Shown in pieces: positions 1 through 64,000 of a DNA stretch of 64,000 nucleotides. The position numbers were made by a program, and so were the translations under genes. The notes under the pieces are model-generated. The model was not told the origin of the DNA, did not search any database, and worked only from the letters and a program-made list of their open reading frames with translations. The stretch lies in assembly GCF_003651185.1 (NCBI RefSeq), contig NZ_RCDC01000004.1:1536659-1600658 (forward strand), in the 5' to 3' direction. The stretch comes from Stenotrophomonas rhizophila. GTDB lineage: Bacteria; Pseudomonadota; Gammaproteobacteria; Xanthomonadales; Xanthomonadaceae. Within the stretch, counting starts at the first letter, position 1; each line of letters starts with the position of its first letter.

Positions 1-549
1 CTGCGCCTGCAAGGCCGCTTCGGCGCGACCAAGCAACGCCCCGATCCCCGCGCGTGCCTGGTCGTGTGCGTGCAGCTGCTGCGCCACCGCATCGGCGTCG
101 CGCTGCGGCACCTGCAGTTCGCGGGCCAGCGCCAGCGCGGCGGTCGCCGCCGGTGCATTGCCCCGGTCCAGCGCATCCCGCGCCTGCTGCAGGGCAGCCT
201 GGCCCGTGCGTGCCAGACCGCTGCGCGCCTGCAAGCGGTCGTTGTCCAGCGCCAGCGCGGCCTGGAAGGATTCACGTGCGCCACGACCGTCTGCCGCACT
301 CAACCGGCCCGCGGCCAGCGCGCGATCGCCCTGGTCGAGCAGCTGCTCGATCTGCGGTTCGTTCCAGAACCAGTTGGCCAGCGGCCGGCGCAACAGTGCC
401 AGGCTGACGAACAGCAGCACGGCCACCAACAACGCCCACCGCCAGATGCGCCGGGCATGGCGCGCCTGCAACCACCACCAGCGGCCTTCGCGGCGCACCC
501 GTCGCAGTGCCTCGTGGGCGGCGTCATGCCTGTCATCGTCCCGGCTCAT
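1..549 (-). CDS. Partial membrane-anchored protein with helical/TPR-like periplasmic part
   Basis: The frame is open from an ATG at 549 to the window edge, 183 codons without a stop, so the C-terminus lies outside. The first ~35 residues are Arg/Trp rich and cytoplasmic-looking. They are followed by one strong transmembrane segment (around LLVAVLLFVSLALL, residues 40-55). The rest is Ala/Leu/Gln-rich helix with TPR-like spacing, e.g. 'LLDQGDRALAAG' and 'ESFQAALALDND'. The start lies 30 bp upstream (in its own direction) of the relA stop, so the two are tandem on the minus strand. The seen part has no recognisable catalytic domain. In this lineage such N-termini can precede a larger extracytoplasmic domain, but that is inference. 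Confidence 0.6.
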   Translation of the reverse strand, partial: MSRDDDRHDAAHEALRRVRREGRWWWLQARHARRIWRWALLVAVLLFVSLALLRRPLANWFWNEPQIEQLLDQGDRALAAGRLSAADGRGARESFQAALALDNDRLQARSGLARTGQAALQQARDALDRGNAPAATAALALARELQVPQRDADAVAQQLHAHDQARAGIGALLGRAEAALQAQ

Positions 550-578
550 GGCGCGAGCCTAGCGTGGGGCACGTGAGC

Positions 579-2732
579 TCAGCCTAGACGCCGGGCTTCG
601 CTGACACCGGGCAGCGCGTCCAGCTTGCCCAGCAGGGTCGAAAGCTGGCCGTAGTCACTGACCTTCAAGCGCAGACGCAGATGCGCACGGCCACTGTTGC
701 GGACGTTGTCGCTGTGGATGTCCAGCACATAGGCATCCTCCTGCGCGATCAGGTTGGTGATGTCCTTGAGCAGCCAGCGCCGGTCGACCGCGTCGACCAC
801 CACGTCCACTTCATAGCCACCGCCGGCCTGGCCCCACTCCACCGGAAGAATGCGCTGCGGGCTGGCCGCGGCCAGACGTGCCAGCGCGGCACAGTCGGTG
901 CGGTGCACGGTGACGCCGCGCGCACGCGTGAGGTAGCCGACGATCGGCTCACCGGCCACGGGCTGGCAGCACCGGGCGAGCTGCACGAGCAGATTGCCCA
1001 CGCCCTGGACGGTGAAATCGGCGCTGCGCACGCTGTCGCGCCGCGCCGTCGGGCGCGGCAGGGCGGGCACCGCCGGCTGGCTGGCGGCACGCTCGGCTTC
1101 CAGCAGTGTGCGGCTGACCTGGTTCGGCCCGGTGTCACCCAAGGCCACCTGGATGTAGAGATCATCGACGCTGTCGGCGTGGAACTTCTTCACCGCGATG
1201 GCCAGATCGGCGTGCTGCAGGCCGAGGCGCTTGAGTTCGCGCTCGAGCAGCTCGCGGCCGGCCTGCACATTGCGGGCGCGGTCCAGCTTGTGGAACCAGC
1301 CGCGCACCTTCTCACGCGAGCGGTTGCTGGCCAGGAAACCGCTGGAGGCCAGCAGCCAGTCGCGCCGGGGATCGGCCTCCTTGCCGGTCAGGATCTCGAC
1401 CCGGTCGCCGCTGCGCAGGCGGTAGGTCAACGGCACGATGCGGCCGTTGACCTTCGCCCCACGGCAGCGGTGCCCGACCATGGTGTGCACGTGGTAAGCA
1501 AAATCCAACGGCGTGGCGCCCTGCGGCAGGTCCATCACCTCGTCCTTGGGACTGAGCGCGTAGACCCGGTCTTCGGTCAGCTCGGCATCCAGCGCCCCGG
1601 CCAGCTCACTGGCATGTCCATCCTGGGATTGCTCCAACAACTGGCGCATCCAGGTGATCTTGCGGTCGAACGCCTTTTCCGCGCCTTTGCTGCCTTCCTT
1701 GTAGCGCCAGTGCGCGGCCACGCCGAGCTCGGCCTGGGCATGCATGTCGTGGGTGCGGATCTGCACTTCGATGGTGCGCCCTTCCGGGCCGATCACGGCG
1801 GTATGCAGCGAACGGTAATCGTTGGCTTTCGGGCGTGCGATGTAATCGTCGAATTCGCTCGGCACCGGCGCCCACAGTGCATGCACCACGCCCAGCGCGG
1901 CGTAGCAGGCGGCCACGTCGTCCACCATCACGCGCACGGCGCGGATGTCGTACAACTGCTCGAACGCCAGCCGCTTCTTCTGCATCTTCCGCCAGATGCT
2001 GTAGATGTGCTTCGGGCGGCCGCTGACCTCGGCACGGATGCCTTGCGCCAGCAGTTCACGCGACAGCGCCTTTTTGACGCCCTCGACATAGCGCTCGCGC
2101 GCCAAGCGCGTTTCATCCACCTCGCGCGCGATGCGGCGGTAGGTCTCCGGTTCCAGGTGGCGGAACGCCAGATCCTCCAGCTCCCACTTCAATTGCCAGA
2201 TGCCGAGCCGGTTGGCCAGCGGCGCGTGGATGTCGCGGGTGAGCTGGGCCAGCGCGCGCCGTTCGTCCTCGGGCAAGCGATCGGCACCGCGCATGCGGGC
2301 CAGCTGGCGGGCGAGCAGGATCGGCACCACACGCAGATCGCGGATGATCGAGAGCAGCAGGCGGCGCAGGCCTTCGCTGTTGCGCCCGGCCTCGCGCCCG
2401 GCGTGCAGCGCCCAGACCTGGTCGGCAGCGTCCAGACCGTCCAGCAGGCCGACGACCACCGGCTTGAGCGCACCGATCGGCAGCGTGTCCAGCCCGGCAC
2501 GCAACCACGGCAGATCGAACAGCAACGTGGCCAGCAAGGCAGACTCGTCGGCCGAGAGCAATGACAGCGCATCGAGCGTATCGGCCAGCACCGGCCAGCC
2601 TGCGCGCCTTTCCAGATCGGCCTCGGGTTGCTGCCAGCGCTGCAGCAATGCCTCGCGCAGCTCAGGCGGCAGCGAAGCCACCGAGGGTCGGGTCAACAAG
2701 CCATCCAGGCCGGGGGAGGAAGCGCGGTTCAC
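579..2732 (-). CDS. relA: (p)ppGpp synthetase, RelA type
   Basis: This 717-residue RelA/SpoT-family protein makes (p)ppGpp from ATP and GTP/GDP at starved ribosomes. The N-terminal region has the helical fold of the hydrolase domain but lacks the His-Asp pair, so it should be inactive. The synthetase domain (about 230-345) contains YDIRAVRV, the acidic EFDD motif (293-296) typical of monofunctional RelA rather than RFKD of Rel/SpoT, and the YRSLHT segment. A TGS domain (about 387-448), a Cys-rich conserved stretch (ARCCQP) and a C-terminal ACT domain follow. The start appears to be GTG at 2732; the nearby ATG at 2737 is out of frame. It is transcribed away from the secreted protein gene at 2865. 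Confidence 0.95.
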   Translation of the reverse strand: MNRASSPGLDGLLTRPSVASLPPELREALLQRWQQPEADLERRAGWPVLADTLDALSLLSADESALLATLLFDLPWLRAGLDTLPIGALKPVVVGLLDGLDAADQVWALHAGREAGRNSEGLRRLLLSIIRDLRVVPILLARQLARMRGADRLPEDERRALAQLTRDIHAPLANRLGIWQLKWELEDLAFRHLEPETYRRIAREVDETRLARERYVEGVKKALSRELLAQGIRAEVSGRPKHIYSIWRKMQKKRLAFEQLYDIRAVRVMVDDVAACYAALGVVHALWAPVPSEFDDYIARPKANDYRSLHTAVIGPEGRTIEVQIRTHDMHAQAELGVAAHWRYKEGSKGAEKAFDRKITWMRQLLEQSQDGHASELAGALDAELTEDRVYALSPKDEVMDLPQGATPLDFAYHVHTMVGHRCRGAKVNGRIVPLTYRLRSGDRVEILTGKEADPRRDWLLASSGFLASNRSREKVRGWFHKLDRARNVQAGRELLERELKRLGLQHADLAIAVKKFHADSVDDLYIQVALGDTGPNQVSRTLLEAERAASQPAVPALPRPTARRDSVRSADFTVQGVGNLLVQLARCCQPVAGEPIVGYLTRARGVTVHRTDCAALARLAAASPQRILPVEWGQAGGGYEVDVVVDAVDRRWLLKDITNLIAQEDAYVLDIHSDNVRNSGRAHLRLRLKVSDYGQLSTLLGKLDALPGVSEARRLG

Positions 2733-2864
2733 AGCATCGTACAGACAAGACAGAGGCCACCTACACTAGCGCCGCAGCGCCCCCCCGACAATCGCCATCA
2801 CCTGCATGTGCACATGCCCCGGCGCTGGCACTACACTGCGGCTATCCCTAGGAGAGACCCTGCC

Positions 2865-3389
2865 ATGCGCTTTTCCCGTCTGCGGTTGTTGGCCTGTGCG
2901 GCCGTCATGATGAGCCTCTCGCTACCGGCGCTGGCCCAGCGCGTGGTGGAAGGCGATCTGCAGCAGCAGATGTCGCCGGCCGAGTTCAAGGCCGCCGGGC
3001 TGGAGAAGCTCACGCCGCAGGAACTGGCCGAGCTCAACAACTGGCTGCAGGGCAAAGTGGCGGCGCTGGCGGCCGATGCACGCGAACAGGCCCGCGAAGA
3101 GGCCCGCGAAGAGGGTCGTCAGGAAGTGATCGTGAAAAACCACGGCTTCTTCGACTTCGGCACCAAGGAGCCGATCAAAAGCGCCTTGACCGGAGAGTTC
3201 CGCGGCTTCGGCAAGGGGCAGCGTTACGTGCTCGCCAACACCCAGGAATGGGAGCAGATCGACGACGTCCAGGTCGGTGGTGTCCGCCGCCAGTCGCCGG
3301 AGGTCAGCATCGCTGCCGGCGTCGGCGGCGCGTGGTACATGCAGGTCCAGGGCGTCAATACCCGCGCCAAAGTGCGCCGCGTCAAGTAA
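2865..3389 (+). CDS. Small secreted protein of unknown function
   Basis: A 174-residue protein with a clear Sec signal peptide (residues 1 to about 24, cut after PALAQ). The mature part starts with a short helical region, then an acidic/basic coiled stretch with AREEAREEGRQE (about 66-79). It ends in a beta-rich domain containing 'GEFRGFGKGQRYVLANTQEW' that may form a small barrel. The ATG at 2865 was chosen because AGGAGAG lies 9-16 bases upstream and the signal peptide begins there; the longer open frame upstream has no secretion logic. I do not recognise a characterised family. It probably acts in the periplasm or envelope. It is convergent with hrpA. Confidence 0.8.
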   Translation: MRFSRLRLLACAAVMMSLSLPALAQRVVEGDLQQQMSPAEFKAAGLEKLTPQELAELNNWLQGKVAALAADAREQAREEAREEGRQEVIVKNHGFFDFGTKEPIKSALTGEFRGFGKGQRYVLANTQEWEQIDDVQVGGVRRQSPEVSIAAGVGGAWYMQVQGVNTRAKVRRVK

Positions 3390-3411
3390 GCCGGTTCAGG
3401 TCCCCCCCAGC

Positions 3412-3436
3412 GCCCCGCGCCGAATCGGCACGGGGC
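3412..3436. terminator. Hairpin between convergent genes
   Basis: GCCCCG-C-GCCG-AAT-CGGC-A-CGGGGC forms a compact stem between the stop of the secreted protein gene and the stop of hrpA. It has no clear T-run on either side. It could serve both converging transcripts. Confidence 0.45.
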
Positions 3437-3446
3437 AGTTGCCGGA

Positions 3447-6400
3447 TCAGGCCTTCTGCAGCGCAGCGACGCGCTGGGCCAGCTTCTTGGCCGAAATGCC
3501 GGTCTTTGCGCCCAGCTCCTGGGCGAACAGCGAGACCCGCAACTCTTCCAGATCCCAGCGCAGGTCCTGCCACTGGGGCCGCTTGCGCAGGCCGCGTGCG
3601 TCGGCCTGTGCCAGCGCATCCAGGAACGGACGCAGTTCCAGCATGCGGGCCTGATCGCGTGGTGGATCGCGCTTGGCGCGCTCGGTGCGCAGGATCATCG
3701 CACGCAGATAGCGCGGGTACTGCGCCAGCGCGTCGGCCGGCGTGTCACGCAGGAAACCGGCATGGACCAGGGCGGCAAGCTGCTGCTCCATGTCATCCAG
3801 GTTGCCACGCGCCCAGCCCATCAGCGGCGCTTCCAGCTGTGGTTTGAGTTCGGCCACGTGGGCGAGGATGTTGTCGGCCAGCTTCAGCCGCGCCATCGCC
3901 TCGCCGAACAACGCCTTGCCCGCCTCGGCACTGCGTTTGGCGAACGTGGCCGGATCGCGGATATCGCCCAGCCCATCAGCCAGCACGGCGTTCATCGCCG
4001 CATCGACCAGATCACCACGCAGCCGCTCCTGCGATTCGATAGCGGCATACAGCAGGCCGGTTTTGGGCGGCACCGGCAATTGTTTGCGCGCTTGCTTGGC
4101 CTTGTCGGCCAGCGCGATCTCCAGCAGGCGGCGCACGCCAAGCGGATGCTGCTCCAGCGCCTCGTTGCGATCGGCAAAGATCTTCAACGCGGCGGTCTCG
4201 CCCTGGTCGACCAACGCAGGATAGGCCGGCACGCCGGCTTCGCCGGGCACCTGCAGCGGGATCGGGCTGGCGGGGAAATCGCGCAACCCGTCCGCCGCCA
4301 GCGCACGCCCGGCACGTGCGGCGAAGGCGTCACCGGCCTGGTCGCCGAAGCGGGCACGCAGTGCATCCAGATCGCGTGAGGTTGCCAGTACGTTGCCGTC
4401 CGCGTCGCGCAGGCGCAGATTCATGTGCAGGTGCGTCTCCAGCGACGCGTTGTCGAAATCGGTCGCCGCCAGTTTTGCACCGGTCGCGCGGGACAGGAAC
4501 CGCGCCAGCTCACCCCGGATGTCATCGGCGGTCGGCTCGGCGAAGGCCTCGGCGAACGCGCGACCGAAGTCCGGTGCCGGTACATAGTTGCGGCGCATCG
4601 CCTTGGGCAGGCTGCGGATCAACGCGGCGGCCTTGTCGGCCACGAAGCCGGGCGCCAGCCACGACAACCGTGCCGGATCGAGTGCGTTGAGCAGATGCAG
4701 CGGCACCTCCAACGTTACGCCATCTTCGTCGGCGCCTGGTTCGAAGGTGTAGTGCAGCGGCAAGCGCGCATCGCCCAGCGGCAGGTAGTTGGGATAACGC
4801 TCGGCGTCGCTGCCGTCGCCCGGCAGCAGATCGGCCAGCGTCCACGACAGCGCGCGGCGCTTCTCCGGTGCCAGCGCCTTCCACCAGGTATCCAGGCCCA
4901 TCGCCGAATGGATCTCGGCCGGAATCCGGTCCAGGTACCAGCGCGCCTGCCAGCCTTCGTCGGCGACGATGCCGGCACGGCGCAGCTTGGCCTCTTCTTC
5001 GCGCGCCTGCTCCAACACCTTGAGGTTGTCGGCGACGAAGCCGGCACGGGTGTTGATTTCGCCAGTCACCAGGCCCTGCCGCACGAAGATATCGTGTGCC
5101 TCGCCCGGCGCGATGCGGCCGTAGTGCACCGGCTTCTTCGGGGCCAGCACCAGCCCGAACAGACTGATCTGCTCGGAGGCCAGTACCTGGCCCTGCGCGC
5201 GCGACCAGTGCGGGTCGAAGTGCTTGCGCAGCAGCAGATGCGGCAGTTCGTTGATGACCCAGTCCGGCTCGATCGCCGCGTTGGTCAGGCCCCAGATTTT
5301 CTGGGTATCGAGCAAGGTCGCGGTGAGCAGCCACGGCGGCGGCCGCTTGGCCAGGGTCGAGCCCGGGAACGGCAGGAAGCGGCGCTGGCGCGGCGCCAGG
5401 AAATCGCCCTTGTCGCTGCGGTGGCCGATCTGCGTGGGCAGGCCGGCGATCAAGGCACGGTGCAGGGTCTGGTAGGCCGCCGCGCGTACTTTGTCGCTGA
5501 AGGCGTTGCGCGCCTCGGAATCGGCCCCCTTGACCGGCGCCAGCGTGTTCTGGGCAGGGGTCGGCTCGGATTTCCCTTCACGGGCCAGGCGTGCGGCACG
5601 GTGCTGCTGGCCACGCGTCGCCTTGATCTTGGCCTCGTCATCGCGCGCCGGGGCAGGCGCCGAGGATCCGGCAAGCAACGGTGCCAACGATGTCTCCGCC
5701 GGCTCTTCGCTCCATCCCAGTTCCTCGCACAGCACGCGCAGCTGACGATGCAGCTCCCGCCACTCGCGCATGCGCAGGAAACCAAGGAAATGCCGCCCGC
5801 ACCAGTCACGCAGCTTGGACTGGGTCAGGTCTTCGTGGGCCTGGCGGTAGCCGTCCCACAGGCGCAGCACGCCGACAAATTCCGAACGCCCATCGGCGAA
5901 CAGCGCATGCGCATTGTCGGCGGCGGCGCGCGCTTCCGGCGGGCGCTCACGGGGGTCCTGGATACCCAGGAACGAGGCGATCACCAGCATCGGCCGCAGG
6001 CAGCCCTGGGCCTGCGCGGCGACCAGCATGCGGGCCAGTTTCACGTCCACCGGCAGGCGCGCCATCTGACGGCCGATCGGCGTCAGGCGGCGCTCGGCAT
6101 CGACCGCACCCAGCTCACCCAACTGCTGCCAGCCATCGGCGACCGCGCGTTCATCCGGCGCTTCCAGGAACGGGAAATCCTCGATCCGGCCGAGGCCGAG
6201 CTGCAGCATCCGCAGGATCACTCCGGATAGGCTGGAACGGCGGATCTCCGGATCGGTGAATTCCGGGCGCGACTGGAAATCCGCTTCGGAATACAGCCGG
6301 TAACAGATACCTTCGGACACCCGGCCGCAGCGGCCCTTGCGCTGGTTGGCGCTGGCCTGCGAGACCGCCTCGATGTGCAGCCGGTCCAGCTTCTGGCGCG

Positions 6401-7550
6401 GGCTGTAGCGCTTGATGCGGGCGAAACCCGGGTCGATCACATAGCGGATGCGCGGCACCGTCAGCGACGTCTCAGCGACGTTGGTGGCCAGCACGATGCG
6501 CCGGTTGGCGCCCGGGTTGAACACCAGGTCCTGATCCTTGACCGACAGCCGCGCATACAGCGGCAGCACGTCGGTGCCACGGTACTTGCGCCGTTCCAGC
6601 GACTGGTGCGCATCGCGGATTTCGCGCTCGCCCGGGAAGAACAGCAGGATGTCGCCGCGCGGGTCGATCCGGGTGATTTCATCCACCGCCGCGACCACCG
6701 CATCATTGACGGTGCGCTCGCCATCGCGCCCACCGTCCGCCTCGCCACCGCCCTCGCCTTCCAGCGGCCGGTAACGCACCTCCACCGGGAAAGTGCGGCC
6801 TTCCACGCTGATCACCGGGGCATCGTCGAAATGCTGGGCGAAGCGCGAGGTGTCGATGGTCGCCGAGGTGACGATCAGTTTCAGGTCGGGGCGCTTCTTC
6901 AGCAGCTGCTTCAGATAGCCGAGCAGGAAATCGATGTTGAGGCTGCGTTCGTGCGCCTCGTCGACGATGATCGTGTCGTAGTTGGACAGCCAGCGGTCAC
7001 TGCTGATCTCGGCCAGCAGGATGCCGTCGGTCATGAACTTGATGCGGGTATCGTCACCGACGCGATCGGTGAAGCGCACCTGGTAACCCACCGTGGTGCC
7101 CAGCTCGGACTGCAGTTCCTGCGCCACGCGGGTCGCCACGGCACGTGCGGCGATCCGTCGCGGCTGGGTGCAGCCGATCATGCCGGCGGTGCCACGGCCG
7201 GCGGCCAGGCACAGCTTGGGCAGCTGGGTGGTCTTGCCCGAGCCGGTTTCACCGGCGATCACCACGACCTGGTGGTCGCGGATCAGCGCAGTGATGGCCT
7301 CGGCTTCACGCGCAATCGGCAGTTGCTCGTCCAGAGTGATGGTCGGCTGATTCAGCGCACGCGCTTCACGGCGCTGCACGGACGCCTGCAAGGCCTGCTC
7401 GAACGCCGCCGCCAGACCCGTATCCGCCGGTTTGGCCCGCCAACGCGAGAGCATCCCCAGCAAACGACCGCGGTCGCGGCTCATGGCCCCGTTGATGGCG
7501 GCCTGCTGCTGGGCCAGGCGTGCTGCATGTGGTTTTTCGATAGCGCTCAT
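3447..7550 (-). CDS. hrpA: ATP-dependent RNA helicase HrpA (DEAH box)
   Basis: A very large (1367-residue) DEAH-box helicase matching the usual HrpA length of about 1300. The N-terminal helicase core shows Walker A GETGSGKTT (about residue 100), VDEAHERS (motif II), SAT (motif III) and QRKGRCGRV (motif VI). The helicase-associated 2 domain, an OB-fold-like region and a long C-terminal DUF3418-type region follow. HrpA acts on structured RNA; in enterobacteria it affects fimbrial mRNA processing and rescues stalled or collided ribosomes. The ATG at 7550 is preferred; one codon upstream is an in-frame TTG. It is divergent from dps. Confidence 0.95.
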   Translation of the reverse strand: MSAIEKPHAARLAQQQAAINGAMSRDRGRLLGMLSRWRAKPADTGLAAAFEQALQASVQRREARALNQPTITLDEQLPIAREAEAITALIRDHQVVVIAGETGSGKTTQLPKLCLAAGRGTAGMIGCTQPRRIAARAVATRVAQELQSELGTTVGYQVRFTDRVGDDTRIKFMTDGILLAEISSDRWLSNYDTIIVDEAHERSLNIDFLLGYLKQLLKKRPDLKLIVTSATIDTSRFAQHFDDAPVISVEGRTFPVEVRYRPLEGEGGGEADGGRDGERTVNDAVVAAVDEITRIDPRGDILLFFPGEREIRDAHQSLERRKYRGTDVLPLYARLSVKDQDLVFNPGANRRIVLATNVAETSLTVPRIRYVIDPGFARIKRYSPRQKLDRLHIEAVSQASANQRKGRCGRVSEGICYRLYSEADFQSRPEFTDPEIRRSSLSGVILRMLQLGLGRIEDFPFLEAPDERAVADGWQQLGELGAVDAERRLTPIGRQMARLPVDVKLARMLVAAQAQGCLRPMLVIASFLGIQDPRERPPEARAAADNAHALFADGRSEFVGVLRLWDGYRQAHEDLTQSKLRDWCGRHFLGFLRMREWRELHRQLRVLCEELGWSEEPAETSLAPLLAGSSAPAPARDDEAKIKATRGQQHRAARLAREGKSEPTPAQNTLAPVKGADSEARNAFSDKVRAAAYQTLHRALIAGLPTQIGHRSDKGDFLAPRQRRFLPFPGSTLAKRPPPWLLTATLLDTQKIWGLTNAAIEPDWVINELPHLLLRKHFDPHWSRAQGQVLASEQISLFGLVLAPKKPVHYGRIAPGEAHDIFVRQGLVTGEINTRAGFVADNLKVLEQAREEEAKLRRAGIVADEGWQARWYLDRIPAEIHSAMGLDTWWKALAPEKRRALSWTLADLLPGDGSDAERYPNYLPLGDARLPLHYTFEPGADEDGVTLEVPLHLLNALDPARLSWLAPGFVADKAAALIRSLPKAMRRNYVPAPDFGRAFAEAFAEPTADDIRGELARFLSRATGAKLAATDFDNASLETHLHMNLRLRDADGNVLATSRDLDALRARFGDQAGDAFAARAGRALAADGLRDFPASPIPLQVPGEAGVPAYPALVDQGETAALKIFADRNEALEQHPLGVRRLLEIALADKAKQARKQLPVPPKTGLLYAAIESQERLRGDLVDAAMNAVLADGLGDIRDPATFAKRSAEAGKALFGEAMARLKLADNILAHVAELKPQLEAPLMGWARGNLDDMEQQLAALVHAGFLRDTPADALAQYPRYLRAMILRTERAKRDPPRDQARMLELRPFLDALAQADARGLRKRPQWQDLRWDLEELRVSLFAQELGAKTGISAKKLAQRVAALQKA

Positions 7551-7646
7551 CAATCGATTCGTTTAGAACTTTTGTTTACTACTGAAAGGGTAGTCTGATC
7601 TATTGTGAAGGCCATCCGATTCATCCCATCCATAAGGAGTTCTCCC
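7551..7646. promoter_or_regulatory. Divergent hrpA/dps intergenic promoter region
   Basis: This is the only non-coding stretch between two divergent starts and is clearly more AT-rich than its surroundings. It holds an inverted repeat ACTAC-N7-GTAGT (7578-7594). Spacing and composition faintly recall OxyR-type half sites, but the match to the OxyR consensus is poor and I do not assign a regulator. AAGGAG at 7634-7639 is the dps ribosome binding site. Confidence 0.4.
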
Positions 7647-8198
7647 ATGGCGAAGACGACCAAGACCCCGGCAAAGCCCAAGACTGCCAAGCAGAAGCTC
7701 GGCGCGGCGGCCCCGTCGGCCCCGAACATCGATATCGGGATCAAGGAGGGCGATCGCAAGAAGATCGCCGATGGACTGTCGGCCTTCCAGGCCGATGCGT
7801 TCACGCTCTACCTGAAGACCCACAATTTCCATTGGAACGTGACCGGGTCGATGTTCAACTCGCTGCACACCATGTTCGAGACCCAGTACACCGAACAGTG
7901 GGCGGCCCTGGATGACGTGGCTGAACGCATCCGTGCACTGGGCTTCAATGCCCCGGGCTCGTACCGCGAGTTCGCGGCCCTGACCTCGATCGCCGAGGAG
8001 CCGGGCCTGACCGACAGCGCGGACTGGCGTGAAATGGTACGCCAGTTGGTCACCGCCAACGAGGCGGTGTGCCGTACGGCGCGCAAAGTGCTGGACGTGG
8101 CCGACGATGCGGACGACGCACCAACCGAGGATCTGATGACCCAGCGTCTGCAGACCCACGAAAAGTACGCCTGGATGCTGCGTTCGCTGCTGCAGTAA
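7647..8198 (+). CDS. dps: Dps-family ferritin-like DNA-protection protein
   Basis: A 183-residue Dps/bacterioferritin-like protein that would assemble into a dodecamer, oxidise Fe(II) with peroxide and protect DNA in stress. The N-terminus is a Lys/Pro/Ala-rich tail (MAKTTKTPAKPKTAKQK), the kind that gives direct DNA binding in some Dps proteins. The four-helix core carries the inter-subunit ferroxidase signature: His in THNFHWNV, and Asp/Glu in ALDDVAERIRALG. The start at 7647 was chosen over an upstream in-frame ATG (7605) because AAGGAG is 8 bases before it and the Lys-rich tail begins there. It is monocistronic by position, with a long repeat-rich gap downstream. Confidence 0.93.
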   Translation: MAKTTKTPAKPKTAKQKLGAAAPSAPNIDIGIKEGDRKKIADGLSAFQADAFTLYLKTHNFHWNVTGSMFNSLHTMFETQYTEQWAALDDVAERIRALGFNAPGSYREFAALTSIAEEPGLTDSADWREMVRQLVTANEAVCRTARKVLDVADDADDAPTEDLMTQRLQTHEKYAWMLRSLLQ

Positions 8199-8273
8199 GG
8201 GGTTGTGTTGCGGCAGGCTTGGCTGGCTGACTGAAAGCGAAGGCAGAGGCATTGGCTGACGGGGTCTCCGTGT

Positions 8274-8387
8274 TGGCGAGCGGGGGCCAGGCCCTGCCGG
8301 GACGCGCCGTAAACCCATCCCTGGGGGCTCGTGGGCGCCATCCTTGGCGCCCTGACGGTCCCGTCAGGGCCTGGCCCCCACTCGCCA
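8274..8387. repeat. Long inverted repeat element, copy 1
   Basis: The 30-bp arms 8274-8303 and 8358-8387 are complementary with two mismatches, beginning TGGCGAG and ending in CGGGAC. They enclose a 54-bp core that contains its own small palindromes (GGCGCCATCCTTGGCGCC-like). The core matches the core of the second element at 8587-8694 in inverted orientation. In the RNA this would be a very stable cruciform. Confidence 0.8.
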
Positions 8388-8487
8388 GACAGATCTGGAT
8401 GGACGGTGGGGCAAGCCAAAGCAGCCCGCCGCAAGTAGCCAAGTCACCCCGTCGAGATGCAACGTCTAGATGCAACAGGCAACAACC

Positions 8488-8511
8488 CACAGGCGCCGAT
8501 TGGCGCCTGTG
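8488..8511. repeat. Perfect 10-bp stem hairpin
   Basis: CACAGGCGCC-GATT-GGCGCCTGTG. There is no T-run, so it is either a simple palindrome or a weak terminator. It lies between the two long inverted repeat elements. Confidence 0.5.
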
Positions 8512-8586
8512 TGCGTTTGACCCGCGCTCGACTGGCTCTGGCTGCCTCTCGACTGGCTCTCCTCAGGACACCAGCCAAGTGTCGGA

Positions 8587-8694
8587 GGCGCGGTGTGGGT
8601 GGGTTTGCAGGACCGTTGGGCGCCATGGATGGCGCACTACGAGCCCCCATGGACGGGTTCACGGCGGGTCCTGCAGGCCCACCCACACCGCGCC
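8587..8694. repeat. Long inverted repeat element, copy 2 (opposite orientation)
   Basis: The 28-bp arms 8587-8614 and 8667-8694 pair with two mismatches. Reading the minus strand, the core gives GCCGTGAACCCGTCCATGG then GGGCTCGTAGTGCGCCATC. Copy 1 on the plus strand reads GCCGTAAACCCATCCCTGG then GGGCTCGTGGGCGCCATC. The arms of the two copies differ in sequence while each is self-complementary, which suggests compensatory arm evolution or modular assembly around a shared core. Confidence 0.8.
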
Positions 8695-8837
8695 AAACCC
8701 GTAAGACGGAACGCCCGGCGCTTTGAGCCTCTGCCTTTGAGGCCTTGAGGCTTTGATGCCTTGGCTCCTGGCATCCCTACACGCCGATCCGGCATCAGAG
8801 GACACGGCCCGTAGCCTGGGCAAGGTAAACTAGCGCG

Positions 8838-10643
8838 ATGTCTTCCCGCCCCGCGCACGACCTGCTCAGCCGCATCTTTGGTTACGACGAATTCCGCGGT
8901 CCGCAGCAAGCGATCGTCGAGCATGTCGCCGCCGGCAATGACGCGCTCGTCCTCATGCCCACCGGCGGCGGCAAATCGCTCTGCTACCAGGTCCCCTCCC
9001 TGCTCCGCGACGGCACCGGCATCGTCATCTCGCCGCTGATCGCCCTCATGCAGGACCAGGTCGAAGCCCTGCGCCAGCTCGGCGTCCGCGCCGAATACCT
9101 CAACTCCACCCTCGATGGCGAAACCGCCGCCCGGGTCGAGCGCGAACTGGTCGCCGGCGAACTGGACATGCTCTACGTCGCCCCCGAGCGACTCCTGACC
9201 GGCCGCTTCCTCTCGCTGCTCTCGCGCAGCCGGATCGCGCTGTTCGCCATCGATGAAGCCCATTGCGTCTCGCAGTGGGGCCACGACTTCCGCCCCGAAT
9301 ACCGCCAGCTCACCGTCCTGCACGAGCGCTGGCCCGACGTCCCGCGCATCGCGCTGACCGCCACCGCCGATCCGCCGACCCAGCGCGAAATCGCCGAACG
9401 CCTGGACCTGACCAACGCCCAGCACTTCGTCAGTTCGTTCGACCGGCCCAACATCCGCTATACCGTCGTCCAGAAAGACAACGCCAAGCGCCAGTTGCTG
9501 GACTTCCTGAAGGTCCACCGTCAGGAAGCCGGTATCGTCTACTGCATGTCGCGGCGCAAGGTGGAAGAAACCGCCGAATTCCTGTGCAAGGAGGGCATGA
9601 ACGCCCTGCCCTACCACGCTGGCCTGCCCGCCGAGGTACGCGCCGCCAACCAGCGCCGCTTCCTGCGCGAGGATGGCATCGTCATGTGCGCCACCATCGC
9701 CTTCGGCATGGGCATCGATAAGCCGGACGTGCGCTTCGTCGCGCATACCGATCTGCCCAAATCGATGGAAGGGTATTACCAGGAAACCGGGCGCGCGGGG
9801 CGCGATGGCGAGCCTGCCGAAGCCTGGCTCTGCTATGGGCTCGGCGACGTCGTGCTGCTCAAGCAGATGATCGAACAGTCCGAAGCCGGCGAAGACCGCA
9901 AAACGCTCGAACGGTCCAAACTCGACCACCTGCTCGGCTACTGCGAATCCATGCAATGCCGCCGCCAGGTGCTGCTGGCCGGGTTCGGGGAAACCTATCC
10001 CCAACCCTGCGGCAACTGCGACAACTGCCTGCTGCCGCCGGATGCCTGGGATGCCAGCGTCGCCGCCCAGAAAGCGCTGAGCTGCGTCTACCGCAGCGGG
10101 CAGCGCTTCGGTGTCGGCCATCTGATCGACATCCTGCGCGGCGGTGACAACGAGAAGGTCCGTCAGTTCGGGCATACCGAGCTGAGTACCTACGGGATCG
10201 GCAAGGACCTGGATGCCCGCAGCTGGCGCAGCGTGTTCCGCCAGCTGGTCGCCTCCAGCCTGCTCGAGGTGGACAGCAGCGCGTACGGTGGCCTGCGCCT
10301 GACCGATGGCAGCCGCGAGGTGCTCAAGGGCCAGCGCAAGGTCATGATGCGGCGCGAAACACCCAAGGCCGCCCGCGAGCGTGACCGCAGCGGCCAGCGC
10401 ACCGGCCTGTCGGTGCTGCCGCAGGATCTGGCGCTGTTCAATGCGCTGCGTGGCCTGCGTGCCGAACTCGCGCGCGAGCAGAACGTGCCGGCCTTCGTGA
10501 TCTTCCACGACAGCACCCTGCGCAATATCGCCGAACAGCGCCCCACCAGCGTTGACGCCCTGGGCCGGGTCGGTGGCATCGGCGGCACCAAGCTGGCCCG
10601 CTACGGCGACCGCCTGGTCGAGATCGTGCGCGAGGAAGGCTGA
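8838..10643 (+). CDS. recQ: ATP-dependent DNA helicase RecQ
   Basis: A 601-residue RecQ, the usual bacterial length. The 3'-5' helicase unwinds recombination intermediates and stalled forks. Visible features are the [11 protein letters not shown] entry motif, Walker A PTGGGKS (41-47), the DEAH box ([12 protein letters not shown]), and SFDRPNIRY and [10 protein letters not shown] in the second RecA lobe. Four cysteines form the RQC zinc site (CRRQVLL through CGNCDNC). A winged helix and a C-terminal HRDC domain (around 525-600) follow. No strong ribosome binding site is visible before the ATG at 8838. The next gene (copL) starts 95 bp downstream. Confidence 0.96.
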
Positions 10644-10678
10644 TGCCCCGGCGCGTTCAGTCAGACCCGGCTCCAGAG

Positions 10679-10694
10679 TTGAACCCTGCGTTCA
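10679..10694. promoter_or_regulatory. Inverted repeat upstream of copL
   Basis: TGAAC-CCTGC-GTTCA lies about 45 bp before the copL start, in the recQ-copL gap. It could be an operator of a copper-responsive regulator. No regulator gene is adjacent and the motif is short, so this is tentative. Confidence 0.25.
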
Positions 10695-10737
10695 GCCGCG
10701 GGTGCGGCCGCCAGGGTTTGGCAGTAAGGTGAGCCCC

Positions 10738-11133
10738 ATGTCCGCCAGTGGCCTGCTCCTGCGAGTCGTCCTGATGCTCAGCCTGTTGCTCAATGGGCTG
10801 AACGTGGCCATGGCCGGCCCGATGGCACTGGCCCTGGCCGAACCGGCCGTGGCCGGCAGCGCGGCACCGCCCTGCCATGGCGACGCGCCGATGCCCGCCG
10901 CACACGATCACCACACCATGGCCACCGCCGACACCGGCGTGCAGGCACCGCATGATGGCGACCACTGCAAGATCAAGGACTGCCTGCGCAGCTGCGCCCA
11001 GCAGCCCAGCCTGACCGTCCAGATCGCGTGGATCGCCACGCCGCCACCGTTGTCGCTGGCGCCGATCCTTACCGCGCATCCGTCGCGGCCGATGCCCCCG
11101 CTGGACCGCATCACCCGCCCTCCGATCGCCTGA
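10738..11133 (+). CDS. copL: CopL-family metal-binding regulatory protein
   Basis: A 131-residue exported protein with an N-terminal signal/TM segment (LLLRVVLMLSLLLNGLNVAMA). Its short mature part is rich in His, Cys and Met (PCHGDAP, HDHHTM, DHCKIKDC). CopL of Xanthomonas and Stenotrophomonas is encoded directly before copA and copB and is needed for copper induction of copAB; how it senses copper is not settled. Gene order here matches that operon. The ATG at 10738 was chosen because the hydrophobic leader starts there. The upstream part of the same open frame overlaps recQ. Confidence 0.85.
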   Translation: MSASGLLLRVVLMLSLLLNGLNVAMAGPMALALAEPAVAGSAAPPCHGDAPMPAAHDHHTMATADTGVQAPHDGDHCKIKDCLRSCAQQPSLTVQIAWIATPPPLSLAPILTAHPSRPMPPLDRITRPPIA

Positions 11134-11237
11134 TCCACCGCGCGCTGCGAGCGCCTGCCTGATGCTCTGCGCGCATGCCCCGGTGTGCGTGCGTTGACGG
11201 CACCGCGTGTGCCATTCGAATCAGATCCGGAGTTGCA

Positions 11238-13031
11238 ATGTCTTTCATTAAAACACCCGGCACGGGCACCCCGCCCATGCCGTCGCGGCGCCTGTTCGTG
11301 CAGGGCGTCGCTGCTGGCGGCGTGGTCGCCGGCCTGGCCGCCACCGGCCTGAGCCCGCGTGCGTTCGCCGCCGCCGGCCCCGGCCTGGCCGCTGCCCCGC
11401 AGGTGCTCAGCCACCACGACGTGCAGTTGAGCATCGGCGAATCGCTGGCCAATTTCACCGGCCGCACCCGCCCGGCGATCACCGTCAACGGCAGCCTTCC
11501 GGCGCCGATCCTGCGCTGGCGCGAAGGCCAGACGGTCAACATCCGGGTCGCCAATACGCTGCAGGGCCACCCCACCTCCATCCACTGGCACGGCCTGCTG
11601 CTGCCGGCCAACATGGATGGCGTGCCCGGCCTGAGCTTCAACGGCATCGCCCCGGGCGAGGCCTACCAGTACCGCTTCACCCTCAAGCAGTCGGGCACGT
11701 ACTGGTATCACAGCCATTCCATGTTCCAGGAACAGGCCGGCCTGTACGGCGCGCTGATCATCGACCCGCTCGAGCCGGCGCCGTATCACGCCGACCGCGA
11801 GCACGTGATCCTGCTCTCGGACTGGACCGACCTGGACCCCGGTGCGCTGTTCCGGCGCATGAAGAAGCTCGCCGAGTACGACAACTACTACAAGCGCACC
11901 CTGCCCGACTTCCTGCGCGATGTCCGCAAGGACGGCTGGACCGCCGCCACCGCCGACCGCGGCATGTGGGGGCGGATGCGGATGACGCCGACCGACATCT
12001 CCGACGTCAACGCCCACACCTATACCTACCTGCTCAACGGCACCGCCCCGGCCGGCAACTGGACCGGGCTGTTCCGCAGTGGCGAAAAGGTGCTGCTGCG
12101 CTTCATCAACGGCGGCTCGATGACCTATTTCGACGTGCGCATCCCTGGCCTGAAGATGACCGTGGTCGCCGCCGATGGCCAGTACATCCACCCGGTCAGC
12201 ATCGATGAATTCCGCATCGCCCCGGCCGAGACCTTCGATGTGATCGTCGAACCCAGCGGCCAGGACGCGTACACGATCTTCTGCCAGGACATGGGCCGCA
12301 CCGGCTATGCCGCCGGCACGCTGGCGGTACGCCACGGCCTGCAGGCGCCGATTCCCGCCCGCGACCCGCGCCCGCTGCTGACCATGAGTGACATGGGCCA
12401 CGACATGGGCCATGCCTCGAACGGGATGGCAGGCCACGACATGAAGGGCATGGAAGGCGGCTGCGGTGCCAGCATGGGCCACGGTGCGCACGGTGCCGAT
12501 CCCAAAGCGCCGCGTCACCCGGCCAGCGAGCAGGGCAACCCGCTGGTGGACATGCAGAGCATGGCCACCGAGCCCAAGCTGGATGATCCCGGTATCGGCC
12601 TGCGCGACAACGGCCGCAACGTACTCACCTACGGCGCGATGCGCAGCCTGTTCGACGATCCCGATGGGCGTGATCCCGGCCGCGAGGTCGAGCTGCACCT
12701 GACCGGCCATATGGAGAAATTCAGCTGGTCCTTCGACGGCATCCCGTTCGCCAGCGCCGAACCGTTGCGCCTGACCTACGGCGAGCGCATGCGCATCGTG
12801 CTGGTCAACGACACGATGATGCAGCATCCGATTCATCTGCACGGCGTGTGGAGCGATCTGGAAAACGCGGACGGCGCGTTCCACCTGCGCAAGCACACCA
12901 TCGACATGCCGCCGGGCACCCGCCGCACCTACCGCGTCCGTGCCGACGCGCTTGGGCGCTGGGCGTACCACTGCCACCTGCTGTACCACATGGAAGCGGG
13001 CATGATGCGCGAAGTGAGGATCGAAGAATGA
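11238..13031 (+). CDS. copA: Copper resistance multicopper oxidase CopA
   Basis: A 597-residue periplasmic multicopper oxidase that oxidises Cu(I) and sequesters copper. A twin-arginine signal (SRRLFVQG, about residues 15-22) indicates export folded through Tat. Cupredoxin motifs are in order: SIHWHG and YWYHSHS in the first domain, HPIHLHG in the third, and HCHLLYHMEAGMM with the type 1 Met at the C-terminus. Between domains 2 and 3 (about 375-420) is a Met/His-rich loop (MSDMGHDMGH, HDMKGMEGG) typical of copper-binding CopA. CCGGAG precedes the ATG at 11238. The stop overlaps the copB start (ATGA). Confidence 0.95.
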   Translation: MSFIKTPGTGTPPMPSRRLFVQGVAAGGVVAGLAATGLSPRAFAAAGPGLAAAPQVLSHHDVQLSIGESLANFTGRTRPAITVNGSLPAPILRWREGQTVNIRVANTLQGHPTSIHWHGLLLPANMDGVPGLSFNGIAPGEAYQYRFTLKQSGTYWYHSHSMFQEQAGLYGALIIDPLEPAPYHADREHVILLSDWTDLDPGALFRRMKKLAEYDNYYKRTLPDFLRDVRKDGWTAATADRGMWGRMRMTPTDISDVNAHTYTYLLNGTAPAGNWTGLFRSGEKVLLRFINGGSMTYFDVRIPGLKMTVVAADGQYIHPVSIDEFRIAPAETFDVIVEPSGQDAYTIFCQDMGRTGYAAGTLAVRHGLQAPIPARDPRPLLTMSDMGHDMGHASNGMAGHDMKGMEGGCGASMGHGAHGADPKAPRHPASEQGNPLVDMQSMATEPKLDDPGIGLRDNGRNVLTYGAMRSLFDDPDGRDPGREVELHLTGHMEKFSWSFDGIPFASAEPLRLTYGERMRIVLVNDTMMQHPIHLHGVWSDLENADGAFHLRKHTIDMPPGTRRTYRVRADALGRWAYHCHLLYHMEAGMMREVRIEE

Positions 13032-14095
13032 GCCGCGCTCCTCTCACCGCGCTGTCCGCACTGAGCGCCGCCCTGCTGCTGGCGTTGGCCGCACCGGCCT
13101 GGGCACAGTCGCATGCCGGCCATGCCACGGCGCCGACCACAACCACAGCCGACACACCACCGGCGGATGACCGCCCGATGGATCACGGCAGCATGGATCA
13201 CACCAAGATGGACCATTCAACGATGGACCATGGCAGCACCGATCACAACCAGATGGACCACGCGACGATGGACCATGGCAGCACCGATCACAGCCAGATG
13301 GACCACGCGACGATGGACCATTCAACGATGGACCACGCCGCGATGGGCCATGGCACGCCGAAGCCGGCTGCCCCTACCGAACCGCTCGAACCGATTCCTG
13401 TCGTGACCGCCGCCGACCGCCTCGCCGCGTTCCCGCCGATCGACCACGGCGCGATGGAGCATGCGCCGGAGATCCACAGCCTGCTGCTGGTCAACCGCCT
13501 CGAACACTGGGACGGCCAGCACGGCACCGGCCAGGCATGGGAGGCCAGCGGCTGGGTGGGTGGCAACATCAACAGGCTATGGCTGCGCAGCGAAGGCGAG
13601 CGCAGCGACGGCCGCACCGGCTCGGCCGATCTGGAGGTGATGTACGGCCGCAGCGTGTCGCCGTGGTGGGACGTGCTGGTCGGCGTGAAGCAGGATTTCC
13701 GCCCGGCCGAGTCGCGCACCTGGGCGGCGTTCGGCATCCAGGGGCTGGCGCCGTACAAGTTCGAGACCTCGGCCACGGCGTATGTCGGCGAAGGCGGTCA
13801 GTTCGCGGCCACGGTGGAAGTGGAGTACGAGCTGCTGCTGACCAACCGCTTGATCCTGCAGCCGCTGGTGGAAGCCAGTTTCTCGGCCAAGGACGAGCCG
13901 GCGTATGGCAATGGCGCCGGCCTGAACAAACTCGAGGCCGGGCTGCGCCTGCGCTACGAGTTCAGCCGCCGCTTCGCGCCCTACATCGGCATCAGCCACG
14001 AGCGGCTGTTCGGTGATACCGCCGACTACCACGAAGCAGCCGGCGAACGTGCGCGCGATACCCGCTGGGTGGCGGGCGTGCGCGTCTGGTTCTGA
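13028..14095 (+). CDS. copB: Outer membrane copper resistance protein CopB
   Basis: A 355-residue protein with a signal peptide (to PAWAQ). The long N-terminal linker is built of MDH repeats (MDHGSMDH, MDHATMDHGSTDH and similar, about residues 48-115), a presumed copper-binding tail. The C-terminal CopB domain (about 140-355) looks like an outer-membrane beta barrel, with alternating strands and a terminal aromatic (VRVWF). The ATG overlaps the copA stop by four bases, so translation is probably coupled. Two 45-bp tandem units make up part of the repeat tail, a likely site of length variation between strains. Confidence 0.93.
   Translation: MSRAPLTALSALSAALLLALAAPAWAQSHAGHATAPTTTTADTPPADDRPMDHGSMDHTKMDHSTMDHGSTDHNQMDHATMDHGSTDHSQMDHATMDHSTMDHAAMGHGTPKPAAPTEPLEPIPVVTAADRLAAFPPIDHGAMEHAPEIHSLLLVNRLEHWDGQHGTGQAWEASGWVGGNINRLWLRSEGERSDGRTGSADLEVMYGRSVSPWWDVLVGVKQDFRPAESRTWAAFGIQGLAPYKFETSATAYVGEGGQFAATVEVEYELLLTNRLILQPLVEASFSAKDEPAYGNGAGLNKLEAGLRLRYEFSRRFAPYIGISHERLFGDTADYHEAAGERARDTRWVAGVRVWF
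13220..13309 (+). repeat. 45-bp tandem repeat inside copB
   Basis: Two adjacent 45-bp units (13220-13264 and 13265-13309) differ at one base. Each encodes 15 residues of the Met/Asp/His-rich copper-binding tail. Flanking sequence carries further degenerate copies of ATGGACCA. Confidence 0.85.
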
Positions 14096-14111
14096 TCCAG
14101 CAGCCATGACA

Positions 14112-14139
14112 GGTTCCGGGTACCGACGTACCCGGAACC
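14112..14139 (+). terminator. Hairpin after copLAB
   Basis: GGTTCCGGGTAC-CGAC-GTACCCGGAACC is a perfect 12-bp stem 16 bases after the copB stop. It has no T-run, but position and strength suggest the end of the cop operon transcript. Confidence 0.55.
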
Positions 14140-14195
14140 ACGGCCGACCCCAGGCGATGGCGTAAGCTGCCGGCCCCACCTGCCTGCCTTGCGCC

Positions 14196-14708
14196 ATGAT
14201 GTTGACCCTCCGCCGTGCCACCGTTGCCGATGCCGACGCCCTCTCGGCGATCGCCATCGCCACCTATACCGAAACCTTCGGCGATTCCTACCCGCCGCAG
14301 GATCTGCACGCGTTCCTGCACAGCCACTATTCGGTCGAGCCGCAGCGTGACGAGCTCGCCGATCCACGCAACGCGGCGTGGCTGCTGGAAGCCGGGGAAC
14401 GTGTGGTGGGGTATCTCGCCGCAGGGCCCAACAGCCTGCCCCATGCGGATGCCGCCGAGGGCGATATCGAGCTCAAACGCCTGTACCTGCTCGCCAGTCA
14501 CCACAGTGGCGGCCACGGCGCGCGCCTGATGGACGCCTTCCTGGCGTGGCTCGATCAGCCACAGCGGCGCACGCTGTGGATCGGCGTGTGGTCCGGGAAC
14601 GTTGGTGCGCAGCGCTTCTATGCGCGCTATGGCTGCAGCAAGGTGGGCGAATACGATTTCCCGGTCGGCGACAGCGTCGACCGGGAATTCATCCTGCGCC
14701 GCGCCTGA
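14196..14708 (+). CDS. GNAT-family N-acetyltransferase
   Basis: A 170-residue GCN5-related acetyltransferase; the substrate is not known. The acetyl-CoA fold shows in LKRLYLLASHHSGGHGARL (helix alpha-3 / P-loop region) and in the late motif GNVGAQRFYARYGCSKVGEY. It resembles another gene in this window (36187-36720, minus), sharing TFG-YPP-DL-AFL, the GAQRFYARYG block and the EFILRR terminus. The two are therefore paralogues. Two consecutive ATGs (14196, 14199) open the frame. It stands alone, downstream of the cop operon hairpin. Confidence 0.85.
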   Translation: MMLTLRRATVADADALSAIAIATYTETFGDSYPPQDLHAFLHSHYSVEPQRDELADPRNAAWLLEAGERVVGYLAAGPNSLPHADAAEGDIELKRLYLLASHHSGGHGARLMDAFLAWLDQPQRRTLWIGVWSGNVGAQRFYARYGCSKVGEYDFPVGDSVDREFILRRA

Positions 14709-14726
14709 GCGCAGCGCAGGCGTACA

Positions 14727-15023
14727 TCAGAAGTCGAACAGGTCCGACAGGAAGCTCTCTTTCTTTTTCTTGCGGTAGCCCTGCTGGTCGCCGTACTGCT
14801 GCTGGCCCAGGTGGCGGGTATCACGGTGCTGCACGGCGGCCGGCGGCGGCGGTGCGGCCGCGCGCACCGGCGCGGGTACGGCGGCACCGGCCGAGCGCTC
14901 GATGATCTTGTCCAGCTCGCCTCGGTCCAGCCACACGCCACGGCACTGCGGGCAGTAGTCGATCTCGATGCCCTGGCGCTCGGACATCTGCAGCGCTTGG
15001 GTCTTGCATACGGGGCATTGCAT
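14727..15023 (-). CDS. Zinc-ribbon protein of the TFIIB-type zinc finger family
   Basis: A 98-residue protein with two CxxC knuckles at the N-terminus (CPVC and CPQC, residues 3-28) followed by the family signature GVWLDRGELDKII. A disordered Ala/Pro linker and a Gln-rich stretch follow, then a basic tail (YRKKKKESF) ending in a hydrophobic SDLFDF. The family is widespread in proteobacteria and has no settled function; nucleic-acid or protein binding through the ribbon is a guess. It is convergent with the GNAT gene, with stops 18 bp apart. Confidence 0.85.
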   Translation of the reverse strand: MQCPVCKTQALQMSERQGIEIDYCPQCRGVWLDRGELDKIIERSAGAAVPAPVRAAAPPPPAAVQHRDTRHLGQQQYGDQQGYRKKKKESFLSDLFDF

Positions 15024-15176
15024 GGGCGGTCGTCCAAGGGGTAAAGCCGCACTCTAGCCGGTCGCACCTGACCGTGGTGCAACGCGGCCATGACCGATGG
15101 CCCCCCGACCTATGCCCCATGCTGCTGGTGTGGCAATGGCGAACAATCCACGCCGTCCCTGGATATGGAGCGTCCC

Positions 15177-15941
15177 ATGCCGTCCCTTCGCCTGCGCACT
15201 TGGCTGGCCACCTTCGTGGTGGTGCTGACCCTGGCCGTGTCGATCAATCTGCGCGACCTCGCCGCGTGGCTGGGCACGCCAATTCCGACGCTGCCGATTC
15301 CCTATGGCGGGGCCATCCTCGACAACGGCCTGGGCGTGCTGCTGGTGCTGGCCGTGGCTGCGCTGGTGCTGCGTCCCGGGCAACGCCTGCACGCGCTGCT
15401 CGGGTTGCGCTGGAATGGCTGGCAGGGCCCGGCGCTGGCCCTGCTGGCGACCCTGCCATGCTGGCTCGGCCTGTGGTGGCTGGGCGGTGTGAATCCCACC
15501 CAGGACCTGCTCGCCCTGCTGATGCTCGGCGTGCTGTTCCCGCTCGCCGAGGAGATCATCTTCCGCGGCTTCGGCTTCATCTTCGCGCACCGCCAGCAGC
15601 GTTGGCCGTGGCTGGCCGCCGCGCTGGTGCAGGCGGTGGTCTTCGGTGCGATCCACTGGTGGTCGTTCGGCGGCGGCGGCGGCATGGCGCTGCAGGTGTT
15701 CGCCATCACCGGCATCGGCGGGCTGGTGTTCGCCGGGCTCAATACGCTGGACGATTACACCCTGTGGAGCGGGCTGGCGCTGCACGTCTCGCTCAACCTG
15801 GCCTGGAACGTCTTCGTGATCACCGAGGCGACCGCCGTCGGCTGGCCGGCGACGGTGCTGCGTCTCTCGGCAGCGGGCCTGGCGGTCGGGCTGCTATGGG
15901 CCTGGCAGCGTCGTCGAAAACGTTCACTCGCCCTCGCCTGA
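15177..15941 (+). CDS. CPBP-family intramembrane metalloprotease
   Basis: A 254-residue multi-pass membrane protein (about seven TM segments). It carries the full ABI/CPBP active-site set: EEIIFR (residues 125-130), FGAIH (156-160) and HVSLN (203-207). Members are related to eukaryotic CaaX protease Rce1 and include bacteriocin-immunity proteins, but the substrate here is unknown. The ATG at 15177 was chosen because GGAG lies 7 bases before it; upstream in-frame starts would add a Cys-rich non-hydrophobic extension. The small receiver-domain gene follows 122 bp later on the same strand. Confidence 0.85.
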   Translation: MPSLRLRTWLATFVVVLTLAVSINLRDLAAWLGTPIPTLPIPYGGAILDNGLGVLLVLAVAALVLRPGQRLHALLGLRWNGWQGPALALLATLPCWLGLWWLGGVNPTQDLLALLMLGVLFPLAEEIIFRGFGFIFAHRQQRWPWLAAALVQAVVFGAIHWWSFGGGGGMALQVFAITGIGGLVFAGLNTLDDYTLWSGLALHVSLNLAWNVFVITEATAVGWPATVLRLSAAGLAVGLLWAWQRRRKRSLALA

Positions 15942-16063
15942 CCCGCGCTGACGCCGGCAGCACGGCCGGTTCACCGGGCATTTCGGCGCCGTCGACGATC
16001 TCCTCACCATCGCCCCGCGATACTTGCGCGCCCCTGTCCGGGGGTAAGCAGGAACCACGCTCC

Positions 16064-16462
16064 ATGTTGTTGTCCAAACACCATCCCGAACCCCGCGTGC
16101 TGTTGATCGAAGACACCGAAGACACCCGTGAGCTCAGCCGCATGGCCCTGGAAAGCCAGGTGTGCGAAGTCGTAGCGGTCAGTTCCGCCGAAGCCGCGCT
16201 GGGCCTGCTCCAGGCCGGCGAGCGCTTCGATCTGGTGTTCACCGATGTCTGCCTGGGCGCGGTGAGTGGCATCGAGGCGGCGCATCGGGTCAAGCAGGAA
16301 CAGCCCGGGCTGCCGGTGCTGGTCACCTCGGGCCTGGAGCCCTCCGTGGTGGTGCCGCAGCTCGGCCCGGGCATGCACTTCCTGCCCAAGCCTTACAGCA
16401 TGAGCGAGCTGCTCGACGCGATCCGTGCCTGCTTCCAGCACCCGCTGGCAGCCTGCGCCTGA
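16064..16462 (+). CDS. Stand-alone response-regulator receiver protein
   Basis: A 132-residue single REC domain. The acid pocket is E16/D17 (LLIEDTED), the phospho-acceptor is D61 (VFTDVCLG), the switch residue is S89 (LVTSG), and the conserved lysine with cis-proline is K109-P110. There is no output domain, so it probably works by protein-protein contact, as a CheY- or phosphorelay-type intermediate or as the sink of an orphan hybrid kinase. AGGAA sits 9 bases before the ATG. No histidine kinase is near. Confidence 0.88.
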   Translation: MLLSKHHPEPRVLLIEDTEDTRELSRMALESQVCEVVAVSSAEAALGLLQAGERFDLVFTDVCLGAVSGIEAAHRVKQEQPGLPVLVTSGLEPSVVVPQLGPGMHFLPKPYSMSELLDAIRACFQHPLAACA

Positions 16463-16610
16463 GGCGAGTCGCCGGCGGCCGTCCGGGCGCGCAGCTCAGT
16501 GATCTTCATCCGCATTTCATGTCCGCGTGGCCATCGTCGGTGCCGGGAACAGGGGTCTCCCGCTTCCCATACGATGCGACGCGCTCCTTTTCCTTGCCGG
16601 AATCGACGAC

Positions 16611-17276
16611 ATGCTCTTCCGTATGCTGCTGGCCACGCCCTTGCTGTTGATGCTGCCGTTGGACGACGCACGCGCGGATGACTTCGTCACCTGTGAGAGC
16701 CGCGACAACCGCTATCAGTCCTGCACCCTGCCCCGCGCCGGCTACGTCACCCTGGACCGCAAACTGTCCGGTGCGGACTGCCGCCAGGGCCGCAACTGGG
16801 ACTACGACCGCCGCGAGGTGTGGGTCGACGATGGCTGCCGCGCCTCGTTCCGGGTGCACGGCGGCAACGATCGCGATGACCGCCATGACGATGACAACCA
16901 CGACGCCAAGGTCGCCGCCGGCGTGTTGATCGGTGCGGCGATTCTCGGCGCGTTGGCCCACAACGCCAACAAGGATGACGCGCGCTACGACGACGAGAAC
17001 TACCAGGGCGCACGCCACACGTCCTACGTGCCCAACTGGATGATCGGCGAGTTCGAGGGCTACAACCCGACCTTCAACGCCGACATCCGCATGCGCATCG
17101 ACAGCGACGGCCGCATGAGCGCACAGACGCGTGGGCAGTCGTTGAATGGCTGGGTCAATGGCGGCCAGCTCAACGTCGGCAGCAGCGTGTTCGACATCAG
17201 CCAGAGCCGCGAGGGCTTCGTCACCACCGAGGTGGGCGACCGCCAGAACGAGGTGCGTTACCGCCGCGTGCCTTGA
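16611..17276 (+). CDS. Secreted DUF3011 protein with glycine-zipper-like segment
   Basis: A 221-residue exported protein with a short signal peptide (to about residue 22, ARA). One DUF3011 module follows (about 24-80): FVTCESRDNR, CTLPRAGYVTLDRKLSG, CRQGRNW, DDGCRASF. A very acidic/His-rich linker (NDRDDRHDDDNHD) leads to a short hydrophobic VAAGVLIGAAILGALAH. The C-terminal beta domain starts VPNWMIGEFEGYNP. DUF3011 is a conserved cysteine/aromatic module of unknown role that is common in Xanthomonadaceae; three copies occur in the protein at 38778. The charged linker might bind metal. It is convergent with the lipoprotein gene at 17298. Confidence 0.8.
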   Translation: MLFRMLLATPLLLMLPLDDARADDFVTCESRDNRYQSCTLPRAGYVTLDRKLSGADCRQGRNWDYDRREVWVDDGCRASFRVHGGNDRDDRHDDDNHDAKVAAGVLIGAAILGALAHNANKDDARYDDENYQGARHTSYVPNWMIGEFEGYNPTFNADIRMRIDSDGRMSAQTRGQSLNGWVNGGQLNVGSSVFDISQSREGFVTTEVGDRQNEVRYRRVP

Positions 17277-17297
17277 GCTACGCGGCGATGGCCGCCA

Positions 17298-17969
17298 TCA
17301 CTTGGCGATCTGGCACTGCAGCGTGGTGCCGTAGAACTCCAGCGTGGTCTGGTCGTTGTGGATCCGCAGGTCGACACCTTCGCGCCCCCAGCGGCCACCG
17401 TTGTTTTCCTCACGGGTCACCGGCACCGGGAACACGATCGCCTGATCGTTGCCCCAACTGACCACGGCCGCGGTCGGGTCGATGTCGTTGTAGAACACCG
17501 CCGTCACCGGCTTGCTGTTGTCATCGCAGCGGTACTCGACCTTCGCCGGCACCTGGATGCCGCCAGCGTTGAGGGTCAGCTCGACCAGACGCGTCTGGTA
17601 GGACTCCACCAGGCAACGGTGCGGATCCACCGCGCGCGAACAGGCATCACGCCCCTTGATCCAGCCCCGCTGTTCGGCCGCGATGTCCAGCTCGTCCGGG
17701 CTGGTCTGCACCCGCTTGTAGAGCGCGGCCAGCTGGCGATCCAGTGCGGCCAGGCGCGCGTCGCCGCACACCAGCGTCTCCGCCTGGGACTGCGCCTTGG
17801 TGCAATCGAACGACGGCGGCTGCAGGGTCGGGCTGTCGGGGGCGGCGGGCGCGCTGGCAGCGGGGGCCGGCGCGGCCGGCTCTGCCGGAGTCGCGGTATC
17901 GGACGGCGCCGGCTTGGAACAGGCCGCGAGCGCAAGCGCCCCCACACCCAGCAGGACGAAACGGTTCAT
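17298..17969 (-). CDS. Lipoprotein with LprI-like and MliC-like lysozyme-inhibitor regions
   Basis: A 223-residue protein with a lipobox (LALAACSK, lipidated Cys at 17) and an Ala/Pro-rich spacer. It then has a Cys-paired LprI-type domain (FDCTKAQSQAETLVCG to GWIKGRDAC). The C-terminal part resembles the MliC/PliC fold (VEYRCDDNSKPVTAVFYND, then a pair of strands ending in CQIAK). Both domain types are linked to inhibition of host-type lysozyme, so an envelope defence role is plausible but inferred. GGAGGT precedes the ATG at 17969. The next gene upstream is divergent. Confidence 0.75.
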   Translation of the reverse strand: MNRFVLLGVGALALAACSKPAPSDTATPAEPAAPAPAASAPAAPDSPTLQPPSFDCTKAQSQAETLVCGDARLAALDRQLAALYKRVQTSPDELDIAAEQRGWIKGRDACSRAVDPHRCLVESYQTRLVELTLNAGGIQVPAKVEYRCDDNSKPVTAVFYNDIDPTAAVVSWGNDQAIVFPVPVTREENNGGRWGREGVDLRIHNDQTTLEFYGTTLQCQIAK

Positions 17970-18198
17970 GGCACCTCCAACATCGATCAACGAATGACTG
18001 GCTATTGTGCCCCCGTAAGCGGTTCTGCGGTGTGCACAGGCAGACCGCTCATGGCCACGCCTGCATCTCTGCTCACCGTCATTCGAGGACAACCGATTGC
18101 CGGGCACCCGCAGGATGCCCCGGCGAGGCATGCTGCGCACCGGGTTGCCGCCCTGCCCCGGCTCACCTACGCTCCATGCCCGAATCGATCCAAGGACC

Positions 18199-19056
18199 AT
18201 GCCCCGGATGAGTGGCAGCCCGTTTTCTTCTCTCACGCGACGACTGGCATGGCCGGCGCGTGCGCCTGCACCGACACCGCTGGGCGCGGCCCTCCTCGTT
18301 ATGTTGCTGGTCGCCTCGCCCGCAGGTGCCGATGACATACCGCCGCAGTTCATGGCGCAGTACGAAGCCACGCGCGATTACCTGCAACTGCTGCAGCAAG
18401 CCGACGCCGACAACGCACCGGAGCAGCTCGACAGCCCACGCGCCATGCAACTGCTGGCGGCGGTGACCAACACGACCGACGTCTTGGCGCCGGACTACGC
18501 GACGGCGGACCTGGGTCTGCTGACTAACGCGTGCCAGTACGGTGTAACGCTGTCCACCCGGTTGATGCAGTTCGGCATGGGTACGATGCCAGCAGCCGTG
18601 CTCCTCCATTCCGGCGAGCAGGCCCGCCAAGGCAAGCACAACGCCGAGCGCTTCCAGGCACCGCTGGGCCTGCTGCTGCCGTACCTGCTGCAGTGCGGTG
18701 CACGGATGCAGCCCCTGGTGGATACGTGGCTGACCGTTGCAACGCCCGCAGAGCTCGCCGGTCTGGGACCGGGCGGCACCGACACCCTTCGCCGCAATGC
18801 GCAACGCCAGTATCTGGAGATGCTGGAGGTGATGCGTGCCCAGCCGGCGGGCAGCACGCTGAAGCGGACCCTGGTCGGTGCGCTGGCGGAGACGGCGGCG
18901 CCTTACGCGCAGATGCTGCAGCCCGCGCAACGGCAGCCGGTGCGCGAGGCGTTGAAGGAAGCGCTGGAACAGGTGGACCCAAGCGAGGTTCCGCTCCTGC
19001 AGCAGGCCATTGCCGCGTTCAGCAGCGACCATTGCGGGACACTCTGCCAATCCTGA
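18199..19056 (+). CDS. Exported hypothetical protein
   Basis: About 285 residues with a Tat/Sec-like N-terminus (RRLAWPAR, then LLVMLLVASPAGADD, cleavage near residue 45). The mature protein is all-helical and rich in Leu, Ala and Gln. It has three conserved-looking cysteines (NACQYG, LLQCGARM, CGTLC). I do not recognise a named family. The start is uncertain: ATG at 18199 or 18208 both follow CAAGGA closely; the second gives better spacing. A 229-bp gap separates it from the divergent lipoprotein gene. Confidence 0.65.
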   Translation: MPRMSGSPFSSLTRRLAWPARAPAPTPLGAALLVMLLVASPAGADDIPPQFMAQYEATRDYLQLLQQADADNAPEQLDSPRAMQLLAAVTNTTDVLAPDYATADLGLLTNACQYGVTLSTRLMQFGMGTMPAAVLLHSGEQARQGKHNAERFQAPLGLLLPYLLQCGARMQPLVDTWLTVATPAELAGLGPGGTDTLRRNAQRQYLEMLEVMRAQPAGSTLKRTLVGALAETAAPYAQMLQPAQRQPVREALKEALEQVDPSEVPLLQQAIAAFSSDHCGTLCQS

Positions 19057-19121
19057 TACATCGACGGCCGCGTCCACCAACTCGGCGGCTCGGATGAAGG
19101 GACGTTGTGGACCCGCAGCGT

Positions 19122-19141
19122 CGTGGGTGGTCACACCCACG
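19122..19141 (+). repeat. Hairpin after the 18199 gene
   Basis: CGTGGGTG-GTCA-CACCCACG is a perfect 8-bp stem between the 18199 gene and the small ORF at 19260. It has no T-run. It may be a weak terminator or part of the 5' leader of the small ORF. Confidence 0.4.
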
Positions 19142-19259
19142 CGGTGTAGCACTTGGTCATGAGACTACCCTGACCCGATGCTCATCCCAGTGCGACCCTC
19201 GCGTAACAGCGGCAGGTCCACGCTGGGGTTGCGACATCACGTCGCCTTGGAGTCACACC

Positions 19260-19424
19260 ATGTCCAACATGCAGAACAACGAAAACAACGTCAAAAATGC
19301 TGCTGCTGCACAGAAAGGCCCGCAGTCCGAACAGGATCGCAAGGACGCGCAGGCCAAGCAGCAGAAGCAGGAACAGGACACCAAGAACGCCCCTGACGCA
19401 GGCAACAAGCCGCAGCAGAAGTAA
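19260..19424 (+). CDS. Small, highly hydrophilic disordered protein
   Basis: A 54-residue ORF with an exceptional composition: Asn, Gln, Lys, Asp and Ala make up almost all residues (NNENNVKN, KQQKQEQDTKN). It has no Cys, Trp, Tyr, Phe, Leu or Ile. TTGGAG sits 7 bases before the ATG at 19260, and a hairpin follows the stop at 19443-19464. Such hydrophilin-like small proteins are often stress induced, but no family is recognised. The good Shine-Dalgarno, the biased composition and the terminator argue for a real gene. Confidence 0.6.
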   Translation: MSNMQNNENNVKNAAAAQKGPQSEQDRKDAQAKQQKQEQDTKNAPDAGNKPQQK

Positions 19425-19442
19425 TCGCTCTGCCGCATGGTG

Positions 19443-19464
19443 GGGCTGCGCATCCGCGCAGCCC
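19443..19464 (+). terminator. Hairpin after the small ORF
   Basis: GGGCTGCGC-ATCC-GCGCAGCCC is a perfect 9-bp stem 18 bases after the stop of the 54-residue ORF. It lacks a T-run. Confidence 0.45.
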
Positions 19465-19645
19465 TCACATGCAGACGGCGACCAGGCGCACTCGGCGCCA
19501 TCCCGCACCCTTCAACGTCTCGCGTCCTTCAATCTCCTGCATCCTTCACTACGAACTTCACTACGAAGCTCATTCGTGACGCTGTTGATTCGCGACGCTG
19601 CGCATGCGCGTGCTTCCTGGACGGTGTAGGTGAGGGTGTGGGTGA

Positions 19646-20116
19646 CTATGCATCCCGGCCCCGCAGCTCATCTACCTCCTGGCGCATGTCGTCCCAACCG
19701 AGCCGCGTCTCCAGCAGCATGCCGTTGAGCGTTCGTCGCGCATGTGCCGTCAGTGCGCCATCGCGCGCGGCCACTTCGAGTGCCCTCACCAGACGCGCTT
19801 CAGCTGCCTGGCTCTCACTGGCGTACTGGATGCCCGCATCCCCGAGTACGGTACCCAACCTGCCGAAGCTGCCACGGAGGCTGCCGGCCAGGGTACGGTG
19901 GCGGGCGGGCTGGCCACCGGCGTCGCCCACCAGCCGCGTGACCCCATCGATGACCTGCATTTTCGCTGCAGCCATCCGCATCATCAGCGCGTTCAACTGC
20001 GGATCCTGCGTCCCGTCGTCGGCGACGGCTCTGGCGTAGATGTCGTGGCCGTCACGCGCGATGCCGATGATCTGGTTGAGTTCGCGTATCGCGTGGCCGG
20101 ATTGGACGGTACTCAT
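19646..20116 (-). CDS. DUF2383/PA2169-type four-helix-bundle protein
   Basis: A 156-residue, all-helical, soluble protein. The ferritin-like layout of PA2169-family proteins is visible: 'HAIRELNQIIGIARDGHDIY', then 'QLNALMMRMAAAKMQVIDGV', then 'ASESQAAEARLVRAL', then 'LNGMLLETRLGWDDMRQEVD'. Glu/His residues spaced along the helices are compatible with metal binding but the ligands are not certain. The family is associated with stress physiology in proteobacteria and its activity is unknown. The ATG at 20116 (MSTVQSGHAIREL) was chosen because it matches the family N-terminus; upstream in-frame codons are Arg-rich and non-conserved. It is divergent from the S41-like gene. Confidence 0.75.
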   Translation of the reverse strand: MSTVQSGHAIRELNQIIGIARDGHDIYARAVADDGTQDPQLNALMMRMAAAKMQVIDGVTRLVGDAGGQPARHRTLAGSLRGSFGRLGTVLGDAGIQYASESQAAEARLVRALEVAARDGALTAHARRTLNGMLLETRLGWDDMRQEVDELRGRDA

Positions 20117-20315
20117 CACAGCGCTCCGTGGGATCGTGGGCCCACTGTGGCCGGGGATCGCCTGATCGTGCGCGCGTCGTGGGGACGGTAGCGTGATGCG
20201 ATACCGGGACTTCCGGGGAACACGCGCATTGGCTACGATCGACCGGAGTCGATCGCACACACGATCCCGTCACCCTTGCCCCGTGCGGCACTGCGCCGGG
20301 TCGCAAGGAGGCTGT

Positions 20316-21791
20316 ATGGCAGGGTTAAGTGGCACTGTATTCATGCTCGCGATGCTGGGTGTCGCCGCGCCGGGGGCATCCGTTGCCGCGCCGGCATTCG
20401 ATCGCAGCGCTTGGCAGGCCGACCATGTGGCGCTCAAGCGCGCCTTGGAGCAGGACTACGCGCATCTGGCATGGGTCGCCTCGCCACAAAGTGGCGTGGA
20501 CCTTCCCGCACTGGATGCCGCGGCGCAGCGTGCGCTGGCTGAAGCACGTACGGATACGCAGGCGCGCCAAGCCCTGCGCACTTTCCTGGCCGGGTTCCAG
20601 GATGGTCACCTCAGCCTGCTCGACCCGCTTGAACAGGCGTCCGACACGGCCTCGCCCACTGCTGTGGACCCGCGCACGCTGGGCGCGAGCGCAGGGTGTG
20701 CCGCGCTCGGCGTGGCCGATGAAGGCCGGCACGATTTCAGCCTGCCGCTGGAAACGCTGGCCGGTTACCACCCCCTCAACGACGACGCCGATCCTGTGCT
20801 GCGCGCCGGCATTCTCTCGCTGCCGGATGGCCACACGGTGGGTCTGCTGCGCCTGCATGAGTTCGATGCCTTGCGCTATCCGGGCCTCTGCCACGCGCTG
20901 TGGCCGCAACTGCGGCATGCGGACTCCACCGACGACATGCGCGGCACCTTGGCCCGGGGCTGGGTCGCGGTGATCGCCGCCAGCCTGCGGCGTTTCCAAC
21001 AGGACGGAGTGGACGCCGTGCTGGTGGATGTCGGCGACAACCCGGGGGGCGACGACAGTGGCGATACGCTGACCCGGCTGTTCACCCCGCAGCCGGTTGC
21101 CTCCGCCGTGCTCCAGGTCAGCCAGTCCCCGGCCGGCAAGCCCTATCTGGACGAGCAATACGAGCGGCTCGACGACGCACTGCGCAATCACCGCCCCAAC
21201 GCCGCAGCCCGCAGGCTGCTCACTACGGAGCTGCAGGCGTTCCAGGCGTCGCGGCGGGCCACGGCGCTGCCGGCCTGCGATCTGTCATGGGCCTGGCGGG
21301 TACAGCACGACTGGAACGGCCCCACATGCCGGCGCCTGGTGCCCGCAGGTACCTCCGGGGGCCCGTTGCCGAGCCCTGCCGTGGACACCCTCGATGATTT
21401 CCTCATCGCGCACCGCCTGGACTGGTCACAGGATCTGCGCGAGCACTGGGGCGCCTGGAAGGGGCCGGTATATGTCCTCACCAATGCAAAGACGGCGTCC
21501 TCCGCCGAGATGTTCGCGGCGCGGATGCAGGACAACCACATCGCGCGCATCGTCGGGACGCACAGCGGAGGGTACGGCTGCGGCTTCATGAGTGCGCAGG
21601 CGATGCCTGAACTGCCCCATTCGCATCTGCGCCTGCGCGTTCCGAATTGCGTGCGCCTGCGTGCCGATGGCAGTGACGAGGTGGCCGGCATCCGCCCGGA
21701 CCTGCCGGTCGCGCCGCGTCGTGGCGAAGGCGCACGGGCCCGCGCGCAGCGGCTGGTCGATACGCTCATCGGCGACATCGCGCTGCATTGA
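20316..21791 (+). CDS. S41-like secreted peptidase
   Basis: A 491-residue protein with a signal peptide (to about residue 25, SVAAPAFD). A helical N-terminal region and a C-terminal S41/tail-specific-protease fold follow: VDAVLVDVGDNPGGD (oxyanion/loop region) and VYVLTNAKTASSAEMFAARM with the presumed nucleophile at S395 or S396. In Tsp the catalytic lysine comes 25 residues after the serine; here that position falls in GTHSGGYGCG, which has no Lys. It could use a Tricorn-like set or be non-proteolytic. No PDZ domain is evident. AAGGAGG sits 4 bases before the ATG at 20316. Confidence 0.75.
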   Translation: MAGLSGTVFMLAMLGVAAPGASVAAPAFDRSAWQADHVALKRALEQDYAHLAWVASPQSGVDLPALDAAAQRALAEARTDTQARQALRTFLAGFQDGHLSLLDPLEQASDTASPTAVDPRTLGASAGCAALGVADEGRHDFSLPLETLAGYHPLNDDADPVLRAGILSLPDGHTVGLLRLHEFDALRYPGLCHALWPQLRHADSTDDMRGTLARGWVAVIAASLRRFQQDGVDAVLVDVGDNPGGDDSGDTLTRLFTPQPVASAVLQVSQSPAGKPYLDEQYERLDDALRNHRPNAAARRLLTTELQAFQASRRATALPACDLSWAWRVQHDWNGPTCRRLVPAGTSGGPLPSPAVDTLDDFLIAHRLDWSQDLREHWGAWKGPVYVLTNAKTASSAEMFAARMQDNHIARIVGTHSGGYGCGFMSAQAMPELPHSHLRLRVPNCVRLRADGSDEVAGIRPDLPVAPRRGEGARARAQRLVDTLIGDIALH

Positions 21792-21891
21792 ATGCGGGCC
21801 GCGGCGGAGCCAATCCGGCACGCAGGCACGCGGTGAGCGCCGCTACACTGTGCACGCTGCAGGATCCGCAGCCTTCGGCATCGCCTGTCCC

Positions 21892-22266
21892 ATGGAAAGA
21901 CGCTACTTCGCCACCCTGCTTGCCTTGATCCTTCATCAGATCGACGCCGCATTCTGGCGTGAGTGGGAGATATTCCTGCTGCCCGGTGGCGTGCAGGGCT
22001 TCCTGGTCTTCAACCTGCTGGCCATCGGCGTGGTGCTGCTCGGCTACCGCCACGTGCTGCTGCAGACCAGCAAGGCGCGCGGCTTTGCGATGGTCTGCGC
22101 GGCGCTGGGCATCGCGACGTTCCTCATTCACCTCGGCTTCGCCGTGTTCGGCCACCGCGCTTTCCACCTGCCGTTGTCGATGGCGGTGATCGCAGCCTGC
22201 CTGGTCTCGGCGGTGTGCCTGTTGCGCTCGCTGCGCACCGATGCGCAGGGACGCCCACGCGCCTGA
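21892..22266 (+). CDS. Small four-TM membrane protein
   Basis: A 124-residue protein with four hydrophobic segments: residues 5-18, 35-52 (GFLVFNLLAIGVVLLG), 64-86 and 92-110. HQIDAAFWREWE lies at the first loop. It resembles small bacterial integral membrane proteins of unknown function (possibly DUF6713-like, not certain). No clear ribosome binding site is visible before the ATG at 21892. It follows the S41-like gene by 100 bp on the same strand. Confidence 0.65.
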   Translation: MERRYFATLLALILHQIDAAFWREWEIFLLPGGVQGFLVFNLLAIGVVLLGYRHVLLQTSKARGFAMVCAALGIATFLIHLGFAVFGHRAFHLPLSMAVIAACLVSAVCLLRSLRTDAQGRPRA

Positions 22267-22598
22267 CCGGTACCCTGGAGACACTGCGCCGGTGTGCCAA
22301 TGCCAGGCGCGCAGTAGGAGAGCAAAAACAGACAGTACCGTCGCAAAGACGACGGCGGTCTGCAGGACATCGATCACCATTGCCATTCCACTGCCCCGGA
22401 TCGACCGCCGGCATGCACGCGTTCTCCGGGAAGCGGCATGTCGTGCTCAAGGTCGGGAGGTACAGCGTGCGCGTCCGGGCGATGGACAGGCATCGGTTCT
22501 TGCCCTGCTGCGTCTCAGTGAAAGACGCAATTCGCTGTGATGAAGCTCGGTAGCGCGGACTTGAGCTCCCATGGCGCGTGCGCCCCGCTGGAGGCATG
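22267..22598. other. 330-bp gap, one doubtful small antisense ORF
   Basis: No firm gene lies between the small membrane protein and the tRNA terminator. On the minus strand from 22386 an ATG opens a frame with about 30 hydrophobic residues (VLQTAVVFATVLSVFALLL). It then runs antisense into the neighbouring gene with no protein-like composition. It may be a decayed or frameshifted small membrane gene, or chance. Confidence 0.4.
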
Positions 22599-22621
22599 AA
22601 AAAGGCGACCTCGCGGTCGCC
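22599..22621 (-). terminator. Intrinsic terminator of tRNA-Lys
   Basis: On the minus strand GGCGACC-GCGA-GGTCGCC is followed by TTTTT. The hairpin lies 17 bases after the tRNA 3' end and has the full stem plus U-run form. Confidence 0.85.
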
Positions 22622-22637
22622 TCGATCATGATGCAAT

Positions 22638-22713
22638 TGGTGGGCCGTGATGGATTCGAACCATCGACCAAAAGATTAAAAGTCTTCTGCTCTACCAACT
22701 GAGCTAACGGCCC
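22638..22713 (-). tRNA. tRNA-Lys (anticodon UUU)
   Basis: A 76-nt cloverleaf on the minus strand. The acceptor is GGGCCGT paired with the 3' side ACGGCCC, and CCA is encoded in the DNA. The D-arm is TAGCTCAGTTGGTAGAGC. The anticodon loop CTTTTAA gives anticodon TTT, and the T-arm has GGTTCGAATCC. An intrinsic terminator follows. It is the last gene of the minus-strand cluster after queC. Confidence 0.97.
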
Positions 22714-22745
22714 ATTGCATCCCCGACGTGACGCCGGGGGTGCGC

Positions 22746-22751
22746 ATTCTA
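22746..22751 (-). promoter_or_regulatory. Possible tRNA-Lys -10 element
   Basis: TAGAAT on the minus strand, followed by a GCGC discriminator as in stringently controlled tRNA promoters, lies about 33 bases before the tRNA 5' end. The matching -35 position is poor, so this is tentative. Confidence 0.35.
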
Positions 22752-22785
22752 ACGCATCTTCGCGCTCATGCGTACCCGTCCCGCA

Positions 22786-23451
22786 TCACACGTAGTGGGT
22801 CGGGTCCGGCACGCCGGCATCCGTGAAGCCCTGCGCGCGCAGGCGGCAGGCATCGCAGTGCCCGCAGGCGCGGCCCTGGTCGTCGGCGTTGTAGCAGGAC
22901 ACGGTCAGGCCGAAATCCACGCCGAGGCGGACGCCTTCACGCACGATATCGGCCTTGCTCAGGAACTGCAGCGGCGCGTGAACCTGGATACCCGCACCTT
23001 CCACGCCCGCCTTGGTGGCCAGGTTGGCCAGCGTCTGGAAGGCCTGGATGAATTCAGGGCGGCAATCCGGGTAGCCGGAATAGTCCACCGCGTTGACGCC
23101 GCAGAAGATGTCGTTGGCACCCAGCACCTCCGCCCAACCGAGTGCGACGGACAGCATGATGGTATTGCGCGCCGGCACGTAGGTGACCGGGATGCCCTCG
23201 CCGCCCGCTTCCGGGACGTCGATGTCATCGGTCAGGGCCGAGCCGCCGATGCTGCGCAGGTCGACATTGACGGTCTTGTGGGCGACCGCACCCAGCGCGC
23301 TGGCGACCGCCGCGGCGGCATCGAGTTCGGAGGTGTGACGCTGGCCGTAGCGCACGCTCAGGGCGTGAACGGCAAAGCCCTGCTCGCGGGCGATGGCGAC
23401 AACGGCGGCGGAGTCCATGCCGCCGGACAGGAGGACGACTGCTTTTTTCAT
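22786..23451 (-). CDS. queC: 7-cyano-7-deazaguanine synthase QueC
   Basis: A 221-residue enzyme that converts 7-carboxy-7-deazaguanine to preQ0 using ATP and ammonia, in queuosine synthesis. The PP-loop SGGMDS is at residues 9-14. The C-terminal zinc site is formed by a Cys in VSCYN plus CGHCDAC. ARNTIML and [15 protein letters not shown] are family hallmarks. The start at 23451 ([10 protein letters not shown]) gives the standard N-terminus; an upstream in-frame ATG has no support. It follows queE by 115 bp, with a perfect hairpin at 23541-23558 in between. Confidence 0.96.
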
Positions 23452-23540
23452 GGGGGGTGTTTCCGGTGGTTTGCGGGGAACCAGCACGCTGTCCCGCGCC
23501 GGACGTCTTTACTGATGGTGAGGCGTGGTCGATGGCATGC

Positions 23541-23558
23541 GCAGCGCCGTAGCGCTGC
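23541..23558 (-). repeat. Hairpin in the queE-queC gap
   Basis: GCAGCGC-CGTA-GCGCTGC (TACG loop on the minus strand), just after the queE stop. It has no U-run. It could be a weak terminator or mRNA-stability element; I see no preQ1 riboswitch signature in the gap. Confidence 0.35.
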
Positions 23559-23566
23559 AGCCGGCG

Positions 23567-24265
23567 TTACCTCCCGGGTTCGTCATTCCACAACAGCTTG
23601 TGCAGCTGCATCTGGAAGCGCACCGGCAGGCGATCGGCCACGATCCAGTCGGCCAGCTCGCGCGGGCTGACCTCGCTCTTGCTCGGCGAGAACAGCACCA
23701 TGCTGCGCTCGTTGAGCCGGTGCTCGCGGACCATGCCGCGGGCCCACTCGTAATCCTCGCGGCTGCACAGCACGAACTTGATCTGGTCGCGCTTGGTCAG
23801 CAGCGGCAGGTTCTCCAGCCGGTTGCGGGCCATTTCGCCGGAGCCGGGAGTCTTCAGGTCGACCACGCGCGACACGCGCGGATCCACGCCACTGACATCC
23901 AGCGCACCGGAGGTCTCCAGCGAGACGTCCAGGCCGGCGTCGCAGAGCTTCTCCAGCAGCACCAGGCAGCGCTTCTGCGCCAGCGGCTCGCCACCGGTCA
24001 CGCAGACGTGGTGCACGCCTTGGGCCAGCACTTCGTCCACGATCGCGTCGATGTCCCACCAGGTGCCGCCGTGGAAGGCGTAGGCGGTATCGCAATAGGT
24101 ACAGCGCAGCGGGCAGCCGGTCAGGCGCACGAACACGGTCGGCCAGCCGGCGGTATCGGCTTCGCCCTGCAGGGACAGGAAGATCTCGGTGATCTTCAGT
24201 CGCGGCAACGGGGACTGCACGATCTCACTGGGGAGTGCGGCGGCAGCGGACAGGGTCGTGGTCAT
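23567..24265 (-). CDS. queE: 7-carboxy-7-deazaguanine synthase QueE
   Basis: A 232-residue radical-SAM enzyme that contracts the ring of 6-carboxytetrahydropterin to CDG, the step before QueC. The cluster motif CxxxCxxC is CPLRCTYC (Cys 51, 55, 58). FLSLQGE precedes it. CVTGGEPLAQ binds SAM, and VSLETSGALDV is the next conserved block. The start at 24265 (MTTTLSAAA) is preferred over an Arg-rich extension. It follows cpoB by 131 bp and precedes queC, an arrangement found in many gamma-proteobacteria. Confidence 0.95.
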   Translation of the reverse strand: MTTTLSAAAALPSEIVQSPLPRLKITEIFLSLQGEADTAGWPTVFVRLTGCPLRCTYCDTAYAFHGGTWWDIDAIVDEVLAQGVHHVCVTGGEPLAQKRCLVLLEKLCDAGLDVSLETSGALDVSGVDPRVSRVVDLKTPGSGEMARNRLENLPLLTKRDQIKFVLCSREDYEWARGMVREHRLNERSMVLFSPSKSEVSPRELADWIVADRLPVRFQMQLHKLLWNDEPGR

Positions 24266-24305
24266 GGCGGTGATTCTTGACGGACGGCTTCGGAAACGAC
24301 AACAG

Positions 24306-24346
24306 CCGGGCATGGCCCGGCACGGAAGACCGGGCAGCGCCCGGTT
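24306..24346 (-). terminator. Two tandem hairpins between cpoB and queE
   Basis: GCCGGGC-ATG-GCCCGGC (24306-24322) and ACCGGGC-AGC-GCCCGGT (24330-24346) lie after the cpoB stop. On the minus strand, short pyrimidine-rich stretches follow them. They may attenuate or end the tol-pal transcript before queE. Confidence 0.45.
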
Positions 24347-24396
24347 GGCGATCCATCAGTATACCGGGCCCGGCCGCTCCAGCGGCCCAAGCGGGT

Positions 24397-25203
24397 TCAG
24401 CGGATCTGCTGACCCAGCCGGATCGACTGCAGACGGTCCTGCGCGGTGCGCGCGGCGTCGGAGCCGGGATACGTGGACACGACCTGTTCGAGGGTCGCCT
24501 GGGCCTGGTCGACCTTGCCTTCGCCGTACTGGGAAAGGCCGATCTTGAGCAGGCCACCGGACGCCTTGTCATGGGTCGGGTAGCGCGAGATGAGGTCGCG
24601 GAACTGCGCCTCAGCCAGCGGGAAATTGCGGGTGGCGTAATAGCTCTCGCCCAGCCAGTACAGCGCGTTGGGGGTATAGACGCCGTTGGGGTACAGCTCG
24701 AGGAAGCTCATGAACAGCTGCGCCGAGTCGTCGTACTTGCCGGCCTTGAGCGAATCGAAGGCGACATTGTAGGCGGTGCGTTCATCGCCACTGGCGGCCA
24801 GGCTGCCGGCATCGCCGTGCACGCTTGGCGGCCGCTCGGAAGCGGCCGTTGCCGGTTTCGGGGATGCAGCGGGGGCAGGCGCGGGTGAGGCCGGGGCGGC
24901 AGGAAGCACGGGGGCTCCACCTTCCAGGCGGTTCAGGCGGCTGTCCAGGTCCAGATACTGGTCCTTGGCGGACTGCTTGAGCTGGTCATTGTCGTGCTGC
25001 AGCTGCTCGACCTGCGACTGCAGGGCCTGCAACTGGGTACGCAACTGATTCAGCTGGTTGAGCATGTCCATGTTGGACTGGTTGTTGTTCGCCTGCTGCT
25101 CAAGCGCGCCGACGCGGTCGGCCAGACTCTGGCGCTGCGCATTGGCCGGTGCGGCAGCCACGAGGGCTGCCGCAACGATCATCGATAGAAATCGAAAGCG
25201 CAT
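24397..25203 (-). CDS. cpoB: Cell-division coordinator CpoB (YbgF)
   Basis: A 268-residue periplasmic protein that links peptidoglycan synthesis with Tol-driven outer-membrane constriction. It has a signal peptide (to about 22, APANAQ). The trimerising coiled coil covers about residues 25-95 (QSLADRVGALEQQ, QLRTQLQALQSQVEQLQHD). An Ala/Pro linker leads to a C-terminal TPR domain (about 145-265) with AYNVAFDSLKAGKYDDSAQ and YWLGESYYATRNFPLAEAQF. It starts 3 bp after the pal stop, so it is the last gene of the tol-pal operon. Confidence 0.95.
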   Translation of the reverse strand: MRFRFLSMIVAAALVAAAPANAQRQSLADRVGALEQQANNNQSNMDMLNQLNQLRTQLQALQSQVEQLQHDNDQLKQSAKDQYLDLDSRLNRLEGGAPVLPAAPASPAPAPAASPKPATAASERPPSVHGDAGSLAASGDERTAYNVAFDSLKAGKYDDSAQLFMSFLELYPNGVYTPNALYWLGESYYATRNFPLAEAQFRDLISRYPTHDKASGGLLKIGLSQYGEGKVDQAQATLEQVVSTYPGSDAARTAQDRLQSIRLGQQIR

Positions 25204-25206
25204 CTA

Positions 25207-25722
25207 TTACTGAGCCGTGTACACGATCTCGACGCGACGGTTCTGCGACCAGCAGGACTCGCCCGACTCGGTGCAGACCGGACGCTCTTCACCGTAGGAC
25301 ACGACGGTCAGCTGCGAAGCCGAGCCACCGTTGGCCTGCAGTGCCGAGGACACGCCGTTGCCACGACGCTCGCCCAGAGCCTGGTTGTAAGCACGCGAAC
25401 CGCGCTCATCGGTGTGGCCCTGCAGGGTCATGCGCGAGGACGGACGGTCACGCAGGTACTTGGCGTGGCACGCCATGATGGCCTGGAACTCCGGCTTGAC
25501 GCTGTCCTGGTCCAGATCGAAGTACACCACGCGCTGGCGCAGGCAGGAATCGGTATCCAGATCACCCGGACCGTACAGACCCGAGGTGGACGGGCCGGTC
25601 GGAGCGGTGGTGCTGCCGGTATCAACCGGGGCAGCCGGCACTTCCTTGACCTTCTTGGAACAACCGGCCAGGGCGGCCACGGACAACAGGGAGACAAGCA
25701 GAACGCGGGTGGTCTTGTTCAT
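25207..25722 (-). CDS. pal: Peptidoglycan-associated lipoprotein Pal
   Basis: A 171-residue outer-membrane lipoprotein that holds peptidoglycan and is moved by TolB during division. The lipobox is LAGC (Cys about 21). A Thr/Pro/Ser linker is followed by an OmpA-like domain: VYFDLDQDSVKPEF, LQGHTDERGSRAYNQALGERR (peptidoglycan contact residues) and NRRVEIVY at the end. An unusual pair of cysteines lies near the C-terminus (PVCTESGESCW), and DSCLRQRV sits before the OmpA core. The start at 25722 gives the normal lipoprotein signal. Confidence 0.96.
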   Translation of the reverse strand: MNKTTRVLLVSLLSVAALAGCSKKVKEVPAAPVDTGSTTAPTGPSTSGLYGPGDLDTDSCLRQRVVYFDLDQDSVKPEFQAIMACHAKYLRDRPSSRMTLQGHTDERGSRAYNQALGERRGNGVSSALQANGGSASQLTVVSYGEERPVCTESGESCWSQNRRVEIVYTAQ

Positions 25723-25786
25723 GGCGATACCTTTGAGGCTCCTAAAGCCGGATGAGGGATGAATACGGCGAAATCTTAACACTCTG

Positions 25787-27106
25787 TTAGCGCTTTGTAC
25801 GGTATGGCGACCAAGAAGGCTCACGAACATCACCGTCGGCCAGAACCAGCCGCTGGCGCACGCGCGCATCGGCCGATACGGCGTACAACACTCCACGACC
25901 ACCCTCACGGGCGGCGTACAACACCATGCTTGCGTTGGGCGCGAAGCTCGGCGATTCATCCAGCGACCCTGGCGACAGCGTGTTCCAGCGGGCCGAGCCC
26001 GTACTGCTGTCCATCATCGCGATCTTGTAGGTATTGCCGCTGCCCTGGGCGACCACCAGCTTCTTGCCGTCGTAGGACAGGCTCGGGGTGGCGTTGTAGT
26101 TGCCCTGGAAGGTCACGCGCGAGGCGCTGCCACCGCTGGAGGCCACCTGGTAGATCTGCGGGCGGCCGCCACGGTCGGAGGTGAAGTAGACGCTGCTGCC
26201 ATCCGGGCTCCAGGTCGGCTCGGTATCGATGGCGAAGTGGTTGGTCAGCTGGGTCAGCTGCTTGCTGCCCAGATCCATCACGTAGATTTCCGGGTTGCCA
26301 CTGCGCGACAGCGACAGGGCCAGGCGGCGGCCATCGGGCGAGAACGACGGGGCGCTGTTGATGCCGCGGAAGCTGGTGACCAGTTCACGGGCACCGCTGG
26401 AGATGTTCTGGATGTAGATCGCCGAGTTGCCGCGCTCGAAGCTCACATAGGCCAGCTTGTTGCCGTCCGGGCTCCAGCTCGGCGAGAGCAGCGGCTCGGC
26501 CGAGCGCACAATGGTCTGCGGGTTGAAGCCGTCCGAATCGGCCACCATCAGCGCATAGCGCATGGCATCGCCCTTGCCGCTGGCGGTCACATAGGCGATG
26601 CGGGTCCAGAAGGCGCCGCGGACACCGGTGATCTTTTCGTAGATGGCATCGGCCATCTGGTGGGCGACATCGCGCATGGCGTTGCCACGGGCGGTCATCG
26701 CCAGGCCCAGCAGGCGCTCGCCCTTGGGCACGTCGTACAGCTCGTATTCGACGCGGTAGGCGCCAGCGCCGGCGTCCATCACCCGGCCGACCACGATGTA
26801 GTTCTGCTTCAGCGCACGCCAGGTGGCGAACTGGATCTCGCTGCCACGGGTCGGCTTTTCGACGATCTGGGCTTCCGGCAGGTTGCGGAACTGGCCGGAA
26901 CGGTCCAGATCGGCACGCACCACGGCGGCCACATCGGTCTGCGGTGCACCGGCCGACCCCTGGTACGGCATGGGGACGACGGTGATCGGCGTGGCGGAGG
27001 CATTGCCGCCAATGATGTCGATATCCAGCCCCTTCTGCTGCGCCATGGCAGCGAAGGGCAACAACAGGGCCGCAACAACGGCAAGCCAACGAGGCATTTT
27101 TTTCAT
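25787..27106 (-). CDS. tolB: Tol-Pal system periplasmic protein TolB
   Basis: A 439-residue protein of normal TolB length. It has a signal peptide (to about 22, FAAMAQQ), an N-terminal mixed domain (about 25-160) and a six-bladed beta propeller. Propeller repeats such as [29 protein letters not shown] and [15 protein letters not shown] are easy to see. TolB carries the mobilising signal between TolA and Pal. The ATG at 27106 precedes [12 protein letters not shown] 211-bp gap separates it from tolA, longer than elsewhere in the cluster, so tolB-pal-cpoB may have its own promoter. Confidence 0.97.
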
Positions 27107-27283
27107 GGAGCGCTCAATAGGGGGAAACCAGAACGAGGGATAACAGGACCGCGGTGAACAGTTTCGCAATCATGAACCAAGGCCGTGTGAATTCCGAGTC
27201 ACCTGGCGCACAAAACTCACACACTGTTAACCCCTTCAGGCGCCGTTGGGCTGCGCAACGGCGGGCGGTACGCGCCTGCGACG

Positions 27284-27309
27284 ACCGCTGATCCGGCGGG
27301 ATCAGCGGT
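27284..27309 (-). terminator. Hairpin after tolA
   Basis: ACCGCTGATCC-GGCG-GGATCAGCGGT is a perfect 11-bp stem 9 bases after the tolA stop. It has no U-run. It separates tolQRA from tolB-pal-cpoB and may be a partial terminator. Confidence 0.5.
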
Positions 27310-27317
27310 CTGCCGGG

Positions 27318-28376
27318 TCAATCTTGGGCGGTGAACGTGAAGTTGATGGTGCGCGCGAATACCGACTCGAAGCCGCGGTACGGCAACGGCTGGGCATTCA
27401 ACACGGCGGCCTCGATCGAACGGCGGCCTGCCTCGTCGAACGGGCAGCTGCCGCTGACCTTGGCCTGGATCACCTGTCCACCCGGAATCTGGGTGATCGA
27501 GACCTGGCAGCGCTGGCCCAGCGGCACCGAATCCGGACGGGTCCACTGTGCGGAGACCTTCTGCTGGATGGCCGCCGCGTATTTGGCGCTGAGATCGTCA
27601 CTGGTGCCACCGGCACCGGCGGCCGGCTTGGCGGCACCGGTCGCCCCGGCGGTCGAGGCCGAGGCATTGGCGGCACGCGCGGCCGTGACCTGGCGCAGCT
27701 TCTGTTCGGCCAGCTTGGCTTCGTTCTCGGCCTGGGCGCGCTTGCGGCGGATTTCGGCAAGCTTCTTGTCGCGCTCGGCGTCGGCCTTGGCATCATTGGC
27801 CTTCTGTTCCTGCTCGGCCAGCTTCTTCTTTTCCGCCTCTTCCTGCTGTTTGGCCAGGCGCAGCTTCTGCTCGGCCTGTTCCTGGCGCTTGCGCTCGGTC
27901 AGGTCGATCTGTTCCTGGCGGCGCTTGGCTTCCTGCTCCTGCTTGGCCTTTTCAGCCGAGATCGCCAGCGCGTTGACCGCTTCCTGATCGACCGTATCGG
28001 GCTGGGCGATGCGCTCCTGCGCCTGCGATTGCTGCGGCGTCGGCGCGTCCTGCGGGCGCGGCTCGGGCAACGGCTGCGGCGGCGGCACGGTGTCTTCCGG
28101 AATCGGCTCGGGCTCGGCGACCGGCTCGGGCAGGTCCGGCAGCGATTCGGAGGCACGCAGGGCCTGGCGCGCGGCCGAGGCTTCGGACGCGGACAGCTGC
28201 AGGCTGGCTTCGATGGCCGGATCGCCCGCGGCCGCTTCGGTGGTGCGCTGCGGCGACCACAACCAGGCGGCGATGAAGATCAGTGCCAGCAGCAGATGGA
28301 CGCCGAGCGCCAGCGCGATCGGCAGGCCCCACTCCTCATCCCGTGCGCGCTGCGGTGGCAGGGCTTCAGTGTGCAT
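27318..28376 (-). CDS. tolA: Tol-Pal system protein TolA
   Basis: A 352-residue inner-membrane protein that spans the periplasm. It has one TM helix near the N-terminus (LGVHLLLALIFIAAWLW, about 25-42) and then a Pro/Glu-rich stretch (PLPEPRPQ). A long charged coiled coil follows (about 140-250, runs of QEQEAKRRQEQ and RKRAQAENEAKL). The C-terminal TonB-like domain (about 270-350) includes WTRPDSVP, FDEAGRRSIEAAV and INFTFTAQD. The Pro-rich segment between TM and coil is longer than in E. coli. It overlaps the tolR stop by 11 bp. Confidence 0.94.
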   Translation of the reverse strand: MHTEALPPQRARDEEWGLPIALALGVHLLLALIFIAAWLWSPQRTTEAAAGDPAIEASLQLSASEASAARQALRASESLPDLPEPVAEPEPIPEDTVPPPQPLPEPRPQDAPTPQQSQAQERIAQPDTVDQEAVNALAISAEKAKQEQEAKRRQEQIDLTERKRQEQAEQKLRLAKQQEEAEKKKLAEQEQKANDAKADAERDKKLAEIRRKRAQAENEAKLAEQKLRQVTAARAANASASTAGATGAAKPAAGAGGTSDDLSAKYAAAIQQKVSAQWTRPDSVPLGQRCQVSITQIPGGQVIQAKVSGSCPFDEAGRRSIEAAVLNAQPLPYRGFESVFARTINFTFTAQD

Positions 28377-28794
28377 CGGTCGCCAGGCCCACCTTTTCCA
28401 CGTTGGCGCGCTTGATCACGTCCATGGCCGCGACCACCTTTTCATAGGCCACGGCCCGGTCGGCGGCGACGATCACGCGCAGGTTCTTGTCCTGCGAGGA
28501 AAGCGCGGACAGCTGGGCCTGCAGGCGGGCCGCATCCATCGGCTCCGGGTCCTTGGCCTCGGGCAGCTTCAGGCTGAGCTGGCCATCCAGGCGGACGGAC
28601 ACGACGACCGGATCCTGCTTGCTCTCCAGGGCCTTGGCCTGGGAGGTCGGCAGATCCACTTCAAAGCTCAGCGTGAGCAGCGGCGCGGTCACCATGAAAA
28701 TGATGAGCAGCACCAGCATGACGTCGATGTACGGCACGACGTTGATTTCGGATTTGAGCTTTCGGCGCTTGCGGCGGCCAATGGCTGCGGTCAT
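28366..28794 (-). CDS. tolR: Tol-Pal system proton channel subunit TolR
   Basis: A 142-residue ExbD/TolR protein. A short basic cytosolic start (GRRKRRKLKSEINVVPYIDV) leads into one TM helix (VMLVLLIIFMVTAPLL). The helix carries the conserved proton-conducting Asp, here at YIDVMLVL. A periplasmic domain with RVIVAADRAVAYEKVVAAMD follows. With TolQ it uses the proton gradient to energise TolA. It is 23 bp downstream of tolQ and overlaps tolA. Confidence 0.95.
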   Translation of the reverse strand: MTAAIGRRKRRKLKSEINVVPYIDVMLVLLIIFMVTAPLLTLSFEVDLPTSQAKALESKQDPVVVSVRLDGQLSLKLPEAKDPEPMDAARLQAQLSALSSQDKNLRVIVAADRAVAYEKVVAAMDVIKRANVEKVGLATDAH

Positions 28795-28817
28795 GGCAGG
28801 ACTCCTGTGCTGGGCGC

Positions 28818-29597
28818 TTACTCGTCGCCCGCGGTCTGGCGCTGCAGGATCGAGCTGAACTCTTCTGCGAAGGTTTCAAAGCGCACCGACATGCGCTCCA
28901 CGCGGGTGGTGAAGCGGTTGTAGGCCCACACGGCCGGGATCGCTACGAACAGGCCGATCGCGGTGGCGAACAGGGCTTCGGAGATGCCCGGGGCAACCGA
29001 GGCGATACCGGCCTGCTCACCGCTGTTGATCATGTCGTGCATGGTCACCATGATGCCGAACACGGTACCGACCAGGCCCACGTACGGGGCGGTCGAGCCG
29101 ATGTTGGCCAGCAGCTCCAGGCTGCGCTCCATCTGGTCCACTTCACGCGTATAGGTGGTGCGCATGGCGCGCTGCGCACCCTCGAGCTGGGCCCGGCCAT
29201 CCAGCCGACGCTTGTCGCGCAGGCGGGTGAACTCGCGGAAACCGGCTTCGAAGATCGCTTCCAGGCCGCCGACCTTGCGGTTGCGGTCGGTCGCCGAGCT
29301 GTACAGCTTGCCCAGGTCCGCACCGGACCAGAAGCGACTTTCGAACTCGTCGGCCTCACGGTTGGCGGCATTGAACACGCGCGCCTTGCGGAAGATGATC
29401 ACCCAGCTGATGAACGAGCCGGCCAACAGCAGCAGCACGATGATCTTCACCGGGATGCTGGCCTTGATCATCAGGTCCAGGTAATTGATGCCACCGCCAT
29501 GCGCGGCTTGGGCGACAGTCTGCGCCGCGGCGCTGGTGACTTCCTGCGGCAGCGCTTCGGTCACCGTGGCCTGCAGGGCCAGGAGCATTGCGATCAT
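28818..29597 (-). CDS. tolQ: Tol-Pal system proton channel subunit TolQ
   Basis: A 259-residue MotA/TolQ/ExbB protein with three TM helices: about 40-60 (IPVKIIVLLLLAGSFISWVI), 155-175 (APYVGLVGTVFGIMVTM) and 195-215 (LFATAIGLFVAIPAVWAYN). The family motif around the second helix, GLVGTVFGIM, is intact. It forms a pentamer around the TolR dimer. It lies 10 bp after ybgC. Confidence 0.96.
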   Translation of the reverse strand: MIAMLLALQATVTEALPQEVTSAAAQTVAQAAHGGGINYLDLMIKASIPVKIIVLLLLAGSFISWVIIFRKARVFNAANREADEFESRFWSGADLGKLYSSATDRNRKVGGLEAIFEAGFREFTRLRDKRRLDGRAQLEGAQRAMRTTYTREVDQMERSLELLANIGSTAPYVGLVGTVFGIMVTMHDMINSGEQAGIASVAPGISEALFATAIGLFVAIPAVWAYNRFTTRVERMSVRFETFAEEFSSILQRQTAGDE

Positions 29598-29607
29598 CCG
29601 TTGTTCC

Positions 29608-30051
29608 TCAGTGTGCGGATTCTGGAAATTCGAGGTGTTTCAGCGCGGCATGCAGTGCATCGTCCATGCCACGCGGTTTGAAGGTGGTTGCATCCAGCGC
29701 GGCGATCTTCACCTGCGCGGTCAGCAGTGTCTCATCGCCCCGATGGACGGCCTGGGCGAACACCATGCTGGCGCGCTTGCACTGCACCAGCGTGGCGGTG
29801 ACCGCCAACGCATCATCCAGACGCGCCGGCTTGAGGAAGTCCATGGACATGCTGCGTACCGCGAACACCAGGCCGTGGTCGCAGCGCATGCGCTCCTGAC
29901 CATACCCCAATGCCCGCATCCATTCGGTGCGCGCCCGTTCCATGAAGGCCACGTAGCGGGCGTGGTACACCACCCCGCCAGCGTCGGTATCTTCCCAGTA
30001 AATGCGTGTCGGCCAACTGAATCGGGGCTCAATCCGGGGCTCAACCGACAT
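29608..30051 (-). CDS. ybgC: Tol-associated acyl-CoA thioesterase YbgC
   Basis: A 147-residue hot-dog thioesterase that hydrolyses acyl-CoA (phospholipid metabolism) and is encoded with tol-pal in many proteobacteria. The signature [20 protein letters not shown] includes the catalytic Asp. FLKPARLDD is the next conserved segment. The start overlaps the ruvB stop by 11 bp and tolQ follows 10 bp later, so ruvB-ybgC-tolQRA are probably cotranscribed. Confidence 0.94.
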
Positions 30052-31081
30052 CCGGGACCTCCGCGAACAGGTCCGCCGGCGGGTTTTTCGGCTTCAGCCC
30101 CATGTGCCGGTAGGCCTTGTGCGTGCACATGCGGCCCCGCGCGGTGCGGATCAGGAAACCCTGCTGGATCAGGTACGGCTCGACCACGTCTTCCAGCGTG
30201 CCACGCTCTTCAGACAGGGCGGCCGCCAGCGACTCGATGCCGACCGGGCCACCGTCGAAGTAATCGACCATGGTCCGCAGCAGGCGCCGATCGAGCTCGT
30301 CGAAGCCCTCCGGATCGACCTTGAGCATCTGCATCGCGGCCTGGGCAACGTCCTGATCGATGTGGCCCGCCGCCTTCACCTGGGCGAAGTCGCGCACGCG
30401 GCGCAGCAGCCGGTTGGCGATACGCGGGGTGCCGCGCGAGCGCCGTGCGATCTCGGCCGCGCCTTCGGCGGTGCAGTCGATGTTGAGGATGCTGGCCGAA
30501 CGCCGGACGATCTTGGTGAGCTCTTCCGGCGTATAGAACTCCAGCCGGTGCACGATGCCGAAGCGGTCGCGCAGCGGCGCGGTCAGCAGGCCTGCACGGG
30601 TGGTCGCGCCGATCAGGGTGAACGGCGGCAGATCGATCTTGATCGAGCGGGCCGCAGGGCCCTCACCGATCATGATGTCGATCTGGAAATCTTCCATCGC
30701 CGGGTACAGCACTTCCTCCACGACCGGCGAGAGGCGGTGGATTTCGTCGATGAACAGCACATCGTGCGGCTGCAGATTGGTCAGCAGCGCAGCCAGATCG
30801 CCCGCCTTTTCGATCACCGGGCCGGAGGTGACGCGCAGCGCGACCCCCAGCTCATTGGCGATCACATGGCTCAACGTGGTCTTGCCCAGACCCGGCGGCC
30901 CGAAGATCAGCACGTGGTCCAGCGCGTCGCCACGGGCCTTGGTCGCCTCGATATAGATCGACAGCTGCTCGCGCACAGGGGCCTGACCGAGGTAATCGGC
31001 CATGCGCTTGGGGCGGATGCTGGCGTCGGTGCCCTCGTCTTCGCGGGTGGCACCGGCGGCGATGATGCGGTCGTCGGTCAT
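30041..31081 (-). CDS. ruvB: Holliday junction branch-migration ATPase RuvB
   Basis: A 346-residue AAA+ motor that drives branch migration with RuvA. It has Walker [10 protein letters not shown] (about 65-73) and Walker B FIDEIHRL. Sensor/arginine finger region [18 protein letters not shown] and a winged-helix C-terminus ([14 protein letters not shown]) follow. The start at 31081 gives the usual MTDDR N-terminus. It is split from ruvC-ruvA by kup and by a 318-bp repeat-rich gap. Confidence 0.97.
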
Positions 31082-31120
31082 TCGGCAATTATGCGGCAAA
31101 AGCGGCGCGATCCGCGCCCG

Positions 31121-31190
31121 GTAGTGCGGGCCGCTGGCCGGCTCCTAATGACATCTGCATCCCGCGGAGCCGGCCAGCGGCCGGCACTAC
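31121..31190. repeat. SMAG-like GTAG palindrome, inverted pair
   Basis: GTAG followed by TGCGGGCCGCTGGCCGGC (31121-31145) and its inverted partner ending GGCACTAC (31166-31190), 20 bp apart. The form (GTAG head plus imperfect palindrome, paired head-out) is that of the SMAG/REP elements described in Stenotrophomonas maltophilia. Confidence 0.85.
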
Positions 31191-31221
31191 CGGGATCGAA
31201 TCGGAGGAAGAGCCCCCTTGT

Positions 31222-31344
31222 TGTTCAAGGGGGCGCGCCGAAGGCGCGGGGATAAGGTGGAATGCGCGGACACCCCAGTCCGCCAAGGGCGGATGGGGTG
31301 TTCAAGGGGGCGCGCCGAAGGCGCGGGGATAAGGTGGAATGCGC
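31222..31344. repeat. Exact 46-bp direct repeats with hairpin spacer
   Basis: Units 31222-31267 and 31299-31344 are identical, beginning TGTTCAAGGGGG and ending GGTGGAATGCGC. Each contains GCGCC-GAA-GGCGC. The 31-bp spacer is part of a hairpin (ACACCCCA...TGGGGTGT). The repeat may have arisen by replication slippage across the hairpins. Confidence 0.85.
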
Positions 31345-31399
31345 CCGGGTCCCAAGGTTTGCGAAGCAGACCTTGGCCGCAGGTGGCGATCTGACGGCG

Positions 31400-33319
31400 T
31401 CAGATCTCCACCTGCGCCCCGAGTTCGACCAATCGATTACCCGGAATCCGGAAGAACCCGGTCGCCGGCGCGGCGTTGCGGTGCATCAGCGCGAACAGCT
31501 TGTCGCGCCAGATCGGCATGCCGCGGTTGGCGGTGGCCACGATGGTCTCGCGGCTGGCGAAGAACGTGGTGTCCATCGGGTCGAAGTAGATCCCGCCGTG
31601 GTCGCACGAGCGCATCAGCGCCAGCGGCACGTCCGGGGTCTCCATGAAGCCGAAGCGCACGTAGATCCGATAGAACTCATCGCCCACCGATTCGATCTTC
31701 AGGCGCTGGCCCGAGGGCGCATACGGCACCGGCAGGGTCACCACGTGCAGGAACACGTTGCGCTCATGCAGCACCTTGTTGTGCTTGAGGTTGTGCATCA
31801 GCGCGTGCGGCGCCACCGAGGGGTCGGCGGTCAGGAACACGGCGGTGCCCGGCACCCGCACCGGGGGGGCCAGCATCAGGCCCGGCAGGAAGGTATCGAT
31901 CCGGATGCCGTCCTTGCGGATCTCATCGCGCAGCAGCTCGCGGCCACGCCGCCAGGTGCGCATCATGGTGAACAGCACGATGCCCAGCACCACCGGGAAC
32001 CACGCGCCCTGCAGCAGCTTGGCGCCGTTGGCGATCACAAAGCCCAGGTCGATCACGAAGAACACCGCGCACAGCGGGATGATCCAGTAGCGCGAGGTCG
32101 GCCACAGCGCGCGGGCCACCAGGGCCAGCAGCAGGGTATCGATCAGCATCGTCGCCGAGACCGAAATGCCGTAGGCCACGGCCAGGTTGGAGGAGCTGCG
32201 GAACGCCAGCACCAGCCCGATCACCATCACCGCGATACCCCAGTTGATGCCCGGGATGTAGATCTGGCCGATGGTGTCGTGCGAGGTGTGGGTGATGCGC
32301 ATGCGCGGGATGTAGCCCAGCTGCATGGCCTGGCGCGACACCGAGAACGCACCGGTGATCACCGACTGCGAGGCGATCACCGCCGCCATCGTGGCCAGCA
32401 CGATCATCGGGTACAGACCCCACTCCGGCACCGCCTCGAAGAACGGGTTCTTGACCGCTTCGGGGTTCTTCAGCACCAGGGCGCCCTGCCCCAGGTAGTT
32501 CAGCACCAGGCACGGCAGCACGAAGTAGTACCAGGCATGGCGGATCGGCTTGGCGCCGAAATGGCCCATGTCCGCATACAGTGCTTCGCCGCCGGTCACC
32601 GCCAGCACCACCGCGCCGAGGATGAAGATGCCGTGCCAGCCGTGCTCCATGAAGAAGCGCAGCGCCCACATCGGGTTGAAGGCCTTGAGCACTTCCGGCG
32701 CATCGACGATGTTCCAGATGCCGATCGCCGCCAGCGAAATGAACCAGATCGAGGTGATCGGGCCGAACAGCTTGCCGATCTTGGCCGTGCCGAAGCGCTG
32801 CACCGCGAACACCGCCAGCAGCACCACCACGGTGATCGGCACGATGAAGTTGTGCAGGCCCGGGGCCGCCACCTCCAGGCCTTCGACGGCGCCCAGCACG
32901 GAGATCGCCGGGGTGATCACGCCATCGCCGAAGAACAGCGAGGCGCCGAAAATGCCGAGGATGCCGACCACATAGGCCGAGCGCGACCCGTTGCGCAGCG
33001 TGCGCTGGGTCAGCGCCATCAACGCCATGATGCCGCCCTCGCCTTCATTGTCGGCACGCATGATGATGGTGACGTACTTGAGAGTGACCACGATGTTCAG
33101 TGCCCAGAAGGCCAGCGACAGCACCCCCAGCACGGTGTCATGGTCGCTGTTGAGCCCGTAGTGCGGGGAGAACGCTTCCTTCAGCGTGTACAGCGGGCTG
33201 GTGCCGATATCGCCGAACACCACGCCGATGGCGCCGATCATCAGCGCCATGCCACCGGCGGCCGGCGCGTGCCCGTGCGGGGCCTGGCCGTCGCTGTGCT
33301 GGGAAGAAGTGGTGGACAT
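31400..33319 (-). CDS. kup: Low-affinity potassium transporter Kup
   Basis: A 639-residue Kup/HAK-family potassium uptake protein (K+/H+ symport), typical in length. The first TM region carries [14 protein letters not shown]. About 12 TM segments follow, then a cytosolic C-terminus ([11 protein letters not shown], and the last approximately 190 residues). The N-terminus has an extra His/Pro/Gly-rich stretch ([15 protein letters not shown]) before the first helix. It lies between ruvA and ruvB, 58 bp upstream of which (in its direction) ruvA ends. Confidence 0.95.
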
Positions 33320-33377
33320 GGGGCTCCGGGCGGACGCGGTGGGTAGTGTCGGTATCAGGAAACGGCAGGCGCGCGGC

Positions 33378-33968
33378 TCAGCGCAGCGCGGCCTGGAGGG
33401 CCTTGCGGATCACCGTGGCGACATCGTCACCCTCGGCGTTGGCATCGCGCGCCATGCGCGCGGCCTCGGTCGGCTTGTAGCCCAGCTGCTGCAGGGCCAC
33501 GGTTGCCTCGGAGACCGGATCGGTGGCCGGTGCCGCACCGGCGATCGGCGCGCCGCCGCCACCGAAATTGGCCGCGCGGTCGCGCAGCTCCAGCACCATG
33601 CGCTCGGCGGTCTTCTTGCCGATGCCCGGGATGCGGGTCAGCGCGGTGATGTCACCGGCCTGCAGCATGCGCGCGAACTCGTCCACGCTGACGCCGGACA
33701 GCACCGCCAGCGCGATCTTGGCACCGATCCCGCTGACCTTCTGCACATCGCGGAACAGGCGCCGCTCGCCCTCGCGCAGGAAGCCGTACAGCGAGACGCT
33801 GTCTTCCTTCTGCGCGTAATGGGTGAACAAGGTGACCTCGCGGCCCAGCTCGGGCAGATCGTAGAAGGTGCTCATCGGCGCCTCCAGCTCGTAGCCGACG
33901 CCATTGACGTCCACCATCAGCCAAGGCGGCGCCTTGTAGGCCACGATCCCGCGCAGACGACCAATCAT
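33378..33968 (-). CDS. ruvA: Holliday junction DNA-binding protein RuvA
   Basis: A 196-residue RuvA. The N-terminal OB fold ([12 protein letters not shown]) is followed by tandem helix-hairpin-helix motifs ([15 protein letters not shown] and [13 protein letters not shown]). A flexible Gly/Ala linker leads to domain III ([15 protein letters not shown]), which contacts RuvB. The ATG at 33968 lies 10 bp after the ruvC stop. Confidence 0.96.
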
Positions 33969-33978
33969 GCAGTGTTCC

Positions 33979-34500
33979 TCATTTCCGGCTCCAGGCCTGG
34001 CGCGCATTGACGCCCAGGCGCAGCGCCGTCGCCCGGACATGGGCGTGGGTGATCGCCACGGCCAACGCATCGGCAGCGTCGGCCTGCAGCTTGGTTTTCA
34101 GGTTGAGCATGAGCCCGACCATGTGTTGGACCTGTTGTTTTTCCGCGCCACCGCGGCCGACCACGGCCAGCTTGATCTCGGTGGCGGCGTACTCGCTGAC
34201 CGGCAGGTCGCGCATCACCACGGCCGAGATGGCGGCGCCGCGCGCCTGGCCCAGCTTCAAGGCCGAATCCGGGTTGCGCGCCATGAACACCTTTTCGATG
34301 GCCACTTCGTCGGGGCGGTATTCCTCGACCAGGGCAGTCAGGCCGACCACCAGCAGCTTCATCCGCTGCGGGAAGTCGTCCGCGCCGAGCAGGACCAGCG
34401 GCAGGTGATGCACATGCACCACCTTGCCGGCGGCGTCCACATCAATGATGCCCACCCCGGTGCGCTGCGAACCGGGGTCGATGCCGAGAATGCGGGTCAT
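33979..34500 (-). CDS. ruvC: Holliday junction endonuclease RuvC
   Basis: A 173-residue resolvase. The acidic active site is Asp in [10 protein letters not shown], Glu in VAIEKVF, and Asp pair in [13 protein letters not shown]. The length is standard. The start at 34500 ([11 protein letters not shown]) is the family N-terminus. A 129-bp gap with a hairpin (34594-34620) separates it from yebC. Confidence 0.96.
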
Positions 34501-34593
34501 GCGGCACGCACACGGCCGCCCGTGGCCCGGAAGGGACACATGCGGCGGGGATAACAGGGAACGGCTGGAGTCATCATGGTCCGCATTGTCCGC

Positions 34594-34620
34594 TCACCGG
34601 TCGCGCAAAGCGACCGGTGA
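34594..34620 (-). terminator. Hairpin between yebC and ruvC
   Basis: TCACCGGTCGC-GCAAA-GCGACCGGTGA is a perfect 11-bp stem 10 bases after the yebC stop. It has no long U-run, so it may only partly separate yebC from ruvCA. Confidence 0.5.
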
Positions 34621-34629
34621 AGCGCCTGC

Positions 34630-35361
34630 TCAGGCGTAGGCGTCCGCGCCGAGATCGGCGTTGGAGAACACGTCCTGCACGTCGTCCAGGTCTTCGAGCA
34701 TGTCCAGCAGCTTCTTGACCTGCAAGGCGGTGTCGCCTTCGACCTTGATGTCGTTGTCAGCGCGGTAGGTGATTTCGGCATGGTCCGGGGTGAACCCGGC
34801 GGCCTCCATCGCATCCTTGACGGCGTGATAGCTGTCGGCCGCGGTCACCACATCGATCGCCCCGTCTTCCGGGTAGACCACGATGTCGTCCGCGCCGGAC
34901 TCGATCGCCGCCTCGGTCACGGCTTCTTCGTCCGCACCGGCGGCGAAGTGCAGCACGCCGAGGCGCTTGAACATGAACGACACCGAGCCTTCCGTGCCCA
35001 TGTTCCCGCCGCACTTGCTGAACGCATGGCGGACATCGGCCACGGTGCGCACGCGGTTGTCGGTCAGGCAGTCCACGATCACGGCCACGCCACCGGGGGC
35101 ATAGCCCTCGTAGCGGATCTCTTCGTACTCGACGCCTTCCAGCTCACCGGTCGCCTTCTTGATGGCGCGCTCGATCACGTCCTTGGACATGTTCGAGGAC
35201 AGGCCCTTGTCCATGGCCACCCGCAGGCGCGGGTTGTTGTTGGGGTCGCCTCCACCGCCGCGCGCGGCAACGCCGATCTCGCGGATGATCTTGGTGAAAA
35301 TCTTGCCGCGCTTCGCGTCAGACGCGTTTTTGCGGTTCTCGATGGAGGGGCCTCTACCCAT
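34630..35361 (-). CDS. yebC: YebC/PmpR-family protein
   Basis: A 243-residue YebC/PmpR protein. The conserved start [20 protein letters not shown] is intact. The family has three domains around an acidic/Gly-rich centre, [16 protein letters not shown]. Members have been described as DNA-binding regulators (PmpR) and, for some, as ribosome-linked factors relieving stalls. Upstream of ruvCAB is the classic location in proteobacteria. Confidence 0.93.
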
Positions 35362-35444
35362 GGGGTGACTCTCGTGTTTCTGTCAGGAACAGGGCGCGAA
35401 TTCTACCTGATCCGTCGGCCTGCCCGTGTCAGTGCCGGGCCCGA

Positions 35445-36077
35445 TCAGGCAGCGTGGGCCGCGTCGTCCCGGCGGAACCGGCCATCGCGCAGGAACGCGG
35501 CGGTCTGGCGCGCGGCATCCGGCGAGAACACCAGCCCGCTATGGCTGGCCGGGATCACGCAGTGGTCGGCCAGGCCCGGCAACTGCGTCTCATCCAGCGC
35601 CACGGTGCCATCGGAGGCATCGCCACAGGCGCCCAGCAGGCTGCCCAGCCCGTGCGGGACGGAGCCGGCGATCAGGCCGACCTGCGCCCTGCCCTCCCAG
35701 GCCGGCAGGCCATCCAGCAGCAGTTCCGAGCTGCGCCCCAGCGCCAGCGACCAGCCGTGATCGCTCAGCGAGCGCGCGGTCACACTGCCACGCAACGGCG
35801 AGCCGAGGCAGACCACCCGCGAAACCGGCAGTTCCGGCGCGCGCCGCAGCGCCTCCAGCGCGACCAGCCCGCCCAGGCTGTGCCCGACCAGCGAGACCGG
35901 ACCGCTGCCCTTGAGCCGCTCCAGCAGTTGCGGCACCGCCACCTCCGGCCCCCCGAACACACTGGAATACCCGAAGGTATCCACGGCGAAGCCACGGGCA
36001 CGCAGACGCCAGGCCAGCGGGCCGACCCACGCGCGCGCATTCCAGATGCCATGCAGCAGTAAAACAGGGGGATTCAT
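35445..36077 (-). CDS. Alpha/beta hydrolase
   Basis: A 210-residue compact hydrolase. The N-terminal oxyanion segment is VLLLHGIWNARAW. The nucleophile elbow is GHSLGG (Ser about 67). The likely acid lies near DASDGTVALDE and the His in PASHSGLVF. There is no signal peptide, so it is cytosolic; it could be an esterase or lipase of unknown substrate. It follows the GNAT gene and precedes yebC on the minus strand. Confidence 0.8.
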   Translation of the reverse strand: MNPPVLLLHGIWNARAWVGPLAWRLRARGFAVDTFGYSSVFGGPEVAVPQLLERLKGSGPVSLVGHSLGGLVALEALRRAPELPVSRVVCLGSPLRGSVTARSLSDHGWSLALGRSSELLLDGLPAWEGRAQVGLIAGSVPHGLGSLLGACGDASDGTVALDETQLPGLADHCVIPASHSGLVFSPDAARQTAAFLRDGRFRRDDAAHAA

Positions 36078-36186
36078 GGTGTCAGCCTAGCCCGTTGGGC
36101 GGGGCGCCTGCAGAAGGAAACAGCGTCATTAGACGAATGGACCGGACAACGGCAGGTGAAGCCATCGCGGCCCGTCAGGATCGGGC

Positions 36187-36720
36187 TCAGGCGGCCGTTG
36201 GCGGGCGGCGCAGGATGAACTCCAGGTCGCGCACGTTGCCGACCGGGAACTCGTAGGTGCCGACCTTGCTGAAGCCGTAGCGGGCATAGAAGCGCTGCGC
36301 GCCGAAGTTTTCCGACCACACCCCCAGCCACACCGTGCGGGGGCCCTCGCGTTCCAGCCAGGCAAGCGCCGTTTCGAACAGACGGCTGCCCCAGCCACAG
36401 CTCTGCTGGTCCTTGATCAGGTACAGGCGCTTGAGCTCGCCATCGCCGGGCTGCACCTCGGCATGCGGCAGCCCACACGGCCCGGCAGCGGCGTGGCCCA
36501 CGGCCACCCCATCCAGTTCCAGCAGCCAGACCGCGTAATCGGGGTGTTCGAGGATGATGCGCTGGCGCTGCGCCGGGTAGGCCTCGTCGAGGAAGGCCTG
36601 CAGGTCCTCGGGCGGGTACAGATGGCCGAAGGTTTCCACGAAGGTACGCGCGGCCAGCACCGACAGGGTCTGGGCATCGTCCGGGGTGGCGCGGCGGATG
36701 GTGTAGCGGCCTGGAGTCAC
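36187..36720 (-). CDS. GNAT-family N-acetyltransferase (paralogue of 14196)
   Basis: A GNAT protein with an alternative start. GTG at 36720 gives 177 residues beginning just before YTIRRATPDD and matches the N-terminus of the paralogue. TTG at 36753 with AGGTAAA upstream is another option (188 residues). Family features are ELKRLYLIKDQQSCGWGSRL (acetyl-CoA site) and NFGAQRFYARYGFSKVGTY. Shared blocks with the 14196 protein include TFGHLYPPEDLQAFL and EFILRR. It follows aspS by about 130 bp. Confidence 0.75.
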   Translation of the reverse strand: MTPGRYTIRRATPDDAQTLSVLAARTFVETFGHLYPPEDLQAFLDEAYPAQRQRIILEHPDYAVWLLELDGVAVGHAAAGPCGLPHAEVQPGDGELKRLYLIKDQQSCGWGSRLFETALAWLEREGPRTVWLGVWSENFGAQRFYARYGFSKVGTYEFPVGNVRDLEFILRRPPTAA

Positions 36721-36848
36721 GGCGGGAGCATCGGCATCGGCGGGAGCCGCCAATTTACCTGAACGCTGCGGTGATGGCGCGGCCCGGCACCGACCTCCTG
36801 CCGGTACCTGCCGCACCCCACGCCGACCGATGGCCGGCGCTTGCCGGC

Positions 36849-38606
36849 TTATTCCTTGACCGCGCGCGGACGGACCTGGACATGCACTTCGGCCAGCTGC
36901 TCGTCCGGGATCGGCGACGGGGCACCGGTCATCAGGCACTGCGCGCCGGTGGTCTTCGGGAACGGGATCACATCGCGGATCGACTCGGTACCGGCCATCA
37001 GTGCGGCGATACGGTCGATACCGAAGGCGATGCCACCGTGCGGCGGCGCGCCGAAACGCAGCGCGTCGAGCAGGAAGCCGAACTTGCCCTCGGCCTCTTC
37101 GGCCCCGATGCCCAGCAGGTCGAACACCGCGCTCTGCATGTCCGAGCGGTGGATACGGATGGAACCACCGCCGATCTCGTTGCCGTTGAGCACCATGTCA
37201 TAGCCCCGCGACACGGCGGTCTTCGCATTCGCGCGCAGATCGGCAATGTCGTCCACCGCCGGTGCGGTGAAGGGGTGGTGCAGGGCGACGTAGCGCTGGG
37301 CTTCGTCGTCGTACTCGAACATCGGGAAATCGGTGACCCACAGCGGTGCCCAGCCGGCGGCGACCAGGTTGAAGTCCTTGCCGGCCTTCAGGCGCAGGGC
37401 GCCCATGAAGTCGGAGACCTTGTTGTAGCCACCGGCGCCGAAGAACACGATGTCGCCGTTACCGGCACCCACCTGGGCGACCAGCGCGGCGAAGGCCTCT
37501 TCGCTGAAGAACTTGGCGATCGGCGAGGCAACTTCGCCGCTCTCGCTGATCTTGATGTAGGCCAGGCCCTTGGCGCCGTACTTGGCGGCATGCGCGGCGT
37601 AGTCGTCGATCTGCTTGCGCGACAGGCTGGCACCACCCGGGATGCGCAGCGCGGCGACGCGGCCATCGGCATCATTGGCGGCGGCGGTGAACACCGGGAA
37701 CTCGCTGGTCTTGACCAGCTCGGCCACGTCCACCAGCTCCAGCGCGATGCGCAGGTCCGGCTTGTCCGAGCCATAGCGACGCATCGCTTCGGCCCAGGTC
37801 ATGCGCGGGAAGCTGGCGGCCAGCTCCACGTCCACCACTTCCTTGAAGATGGCGCGGATCATGGTTTCCACGAAGTCCTGCACGTCGCGCTCGCGCACGA
37901 AGGCAAACTCCATGTCCAGCTGGGTGAATTCCAGCTGGCGGTCGGCACGCAGGGCTTCATCGCGGAAGCAGCGCGCGATCTGGTAGTAACGGTCGAAGCC
38001 GGCCACCATGAGGATCTGCTTGAACAGCTGCGGGCTCTGCGGCAGGGCGTAGAACTCGCCCGGGTGCATGCGCGCCGGCACCAGGAAGTCGCGGGCGCCT
38101 TCCGGGGTGGCCTTGGTCAGGATCGGGGTTTCGATGTCCTGGAAGCCGGTGGCATCCAGGTGGCGGCGCAGGGCCTGCACCAGCTTGATGCGGGTGCGCT
38201 GCATGCGCTGCATTTCCGGGCGGCGCAGATCCAGGTAACGGTACTTCAGGCGGGTTTCTTCGCCCGGGTTCTCGTGCGCGTGGAACGGCAGCGGCTCGGC
38301 CTTGTTGAGGAGGGTGATGGCCGTGGCGATCACTTCCACCTTGCCGGTGCGGAGCTTGTCGTTGGCCGCATGGCGCGCGCGCACCACGCCTTCCACCTGC
38401 AGCACGTCCTCGTAGCCCAGGCTGGCGGCCACGGCGAATACAGCGGCGTTGTCGACTTCCACCGTCACCTGCACGATGCCTTCATGATCACGCAGATCGA
38501 TGAAGACCACGCCGCCCTGGTTGCGGGCAACGTCGGTCCAGCCGGCGAGGGTTACGGTTTGGCCAATCAGGGTCTCGTCGACCAGGCCACAGAAGTGGGT
38601 ACGCAT
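36849..38606 (-). CDS. aspS: Aspartyl-tRNA synthetase
   Basis: A 585-residue bacterial-type AspRS. The N-terminal OB-fold anticodon domain contains [18 protein letters not shown] and [12 protein letters not shown]. The class II core has motif 2 [21 protein letters not shown] and motif 3 [19 protein letters not shown] insertion lies between (about 290-410). The start at 38606 gives the usual MRTHFCG. It heads a minus-strand run that continues through GNAT, the hydrolase and yebC. Confidence 0.97.
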
Positions 38607-38777
38607 GGGGGTAAAGCTCCGCAGGAGAGTGCCGGCGCCAAGCTGCGCCGGAAAGCCCGTTATTCTGCGGCCGCCAGCCCGGCGGGGCAAATCCGGGGGC
38701 TGCGGCCCGGCATCACACGCTCTGAACCGGGGCCATTCCTATAGTCCGCGCACCAACGACCGCACGGGGATGTCGCC

Positions 38778-39731
38778 ATGCAACGCCGTCTGAGCACCGT
38801 CTGCCTCACCCTTGCCCTGGCCTGTATGGCCCCGGCCCTCCACGCCCAGATGAGTACCCGGGCCTATGCCCCGGAGAATCTGTCGCAGCTGTCCTCCTCC
38901 GACCGCAGCCGGGTCATCACCCAGGAATACGCCGACCAGTCCAATGGCCGCCGGATCCCGGACGACCAGCTGCGCTTCTACCTGGCCCAGGTCAATTCGG
39001 GCTGGAACTTCTCCCACATCAAGCAGGACATCGCCACCTCGCTGCGCGGCAACGGCAACGGCGGTGGCTGGAATGGCGGCGGCAACGGCCCCGGCAACAA
39101 CGGCACGGTCCGCTGCGAAAGCCAGGACAACCGCGAGCGGGTCTGCAACACGGGCTGGCGCAGTGCCCGGCTGTCCCGCCAGATCTCCGGGACGACCTGT
39201 ACCGAGGGCCGCAACTGGGGCTCGCGCAATGGGACGGTCTGGGTCAGCGGCGGTTGCCGGGCCGAATTCGTCGAGGGCCGTGGCAATGGCGGCAACTGGG
39301 GCGGCGGTGGCGGTACCGGCGCGACGATCCGCTGCGAGAGCCAGGATAACCGCGAGCGCACCTGCAACACCGGCTGGCGCAACGCAAGCCTGGTCCGCCA
39401 GATCTCCGGTACGGCGTGTGTCGAGGGCCAGACCTGGGGCGTGCGCAATGGGGCGATCTGGGTCAATCGCGGCTGCCGCGGCGAGTTCGCCGAAGCGCGT
39501 GGCAACAGCGGTGGCAACTGGGGAGGCGGTGGCGGCAACAGCAATTACAGCGTGACCTGCAGCAGCAACGACAAGCGCCAGCAGACCTGTGCCTGGGATG
39601 CCCGTCAGGGTCGCCCGGCGCTGGTGCAGCAGTTGTCGGGCACGGCCTGCGTGGAAGGCCGCAGCTGGGGCTACAGCAATGGCAGCCTATGGGTCAGCGG
39701 CGGCTGCCGCGCCCGGTTCGGGGCGCGCTGA
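38778..39731 (+). CDS. Secreted protein with three DUF3011 modules
   Basis: A 317-residue exported protein (signal to LHAQ, about 24). A helical N-terminal segment is followed by three DUF3011 repeats (about 110-160, 185-235, 260-310) with the pattern RCESQDNRERVCNTGW, LSRQISGTTC, EGRNWGSRNG and VSGGCRAEF. Gly/Asn/Trp-rich linkers (NGGGWNGGGNGPGNN type) separate them. Each module keeps four cysteines, except the last, which varies. It looks like a secreted or surface adhesion/lectin-type array; no function is established. GGGGAT precedes the ATG. It is divergent from aspS. Confidence 0.85.
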   Translation: MQRRLSTVCLTLALACMAPALHAQMSTRAYAPENLSQLSSSDRSRVITQEYADQSNGRRIPDDQLRFYLAQVNSGWNFSHIKQDIATSLRGNGNGGGWNGGGNGPGNNGTVRCESQDNRERVCNTGWRSARLSRQISGTTCTEGRNWGSRNGTVWVSGGCRAEFVEGRGNGGNWGGGGGTGATIRCESQDNRERTCNTGWRNASLVRQISGTACVEGQTWGVRNGAIWVNRGCRGEFAEARGNSGGNWGGGGGNSNYSVTCSSNDKRQQTCAWDARQGRPALVQQLSGTACVEGRSWGYSNGSLWVSGGCRARFGAR

Positions 39732-39746
39732 GCGTTACTGCCCGCG

Positions 39747-39772
39747 GTAGGTGCCGACCGCTGGTCGGCACC
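39747..39772 (+). repeat. GTAG palindrome, GTGCCGACC variant
   Basis: GTAGGTGCCGACC then GCTGGTCGGCACC: a GTAG-headed palindrome of a different sequence class from the GCCGGCC type, just after the DUF3011 gene. Confidence 0.7.
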
Positions 39773-39780
39773 GGTGAACG

Positions 39781-40416
39781 TTACGGCGCGGGCGTCTCAC
39801 TGCCCCACGGCGCCGGCGGCAATGCCACCGGCTTGCTCAGATCGAACACCACCTGGAAGTGGCGGCCGCCCGGGCGGGTCAATTCGTAGACGAAGCGCTG
39901 ATCCGGCTCTACTTCCATCGCCCAGGTGTTCTGCACCGAAGCGAGCATGTCCGCCTTGCGGAACATCGCCACGGAATCCGAATCGACCGGGAAGGACTGA
40001 CGTTGCGCGGTACCCGGCGGTTTGCTGTCGCCACCGTACATCGTCACCGCATCCGGGCTGCCATCTTCGTGGCGGTGATCATGCTTCAGGCGCAGGCCGT
40101 TCTCGGTACGGCTCAGCACCCAGGTACGCGAGTGGTCGTCGCCGACATGGAACGGAATCCGCAGCTCGTGCGCCGGATCCTCGCAGCCACGCACATGCAT
40201 CACCAGGCGCTTGCCCTCGAACGGGTCCGGCGCCTCGGTGCGCGGTTCGTTGACCGCGATGCGACCTTCGAACGCTTTGCCGCAATGCGCAGCCACGGCG
40301 GACATGAAGGCATCGGACGGTGCCATCGACACCTCATGCCCGACGGTGTCGTTGGAGCCACTGCAGGCGGTGATCGCCAATGCAGCGGCCAAAGGAAGAA
40401 GTTTGACTGCGTTCAT
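39781..40416 (-). CDS. Hypothetical lipoprotein
   Basis: A 211-residue lipoprotein (lipobox AITACSG, Cys about 18). The mature domain is beta-rich with two Cys (AHCGKAF, RGCEDP). His and acidic residues occur in LRLKHDHRHEDG. I do not recognise a family. It is convergent with the triple-DUF3011 gene and divergent from ycaD. Confidence 0.75.
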   Translation of the reverse strand: MNAVKLLPLAAALAITACSGSNDTVGHEVSMAPSDAFMSAVAAHCGKAFEGRIAVNEPRTEAPDPFEGKRLVMHVRGCEDPAHELRIPFHVGDDHSRTWVLSRTENGLRLKHDHRHEDGSPDAVTMYGGDSKPPGTAQRQSFPVDSDSVAMFRKADMLASVQNTWAMEVEPDQRFVYELTRPGGRHFQVVFDLSKPVALPPAPWGSETPAP

Positions 40417-40578
40417 GCCCCCACCCTAACGGTCGCGACCGGGCAGCGCAAACCGCGCGCCTGATGCGACAGACCGGTTCACGCGCGCATCGCCGCCGCT
40501 GCAACCGGGGCTTCATTGCCCCTGTGTTATGGTCAATCACGTGACTTGTTCGCCTTCTTCCCCACGAAGGGCGCACGC

Positions 40579-41847
40579 ATGTTGCGGTTGACCGCCCTGC
40601 TCGCCGGTGTGGCGCTGCTGCTGACCGGCAGCGGCCTGCTCGGCACATTGCTGGCGGTGCGCGGGGGTGAAGCCGGCTTCGGTGCCGGCACGTTGGGGTT
40701 GGTGATGTCCGGCTATTTCGCCGGTTTTTTCATCGGCACCTTCTTCGCCCCCTCGCTGATCGGCCGCATCGGCCATATCCGTGCGTTTGCCTTCTTTGCC
40801 GCCCTCGCCGCCATCGCGGTGCTGTTGCACCCTCTGTGGATCAATCCGGTGGGTTGGGGCGTGCTGCGCATCCTCACCGGCATCGCGCTGGTAGGCCTTT
40901 ACACGGTGATCGAGAGCTGGCTCAACGCCGAGCCAGACCCGCGCCTGCGCAGCCGCGCTTTCTCGCTCTACATGGTGGTCAACCTCTCGGCACTGGCGCT
41001 CGGCCAGGTGCTGCTGATGCTTGGCGACGCCGGCGCGACCTCGATGTTCATGCTGACCGCGATCCTGGTCTGCGCGGCAGTATTGCCGGTCACCGCTACG
41101 CGCCTGCGCCCGCCGGAGATTCCCTCGGTGCCGCGCCTGAAACTGGCGCGGCTGTATGCGATGGCCCCGGTGGCGACGGTTGCCGCCGGCCTCTCCGGCC
41201 TGGCGATGGGTGCGTTCTGGGGCTTGCTGCCGGTCTACGCTGGTGAGGTCGGCCTGGACGGCAATGGCGTCGCCCTGTTCATGCTGACCGCCATCGCCGG
41301 TGGCGCGTTGCTGCAATGGCCATTGGGTCACATCAGCGACGGGCATGACCGCCGCACCGGACTGGTCGCACTGAGCCTGGCCGCGGCGGGTATCGCCGTG
41401 GTGGCCTCGCTGCCGATGATCCAGCTGCAGACCCATCTGCTGTTCGGCCTGTTTTTCTTCTATGGCGGGCTGGCCTTCGCGCTGTATCCCTTCGCGGTCG
41501 CGCACATGCTCGATTACCTGCCGCGCGAAGATCTGCTCTCGGGCTGCTCCAGCCTGCTGCTGGTCCATGGCGTGGGCGCCGCGCTCGGCCCCGCGTTGGC
41601 GGGCGCGGCCATGCAACAGTTCGGCGCGCCTGCACTGCCGTTGTACTTCGCGGTGGTCCTGATGCTGCTGGCCTTGTTCACCACCGCGCGCCTGCTCAGT
41701 TTCCAGCGGCTGCGCACGCATCCGGTCGGCTTCCGGCTGATGCTGCGCACCACCCCCTCGGCGCTGGAACTGATGCCCGAGACCGACACCGCGCCGCCGG
41801 ATCCCGATATCCCCCTCCCCTCTGACTCCGATAAGGAAGTGCATTGA
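40579..41847 (+). CDS. ycaD: MFS transporter, YcaD-like
   Basis: A 422-residue major-facilitator protein with 12 TM segments. Motifs include GYFAGFFIGTFFAPSLIGRIGH in the first half and GLYTVIESWLN, characteristic of the YcaD family. In Stenotrophomonas a ycaD-like gene directly precedes the glucosylglycerol-phosphate synthase/phosphatase gene and has been proposed to move glucosylglycerol or a related solute. The next gene starts within its stop (TTGA overlap), consistent with one transcript. The start at 40579 is preferred; upstream in-frame residues are non-hydrophobic. Confidence 0.85.
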   Translation: MLRLTALLAGVALLLTGSGLLGTLLAVRGGEAGFGAGTLGLVMSGYFAGFFIGTFFAPSLIGRIGHIRAFAFFAALAAIAVLLHPLWINPVGWGVLRILTGIALVGLYTVIESWLNAEPDPRLRSRAFSLYMVVNLSALALGQVLLMLGDAGATSMFMLTAILVCAAVLPVTATRLRPPEIPSVPRLKLARLYAMAPVATVAAGLSGLAMGAFWGLLPVYAGEVGLDGNGVALFMLTAIAGGALLQWPLGHISDGHDRRTGLVALSLAAAGIAVVASLPMIQLQTHLLFGLFFFYGGLAFALYPFAVAHMLDYLPREDLLSGCSSLLLVHGVGAALGPALAGAAMQQFGAPALPLYFAVVLMLLALFTTARLLSFQRLRTHPVGFRLMLRTTPSALELMPETDTAPPDPDIPLPSDSDKEVH

Positions 41848-44156
41848 CTGTTTCGACACCGACCTCCCTCACTCCAACCCGTACACCGCCGGCGCCGCCG
41901 GCCCCGCAATTGATTCTCGCCACCGATCTGGATGGCACCTTCCTCGCCGGCGATCCCGCCGCGCGTCATCGGCTCTACCGGCTGGTCGACCAGCACCCCG
42001 GCATCCGCCTGATCTTCATCACCGGCCGCGGCCTGGAAGCAGTGATGCCCCTGCTCTCCGATCCGGCCATTCCGCGCCCGGATTACGTGGTCTGCGATGT
42101 CGGTGCGACCGTCGTCGACGGCCACACCCTGCAGCCGCTGCAGCCCCTGCAATCGATGATCGACGCGCACTGGCCGGGCGAGCAGGTGGTCGCCGCCGCG
42201 ATGCGTCCGTTCACCGCACTCCAGCGCCAGGATGTGCCGCAGGAACGCCGCTGCTCGTATTTCTGCGATCCGGACACGCTGGCGCCGCTGCGCTCGCAGA
42301 TCCAGGCCGCCGCGCAGGCGCTGGGCTGCGATGTGCTGTACTCGGCCGACCGCTATCTGGACATCCTGCCGCCGGACACCGACAAGGGCCGCACCCTGGC
42401 CGCGCTTGCGCGCCTGCTGGAGCTCCCGCGCGACCGCATCCTGGTGGCCGGTGACACCCTCAATGACCTGTCGATGTACACCTCCGGTTTCCGCGGGGTG
42501 TGCGTGGGCGATTCCGAGCCGGCGCTGACTGCCGCGACGGCCGACCTGAAGCACACCTTCCATGCACAGGCGCCGGGTTGCGGCGGCATCCTCGAAGCGA
42601 TCGAACATTTCGGCCTGCTCGCCGATGACGATCCCTTCCTGCGCCCACCGCCGCAGGCGCGCGCCGACGGCGCCGACCTGGTGATGGTCTATCACCGCCT
42701 GCCCTTCGATGAAGTGATGGAAGACGGCGTGCTGGTGCAGCGCCCGCCGCGCTCGCCCAACGGCATCATCCCCTCGCTGCTGAGCTTCTTCGAAGGCGGC
42801 CAGAAGGGCTCCTGGGTCGCCTGGGGCATCGATGAACCCAAGCGCGGTCCGTTCCAGACCCACCTGGCGGTGGATGCCGAGCGCTACCCGACCCTGACCG
42901 CTGCGCGCGTGCCGCTGAGCAAACAGGAAGTGGACATTTTCTACAAGCGCTTCTCCAAGGAAGCGTTCTGGCCGATGCTGCACGTGTTCTGGGAACGCGC
43001 GAAGTTCCGCGAAGAAGACTGGCAGGTATTCCTGAAGGTCAACCGCAAGTTCGCCGAGGCCACCGCCGCCGAGGCCGCGCATGGCGCGACCGTGTGGATC
43101 CACGACTACAACCTGTGGATGGTGCCGGCCACGCTGCGTGAACTGCGCCCGGACCTGAAGATCGCCTTCTTCCACCACACCTACTTCCCGTCGGCGGATG
43201 TGTTCAATGTGGTGCCGTGGCGCCGCGAGATCATCGGCAGCCTGCTCAGCTGCGACTACATCGGCTTCCACATTCCGCGCCAGGTGGAAAACTTCGTGGA
43301 CGTCGTGCGCGGTGCGATGCCGGCCGAACGGCTGGCGTGGGAAAGCTGTGCCCCGCGCTTCCTCACCTATGGGTGCGCCGTGGGTCTGGACACGATGACC
43401 ACGCGCCTGCGCGTGGGCGACCGCGAAGTCGCCCTCGGTGCGCACCCGGTCGGCACCGATCTGCGCCGCATCCACAACGTGCTCGCCCGCAGCGACGTGC
43501 GCAATGACATCTTCAAGCTGCGCCGCGAGATCGGCGCGCGCAAGCTGGTGCTGTCAGTGGAGCGCCTGGATTACACCAAGGGCACGCTGGCCAAGCTGGA
43601 GGCGTTCGAGCGGTTGCTGGAGCAGCATCCGGATCGCCAGGGCAAAGTCACCCTGCTCATGATCTGCGTACCGGCCGCGCGCGAGATGACCATCTACCGC
43701 ACGCTGCAGAACCAGATCGAGCAGGCGGTGGGGCGGATCAACGGGCGCTTCTCGCGGCTCGACTGGACCCCCGTGCGCTTCTTCGCCCAGGCATTGCCGT
43801 TCGAAGAGGTGGTGGCGCACTACGCCGCCGCGCAGGTGATGTGGATCACCCCGTTGCGCGATGGCTTGAACCTGGTGTCCAAGGAGTTCGTGGCCACGCA
43901 GGGCATCGAGGGCAGCAACGGCGTGCTGGTGCTGAGCGAATTCGCCGGTGCGGCGGCCGAGCTGAAGGGCGCGGTGCTGACCAATCCGCATGACCCGGCC
44001 GACCTCACCGCGGGCTTGTTGCAGGCGTTGTCGATGCCCGACGAGGAAGCCACCGGGCGCATGCGCCAGCTGTTCGGCAGCGTGGAGTATTACGACGTGG
44101 ATCGCTGGGGCCGGGACTTCCTGGACGCGGTGCGCAACAGCCACGCCGAAGGCTGA
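41844..44156 (+). CDS. ggpPS: Bifunctional glucosylglycerol-phosphate phosphatase/synthase
   Basis: A 770-residue fusion of a HAD phosphatase (about 22-260) and a GT20 glycosyltransferase (about 280-765). The phosphatase has DLDGTF (nucleophile D28, acid D30) and AGDTLNDLSM. The transferase has FHHTYFPSADVFNVVPWRR, HPVGTDLRR, ERLDYTKG and RDGLNLVSKEF. The FHHTYFPSADVFN form is closer to GgpS than to OtsA, which has FLHIPFPS. It would make glucosylglycerol from ADP-glucose and glycerol-3-phosphate. An OtsBA-like trehalose enzyme is the alternative. The start is TTG at 41844, overlapping the ycaD stop, with AAGGAAG upstream. Confidence 0.85.
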   Translation: MTVSTPTSLTPTRTPPAPPAPQLILATDLDGTFLAGDPAARHRLYRLVDQHPGIRLIFITGRGLEAVMPLLSDPAIPRPDYVVCDVGATVVDGHTLQPLQPLQSMIDAHWPGEQVVAAAMRPFTALQRQDVPQERRCSYFCDPDTLAPLRSQIQAAAQALGCDVLYSADRYLDILPPDTDKGRTLAALARLLELPRDRILVAGDTLNDLSMYTSGFRGVCVGDSEPALTAATADLKHTFHAQAPGCGGILEAIEHFGLLADDDPFLRPPPQARADGADLVMVYHRLPFDEVMEDGVLVQRPPRSPNGIIPSLLSFFEGGQKGSWVAWGIDEPKRGPFQTHLAVDAERYPTLTAARVPLSKQEVDIFYKRFSKEAFWPMLHVFWERAKFREEDWQVFLKVNRKFAEATAAEAAHGATVWIHDYNLWMVPATLRELRPDLKIAFFHHTYFPSADVFNVVPWRREIIGSLLSCDYIGFHIPRQVENFVDVVRGAMPAERLAWESCAPRFLTYGCAVGLDTMTTRLRVGDREVALGAHPVGTDLRRIHNVLARSDVRNDIFKLRREIGARKLVLSVERLDYTKGTLAKLEAFERLLEQHPDRQGKVTLLMICVPAAREMTIYRTLQNQIEQAVGRINGRFSRLDWTPVRFFAQALPFEEVVAHYAAAQVMWITPLRDGLNLVSKEFVATQGIEGSNGVLVLSEFAGAAAELKGAVLTNPHDPADLTAGLLQALSMPDEEATGRMRQLFGSVEYYDVDRWGRDFLDAVRNSHAEG

Positions 44157-44166
44157 CGTTGTAGAG

Positions 44167-44236
44167 GTAGTGCCGGCCGCTGGCCGGCGCCAAGCGGTGC
44201 CGGTTTCATGGGTTGCCGGCCAGCGGCCGGCACTAC
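44167..44236. repeat. SMAG-like GTAG palindrome, inverted pair
   Basis: GTAGTGCCGGCCGCTGGCCG (44167 on) and its inverted copy ending GGCCGGCACTAC (about 44212-44236). It lies just after ggpPS and before the bla stop. A related palindrome GCACCGACC-AAC-GGTCGGTGC follows at 44245-44265. Together they could end both converging transcripts. Confidence 0.85.
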
Positions 44237-44298
44237 CCTGTGCTGCACCGACCAACGGTCGGTGCCTGCCGGCGGGGTGGCGTACCGGGCGGTGTGGC

Positions 44299-45207
44299 TT
44301 ACCCGGCGTGCTGCATGATGCTTTCGGCAAGCACTGCCACCTGGCGCAGCACGTCGTTGCGGCCGGCATCGTCCACCGTCGCGCCCTGCAGGTAGCTGGT
44401 CAGCACCCACGGTGCACCGCCGGCGAGCGGCCACAGAATGGCGATGTCATTGGTGGTGTCCTCGCCATTGCTGCCGGTCTTGTCACCCACCCGCCACGCC
44501 TTGGACAATCCGGCGCGCAGCCGTGTATCGCCGGTTTCGTTGTCGATCAGCCAGTCGGCCAGCTGCTGTTTCGAGGCGGGCTTGAGGACGTCACCGAGCA
44601 CGAAGCGCTGCAGGCTGGCGGCCATCGCGGCCGGGCTGGTGGTATCGCGCGGGTCGCCCGGGGCGAAGCGGTTCATCTCCGGCTCGAGACGGTCATTGCG
44701 GGTCACCGCATCGCCGTTGGCACGCAGGAACGCGGTCACGCCGGCCGGCCCACCCACCATGCCCAGCAGCAGGTTCGCGGCGGGGTTGTCGCTGGTGATC
44801 ATGGTCGCCCGGCACAGGTCGCGCACGGTGACGTCCTTGCCGATGTGCCGCGTGGTCACCGGCGCATGCGAGAGCATGTCCTGCTGGCGCACGGCCACGC
44901 GCCGGTCCAGCGAGAGCCTGCCCTGGTCGGCCAGGTGCAGCACCGCGGCGGACAATACGAACTTGAACGTGCTGCACATCGGGAAGCGTTCGTCCTGCCG
45001 GTTGCCGGTGCGCCAGCCGGTACCGGTGTTGAGCAGGGTCACGCCGAGGCGCCCGCCGCTTGCTACTTCCAACGCGGCGAAGTCTTTCGCCGCGACGGCA
45101 GGTTTCGGCGCGGGCAGCGGCGTCTTGGCGAAGGCGGTGGTGGTGGCGGCCAGCGCAGACGCGGCGGCCGCGCCGGTCCATTGCAGGAACTGTCGTCGAG
45201 CGATCAT
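44299..45207 (-). CDS. blaL2: Class A beta-lactamase, L2-like
   Basis: A 302-residue serine beta-lactamase with a Tat-type signal (ARRQFLQW). Active-site motifs are complete: STFK (S79-K82), SDN (139-141), EPEMN with the general base E175, and KTG (243-245). MCSTFK carries a Cys before the nucleophile. Blocks such as RQDERFPMCSTFK, LSHAPVT and NETGDTRLRAG are characteristic of the inducible L2 enzyme of Stenotrophomonas. A LysR-type gene is divergent, as in L2-ampR. CAAGGAG lies before the ATG. Confidence 0.9.
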   Translation of the reverse strand: MIARRQFLQWTGAAAASALAATTTAFAKTPLPAPKPAVAAKDFAALEVASGGRLGVTLLNTGTGWRTGNRQDERFPMCSTFKFVLSAAVLHLADQGRLSLDRRVAVRQQDMLSHAPVTTRHIGKDVTVRDLCRATMITSDNPAANLLLGMVGGPAGVTAFLRANGDAVTRNDRLEPEMNRFAPGDPRDTTSPAAMAASLQRFVLGDVLKPASKQQLADWLIDNETGDTRLRAGLSKAWRVGDKTGSNGEDTTNDIAILWPLAGGAPWVLTSYLQGATVDDAGRNDVLRQVAVLAESIMQHAG

Positions 45208-45413
45208 GGGGTTCTCCTTGGCGAAGGCCTGAGTATTGGCAGGTTGCCGCGCCTCCACCAGCGAGGATTTTCAGCGGAAGTCATTACTTGACCTCATACC
45301 TCTTGGCATCCCCCCCCGGGAATGAACGCGGAAAATGGCGTCATCTGCGGAAGTCGCTCGCCGCAGCTGCCCCTCGGTGCGAAGATGCATCACTCCTGCT
45401 CACGGCTCGCCCC
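45208..45413. promoter_or_regulatory. bla-ampR divergent control region
   Basis: This 206-bp region between two divergent starts should hold the AmpR operator. A palindrome AAGT-CATT-ACTT at 45278-45289 is the most visible dyad and could be one LysR-type half site. Exact promoters are not assigned. Confidence 0.45.
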
Positions 45414-46274
45414 ATGCTCCGCCCCCAGCTGCCGCTCAACGCCCTGCGCGCCTTCGAGGCTGCCGCCCGGCACCAGAATTTCACCCGTGCCGCCTTGGAA
45501 CTGTGCGTCAGCCAGGCCGCGCTGAGCCATCAGATCCGGGCGCTGGAGGACCGGCTGGGCGTGTCGCTCTTCACCCGGTTGCCGCGCGGGGTCGCCCTGA
45601 CCGATGAAGGCGCCCGCCTGTATCCGGTGCTCAACGAGGCCTTCGACCGCATCGCGGTGAGCCTGGACCGGTTCGTCGGCGGGCATTTCCGGGAGGTGTT
45701 GAGCGTGGGCGTGGTCGGCACCTTCGCCACCGGTTGGCTGCTGCCGCGCCTGGGGGATTTCAACGCGCGCCATCCGGATATCGAACTGCGCCTGCAGACC
45801 CACAACAACCGCATCGATCTGGCCGGTGAAGGGCTGGACCTGGCGATCCGGTTCGGTGATGGCGATTGGCAGGGGCAGGTCAGCGATGCCGTACTGGATG
45901 CCCCGTTTGCGCCGCTGTGTGCACCTGCGTTGGCACGTACGCTGCGGCAGCCGCGCGACCTGGCCAACGTGGCGTTGTTGCGCTCCTACCGCAGCGACGA
46001 GTGGCCACGCTGGCTGCAGGCCGCTGGCGCGCCGGAGCTGGACGCGCGTGGGCCCGTGTTTGATTCGTCCCTGACGCTGGCCAGTGCCGCCGCCGCAGGT
46101 GCGGGCGTGGCGCTGTTGCCGTTGAAGATGTTCGAGCAGGATCTTGCCCAAGGGCGCTTGATCCAACCCTTCGCGCAGACCCTGGACCTGGGCAGGTATT
46201 GGCTGACGCGGCTGCGCTCGCGCAGCGAGAGCGATGCGGCGCGGCGGTTCCGGGAATGGCTGGAAACCCGGTAG
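45414..46274 (+). CDS. ampR: LysR-family regulator, AmpR type
   Basis: A 286-residue LysR-type regulator. The N-terminal winged helix starts PLNALRAFEAAARHQNFTRA and ALSHQIRALEDRLGVSLF, the signature of AmpR proteins. The effector domain contains VGVVGTFATGWLLPRL and GEGLDLAIRFGDGDW. AmpR activates the divergent beta-lactamase in response to muropeptides from cell-wall damage. The gene is divergent from bla, and no ampG or ampD is in the window. Confidence 0.9.
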   Translation: MLRPQLPLNALRAFEAAARHQNFTRAALELCVSQAALSHQIRALEDRLGVSLFTRLPRGVALTDEGARLYPVLNEAFDRIAVSLDRFVGGHFREVLSVGVVGTFATGWLLPRLGDFNARHPDIELRLQTHNNRIDLAGEGLDLAIRFGDGDWQGQVSDAVLDAPFAPLCAPALARTLRQPRDLANVALLRSYRSDEWPRWLQAAGAPELDARGPVFDSSLTLASAAAAGAGVALLPLKMFEQDLAQGRLIQPFAQTLDLGRYWLTRLRSRSESDAARRFREWLETR

Positions 46275-46339
46275 ATCCACGCCATGCGTGGATAACGCAA
46301 TGCCGGGACGGAGCGCATCCACGCACGGCGTGGATCTAC
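46271..46339. repeat. GTAG palindrome, ATCCACGC variant, inverted pair
   Basis: GTAGATCCACGCCATGCGTG (46271-46293) and its inverted copy ending GCGTGGATCTAC (46317-46339). The first unit overlaps the last codon of ampR, where the stop TAG is part of GTAG. This is a third palindrome sequence class in the window. Confidence 0.8.
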
Positions 46340-46382
46340 ACGGGATGCGGCACGTACCAGCGTGCCGCATCACCCGCCGCGA

Positions 46383-48239
46383 TCAGGCGTCCAGCAATTC
46401 CATCCACGTCTGCTCGGCCTTGCTGAGCAGGGTGGCGGTCGCTTCGCGGTCACGGCCAAGCACCGCCATGCGGGTCGCATCGGCGTAGTTGGAAGGATCG
46501 GCCAGCTGGCGGTCCAGATCGGCCAGCAGCGCTTCCAGCTCGCCCACCTTGGCTTCGGCAGCGGCCAGCTTGTGCGGGTTGGCCGGCTTGCGCGCGGGCA
46601 GCGGCGGAGTCGGCGGCGCCGGCTCCGGGGCGGCCGCGGCCATCTTCTGCTTGGTGCCCTGCGCGGCCGGACGCGAACGCAGCCACGCCGCGTAGGCATC
46701 CAGATCGCCGTCGAACGGTTCGACCACGCCATCGGCCACACGCCAGAACGTGTCGCAGACCAGACCGATCAGATGGCGGTCATGCGAGACCATCACGATC
46801 GCGCCTTCGAAGTCGGCCAACGCTTCGGCCAGCGCTTCGCGCATTTCCAGATCCAAGTGGTTGGTCGGTTCGTCGAGCAGCAGCACGTTCGGCTGCTGGT
46901 AGGCGATCAGTGCCAGGGCCAGACGCGCACGTTCGCCGCCGGAGAAGCCGTCCACCGGTTCAAACGCGCGGTCGCCGGCGAAGTTCCACTTGCCGAGGAA
47001 ATCGCGGAAGGACTGGTTCGGTGCATCCGGGGCCAAATCGCGGAAGTGCTCCATCGGCGACTGCCCTTCGTGCAGCGACTCCACCGTGTGCTGGGCGAAA
47101 TACCCGATGCGCAGGTCCGGATGCGCGGCACGCTCGCCGCTGATCGGGTCCAGTTCGCCCACCAGGGTCTTCACCAGAGTGGTCTTACCGGCACCGTTCG
47201 GGCCGAGCAGACCGATGCGCTGGCCGGCTTCCAGGCCGAAGCCCACGTTGTGCAGGATCACCGAATCGGCGCCGTAACCGGCCTCGACATGGTTCAGGCG
47301 GATCAGCGAGAACGGCAGTTTGGCCGGCGGCGCGAACTCGATGCGGAACTCGCGCTCGGCACGCACCGCTTCGGTGCCGGCCAGCTTGGCCAGGCGCTTC
47401 ATGCGGCTCTGCGCCTGCGCGGCCTTGCTGGCCTGCGCCTTGAAGCGATCGATGAAGCTCTGCAGATGCGCGCGCTCGGCCTGTTCCTTGTCGTGGGCGA
47501 GCTGCTGCTGGCGCAGCTGTTCGGCGCGCTGGCGCTCGAAATCGGTATAGCCGCCGACGTACAGCTTGGCACCGCCACCGTGCAGATGCAGGGTATGGGT
47601 GGCCACGTTGTCCAGGAACTCGCGGTCATGCGAGATCAGCAGCAGGGTGCCCGGGTACTTGAGCAGCCACTGTTCCAGCCAGAACACGGCGTCCAGATCC
47701 AGATGGTTGGTCGGTTCGTCGAGCAGCAGCAGGTCGCTGGGCATCATCAGCGCGCGCGCCAGGTTCAGGCGCACGCGCCAGCCGCCAGAGAACGAGGAGA
47801 CCGCGCGCGAGTGGGTCTCGGCCGGGAAGCCCAGGCCGTGCAGCAGCTTGCCGGCGCGCGCTTCGGCGTCATACGCGCCGATCTCGGCCATACGCTGGTG
47901 GGCGGTGGCCACCGCTTCCCAGTCTTCACGCGCCGCGGCCTCCGCCTCTTCACGCATGACGGCGGCCACCTCGGTGTCGCCCTCCAGCACGAACTGCAGC
48001 GCCGGATCGGGCAGCGACGGGGTTTCCTGGGCCACGCTGGCGATGCGGATCTTGCCGGGCAGATCGACGTCGCCCTTGTCCGCCTCCAGCTCGCCCTTCA
48101 CGGCGGCGAACAGGCTGGACTTGCCGGCGCCATTGCGGCCGACCACGCCGACGCGGTACCCCGCATGCAGGGTCAGGTCGACGTTGGACAACAGCAGCCG
48201 CTCGCCACGGCGCAAGGCGAAGTTACGAAGGGAAATCAT
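46383..48239 (-). CDS. ABC-F family ATPase (YheS-like)
   Basis: A 618-residue protein with two ABC ATPase domains and no TM segment. Domain 1 has Walker A GRNGAGKSS, signature FSGGWRVR and LLLDEPTNHLD. Domain 2 has GPNGAGKTT, FSGGERAR and a second LLLDEPTNHLD. The two are linked by a long helical interdomain (about 240-310, KEQAERAHLQSF) as in ABC-F translation factors. The C-terminal basic coiled coil (about 545-618) is present. The likely role is translation-factor activity at the ribosome. The ATG at 48239 (MISLRNFAL) is the family start. Confidence 0.92.
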   Translation of the reverse strand: MISLRNFALRRGERLLLSNVDLTLHAGYRVGVVGRNGAGKSSLFAAVKGELEADKGDVDLPGKIRIASVAQETPSLPDPALQFVLEGDTEVAAVMREEAEAAAREDWEAVATAHQRMAEIGAYDAEARAGKLLHGLGFPAETHSRAVSSFSGGWRVRLNLARALMMPSDLLLLDEPTNHLDLDAVFWLEQWLLKYPGTLLLISHDREFLDNVATHTLHLHGGGAKLYVGGYTDFERQRAEQLRQQQLAHDKEQAERAHLQSFIDRFKAQASKAAQAQSRMKRLAKLAGTEAVRAEREFRIEFAPPAKLPFSLIRLNHVEAGYGADSVILHNVGFGLEAGQRIGLLGPNGAGKTTLVKTLVGELDPISGERAAHPDLRIGYFAQHTVESLHEGQSPMEHFRDLAPDAPNQSFRDFLGKWNFAGDRAFEPVDGFSGGERARLALALIAYQQPNVLLLDEPTNHLDLEMREALAEALADFEGAIVMVSHDRHLIGLVCDTFWRVADGVVEPFDGDLDAYAAWLRSRPAAQGTKQKMAAAAPEPAPPTPPLPARKPANPHKLAAAEAKVGELEALLADLDRQLADPSNYADATRMAVLGRDREATATLLSKAEQTWMELLDA

Positions 48240-48583
48240 CTTGGGGGTCCATATAACGGAATGGAATGTGCTCGTGAGCACCTTTCCTGCGACGTAATTC
48301 TAGCGTTAACGAATACTTGACGCGCCCCGGGATGCGCGGCAGGCCTCGTTTCTCTCTCCCACGACCCTGCCTGCGCTTCCCCGGGACCCTCCTGTCGAAT
48401 CGAACGCCCCACGTAAATGGTTGCTTCTGCAACGTTTTTTACGAAAACGGCGAAAATTTGACAAGCGATGAATATCCCGTTAATCCGTCTATTGCGCACC
48501 GCAACAACCGCCTTCGCTGACCCGATCCTCGATGTCGTGATGTCGCTTTGGTGCAGCACCGTCACTACCGGAGCCACATCCTG
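48240..48583. promoter_or_regulatory. 344-bp divergent region upstream of the TonB-dependent receptor
   Basis: No gene lies here. It is much richer in A and T than its neighbours between 48415 and 48500, with TTGACA at 48458-48463 and a possible TAATCC about 17 bp downstream. It probably carries the promoters of the ABC-F gene (minus) and the receptor gene (plus). No Fur-like 19-bp palindrome is clear. Confidence 0.45.
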
Positions 48584-50977
48584 ATGAACCGCAAGACCAG
48601 TACGCTCGCCGCCGCCGTAGCTGTCGCGCTCGGTATGTCCAGCTTCGCCGCCACCGCCCAGGACGCCCCTGCCCGCACCGCGGCCAACACCCTGGACACC
48701 ATCATCGTCACCGGCACCCGCGTGGCCGACCGCACCGTGGCCGAGTCCCAGTCGCCGATCGACATCATCACCCCCGAGGCGCTGCAGTCCACCGGCACCA
48801 CCGAGCTGGCCACCGCGCTGGCCCGCGCCCTGCCCTCGCTGAACTTCCCGCGCCCGGCGCTGACCGATGGCACCAGCGGCATCCGCCCGGCGCAGCTGCG
48901 CGGCCTCTCCCCGGACCAGGTGCTGGTGCTGGTCAACGGCAAGCGCCGCCACACCTCCGCGCAGATCAACGTCAACGGCAGCATCGGCCGTGGCTCGTCG
49001 GCCGTGGACATCAACGCGATTCCGATCGCCTCGATCGAGCGGGTGGAAGTGCTGCGCGACGGCGCCTCGGCGCAGTACGGCTCGGACGCCATCGCCGGTG
49101 TGATCAACATCGTGCTCAAGGGGTCCTCCTCCGGCGGCAGCCTGGCGCTGGATGCCGGCCAGTACTCGGCCGGTGACGGCAACAAATACCAGCTCTCCGG
49201 CGACACCGGTATCGGCTTCGCCGACGGCCGCGGCAGCGTGCATGTGGCCGGCCAGATCGTCCAGCAGGACGAGAGCAACCGCGCCGGCCCCTACCAGGGC
49301 ACCGCGCCCAACACGGGCAACTTCCCGAACATCGGCCAGACCACCTTCGTGGTCGGTGACCCGCAGGTGGATGCTACCGCGGCCTCGGCCAATGCCAGCT
49401 TCCAGTTCAGCGACCACGTCTCGGCCTACGCCACCGCGATGGCCAGCAACCGCGACATCACCTCGTTCGCGTTCTACCGCTCGCGCAACAACAGCAACCA
49501 GGGCGCGCTGCTGGCGCAGACCTACCCGGACGGCTTCGTGCCGGAGATCAATCAGTACTCCAAGGACCGCTCGCTGGTCGCCGGGGTCAAGGGCGATACG
49601 GACAGCGGCTGGAACTGGGACGTCAGCTACAACTACGGCGCCAACAAGATCGATTTCCACACCCGTAACAGCATCAACTACGCGCTCGGCGTGAACAGCC
49701 CGCGCTCGTTCTACGATGGCGCGCTGGAGTACACCCAGAACATCGTCAATGCCGATGTGACAAAGACCCTGGACTGGGGCCTGGCCTACCCGGTCACGCT
49801 GTCCTTCGGCGGTGAATACCGCAAGGAAAAGTGGGAGCAGTCCGCCGGTGAACTGAACTCCTATACCGGAAGCGGTGCGCAGGGCTTCGGCGGCTTCACC
49901 CCACTCAACGCGGTGGATGCCGACCGCGACAACTACGCCGTCTATGCCGGCCTGGAAGCCGACCTCACCGACAAGTTCTCCGCCGGTGTGACCGGCCGCT
50001 ATGAGGATTACTCGGACTTCGGCGACAAGTTCTCCGGCAAGCTCTCCGCGCGCTATGCCTTCACCGACAAGGTCGCCCTGCGCGCCACGGCGTCGAGCGG
50101 CTTCCGCGCGCCATCGCTGGCCCAGCAGAGCTACCAGGCGGTGACCAGCACGATCATCAACGGCGTGTTCGTCGAACGCGGCACCTTCCCGACCACCAGC
50201 CCTGCCGCGCAGGCCCTGGGCGCCAGCCCGCTGAAGGCCGAAAGCTCGACCTCCTACAGCCTGGGTCTGGTACTGCAGCCGGTGGATCGCCTGTACCTGA
50301 CCGTGGATGCGTACCAGATCGACATCGACGACCGCATCGTCTTGTCGACCAACATCACCACCAATGACGCCGCCAATGCGCTGCTGGCCAACCTGGGTCT
50401 GCCGGGCGTCACCGCGTTCTCCTACTTCACCAACGGCGTGGACACCCGCACCCGCGGTGTGGATGCGGTCTCCAGTTACACGATTCCCTTCGCCGCCAGC
50501 TCGCTGGAGCTGACCGCCGCCTACAGCTACAACGAGACCGAGGTGAAGAAGTTCATCGCCTCGCCGGCGGTGTTCGGCGCGCTGGGCATCACCCAGTCGC
50601 TGATCGGCCGCGACGAGATCGGCCGCATCGAGGACAGCTACCCGCGCGACAAGACCATCCTCAGCGGCACCTGGCGTTCGGACCGCTGGGACCTGAACCT
50701 GGCCGCCACCCGCTACGGCTCGTTCACGGTGCGCAACTCGGCTACCGCCCTGCGCGACCAGACCTACGACGCCTCGTGGGTGCTCGATGCCTCGGCCAGC
50801 TACAAGCCGAGCGAGAACTGGACCCTGACCCTGGGCGCGGACAACATCCTGGACGAGTACCCGGACCGCACCGTGGACCTGCAGAACTCCACCTGGGGCA
50901 TGCTGCCGTACAGCAACTACTCGCCGTATGGGTTCAACGGCGCCTATGTGTACGGTCGCGTGACGTACAAGTGGTAA
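48584..50977 (+). CDS. TonB-dependent outer-membrane receptor
   Basis: A 797-residue TonB-dependent receptor. A signal peptide (to AATAQDAP) is followed by a likely TonB box (LDTIIVTGTR). The plug domain ends near residue 175 (IERVEVLRDGASAQYGSDA). The 22-strand barrel ends in an aromatic (VTYKW). There is no N-terminal signalling domain. The substrate is unknown; no neighbouring gene names it. CCGGAG is 9 bases before the ATG at 48584. A UUCG-loop hairpin follows. Confidence 0.93.
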   Translation: MNRKTSTLAAAVAVALGMSSFAATAQDAPARTAANTLDTIIVTGTRVADRTVAESQSPIDIITPEALQSTGTTELATALARALPSLNFPRPALTDGTSGIRPAQLRGLSPDQVLVLVNGKRRHTSAQINVNGSIGRGSSAVDINAIPIASIERVEVLRDGASAQYGSDAIAGVINIVLKGSSSGGSLALDAGQYSAGDGNKYQLSGDTGIGFADGRGSVHVAGQIVQQDESNRAGPYQGTAPNTGNFPNIGQTTFVVGDPQVDATAASANASFQFSDHVSAYATAMASNRDITSFAFYRSRNNSNQGALLAQTYPDGFVPEINQYSKDRSLVAGVKGDTDSGWNWDVSYNYGANKIDFHTRNSINYALGVNSPRSFYDGALEYTQNIVNADVTKTLDWGLAYPVTLSFGGEYRKEKWEQSAGELNSYTGSGAQGFGGFTPLNAVDADRDNYAVYAGLEADLTDKFSAGVTGRYEDYSDFGDKFSGKLSARYAFTDKVALRATASSGFRAPSLAQQSYQAVTSTIINGVFVERGTFPTTSPAAQALGASPLKAESSTSYSLGLVLQPVDRLYLTVDAYQIDIDDRIVLSTNITTNDAANALLANLGLPGVTAFSYFTNGVDTRTRGVDAVSSYTIPFAASSLELTAAYSYNETEVKKFIASPAVFGALGITQSLIGRDEIGRIEDSYPRDKTILSGTWRSDRWDLNLAATRYGSFTVRNSATALRDQTYDASWVLDASASYKPSENWTLTLGADNILDEYPDRTVDLQNSTWGMLPYSNYSPYGFNGAYVYGRVTYKW

Positions 50978-50983
50978 CCCAAG

Positions 50984-51005
50984 GTAGTGCCGGCCGCTGG
51001 CCGGC
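50984..51005 (+). repeat. SMAG-like GTAG palindrome, single
   Basis: GTAGTGCCGGCC then GCTGGCCGGC, a single unit 6 bases after the receptor stop. Confidence 0.8.
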
Positions 51006-51022
51006 AACCTCCTGATAAACCC

Positions 51023-51046
51023 CATGCCCCGGTTCGCCGGGGCATG
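51023..51046 (+). terminator. Hairpin after the receptor gene
   Basis: CATGCCCCGG-TTCG-CCGGGGCATG, a 10-bp stem with a UUCG tetraloop, 45 bases after the stop. It has no long T-run. Confidence 0.6.
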
Positions 51047-51219
51047 TGCGTTCTGGCCGCAGGAAACCGGGATTCCGCGCATTCACCGTTCAACCCACGG
51101 GCTGTCCCGGACAGCACATGACCTGACCACGGGGACATAGCAGCATTGCGGCCATCGATGTTTGCCCGGACCGGCCGCATCGGTGAAAATCGGGGTACCC
51201 CCCCTCTTTGCGAGCCCCG

Positions 51220-52923
51220 ATGCACCATGACACCGACCTGATCAACATCGTTGCCGTTGGCCTTGGGCTCGCCTTCATTTTCGGCGCGCTGGCCAACAAG
51301 CTGCGTTTGTCTCCCCTGGTCGGTTATCTGATTGCAGGCATCTGCGTAGGTCCGTTCACCCCCGGCTTCGTCGCCGACCAGGCACTGGCCAACCAGCTGG
51401 CCGAGATCGGCGTGATGCTGCTGATGTTCGGGGTCGGCCTGCATTTCTCGCTCAAAGACCTGATGGAGGTCAAAGCGATCGCCATCCCGGGTGCGATCGG
51501 CCAGATCCTGGTCGCTACCCTGCTCGGTTGGGGCCTGGCGGCGTTGATGGGCTGGCCGGTGATCTATGGCGTGGTATTCGGTTTCTCGCTGGCCACCGCC
51601 AGTACCGTGGTGCTGCTGCGCGCGATGGAAGAACGGCGCCTGCTGGAAACCACGCGCGGCAAGATCGCCATCGGCTGGCTGATCGTGGAAGACCTGGCCT
51701 GCGTCCTGGCGCTGGTGATGATGCCGGTCCTGGCCGGCGTGTTCGGGCCCGATGCGGCCAATGAAACCCATACCGTCGGCAGCGTGCTGGCCAGCATCGG
51801 CTGGACCTTCGTGCAGCTGGGCCTGTTCGTGGCGGTGATGCTGGTGGTCGGGCGCCGGGTGATTCCGTGGATCCTGGAGCGCATCGCCGGCACCGGTTCG
51901 CGCGAGCTGTTCACCCTGGCCGTGCTGGCCATCGCACTGGGCGTGGCGTTCGGCTCGGCGATGCTGTTCGGCGTGTCGTTCGCACTCGGCGCGTTCTTCG
52001 CCGGCATGCTGCTCAACGAATCCGAACTGAGCCACAAAGCCGCCAATGATTCACTGCCGCTGCGCGATGCGTTCGCGGTGCTGTTCTTCGTCTCGGTCGG
52101 CATGCTGTTCAACCCGGCCATCCTGATCGAGCACCCGTGGCAGGTCCTGGCCACCGCGGCGATCATCATGTTCGGCAAATCCGCCGCTGCGTTCGTGATC
52201 GTGCGCGCGTTCGGCCATCCGACCGGTACCGCACTGACGATTTCCGCCAGCCTGGCGCAGATCGGCGAATTCGCCTTCATCATTGCCGGCCTCGGCGTGA
52301 CGCTGGGGATCCTGCCGCCGACCGGTCAGGCGCTGGTGCTGGCCGGTGCGCTGATCTCGATCATGCTCAACCCGCTGGTGTTCGGCCTGCTCGACCGCTG
52401 GCTGCTGAAGCATCAGGAAACCGCCCCCACCACGGTGGAGACGGAATTGCCGCCGGGCCCGTCGCTGGACCTGCACGACCATGCCATCGTGATCGGCTAC
52501 GGCCGCGTCGGCAGCGCGCTGGCGCAGGTACTGCGCGACCGGGGCGTGCCGGTCATGATCATCGACGACAACAAGGAACACGTCGCCGAAGCACACGCGG
52601 CCGGCCTGCCCGGTATCCGCGGCAGTGCCGCCTCCGACCGCGTGCTGGCCGAAGCGCATCCCGAGCGCGCCAAGATCGCCGTGCTGGCGATCCCGCAGCC
52701 GCTGGAAGCCGGTGAAACGTTGGCCAAGCTGCGCGCGCTCAACCCCGGCCTGACCCTGCTGGCAAGGGCGCATAGCGATGCCGAGGTGAAGCACCTGCTC
52801 GCCCACGGTGCCGATGGCACGGTGATGGCCGAGCGCGAACTGGCCTACTCGCTGGCGGAGATGGTGATGTCCACCCCGCCGTACCGCACGATGGGGCAGC
52901 AGCACAGCATTCCAGTGGTGTGA
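51220..52923 (+). CDS. YbaL-like cation/proton antiporter (CPA2) with TrkA-N domain
   Basis: A 567-residue CPA2-type transporter with about 12 TM helices (residues 5-395), including FGFSLATASTVVLLRAMEER and VSFALGAFFAGMLLNESELS. A cytosolic NAD-binding TrkA-N domain follows (about 410-560, GYGRVGSALAQVLRDRG). YbaL/KefB-like proteins exchange K+ or Na+ for protons. The gene is convergent with the AraC gene, with stops 6 bp apart. ATG 51220 is preferred over a TTG four codons upstream. Confidence 0.9.
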   Translation: MHHDTDLINIVAVGLGLAFIFGALANKLRLSPLVGYLIAGICVGPFTPGFVADQALANQLAEIGVMLLMFGVGLHFSLKDLMEVKAIAIPGAIGQILVATLLGWGLAALMGWPVIYGVVFGFSLATASTVVLLRAMEERRLLETTRGKIAIGWLIVEDLACVLALVMMPVLAGVFGPDAANETHTVGSVLASIGWTFVQLGLFVAVMLVVGRRVIPWILERIAGTGSRELFTLAVLAIALGVAFGSAMLFGVSFALGAFFAGMLLNESELSHKAANDSLPLRDAFAVLFFVSVGMLFNPAILIEHPWQVLATAAIIMFGKSAAAFVIVRAFGHPTGTALTISASLAQIGEFAFIIAGLGVTLGILPPTGQALVLAGALISIMLNPLVFGLLDRWLLKHQETAPTTVETELPPGPSLDLHDHAIVIGYGRVGSALAQVLRDRGVPVMIIDDNKEHVAEAHAAGLPGIRGSAASDRVLAEAHPERAKIAVLAIPQPLEAGETLAKLRALNPGLTLLARAHSDAEVKHLLAHGADGTVMAERELAYSLAEMVMSTPPYRTMGQQHSIPVV

Positions 52924-52929
52924 GGGGCG

Positions 52930-53811
52930 CTACGCGACCGGCACGCAGATATCCGCACGCAGGATCGCCTCAGGGACCTCTTCCGGATCGTCGAGGTAGT
53001 GGTAATACAGCTCGACGTCGCGCAGCGTGTGGCCGCTCTCGGGCAGCCAGTCGCGCAGCAGCGCATCGGTGGCGGCCTCCAGCCCTGCGTAACTGCCCAC
53101 ATGGCGCAGCACGGCATACGTGCCACCGCCCAGCGTCAGCGCACGCAGCGGGGCTGGTAGCGCCTGCGGCGGGCGCCCGAACCCCATTGCACAATCGAAC
53201 ACGCATTCCTGCGCCGGCGCGTCGCGGTGGTCCGTCCGTGCGATGCCGACCAGCTGCTGCAACTGTTCGGCCCATCCCTGCTCCGCCGCCCAGGTGAAGA
53301 TCTCGCCGAAGGCCTGATCCAGATCATCGAAGGCCCCTTGCGTGCGCAGCGCCACCACATCGAAAGGCTCCAGCGTGGTCACCGTAACTTGCAACGGCAC
53401 CGTCCCGTCCGCGTGATCGCCCGCCGGCAGCGACAGCCGCTGCTGCCAGTGGCTGCGCAGCCCGGCATCCTCACGCAACGTGCTCGGCGTGGCATCCAGC
53501 GTTTGGCGACAGGCACGGGCCAGCGCCTGCGGGCTTTCATAGCCGACGTTCAAGGCGACCTCGGTCACCCGGCTCTCGGCCTGACCGAGCAGCGTCAGCG
53601 CCTGCAGCAGGCGCAGGCGCGCCACGGTGCGCCCGGGCGTTTCGCCGGTCAGCGCGCGGTACAGGCGATGGAAGTGGAACGGCGACTGGTGCGCGATCGC
53701 GGCCAGTGCCTCCAGATCGGGCAAGGGATCGCCAGCGCGCAAGCACGCCTGCAGATGGGCGATGACACGATCGATACCGTGGCGCTGGCGTACCTGGGCA
53801 ATGCGGCGCAT
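52930..53811 (-). CDS. AraC-family regulator with GyrI-like domain
   Basis: A 293-residue protein of the Rob/SoxS-GyrI type. The N-terminal AraC HTH pair occupies about 15-115 (AIAHQSPFHFHRLYRALTGE and VALNVGYESPQALARAC). The C-terminal GyrI/effector-binding domain covers about 135-290 (VVALRTQGAFDDLDQAF and VELYYHYLDDPEEV). Such proteins sense small hydrophobic ligands. No obvious target gene is adjacent. Confidence 0.9.
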   Translation of the reverse strand: MRRIAQVRQRHGIDRVIAHLQACLRAGDPLPDLEALAAIAHQSPFHFHRLYRALTGETPGRTVARLRLLQALTLLGQAESRVTEVALNVGYESPQALARACRQTLDATPSTLREDAGLRSHWQQRLSLPAGDHADGTVPLQVTVTTLEPFDVVALRTQGAFDDLDQAFGEIFTWAAEQGWAEQLQQLVGIARTDHRDAPAQECVFDCAMGFGRPPQALPAPLRALTLGGGTYAVLRHVGSYAGLEAATDALLRDWLPESGHTLRDVELYYHYLDDPEEVPEAILRADICVPVA

Positions 53812-53916
53812 GGCGGGCTCCCTCTCTAGGTGATGCTCAGCCTGCGCCGTGCCCCGCGCCTGCGCGTGGCCGATCTTGCGCAGTTGGGGGATCGTCAGCC
53901 GATCCTAACCCCGCGC

Positions 53917-53938
53917 GTAGAGCCACGCCATGCGCGGC
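53917..53938 (+). repeat. GTAG palindrome, ATCCACGC variant, single
   Basis: GTAGAGCCACGCCATGCGCGG matches the 46271 class. It lies in the 211-bp gap between the AraC gene and metY. The rest of the gap has no firm gene. Confidence 0.65.
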
Positions 53939-53974
53939 CCTACCCCCATGGCAGAGAATCCATGGCGCCATGGC

Positions 53975-54014
53975 AAAACCCCCACGGCGGCCGGCCCGCA
54001 CCGGCCGCCGTGGG
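53975..54014 (-). terminator. Intrinsic terminator of metY
   Basis: On the minus strand CCCACGGCGGCCGG-TGCGGG-CCGGCCGCCGTGGG is followed by GGTTTT, 9 bases after the metY stop. It is a strong 14-bp stem. Confidence 0.8.
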
Positions 54015-54022
54015 TCCCACCT

Positions 54023-55324
54023 CTACGCCTTGGCCAACGCCTGCTCCAGGTCCGCCAGCAGGTCGTCGATGTGCTCGATGCCGACCGACAAGCGCACCGT
54101 GTCTTCGCTGACGCCCGCCTTCTCCAGCTCGGCCGCATCCAACTGCCGGTGCGTGGTAGAGGCGGGATGCGTGGCCAAGGATTTCGCATCACCCAGGTTC
54201 ACCAGACGGGTGAACAGCTGCAGTGCATCCAGGAAGCGCGCGCCGGCGGCGCGGCCCCCGGGCAGGCCGAAGGTCAGCACGCCGGAGCCGTGGCCGCGCA
54301 GGTACTTCTGCACCAGCGCGTGTTCGGGGTGGTCGGGCAACGCGCCGTAGTTGACCCAGGCCACCTTGGCATGGCCCTGCAGATGCTTGGCCACGGCCAG
54401 GGTGTTCGCGTTGATCCGGTCCAGCCGCAGTGCCAGCGTCTCGATGCCCTGCAGGATCAGGAAGGAATTGAACGGTGAAATCGCCGCGCCGGTATTGCGC
54501 AGCGGTACCACCCGCGCGCGGCCGATGTAGGCGGCCGGCCCGAGGGCTTCGGTGTAGACCACGCCGTGGTAGCTCACGTCCGGCTCGTTCAAGCGGCGGA
54601 AACGCTGCTTGTGCTCCGCCCAGGGGAAGCGTCCGGAATCCACGATCGCCCCGCCCAGGCTGGTGCCATGTCCCCCGAGGTACTTGGTCAGCGAATGCAC
54701 CACGATGTCCGCGCCGAAATCGAACGAGCGCTGCAGGTACGGTGTCGCCACCGTGTTGTCCACGATCAGCGGTACGCCATGCGCATGCGCGATCTTCGCG
54801 ACCGCTTCGATGTCGGTGATGTTACCGCGCGGGTTGCCGATGGACTCGACGAACACCGCCTTGGTGCGGTCATCGATCAGCGCGTCGAACGCCTGCGGGT
54901 CGCGGTAGTCGGCAAAGCGCGTTTCGATCCCGAACTGCGGCAGCGTGTGCGCGAACAGGTTGTAGGTGCCGCCATACAGCGCACTGGCCGAGACGATGTT
55001 GTCGCCGGCCTCGGCGATGGTCTGGATCGCGTAGGTGATCGCGGCCTGGCCCGAGGCCAGGGCGAGCGCGCCGATGCCGCCCTCAAGCGCGGCGATGCGC
55101 TGCTCGAGCACATCGGTGGTCGGGTTCATGATGCGGGTGTAGATGTTGCCCGGCACCTTCAGGTCGAACAGGTCCGCGCCATGCTGGGTGTCATCGAAGG
55201 CGTAGGCCACGGTCTGGTAGATCGGCACCGCCACCGCGCGGGTGGTGGGATCGGGCCGGTAACCGCCATGCACCGCGATGGTCTCCGCGCGCCACTGTGA
55301 TTCGGGACTGCCGTGTTCGGACAT
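54023..55324 (-). CDS. metY: O-acetylhomoserine aminocarboxypropyltransferase (MetY)
   Basis: A 433-residue PLP enzyme of the Cys/Met metabolism family. It makes homocysteine from O-acetylhomoserine and sulfide. The N-terminus is ETIAVHGGYRPDP. The PLP-binding Lys is in VVHSLTKYLGGHG. VDNTVATPYLQRSFDFGADI precedes it, and SLATHPASTTH is the C-terminal signature. The length is typical for MetY rather than MetB/MetZ (about 390). The terminator of clpB lies 39 bp upstream, so it is its own unit. Confidence 0.93.
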   Translation of the reverse strand: MSEHGSPESQWRAETIAVHGGYRPDPTTRAVAVPIYQTVAYAFDDTQHGADLFDLKVPGNIYTRIMNPTTDVLEQRIAALEGGIGALALASGQAAITYAIQTIAEAGDNIVSASALYGGTYNLFAHTLPQFGIETRFADYRDPQAFDALIDDRTKAVFVESIGNPRGNITDIEAVAKIAHAHGVPLIVDNTVATPYLQRSFDFGADIVVHSLTKYLGGHGTSLGGAIVDSGRFPWAEHKQRFRRLNEPDVSYHGVVYTEALGPAAYIGRARVVPLRNTGAAISPFNSFLILQGIETLALRLDRINANTLAVAKHLQGHAKVAWVNYGALPDHPEHALVQKYLRGHGSGVLTFGLPGGRAAGARFLDALQLFTRLVNLGDAKSLATHPASTTHRQLDAAELEKAGVSEDTVRLSVGIEHIDDLLADLEQALAKA

Positions 55325-55362
55325 ATCGCATCGTCTCCAGGTGAATGCCGACGATACCGAAC

Positions 55363-55388
55363 AAAAAACCCCCGCCGAAGCGGGGGTT
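55363..55388 (-). terminator. Intrinsic terminator of clpB
   Basis: On the minus strand AACCCCCGC-TTCG-GCGGGGGTT is followed by TTTT, 60 bases after the clpB stop. It has the full stem, UUCG loop and U-run. Confidence 0.9.
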
Positions 55389-55448
55389 CATGCCAAACAT
55401 GCATGGTGTGAGGCCCAACGGTTATCAAGCCGCCGGCGCGCGCGGGGC

Positions 55449-58034
<2,586 letters not shown>

Positions 58035-58083
58035 GTTCTTGTCCTCGATGTAAACGGGGCTGGCCGTGCCAGCACTGTCCCTG

Positions 58084-58111
58084 AAATGCGGTTACGGGGG
58101 CGTGTTTCAAG
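58084..58111 (-). promoter_or_regulatory. Sigma-32-type heat-shock promoter of clpB
   Basis: On the minus strand CTTGAAA (58105-58111), a 13-bp spacer and CCGCATTT (58084-58091) match the RpoH consensus CTTGAAA / CCCCATnT with one mismatch in the -10. The site lies 50-77 bases before the clpB ATG. Confidence 0.8.
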
Positions 58112-58139
58112 GGTGGATGAGATGCCGATTCAGGGTTCG

Positions 58140-59456
58140 TCAGGCCGTCGGCGGCCGGGCCAGCAGCGGCGGTTCGGGCGGCTGCGGGACCAGGCAGCCG
58201 AGACCGGCGGGCAGGTCCAGTGCCACGGTGTAGCCCCCGGTGACGCCGTAGCCGATCCGCCACGACGAAGGGAACAGATCCGGCGGCTGGAACGCGATAT
58301 CCACCGCAATGTCGCTCAAACTATCGGTGACCTGCAGTGGCGTGCTGGCGGGCGCGTACTCTATGTCCTCCGCACCGCGCGTGGTGATCACGTTCCTGCG
58401 CTGGATCGCGGCGGCCGGCACCGACGAGCGCGGCGCGCCGCGCATCTGGAAGGCCCCATGGAAGCCCGTGTCGACCAGCATCAGGTTGTTCTCGCGGCCC
58501 CGGATCGGAAAGCGGACCTGCTGGAAGGGACCCCACAACGAGGAGGTGAAGACGGTCCGGCGCGTGCACGCGGCCGGGGTCTGTGCTCCCAGCAGCGTCA
58601 GCGTTTCACGCGAGAGCGTGATCCGCCCCAGCGCGCGCAGCACGTCCAGGCCGATCAGGTTGAGCTCGCGCGCCGCTTCGCTGTTGAACGACACATCACG
58701 CACCCGCTGCCCACCCACCTCGATATCGATCGGTGCCACCAGGCCCGCCTGCTGGATATCGCCCTCGACGATGCGCGACACCACGAAGCCCTCGGTAACG
58801 GCCAGGCCGAGCGAGTCGGCCAGCGCGCGGGTGATGTGCGAGCGCGGGGCCCCGGTATCAACGATGAAGGCGGCCTCTTGGGTGACCGGCGCGCCATCGC
58901 GCGTGCCGTGCAGCGTGAGGGTCACCGAGGGCAACTCATTGCTGAACTGGATCGGCACCGCCACGTCCTGCGCCCGCTCGGCTGCGGGCAGCGCGCTGCG
59001 CGGCCATGTGGTGAAGGACGCGAACGCCGGCCGGGTGACATCGGGCACTTCATCGCCGGCCCTGAGCATCGGCACGATGGTGCGCTGGTAGTCCTCGCGC
59101 ACGCGCAGCATCAGGCTCGCCCATCCGGCGATATCGCCCTCGATCAGCGCATTGCCCGCGAGGGTGGATTCGCACAGGAACGCCAGACCCTGCAGCGCCG
59201 GCGGTGCATCCCGGGTTTCATCCAGGCACTGGCGTGCTGCACGGTTGGAGGCGGCCAGCTCGCCACGGACACGATGGTAGCCCGCTGCACCGAGGTGACG
59301 GCGCGGACCGGATGCACCGCTCATCTCACGCAACGAGGTCAGTTCCGCACGCAGCACCGCATCGCTGTAGCCGAACCCATCGTGCAGTGCCACCGGATCG
59401 GCCGCCACCGTGGCCGGCAACACCGCCACGCACATGCCCAGGACCCACTTCCGCAT
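58140..59456 (-). CDS. Exported aspartic-protease-like protein with two DTG motifs
   Basis: A 438-residue exported protein (signal to about 19, TVAAD). A helical N-terminal region (about 25-160) has paired Cys (QCLDE, FLCES). Two retropepsin-like lobes follow: AFIVDTGAPRS (D200-G202) with NLIGLDVLRALG, and LMLVDTGFHGAF (D329-G331). This gives a single chain with both catalytic aspartates, unlike homodimeric bacterial retropepsins. The substrate is unknown. It lies just upstream of clpB on the same strand. Confidence 0.75.
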   Translation of the reverse strand: MRKWVLGMCVAVLPATVAADPVALHDGFGYSDAVLRAELTSLREMSGASGPRRHLGAAGYHRVRGELAASNRAARQCLDETRDAPPALQGLAFLCESTLAGNALIEGDIAGWASLMLRVREDYQRTIVPMLRAGDEVPDVTRPAFASFTTWPRSALPAAERAQDVAVPIQFSNELPSVTLTLHGTRDGAPVTQEAAFIVDTGAPRSHITRALADSLGLAVTEGFVVSRIVEGDIQQAGLVAPIDIEVGGQRVRDVSFNSEAARELNLIGLDVLRALGRITLSRETLTLLGAQTPAACTRRTVFTSSLWGPFQQVRFPIRGRENNLMLVDTGFHGAFQMRGAPRSSVPAAAIQRRNVITTRGAEDIEYAPASTPLQVTDSLSDIAVDIAFQPPDLFPSSWRIGYGVTGGYTVALDLPAGLGCLVPQPPEPPLLARPPTA

Positions 59457-59570
59457 CGCGTACTCCCATCAACATGCCCGCTCGACCCTAGCACGGGAAC
59501 CACGCTGCGCTCACGCCTGCTTTCGGCAGCACCGGCGATGCTGGAGGTCGGTTCCATACGGAGTGGCGGC

Positions 59571-60281
59571 ATGCATTACGAACTGTATTACTGGACCGGC
59601 ATCCAGGGCCGCGGCGAGTTCGTGCGGCTGGCGCTGGAAGATGCCGGCGCGGGCTACACGGACATGGCGCGCATCCATGGCGATGTGGTCATGCAGCCGT
59701 ACCTGCAGGGCAAGGTTGAAGGCCTGCAGCCATTCGCGCCTCCGTTTCTGCATACCGGCCGGCAGGTGATCGCCCAGGTCGGCGCGATCCTGGACCACCT
59801 GGGCCCGGAACTCGGCCTCGTCCCGGATGCCAGTTCACGGCGGCAGCAGGCACTCCAGCTGCAATTGACCATCGCCGATCTGGTCGCTGAGGTGCACGAC
59901 ACCCATCACCCGATCGCAGCGTCGATGTACTACGAGGATCAGAAGCACGAAGCCAAGGCGCGCGCCGCCTCCATGCGCGGCGAGCGCATGCCCAAGTTCC
60001 TGGGCTATTTCGAGAACGTGCTCAAGCACAACGGCGGGCGGCATCCGCTGCGGGAGCATTCCTACGTGGATCTCTCCCTGTTCCAGCTGCTGAGCGGGCT
60101 GGAGTACATGTTCCCGCGCCGCATGCAGGCGCTGTGGCCGACGCTGCCGCAACTGCGTGCATTGAAGGACCGGGTGGAAACCCGGCCCAACATCGCCGCC
60201 TATCTCGCCTCCGAACGCCGTCTGCCGTTCAACACCAACGGCATCTTCCGGCATTACCCGGCGCTGGATGGCGAGGCATGA
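59571..60281 (+). CDS. Glutathione S-transferase family protein
   Basis: A 236-residue GST. The N-terminal thioredoxin-like domain begins YELYYWTGIQGRGEFVRLALEDAG, with Tyr near the expected catalytic place. The mainly helical C-terminal domain (about 85-225) has SYVDLSLFQLLSGLEYMFP and ALKDRVETRPNIAAYL. The sequence resembles sigma/alpha-like GSTs that use glutathione for detoxification. ACGGAG precedes the ATG at 59571. It is convergent with the permease gene. Confidence 0.87.
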   Translation: MHYELYYWTGIQGRGEFVRLALEDAGAGYTDMARIHGDVVMQPYLQGKVEGLQPFAPPFLHTGRQVIAQVGAILDHLGPELGLVPDASSRRQQALQLQLTIADLVAEVHDTHHPIAASMYYEDQKHEAKARAASMRGERMPKFLGYFENVLKHNGGRHPLREHSYVDLSLFQLLSGLEYMFPRRMQALWPTLPQLRALKDRVETRPNIAAYLASERRLPFNTNGIFRHYPALDGEA

Positions 60282-60301
60282 TCCGTAGCACGACCGGAGC
60301 G

Positions 60302-61900
60302 CTACGCGCGTTCTGAGGGCTGCTTCTGCAGCGACAACAACGCCAGCAACCCGGCCAGCGCCACATAGGCGCCGGTGAACTGCCAGCTGATGATCTTCGG
60401 CAGTCCTTCCAGCTGCCACGGCAGATAGATGCCACCGCGCGGGTCCACCGAGTGGATCAGGCCAAACAGCGTCAGCGCCGCCGCCACCAGCAGGAACCCG
60501 GAGGCGCGCAGCAGCCTCCCGTCGATCATTGCCACCACCGCCGCGATCCACAGCATCGAGGTGATGATGAAGCCATTGCCCAGGGTGAAGATCACCGCCA
60601 GCTCCGGCAGGCCATGCCCATCCAGGGTGGTGGTCATCGCCGCCAGCTGTTCCGGTGCGATCCAGCCCGGGGCCTTGATCGCCAGCAGGTACGCCACCGA
60701 GGGCAGGAAGCCCAGCACCATCGCGCCGGCATGCTCGCGCGGCGTGGCCTGGAAGGCCTGGGTGGTGATGTCGATCGCCACGTACACAATGATCGGGGCC
60801 AGCACAGCCAGCGGCAGCCACTGCACCAGCCCGGAGATCACGCCCAGCATGCCGCCGATGCCGACGAACAGGCCGGTCAGCAGCGTGTAACCGCTGCGCG
60901 CGCCCATGTGCTTGTAGGCCGGCTGGCCGATGTACGGCGTGGTCTGCGCCACACCGCCGCAGAAGCCGGCCACCAGCGTGGCGATGGCTTCCACCAGCAG
61001 GATGTCGCGGGTGCGGTAATCGTCACCGGCGGCGCGCGCGCTCTCGGAGACATTGATGCCGCCCACCACCATCAGCAGGCCGAACGGCAGCAGCAGCGGC
61101 AGGTAGGTGATCGCGGTCGGCAGGCCGTCGATGAAGCCGAGCGTCGGCCACGGCAGCACCACCTGCGGCGGCACCCACTCAGGCACCTTGAAGCCCGGTG
61201 CACCCAGCCCGGCAAGCCCGAGGCCGTAATACAGGATCGTGCCGAACACGAACGCGACCAGCACGCCGGGCGCGCGGATCGGCAACTTGCGCTTGGCGAT
61301 CAGCACGTACAGCAGCAGGCCCAGCGTGACGAAGCCGACGATCGGCGAGCGCAGCGTTTCCAGCAGCGGCAGGAAGCCCATCAGCACGATCGCGATACCG
61401 GCGATGGAGCCGAGCAGCGAGGCACGTGGCAGCGCGCGGGTGACCGCTTCGCCGAAGAACGAAAGGATTACCTTGAGCACGCCCATGATCACCAGCGAGG
61501 CCATGCCCAGCTGCCAGGTCGCGATGGCGGCATCGTGCGGCGCCAGGCCCTGCCCTTTGAAAGCCAGGAAGGCCGGGCCGAGCACCAGCAGCGCCATGCC
61601 GATGCTGGTCGGCGCATCCAGGCCGAGCGGCATCGCGGTGACATCGTCACGGCCGGTACGCGCAGCCAGGCGCCGGGCCATCCAGGTGTAGAGCACGTTG
61701 CCGACCAGCACGCCGAAGGCGGTGCCCGGGAACATGCGGCCGAACACCACATCGGCCGGGAACTGGAAGATGCCGACCAGTGCCATCGCGATGAAGCCGA
61801 GGATCGACAGATTGTCGACCACCAGGCCGAAGAAACCATTGAGATCGCCGGCAACGAACCAGCGGGGGCGTCCGGTGGGGACGGGAGCAGTGGCGGACAT
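60302..61900 (-). CDS. NCS2-like permease
   Basis: A 532-residue membrane protein with about 13 TM segments. Sequence features include GDLNGFFGLVVDNLSILGF near the start, AMPLGLDAPTSIG, and FGLLMVVGGINVSESARAAG. It resembles the nucleobase/xanthine NCS2 or SulP-like fold, but without a clear substrate signature. The start at 61900 (MSATAPVPTGRP) is preferred; upstream in-frame codons cover non-coding repeat sequence. It is convergent with the GST gene. Confidence 0.8.
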   Translation of the reverse strand: MSATAPVPTGRPRWFVAGDLNGFFGLVVDNLSILGFIAMALVGIFQFPADVVFGRMFPGTAFGVLVGNVLYTWMARRLAARTGRDDVTAMPLGLDAPTSIGMALLVLGPAFLAFKGQGLAPHDAAIATWQLGMASLVIMGVLKVILSFFGEAVTRALPRASLLGSIAGIAIVLMGFLPLLETLRSPIVGFVTLGLLLYVLIAKRKLPIRAPGVLVAFVFGTILYYGLGLAGLGAPGFKVPEWVPPQVVLPWPTLGFIDGLPTAITYLPLLLPFGLLMVVGGINVSESARAAGDDYRTRDILLVEAIATLVAGFCGGVAQTTPYIGQPAYKHMGARSGYTLLTGLFVGIGGMLGVISGLVQWLPLAVLAPIIVYVAIDITTQAFQATPREHAGAMVLGFLPSVAYLLAIKAPGWIAPEQLAAMTTTLDGHGLPELAVIFTLGNGFIITSMLWIAAVVAMIDGRLLRASGFLLVAAALTLFGLIHSVDPRGGIYLPWQLEGLPKIISWQFTGAYVALAGLLALLSLQKQPSERA

Positions 61901-62019
61901 GCGCAGGGCGGCCGTGGGGAGGGGGGGGTAGCCGATGGTAGGGCCTCCCCGCCCCCAGTAACAGGCGCATGGATGGAACGCCGGGAAACGCCCGCCGACG
62001 GGGGACGCGGCACCGCGCG

Positions 62020-62093
62020 GTAGTGCCGGCCGCTGGCCGGCTCCCGCCATTGCCTGGAGCATCCTGAGGATGCCGGCCAGCGGCCGGCATTAC
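62020..62093. repeat. SMAG-like GTAG palindrome, inverted pair
   Basis: GTAGTGCCGGCC then GCTGGCCGGC (62020-62041) and the inverted copy ending CGGCATTAC (62072-62093), where GTAG is altered to GTAA. It lies between the permease promoter region and the poxB stop. Confidence 0.85.
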
Positions 62094-62108
62094 CGGACCG
62101 CGTGGGGA

Positions 62109-63830
62109 TCAGGGCTTGTTGAGGAAGTTGTTGGCCAGCAGGTCCCTCACATCCCCGACCCGCCCGCTCAGCAGCGCCTTGGCCGCGTACAGGGCAGTTC
62201 CGGCCACCTGCTTGGCCTCCACCTGCGGCGGCATCACCAGTTCGGTCGGGCTGGTGTGCACGTCCAGCAGCGCCGGGCCGGGATGGGCCAGGATGTCCTG
62301 CACGGCCTGCTCCAGGTCTTCCGAGCGGGTGACCGTGCGCCCGTAGAAGCCGATCACCTCGGCCAAGCGGCCGAAATCGGGGTTCTTCAGGTCGGTGTAG
62401 TTGTCCAGCAGGCCTTCGACCTTCTGCTCCAGCTCCACGAAGTTCAACGAGCTGTTGTTGTAGACCACCACCTTGATCGGCAGGTTTTCCTGCACCGCGG
62501 TGAGCAGATCGCCGAGCAGCATCGCCAGGCCACCGTCACCGGACAGCGAGATCACCTGCCGGCCCGGGTAGGCCTTCTGCAGGCCCAGCGCCTGCGGCAT
62601 CGCGTTGGCCATCGTGCCGTGCAGCAGGCTGGTCAGCGTGCGGCGGCGGCCATTGACGCGGATATGGCGCAGGATCCAGACCATCGGCGAGCCACCGTCG
62701 GCGGTGAACAACGCATCGTCCGCAGCGTGGCGGTCGATCAGCGCGGTCAGGTGCTGCGGGTGGATCAGCTCACCCTCGCCCGGCTGCTCTTCCTTGGCGC
62801 GCGTGGCGAGCGCCTTCTCGCGGTGCTCCAGGCATTCGTCCAGGAAGCTGCGGTCCTCGCGCTCGGGCAGCAACGGCAGCAGCGCCTCCAGGGTCGGGCC
62901 GATATCGCCCACCACGCCGAGGTTCACCGGGTGCCGGCGGCCAAGATGGCTGCCATCGCGATCCACCTGGATGAGGGTCGCCTTGTCCGGGTAGTACTGG
63001 CCCCAGGCGAAGTCCGCGCCGAGCAGCAGCAACGTGTCGCAGGCCATCAGCGTGTGGTACCCGGACTCGATGCCGAAGATGCCGGTCATGCCCATGTTGT
63101 ACGGGTTGTCGTACTCCACGAAATCCTTCGCGCGCGAGGTATGCGCGATCGGCGCCTTGAGCCTGGCCCCGAGGGCGACCAGCGCATCGTGTGCATGCTC
63201 GCAACCGGCACCGGCATAGATGCCGATCCGCTTGCCCTCGCCGATCAGCGCGGCGATGCGCTGCAGTTCATCGTCCGAGGGGCGCAGTACCGGCTGGGTG
63301 TAGTGCACCGAGAACGGCACATCGTGCTTGACCTCGGCTTCGCTGATGTCGGCGGGCAGGATCACCACCGCCACCCCGCGGCGGCTGATGGCGGCCTGGC
63401 AGGCAAGGGTCACCACGCGGCGCGCCTGCTCGGCGCTCTGTACCTGTTCGCAGAACACGCTGCAGCTGCTGTACACCGCCTTGAAATCGACTTCCTGCGG
63501 AAACTCCATGCCCAGCTCGGCGGTGACCACCTGGCTGGCGATCAACACCATCGGCGCGCGGTTGCGGTTGGTCTCGAACACGCCGTTGATGAAGTGCAGG
63601 CCACCGGGGCCGCACGAGCCGGCGCAGGCGGTGAGCTGCCCGCTGATCAACGACTCGGCACCGGCGGCAAACGCAGCCACTTCCTCATGCCGCATGTGCA
63701 CCCACTCGATCTCGCTGTGGTGGATGGCATCGGTGACGTAATTGAGGGTATCGCCGACGATGCCGTAACAGTGACGGACACCGGCGGCCTGCAGGGTTTC
63801 AACCACGATCTCGGCAACGCGCTTGCTCAT
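62109..63830 (-). CDS. poxB: Pyruvate oxidase / ubiquinone-dependent pyruvate dehydrogenase (PoxB)
   Basis: A 573-residue ThDP enzyme of the PoxB family. It decarboxylates pyruvate to acetate and passes electrons to ubiquinone at the membrane. The N-terminal PYR domain carries the catalytic Glu in MRHEEVAAFAAG. The FAD-binding middle domain has GIYAGAGCEHAHDAL. The C-terminal ThDP domain contains GDGGLAMLLGDLLTAVQ and NNSSLNF. E. coli PoxB is 572 residues. A C-terminal amphipathic tail (RDLLANNFLNKP) is present. Confidence 0.9.
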   Translation of the reverse strand: MSKRVAEIVVETLQAAGVRHCYGIVGDTLNYVTDAIHHSEIEWVHMRHEEVAAFAAGAESLISGQLTACAGSCGPGGLHFINGVFETNRNRAPMVLIASQVVTAELGMEFPQEVDFKAVYSSCSVFCEQVQSAEQARRVVTLACQAAISRRGVAVVILPADISEAEVKHDVPFSVHYTQPVLRPSDDELQRIAALIGEGKRIGIYAGAGCEHAHDALVALGARLKAPIAHTSRAKDFVEYDNPYNMGMTGIFGIESGYHTLMACDTLLLLGADFAWGQYYPDKATLIQVDRDGSHLGRRHPVNLGVVGDIGPTLEALLPLLPEREDRSFLDECLEHREKALATRAKEEQPGEGELIHPQHLTALIDRHAADDALFTADGGSPMVWILRHIRVNGRRRTLTSLLHGTMANAMPQALGLQKAYPGRQVISLSGDGGLAMLLGDLLTAVQENLPIKVVVYNNSSLNFVELEQKVEGLLDNYTDLKNPDFGRLAEVIGFYGRTVTRSEDLEQAVQDILAHPGPALLDVHTSPTELVMPPQVEAKQVAGTALYAAKALLSGRVGDVRDLLANNFLNKP

Positions 63831-63914
63831 GACATGCTTCCACGACGAGGGGGAAGCGTCAGCCTAGTCCCGGGCAAGTGACACTCATGTGGGTTTACCC
63901 GTGGCAGCGCGCGA

Positions 63915-64000
63915 TCACGGCTGCGTGTTCACCCAGCCCAGCACCGCGCCGCGTGTGGGATTGTCATAACGCACCTGCACCCACCCATCGCGCTCATCCA
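63915..64000 (-). CDS. C-terminal end of an SH3-type domain protein (partial)
   Basis: The minus strand encodes the last 28 residues of a protein that runs off the window, ending RYDNPTRGAVLGWVNTQP and a TGA at 63917-63915. The pattern GWVQVRY...GWVN is that of a bacterial SH3 domain end. The rest is outside the window. Confidence 0.5.
   Translation of the reverse strand, partial: DERDGWVQVRYDNPTRGAVLGWVNTQP

Follow-up and report, generated by a model that had tools for sequence, protein, structure and literature searches.

The ycaD-ggpPS gene pair of Stenotrophomonas rhizophila as a probable glucosylglycerol salt-protection operon

The window analyzed here is a stretch of 64,000 nucleotides from Stenotrophomonas rhizophila. 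Two reading frames that an earlier note had placed at 40579 to 44156 were both found to be open over this stretch, and the following features were recorded there and immediately upstream.

40526 to 40533, forward strand: conserved block GTTATGGT (pattern G-N-T-A-N-G-G-T, from the alignment of the window with 16 loci)
40579 to 41847, forward strand: gene of an MFS transporter (ycaD in print for S. rhizophila), ATG start, 422 amino acids
41833 to 41839, forward strand: Shine-Dalgarno-like AAGGAAG within the 3' end of the transporter gene
41844 to 41847, forward strand: TTGA overlap of the ggpPS TTG start and the transporter TGA stop (sequence and alignment of loci)
41844 to 44156, forward strand: ggpPS, predicted fused glucosylglycerol-phosphate phosphatase/synthase, TTG start, 770 amino acids
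41904 to 42617, forward strand: HAD phosphatase domain of the sucrose-phosphatase type, residues 21-258 (PF05116, 226.7 bits)
42678 to 44132, forward strand: GT20 domain of the GgpS type, residues 279-763 (PF00982, 426.4 bits)
43677 to 43679, forward strand: codon of Ala612, at the place of OtsA Arg300 (alignment of GgpPS and OtsA rows)

The transporter gene ends with TGA at 41845 to 41847 and ggpPS starts with TTG at 41844 to 41846. The TTG had been described in the earlier note as lying inside the transporter stop codon; the overlap is real, but start and stop merely share two bases in TTGA. As judged from the alignment, this start is more than chance, because AAGGAAG lies just 5' of it and both AAGGA and TTGA were conserved in all 16 loci L026-L041. 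The same overlap in these 16 loci led us to reject a sequencing artefact at the junction, and the 4-nt overlap was seen in 20 of 23 among the loci listed. The transporter and ggpPS are probably coupled in translation at TTGA. A TTG at codon 23 was rejected as the ggpPS start, as a usual start codon is present at this place in 3 of 24 among the relatives listed (TTG in L035, GTG in L042, and ATG in L088, with CTG or CTC in the others). A start at this place is possible for L042 and L088, and in many distant GgpPS relatives the protein does begin near it.

For the transporter frame, an alternative TTG start at 40516 is possible and would result in a protein of 443 amino acids; the place of the ATG at 40579 is taken by ATG or GTG in 15 of 16 aligned loci and by CTG in L047. 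The GTTATGGT block is situated 46-53 nt 5' of the transporter start. The initial G, the TA, and the final T of its pattern are invariant in the window and the 16 loci, and the two inner G are present in most rows, so that it is a possible candidate promoter element. A search for a sigma-70 promoter in the region 5' of the transporter gave no match.

The earlier note had described the 770-residue protein as a HAD phosphatase joined to a GT20 transferase, in the order phosphatase-synthase. This is borne out by Pfam, with S6PP (PF05116, cut-off 20.3) matching residues 21-258 and Glyco_transf_20 (PF00982, cut-off 32.5) residues 279-763; the motifs that the note had quoted, including HPVGTDLRR, were also found in the protein. 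Its view of the transferase as GgpS-like rather than OtsA-like agrees with the family models: the fusion exceeded the cut-off of the NCBI GgpS equivalog TIGR02398 (726.9 bits, cut-off 569) and remained below those of the OtsA equivalog TIGR02400 (427.9 bits, cut-off 564.85) and of PRK14501 (461.9 bits, cut-off 634). The separate OtsA of the genome gave the mirror image of this result, since it passed TIGR02400 with a score of 602 and failed the GgpS model. The phosphatase part, which fits the wider PF05116, did not reach the cut-off of TIGR01485 (SPP_plant-cyano; 95.5 bits, cut-off 183.65). Because the GgpS model was passed, the OtsA model failed, and the domain order is phosphatase-synthase, the assignment of the fusion as a GgpPS is supported at the level of sequence.

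The AlphaFold2 model of the fusion had a pLDDT of 85.4 and a pTM of 0.82. Its HAD domain superimposed on the sucrose-phosphatase 1s2o (Z 27.1, rmsd 3.3, 237 residues aligned), and its GT20 domain on the Mycobacterium thermoresistibile TPS 5jio (Z 43.7, rmsd 2.3, 463 aligned) and on OtsA 1gz5 (Z 41.7, rmsd 2.5, 454 aligned). No protein among the solved structures listed is named glucosylglycerol-phosphate synthase, although the absence of a name excludes nothing. Residues D28, D30, T60, K181, D204, and D208, which we take to be the catalytic residues of the HAD domain, were invariant in the 38 GgpPS of the structure alignment, which comprised the window together with 37 loci from the best 80 of 477.

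The MFS family model PF07690 (MFS_1) recognized the transporter with 76.5 bits (cut-off 33.4). With PRK03633, which we take to be the YcaD model, it reached 126.2 bits, far under the cut-off of 361. The term "YcaD-like" used in the earlier note thus holds loosely, for an MFS member, but not in the sense of this model. We retain ycaD as the published label of the gene; the scores as such do not imply orthology to YcaD.

Among 91 Stenotrophomonas genomes, the transporter and GgpPS were present in the same 31 (the transporter over its cut-off in 30 and in pieces in 1), and the two genes were adjacent in all 31. This co-occurrence may reflect the shared history of one clade and not 31 independent events. 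To compare loci across genera, we used the best 80 of 477 confirmed matches; near-identical strains were counted separately in all counts, which are hence not counts of independent events. An MFS gene was found near ggpPS, in any arrangement and any genus, in 52 of these 80 loci. It was located upstream within 400 nt in 43 loci, downstream in 6, and in the opposite orientation in 2, and 28 loci had none; L049, where the MFS match is partial and its frame stops prematurely, fell outside these classes. A glucosylglycerol phosphorylase was encoded within 19 of the 80 loci, 3 of which had both the phosphorylase and an MFS gene (tblastn matched 20 loci, and the weak match in L066, with 29%, was excluded). 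A search for this enzyme, run with no positive control of its own, gave no match in the 91 Stenotrophomonas genomes. Partial matches were also present in four phage records, two annotated as otsA and two unannotated.

Among the best 80 of 477 loci, the fusion was most similar to a record titled S. maltophilia 13146, and it was 99% (L027) and 95% (L033, L039) identical to the proteins of loci titled S. rhizophila. In S. rhizophila DSM14405T, ggpS (DX03_04600) and ycaD (DX03_04605) have neighbouring locus tags (PMC4101175), and passages of PMC10873239 report the fused ggpPS, in the order phosphatase-synthase, in S. rhizophila, in keeping with the statement of the earlier note that such fusions are known from relatives of this species. 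As compared by the published description and the loci titled S. rhizophila, we found no difference of substance from the gene pair in the window. The Marinobacter ggpPS-ggp loci likewise encode a fusion of the GgpPS type that shares 62-63% identity with the window protein, but most have a glucosylglycerol phosphorylase in place of the MFS gene. On plasmid pDSHI02 of Dinoroseobacter shibae, ggpS is also over the GgpS cut-off (657.8 bits) and is directly preceded by a HAD gene, in the same order, whose product is 40% identical to the HAD part of the window protein. There, however, HAD gene and ggpS are two separate genes, and no MFS gene is annotated in the 16 kb covered. A glycerol-3-phosphate dehydrogenase gene stands immediately in front of the two, an arrangement that points to glycerol-3-phosphate as the acceptor.

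We consider, with a probability of roughly 0.88, that the locus is the known ycaD-ggpPS glucosylglycerol salt-protection operon of Stenotrophomonas. As such it is already known, and it confirms known biology, namely, a conserved overlapping transporter-enzyme pair for a salt-protective solute. Several points weigh against this reading: the transporter falls well short of the PRK03633 cut-off, beyond the genus only some of the ggpPS loci have the MFS gene nearby, and no GlgC over the cut-off was detected. According to passages of PMC3653106, S. rhizophila makes and excretes glucosylglycerol, and salt induced ggpS 8.3-fold and ycaD 7.7-fold in strain DSM14405T. In passages of PMC8245107, five of nine rhizosphere isolates of S. 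maltophilia are reported to accumulate the solute. The record nearest to the fusion is likewise titled S. maltophilia, and the solute is not restricted to S. rhizophila. In the proposed mechanism, salt stress would lead to the transcription of both genes together, in agreement with their published co-induction and probably as a single transcript, and ribosomes that end the transporter would restart at the overlapping TTG of ggpPS. The C-terminal GT20 domain would use a nucleotide sugar as glucose donor and glycerol-3-phosphate as acceptor, the N-terminal HAD domain would dephosphorylate the resulting glucosylglycerol-phosphate to the compatible solute glucosylglycerol, and the linked MFS protein would export it.

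An alternative accepts the enzyme as GgpPS and has the linked MFS protein import glucosylglycerol, or else glycerol or another precursor. The earlier note had allowed for both export and recovery; MFS proteins can transport in either direction, and none of the sequence features tested fixes it. On indirect evidence, we nevertheless regard import as unlikely: passages of PMC3653106 state that S. rhizophila releases glucosylglycerol at higher salt and that the transporter is salt-induced together with the synthase, and a review names ycaD as a candidate glucosylglycerol exporter. Export of glucosylglycerol is the most probable role of the linked protein.

The GT20 domain might also make a related heteroside, from another sugar donor or with glycerate, comparable to the red-algal TPS-like enzymes that produce galactosylglycerols. 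The report of glucosylglycerol for S. rhizophila and the 95-99% identity to proteins in loci titled S. rhizophila make this highly improbable.

The substrate residues of OtsA (PMC1769515) were compared in 78 GgpPS rows, that is, the window and 77 of the best 80 of 477 loci (L044, L055, and L062, whose automated translations were too short, left out), and in 7 rows of Stenotrophomonas OtsA (7 of 9 OtsA loci, L018 and L019 left out). Conservation of the OtsA-type glucose-6-phosphate residues had been named in the earlier note as evidence against its reading. Four of the five, Arg9, Trp40, Tyr76, and Trp85, are indeed kept in all 78 GgpPS rows and therefore do not separate GgpPS from OtsA, but the complete site is not present in the fusion, as Ala612 replaces the fifth, Arg300. 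The place of Arg300 is occupied by Ala in 78 of 78 GgpPS rows, by Arg in 7 of 7 OtsA rows, by Asn in the D. shibae GgpS, and by Glu in a Kitasatospora fusion. All six UDP-glucose residues (Gly22, Asp130, His154, Arg262, Asp361, and Glu369) are conserved in GgpPS. A bifunctional trehalose-6-phosphate synthase/phosphatase that uses UDP-glucose and glucose-6-phosphate and then dephosphorylates the product would suit the GT20 fold common to OtsA and these shared residues, but is scarcely credible and was rejected on the failure of the OtsA model and PRK14501 next to the passed GgpS model, the loss of Arg300, the separate OtsA in the genome, and the sucrose-phosphatase type of the phosphatase domain.

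The preferred reading, a glucosylglycerol operon, leaves the sugar donor to be considered. GlgC is the usual source of ADP-glucose. None over the cut-off was detected in the window's genome, where the best match (32.8 bits, cut-off 424.9) is GalU, or in any of the 91 Stenotrophomonas genomes, and the textbook supply of ADP-glucose is therefore unexplained. The assay with ADP-glucose proposed in the earlier note presupposes a donor whose usual source enzyme, GlgC, did not pass its cut-off here. In the window's genome, there was also no glycogen synthase GlgA over the cut-off, nor a sucrose synthase as another source of ADP-glucose, in a search that lacked a positive control, as 0 of 14 control genomes passed. 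Among the matches listed, the best-ranked solved GT20 relative is the M. thermoresistibile TPS (36% identity), whose structures 5jio and 5k41 were solved with ADP and with ADP-glucose; it is, however, a trehalose enzyme, and the solved chain has no phosphatase domain.

Among 45 GgpPS genomes (isolates from the best 80 of 477 loci, without the MAGs and without L038, which is mislabelled), 11 had GlgC over the cut-off. With ancestry uncontrolled, GlgC was present in 1 of 30 with transporter-only loci versus 9 of 12 with phosphorylase-only loci; the transporter-linked GgpPS branch is found mostly in bacteria without GlgC. No alignment column separated the GgpPS of GlgC-positive from those of GlgC-negative genomes (11 versus 33 rows). 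Within Marinobacter there was one such column, at residue 565, outside the listed substrate residues. Passages of PMC4301808 describe glgC as absent in S. maltophilia R551-3, Xanthomonas, Pseudomonas, and Azotobacter vinelandii, and passages of PMC10873239 list S. rhizophila, P. mendocina, and A. vinelandii among the carriers of a fused ggpPS; in the literature passages at hand, none was found that joins the absence of glgC with the carriage of a fused ggpPS.

We tentatively propose, at somewhat less than even odds, that the transporter-linked GgpPS branch bypasses the classical ADP-glucose route, either by using UDP-glucose from GalU or by obtaining ADP-glucose via an unrecognised pyrophosphorylase. 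If this is true, there would be two versions of the module, one exporter-linked and without GlgC and the other phosphorylase-linked and with GlgC, in which glucosylglycerol is recycled. The identity of the donor is what would matter, since these heterotrophs may or may not follow the textbook ADP-glucose pathway, and the answer would bear on the engineering of glucosylglycerol production and on the use of the linked transporter as an exporter.

Pfam domains S6PP (residues 21 to 258) and Glyco_transf_20 (279 to 763) in the 770-residue product of ggpPS confirm the order of HAD phosphatase and GT20 transferase that an earlier note had read from the sequence. The protein passed the NCBI curated GgpS model (726.9 bits; cut-off 569) but fell below the cut-offs of the OtsA model (427.9 of 564.85 bits) and of PRK14501, a model for fused trehalose enzymes (461.9 of 634 bits), which bears out that note's view of the transferase as GgpS-like rather than OtsA-like. 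The separate OtsA of the same genome, encoded outside the window, gave the reverse picture, with scores of 602 for OtsA and 270.9 for GgpS. An AlphaFold2 model of GgpPS, built from 38 aligned sequences (pLDDT 85.4, pTM 0.82), matched trehalose-6-phosphate synthases over residues 272 to 767 (best 5jio, Z 43.7, rmsd 2.3, 463 aligned residues) and sucrose-phosphatase 1s2o over residues 20 to 260 (Z 27.1, rmsd 3.3, 237 aligned residues). Residues D28, D30, T60, K181, D204, and D208, which we take to be catalytic in the HAD domain, do not vary among the 38 sequences.

Fused ggpPS genes with an N-terminal phosphatase have been described, as had been said of S. rhizophila relatives (PMC10873239). In S. 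rhizophila DSM14405T, DX03_04600 (ggpS) and DX03_04605 (ycaD) are listed for synthesis and transport, and the same source gives both genes as missing from S. maltophilia R551-3 and K279a (PMC4101175). Salt induced ggpS and ycaD 8.3- and 7.7-fold, and glucosylglycerol was excreted (PMC3653106); ycaD was put forward as a likely candidate for the exporter, which had yet to be identified (PMC4390839). The glucosylglycerol trait is strain-dependent and was found in some S. maltophilia isolates (PMC8245107). Among the best 80 of 477 confirmed matches, S. maltophilia 13146, S. rhizophila BIGb0145, Stenotrophomonas sp. SAM-B, and S. bentonitica VV6 encode enzymes at least 99% identical to that of the window, and two further records titled S. 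rhizophila share 95% identity. Given the published pair and these near-identical records, the locus is an ordinary one, known biology encountered in a further Stenotrophomonas genome. A record titled Bacillus subtilis SK7B5 (L038) also contains a ycaD-ggpPS locus, with an enzyme 94% identical to the window's; contamination or mislabelling of the assembly is the most likely reason.

The frames of the transporter and the 770-residue protein are open, as previously reported. The features considered are:

40526-40533, + strand: conserved G-N-T-A-N-G-G-T block, 46-53 nt upstream of the transporter start (window and 16 relatives aligned)
40579-41847, + strand: MFS transporter gene, TGA stop at 41845-41847
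41833-41839, + strand: AAGGAAG, just before the ggpPS TTG
41844-44156, + strand: ggpPS, 770 residues, TTG start at 41844-41846
44299-45258, - strand: L2-family class A beta-lactamase gene, and about 45420-46274, + strand: divergent LysR regulator gene, directly downstream of ggpPS
55278-60281, + strand: 1667-aa open frame, sole Pfam match GST_C_3 at 1540-1646, near the C-terminus

The TTG start proposed earlier is present; rather than lying inside the stop codon, it overlaps the TGA within the four bases TTGA. Both AAGGA and TTGA are retained in all 16 loci L026 to L041 of the locus alignment, and the four-base overlap in 20 of the 23 printed loci. One alternative early start was considered, the TTG at codon 23; this place holds a usual start codon in 3 of 24 printed relatives (L035, L042, and L088) and CTG or CTC in the rest. 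Many distant relatives in the 38-sequence alignment begin near it, so the 20-odd leading residues are absent from those proteins. We trust the TTG at 41844 as the true start in the window, and translational coupling of the two genes may fairly be inferred. The block at 40526-40533, for which no sigma-70 match was found, is possibly part of a salt-responsive promoter. Directly downstream of ggpPS, the beta-lactamase scored 549 bits on its L2-family model (cut-off 540), and the best model for the LysR regulator was PenR, with a score under the PenR cut-off. Among the 16 loci L026 to L041, 15 have an L2 match downstream of ggpPS, and a contig end cuts the sixteenth (L036).

GgpS exceeded its cut-off in 30 of 91 Stenotrophomonas genomes, and a 31st, G101, has it in fragments. 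At E values up to 1e-60, the transporter occurred in exactly these 31 genomes, in each case directly upstream of ggpPS on the same strand. This link is looser beyond the genus. In the best 80 of 477 loci, the MFS gene lay at most 400 nt upstream of ggpPS 43 times, downstream 6 times, and on the opposite strand twice; one further locus has a partial gene. The search gave none in the remaining 28 loci; contig ends truncate some of these 28. In the stretches searched around these 80 loci, a glucosylglycerol phosphorylase was encoded in 19, mainly of Marinobacter; both genes occurred in 3 loci and neither in 12. On a D. shibae plasmid, separate neighbouring HAD and ggpS genes stand in the same order after a glycerol-3-phosphate dehydrogenase gene, an arrangement that hints at the origin of the fusion and supports glycerol-3-phosphate as the acceptor. 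Three other members of the class (G121, G133, and G139) encode GgpS above the cut-off, and their open frames, at 516-560 aa, leave no room for a fused phosphatase; GlgC was not found at E 1e-90 in two of them.

In E. coli OtsA, the glucose-6-phosphate residues are Arg9, Trp40, Tyr76, Trp85, and Arg300, and the UDP-glucose residues Gly22, Asp130, His154, Arg262, Asp361, and Glu369 (PMC1769515). In each of 78 GgpPS rows (the window and 77 loci), the six donor residues are all kept, as are the acceptor residues Arg9, Trp40, Tyr76, and Trp85. The Arg300 place is Ala in all 78, whereas all 7 Stenotrophomonas OtsA rows have Arg, D. shibae GgpS has Asn, and a Kitasatospora fusion failing both the GgpS and OtsA models has Glu. 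The earlier note had counted conserved OtsA-type glucose-6-phosphate residues as evidence against glucosylglycerol synthesis; since four are common to GgpPS and OtsA, such conservation alone is misleading, and the feature to go by is the absence of Arg300. We infer that this place decides acceptor choice. Actinomycete plasmids (L141:3887-6121, hits H6-H10) carry HAD-GT20 fusions of 35-39% identity, annotated as HAD-IIB hydrolases or left unannotated; the one that was scored failed the GgpS (323.7 of 569) and OtsA (293.7 of 564.85) models, with Glu where OtsA has Arg300.

Synechocystis GgpS reportedly requires ADP-glucose and does not use UDP-glucose (PMC6004087). GlgC, the usual ADP-glucose maker, exceeded its cut-off in none of the 91 Stenotrophomonas genomes; the same search detected it in 206 of the 369 genomes drawn from across the class. 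The best GlgC-model match in the window's own genome (32.8 bits) is GalU, which passes the GalU model (359 bits; cut-off 326.8). PMC4301808 describes S. maltophilia R551-3 as without any glg genes, and glgC as missing in Xanthomonas, Pseudomonas, and A. vinelandii DJ. Of 45 isolate genomes behind GgpPS loci, 11 had GlgC above the cut-off and 34 did not. GlgC was present in 1 of 30 where the locus has just the transporter, in 9 of 12 where it has just the phosphorylase, in the single genome whose locus has both, and in 0 of 2 whose loci lack both. These counts are uncorrected for ancestry, which the split tracks to a large extent (Xanthomonadaceae versus Marinobacter). Three GlgC-less Marinobacter genomes encode GgpPS 90.6-92.2% identical to the nearest GgpPS relative with GlgC, and thus no clear GgpPS change accompanies GlgC. 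Speaking against UDP-glucose as the donor, the top-ranked GT20 structure is that of a mycobacterial enzyme, determined with ADP and with ADP-glucose, and the donor residues compared cannot distinguish nucleotide bases. In a survey mostly of abstract openings, no publication was recognised as joining missing glgC to glucosylglycerol synthesis. We judge donor supply to be the one part of this locus worth bench work.
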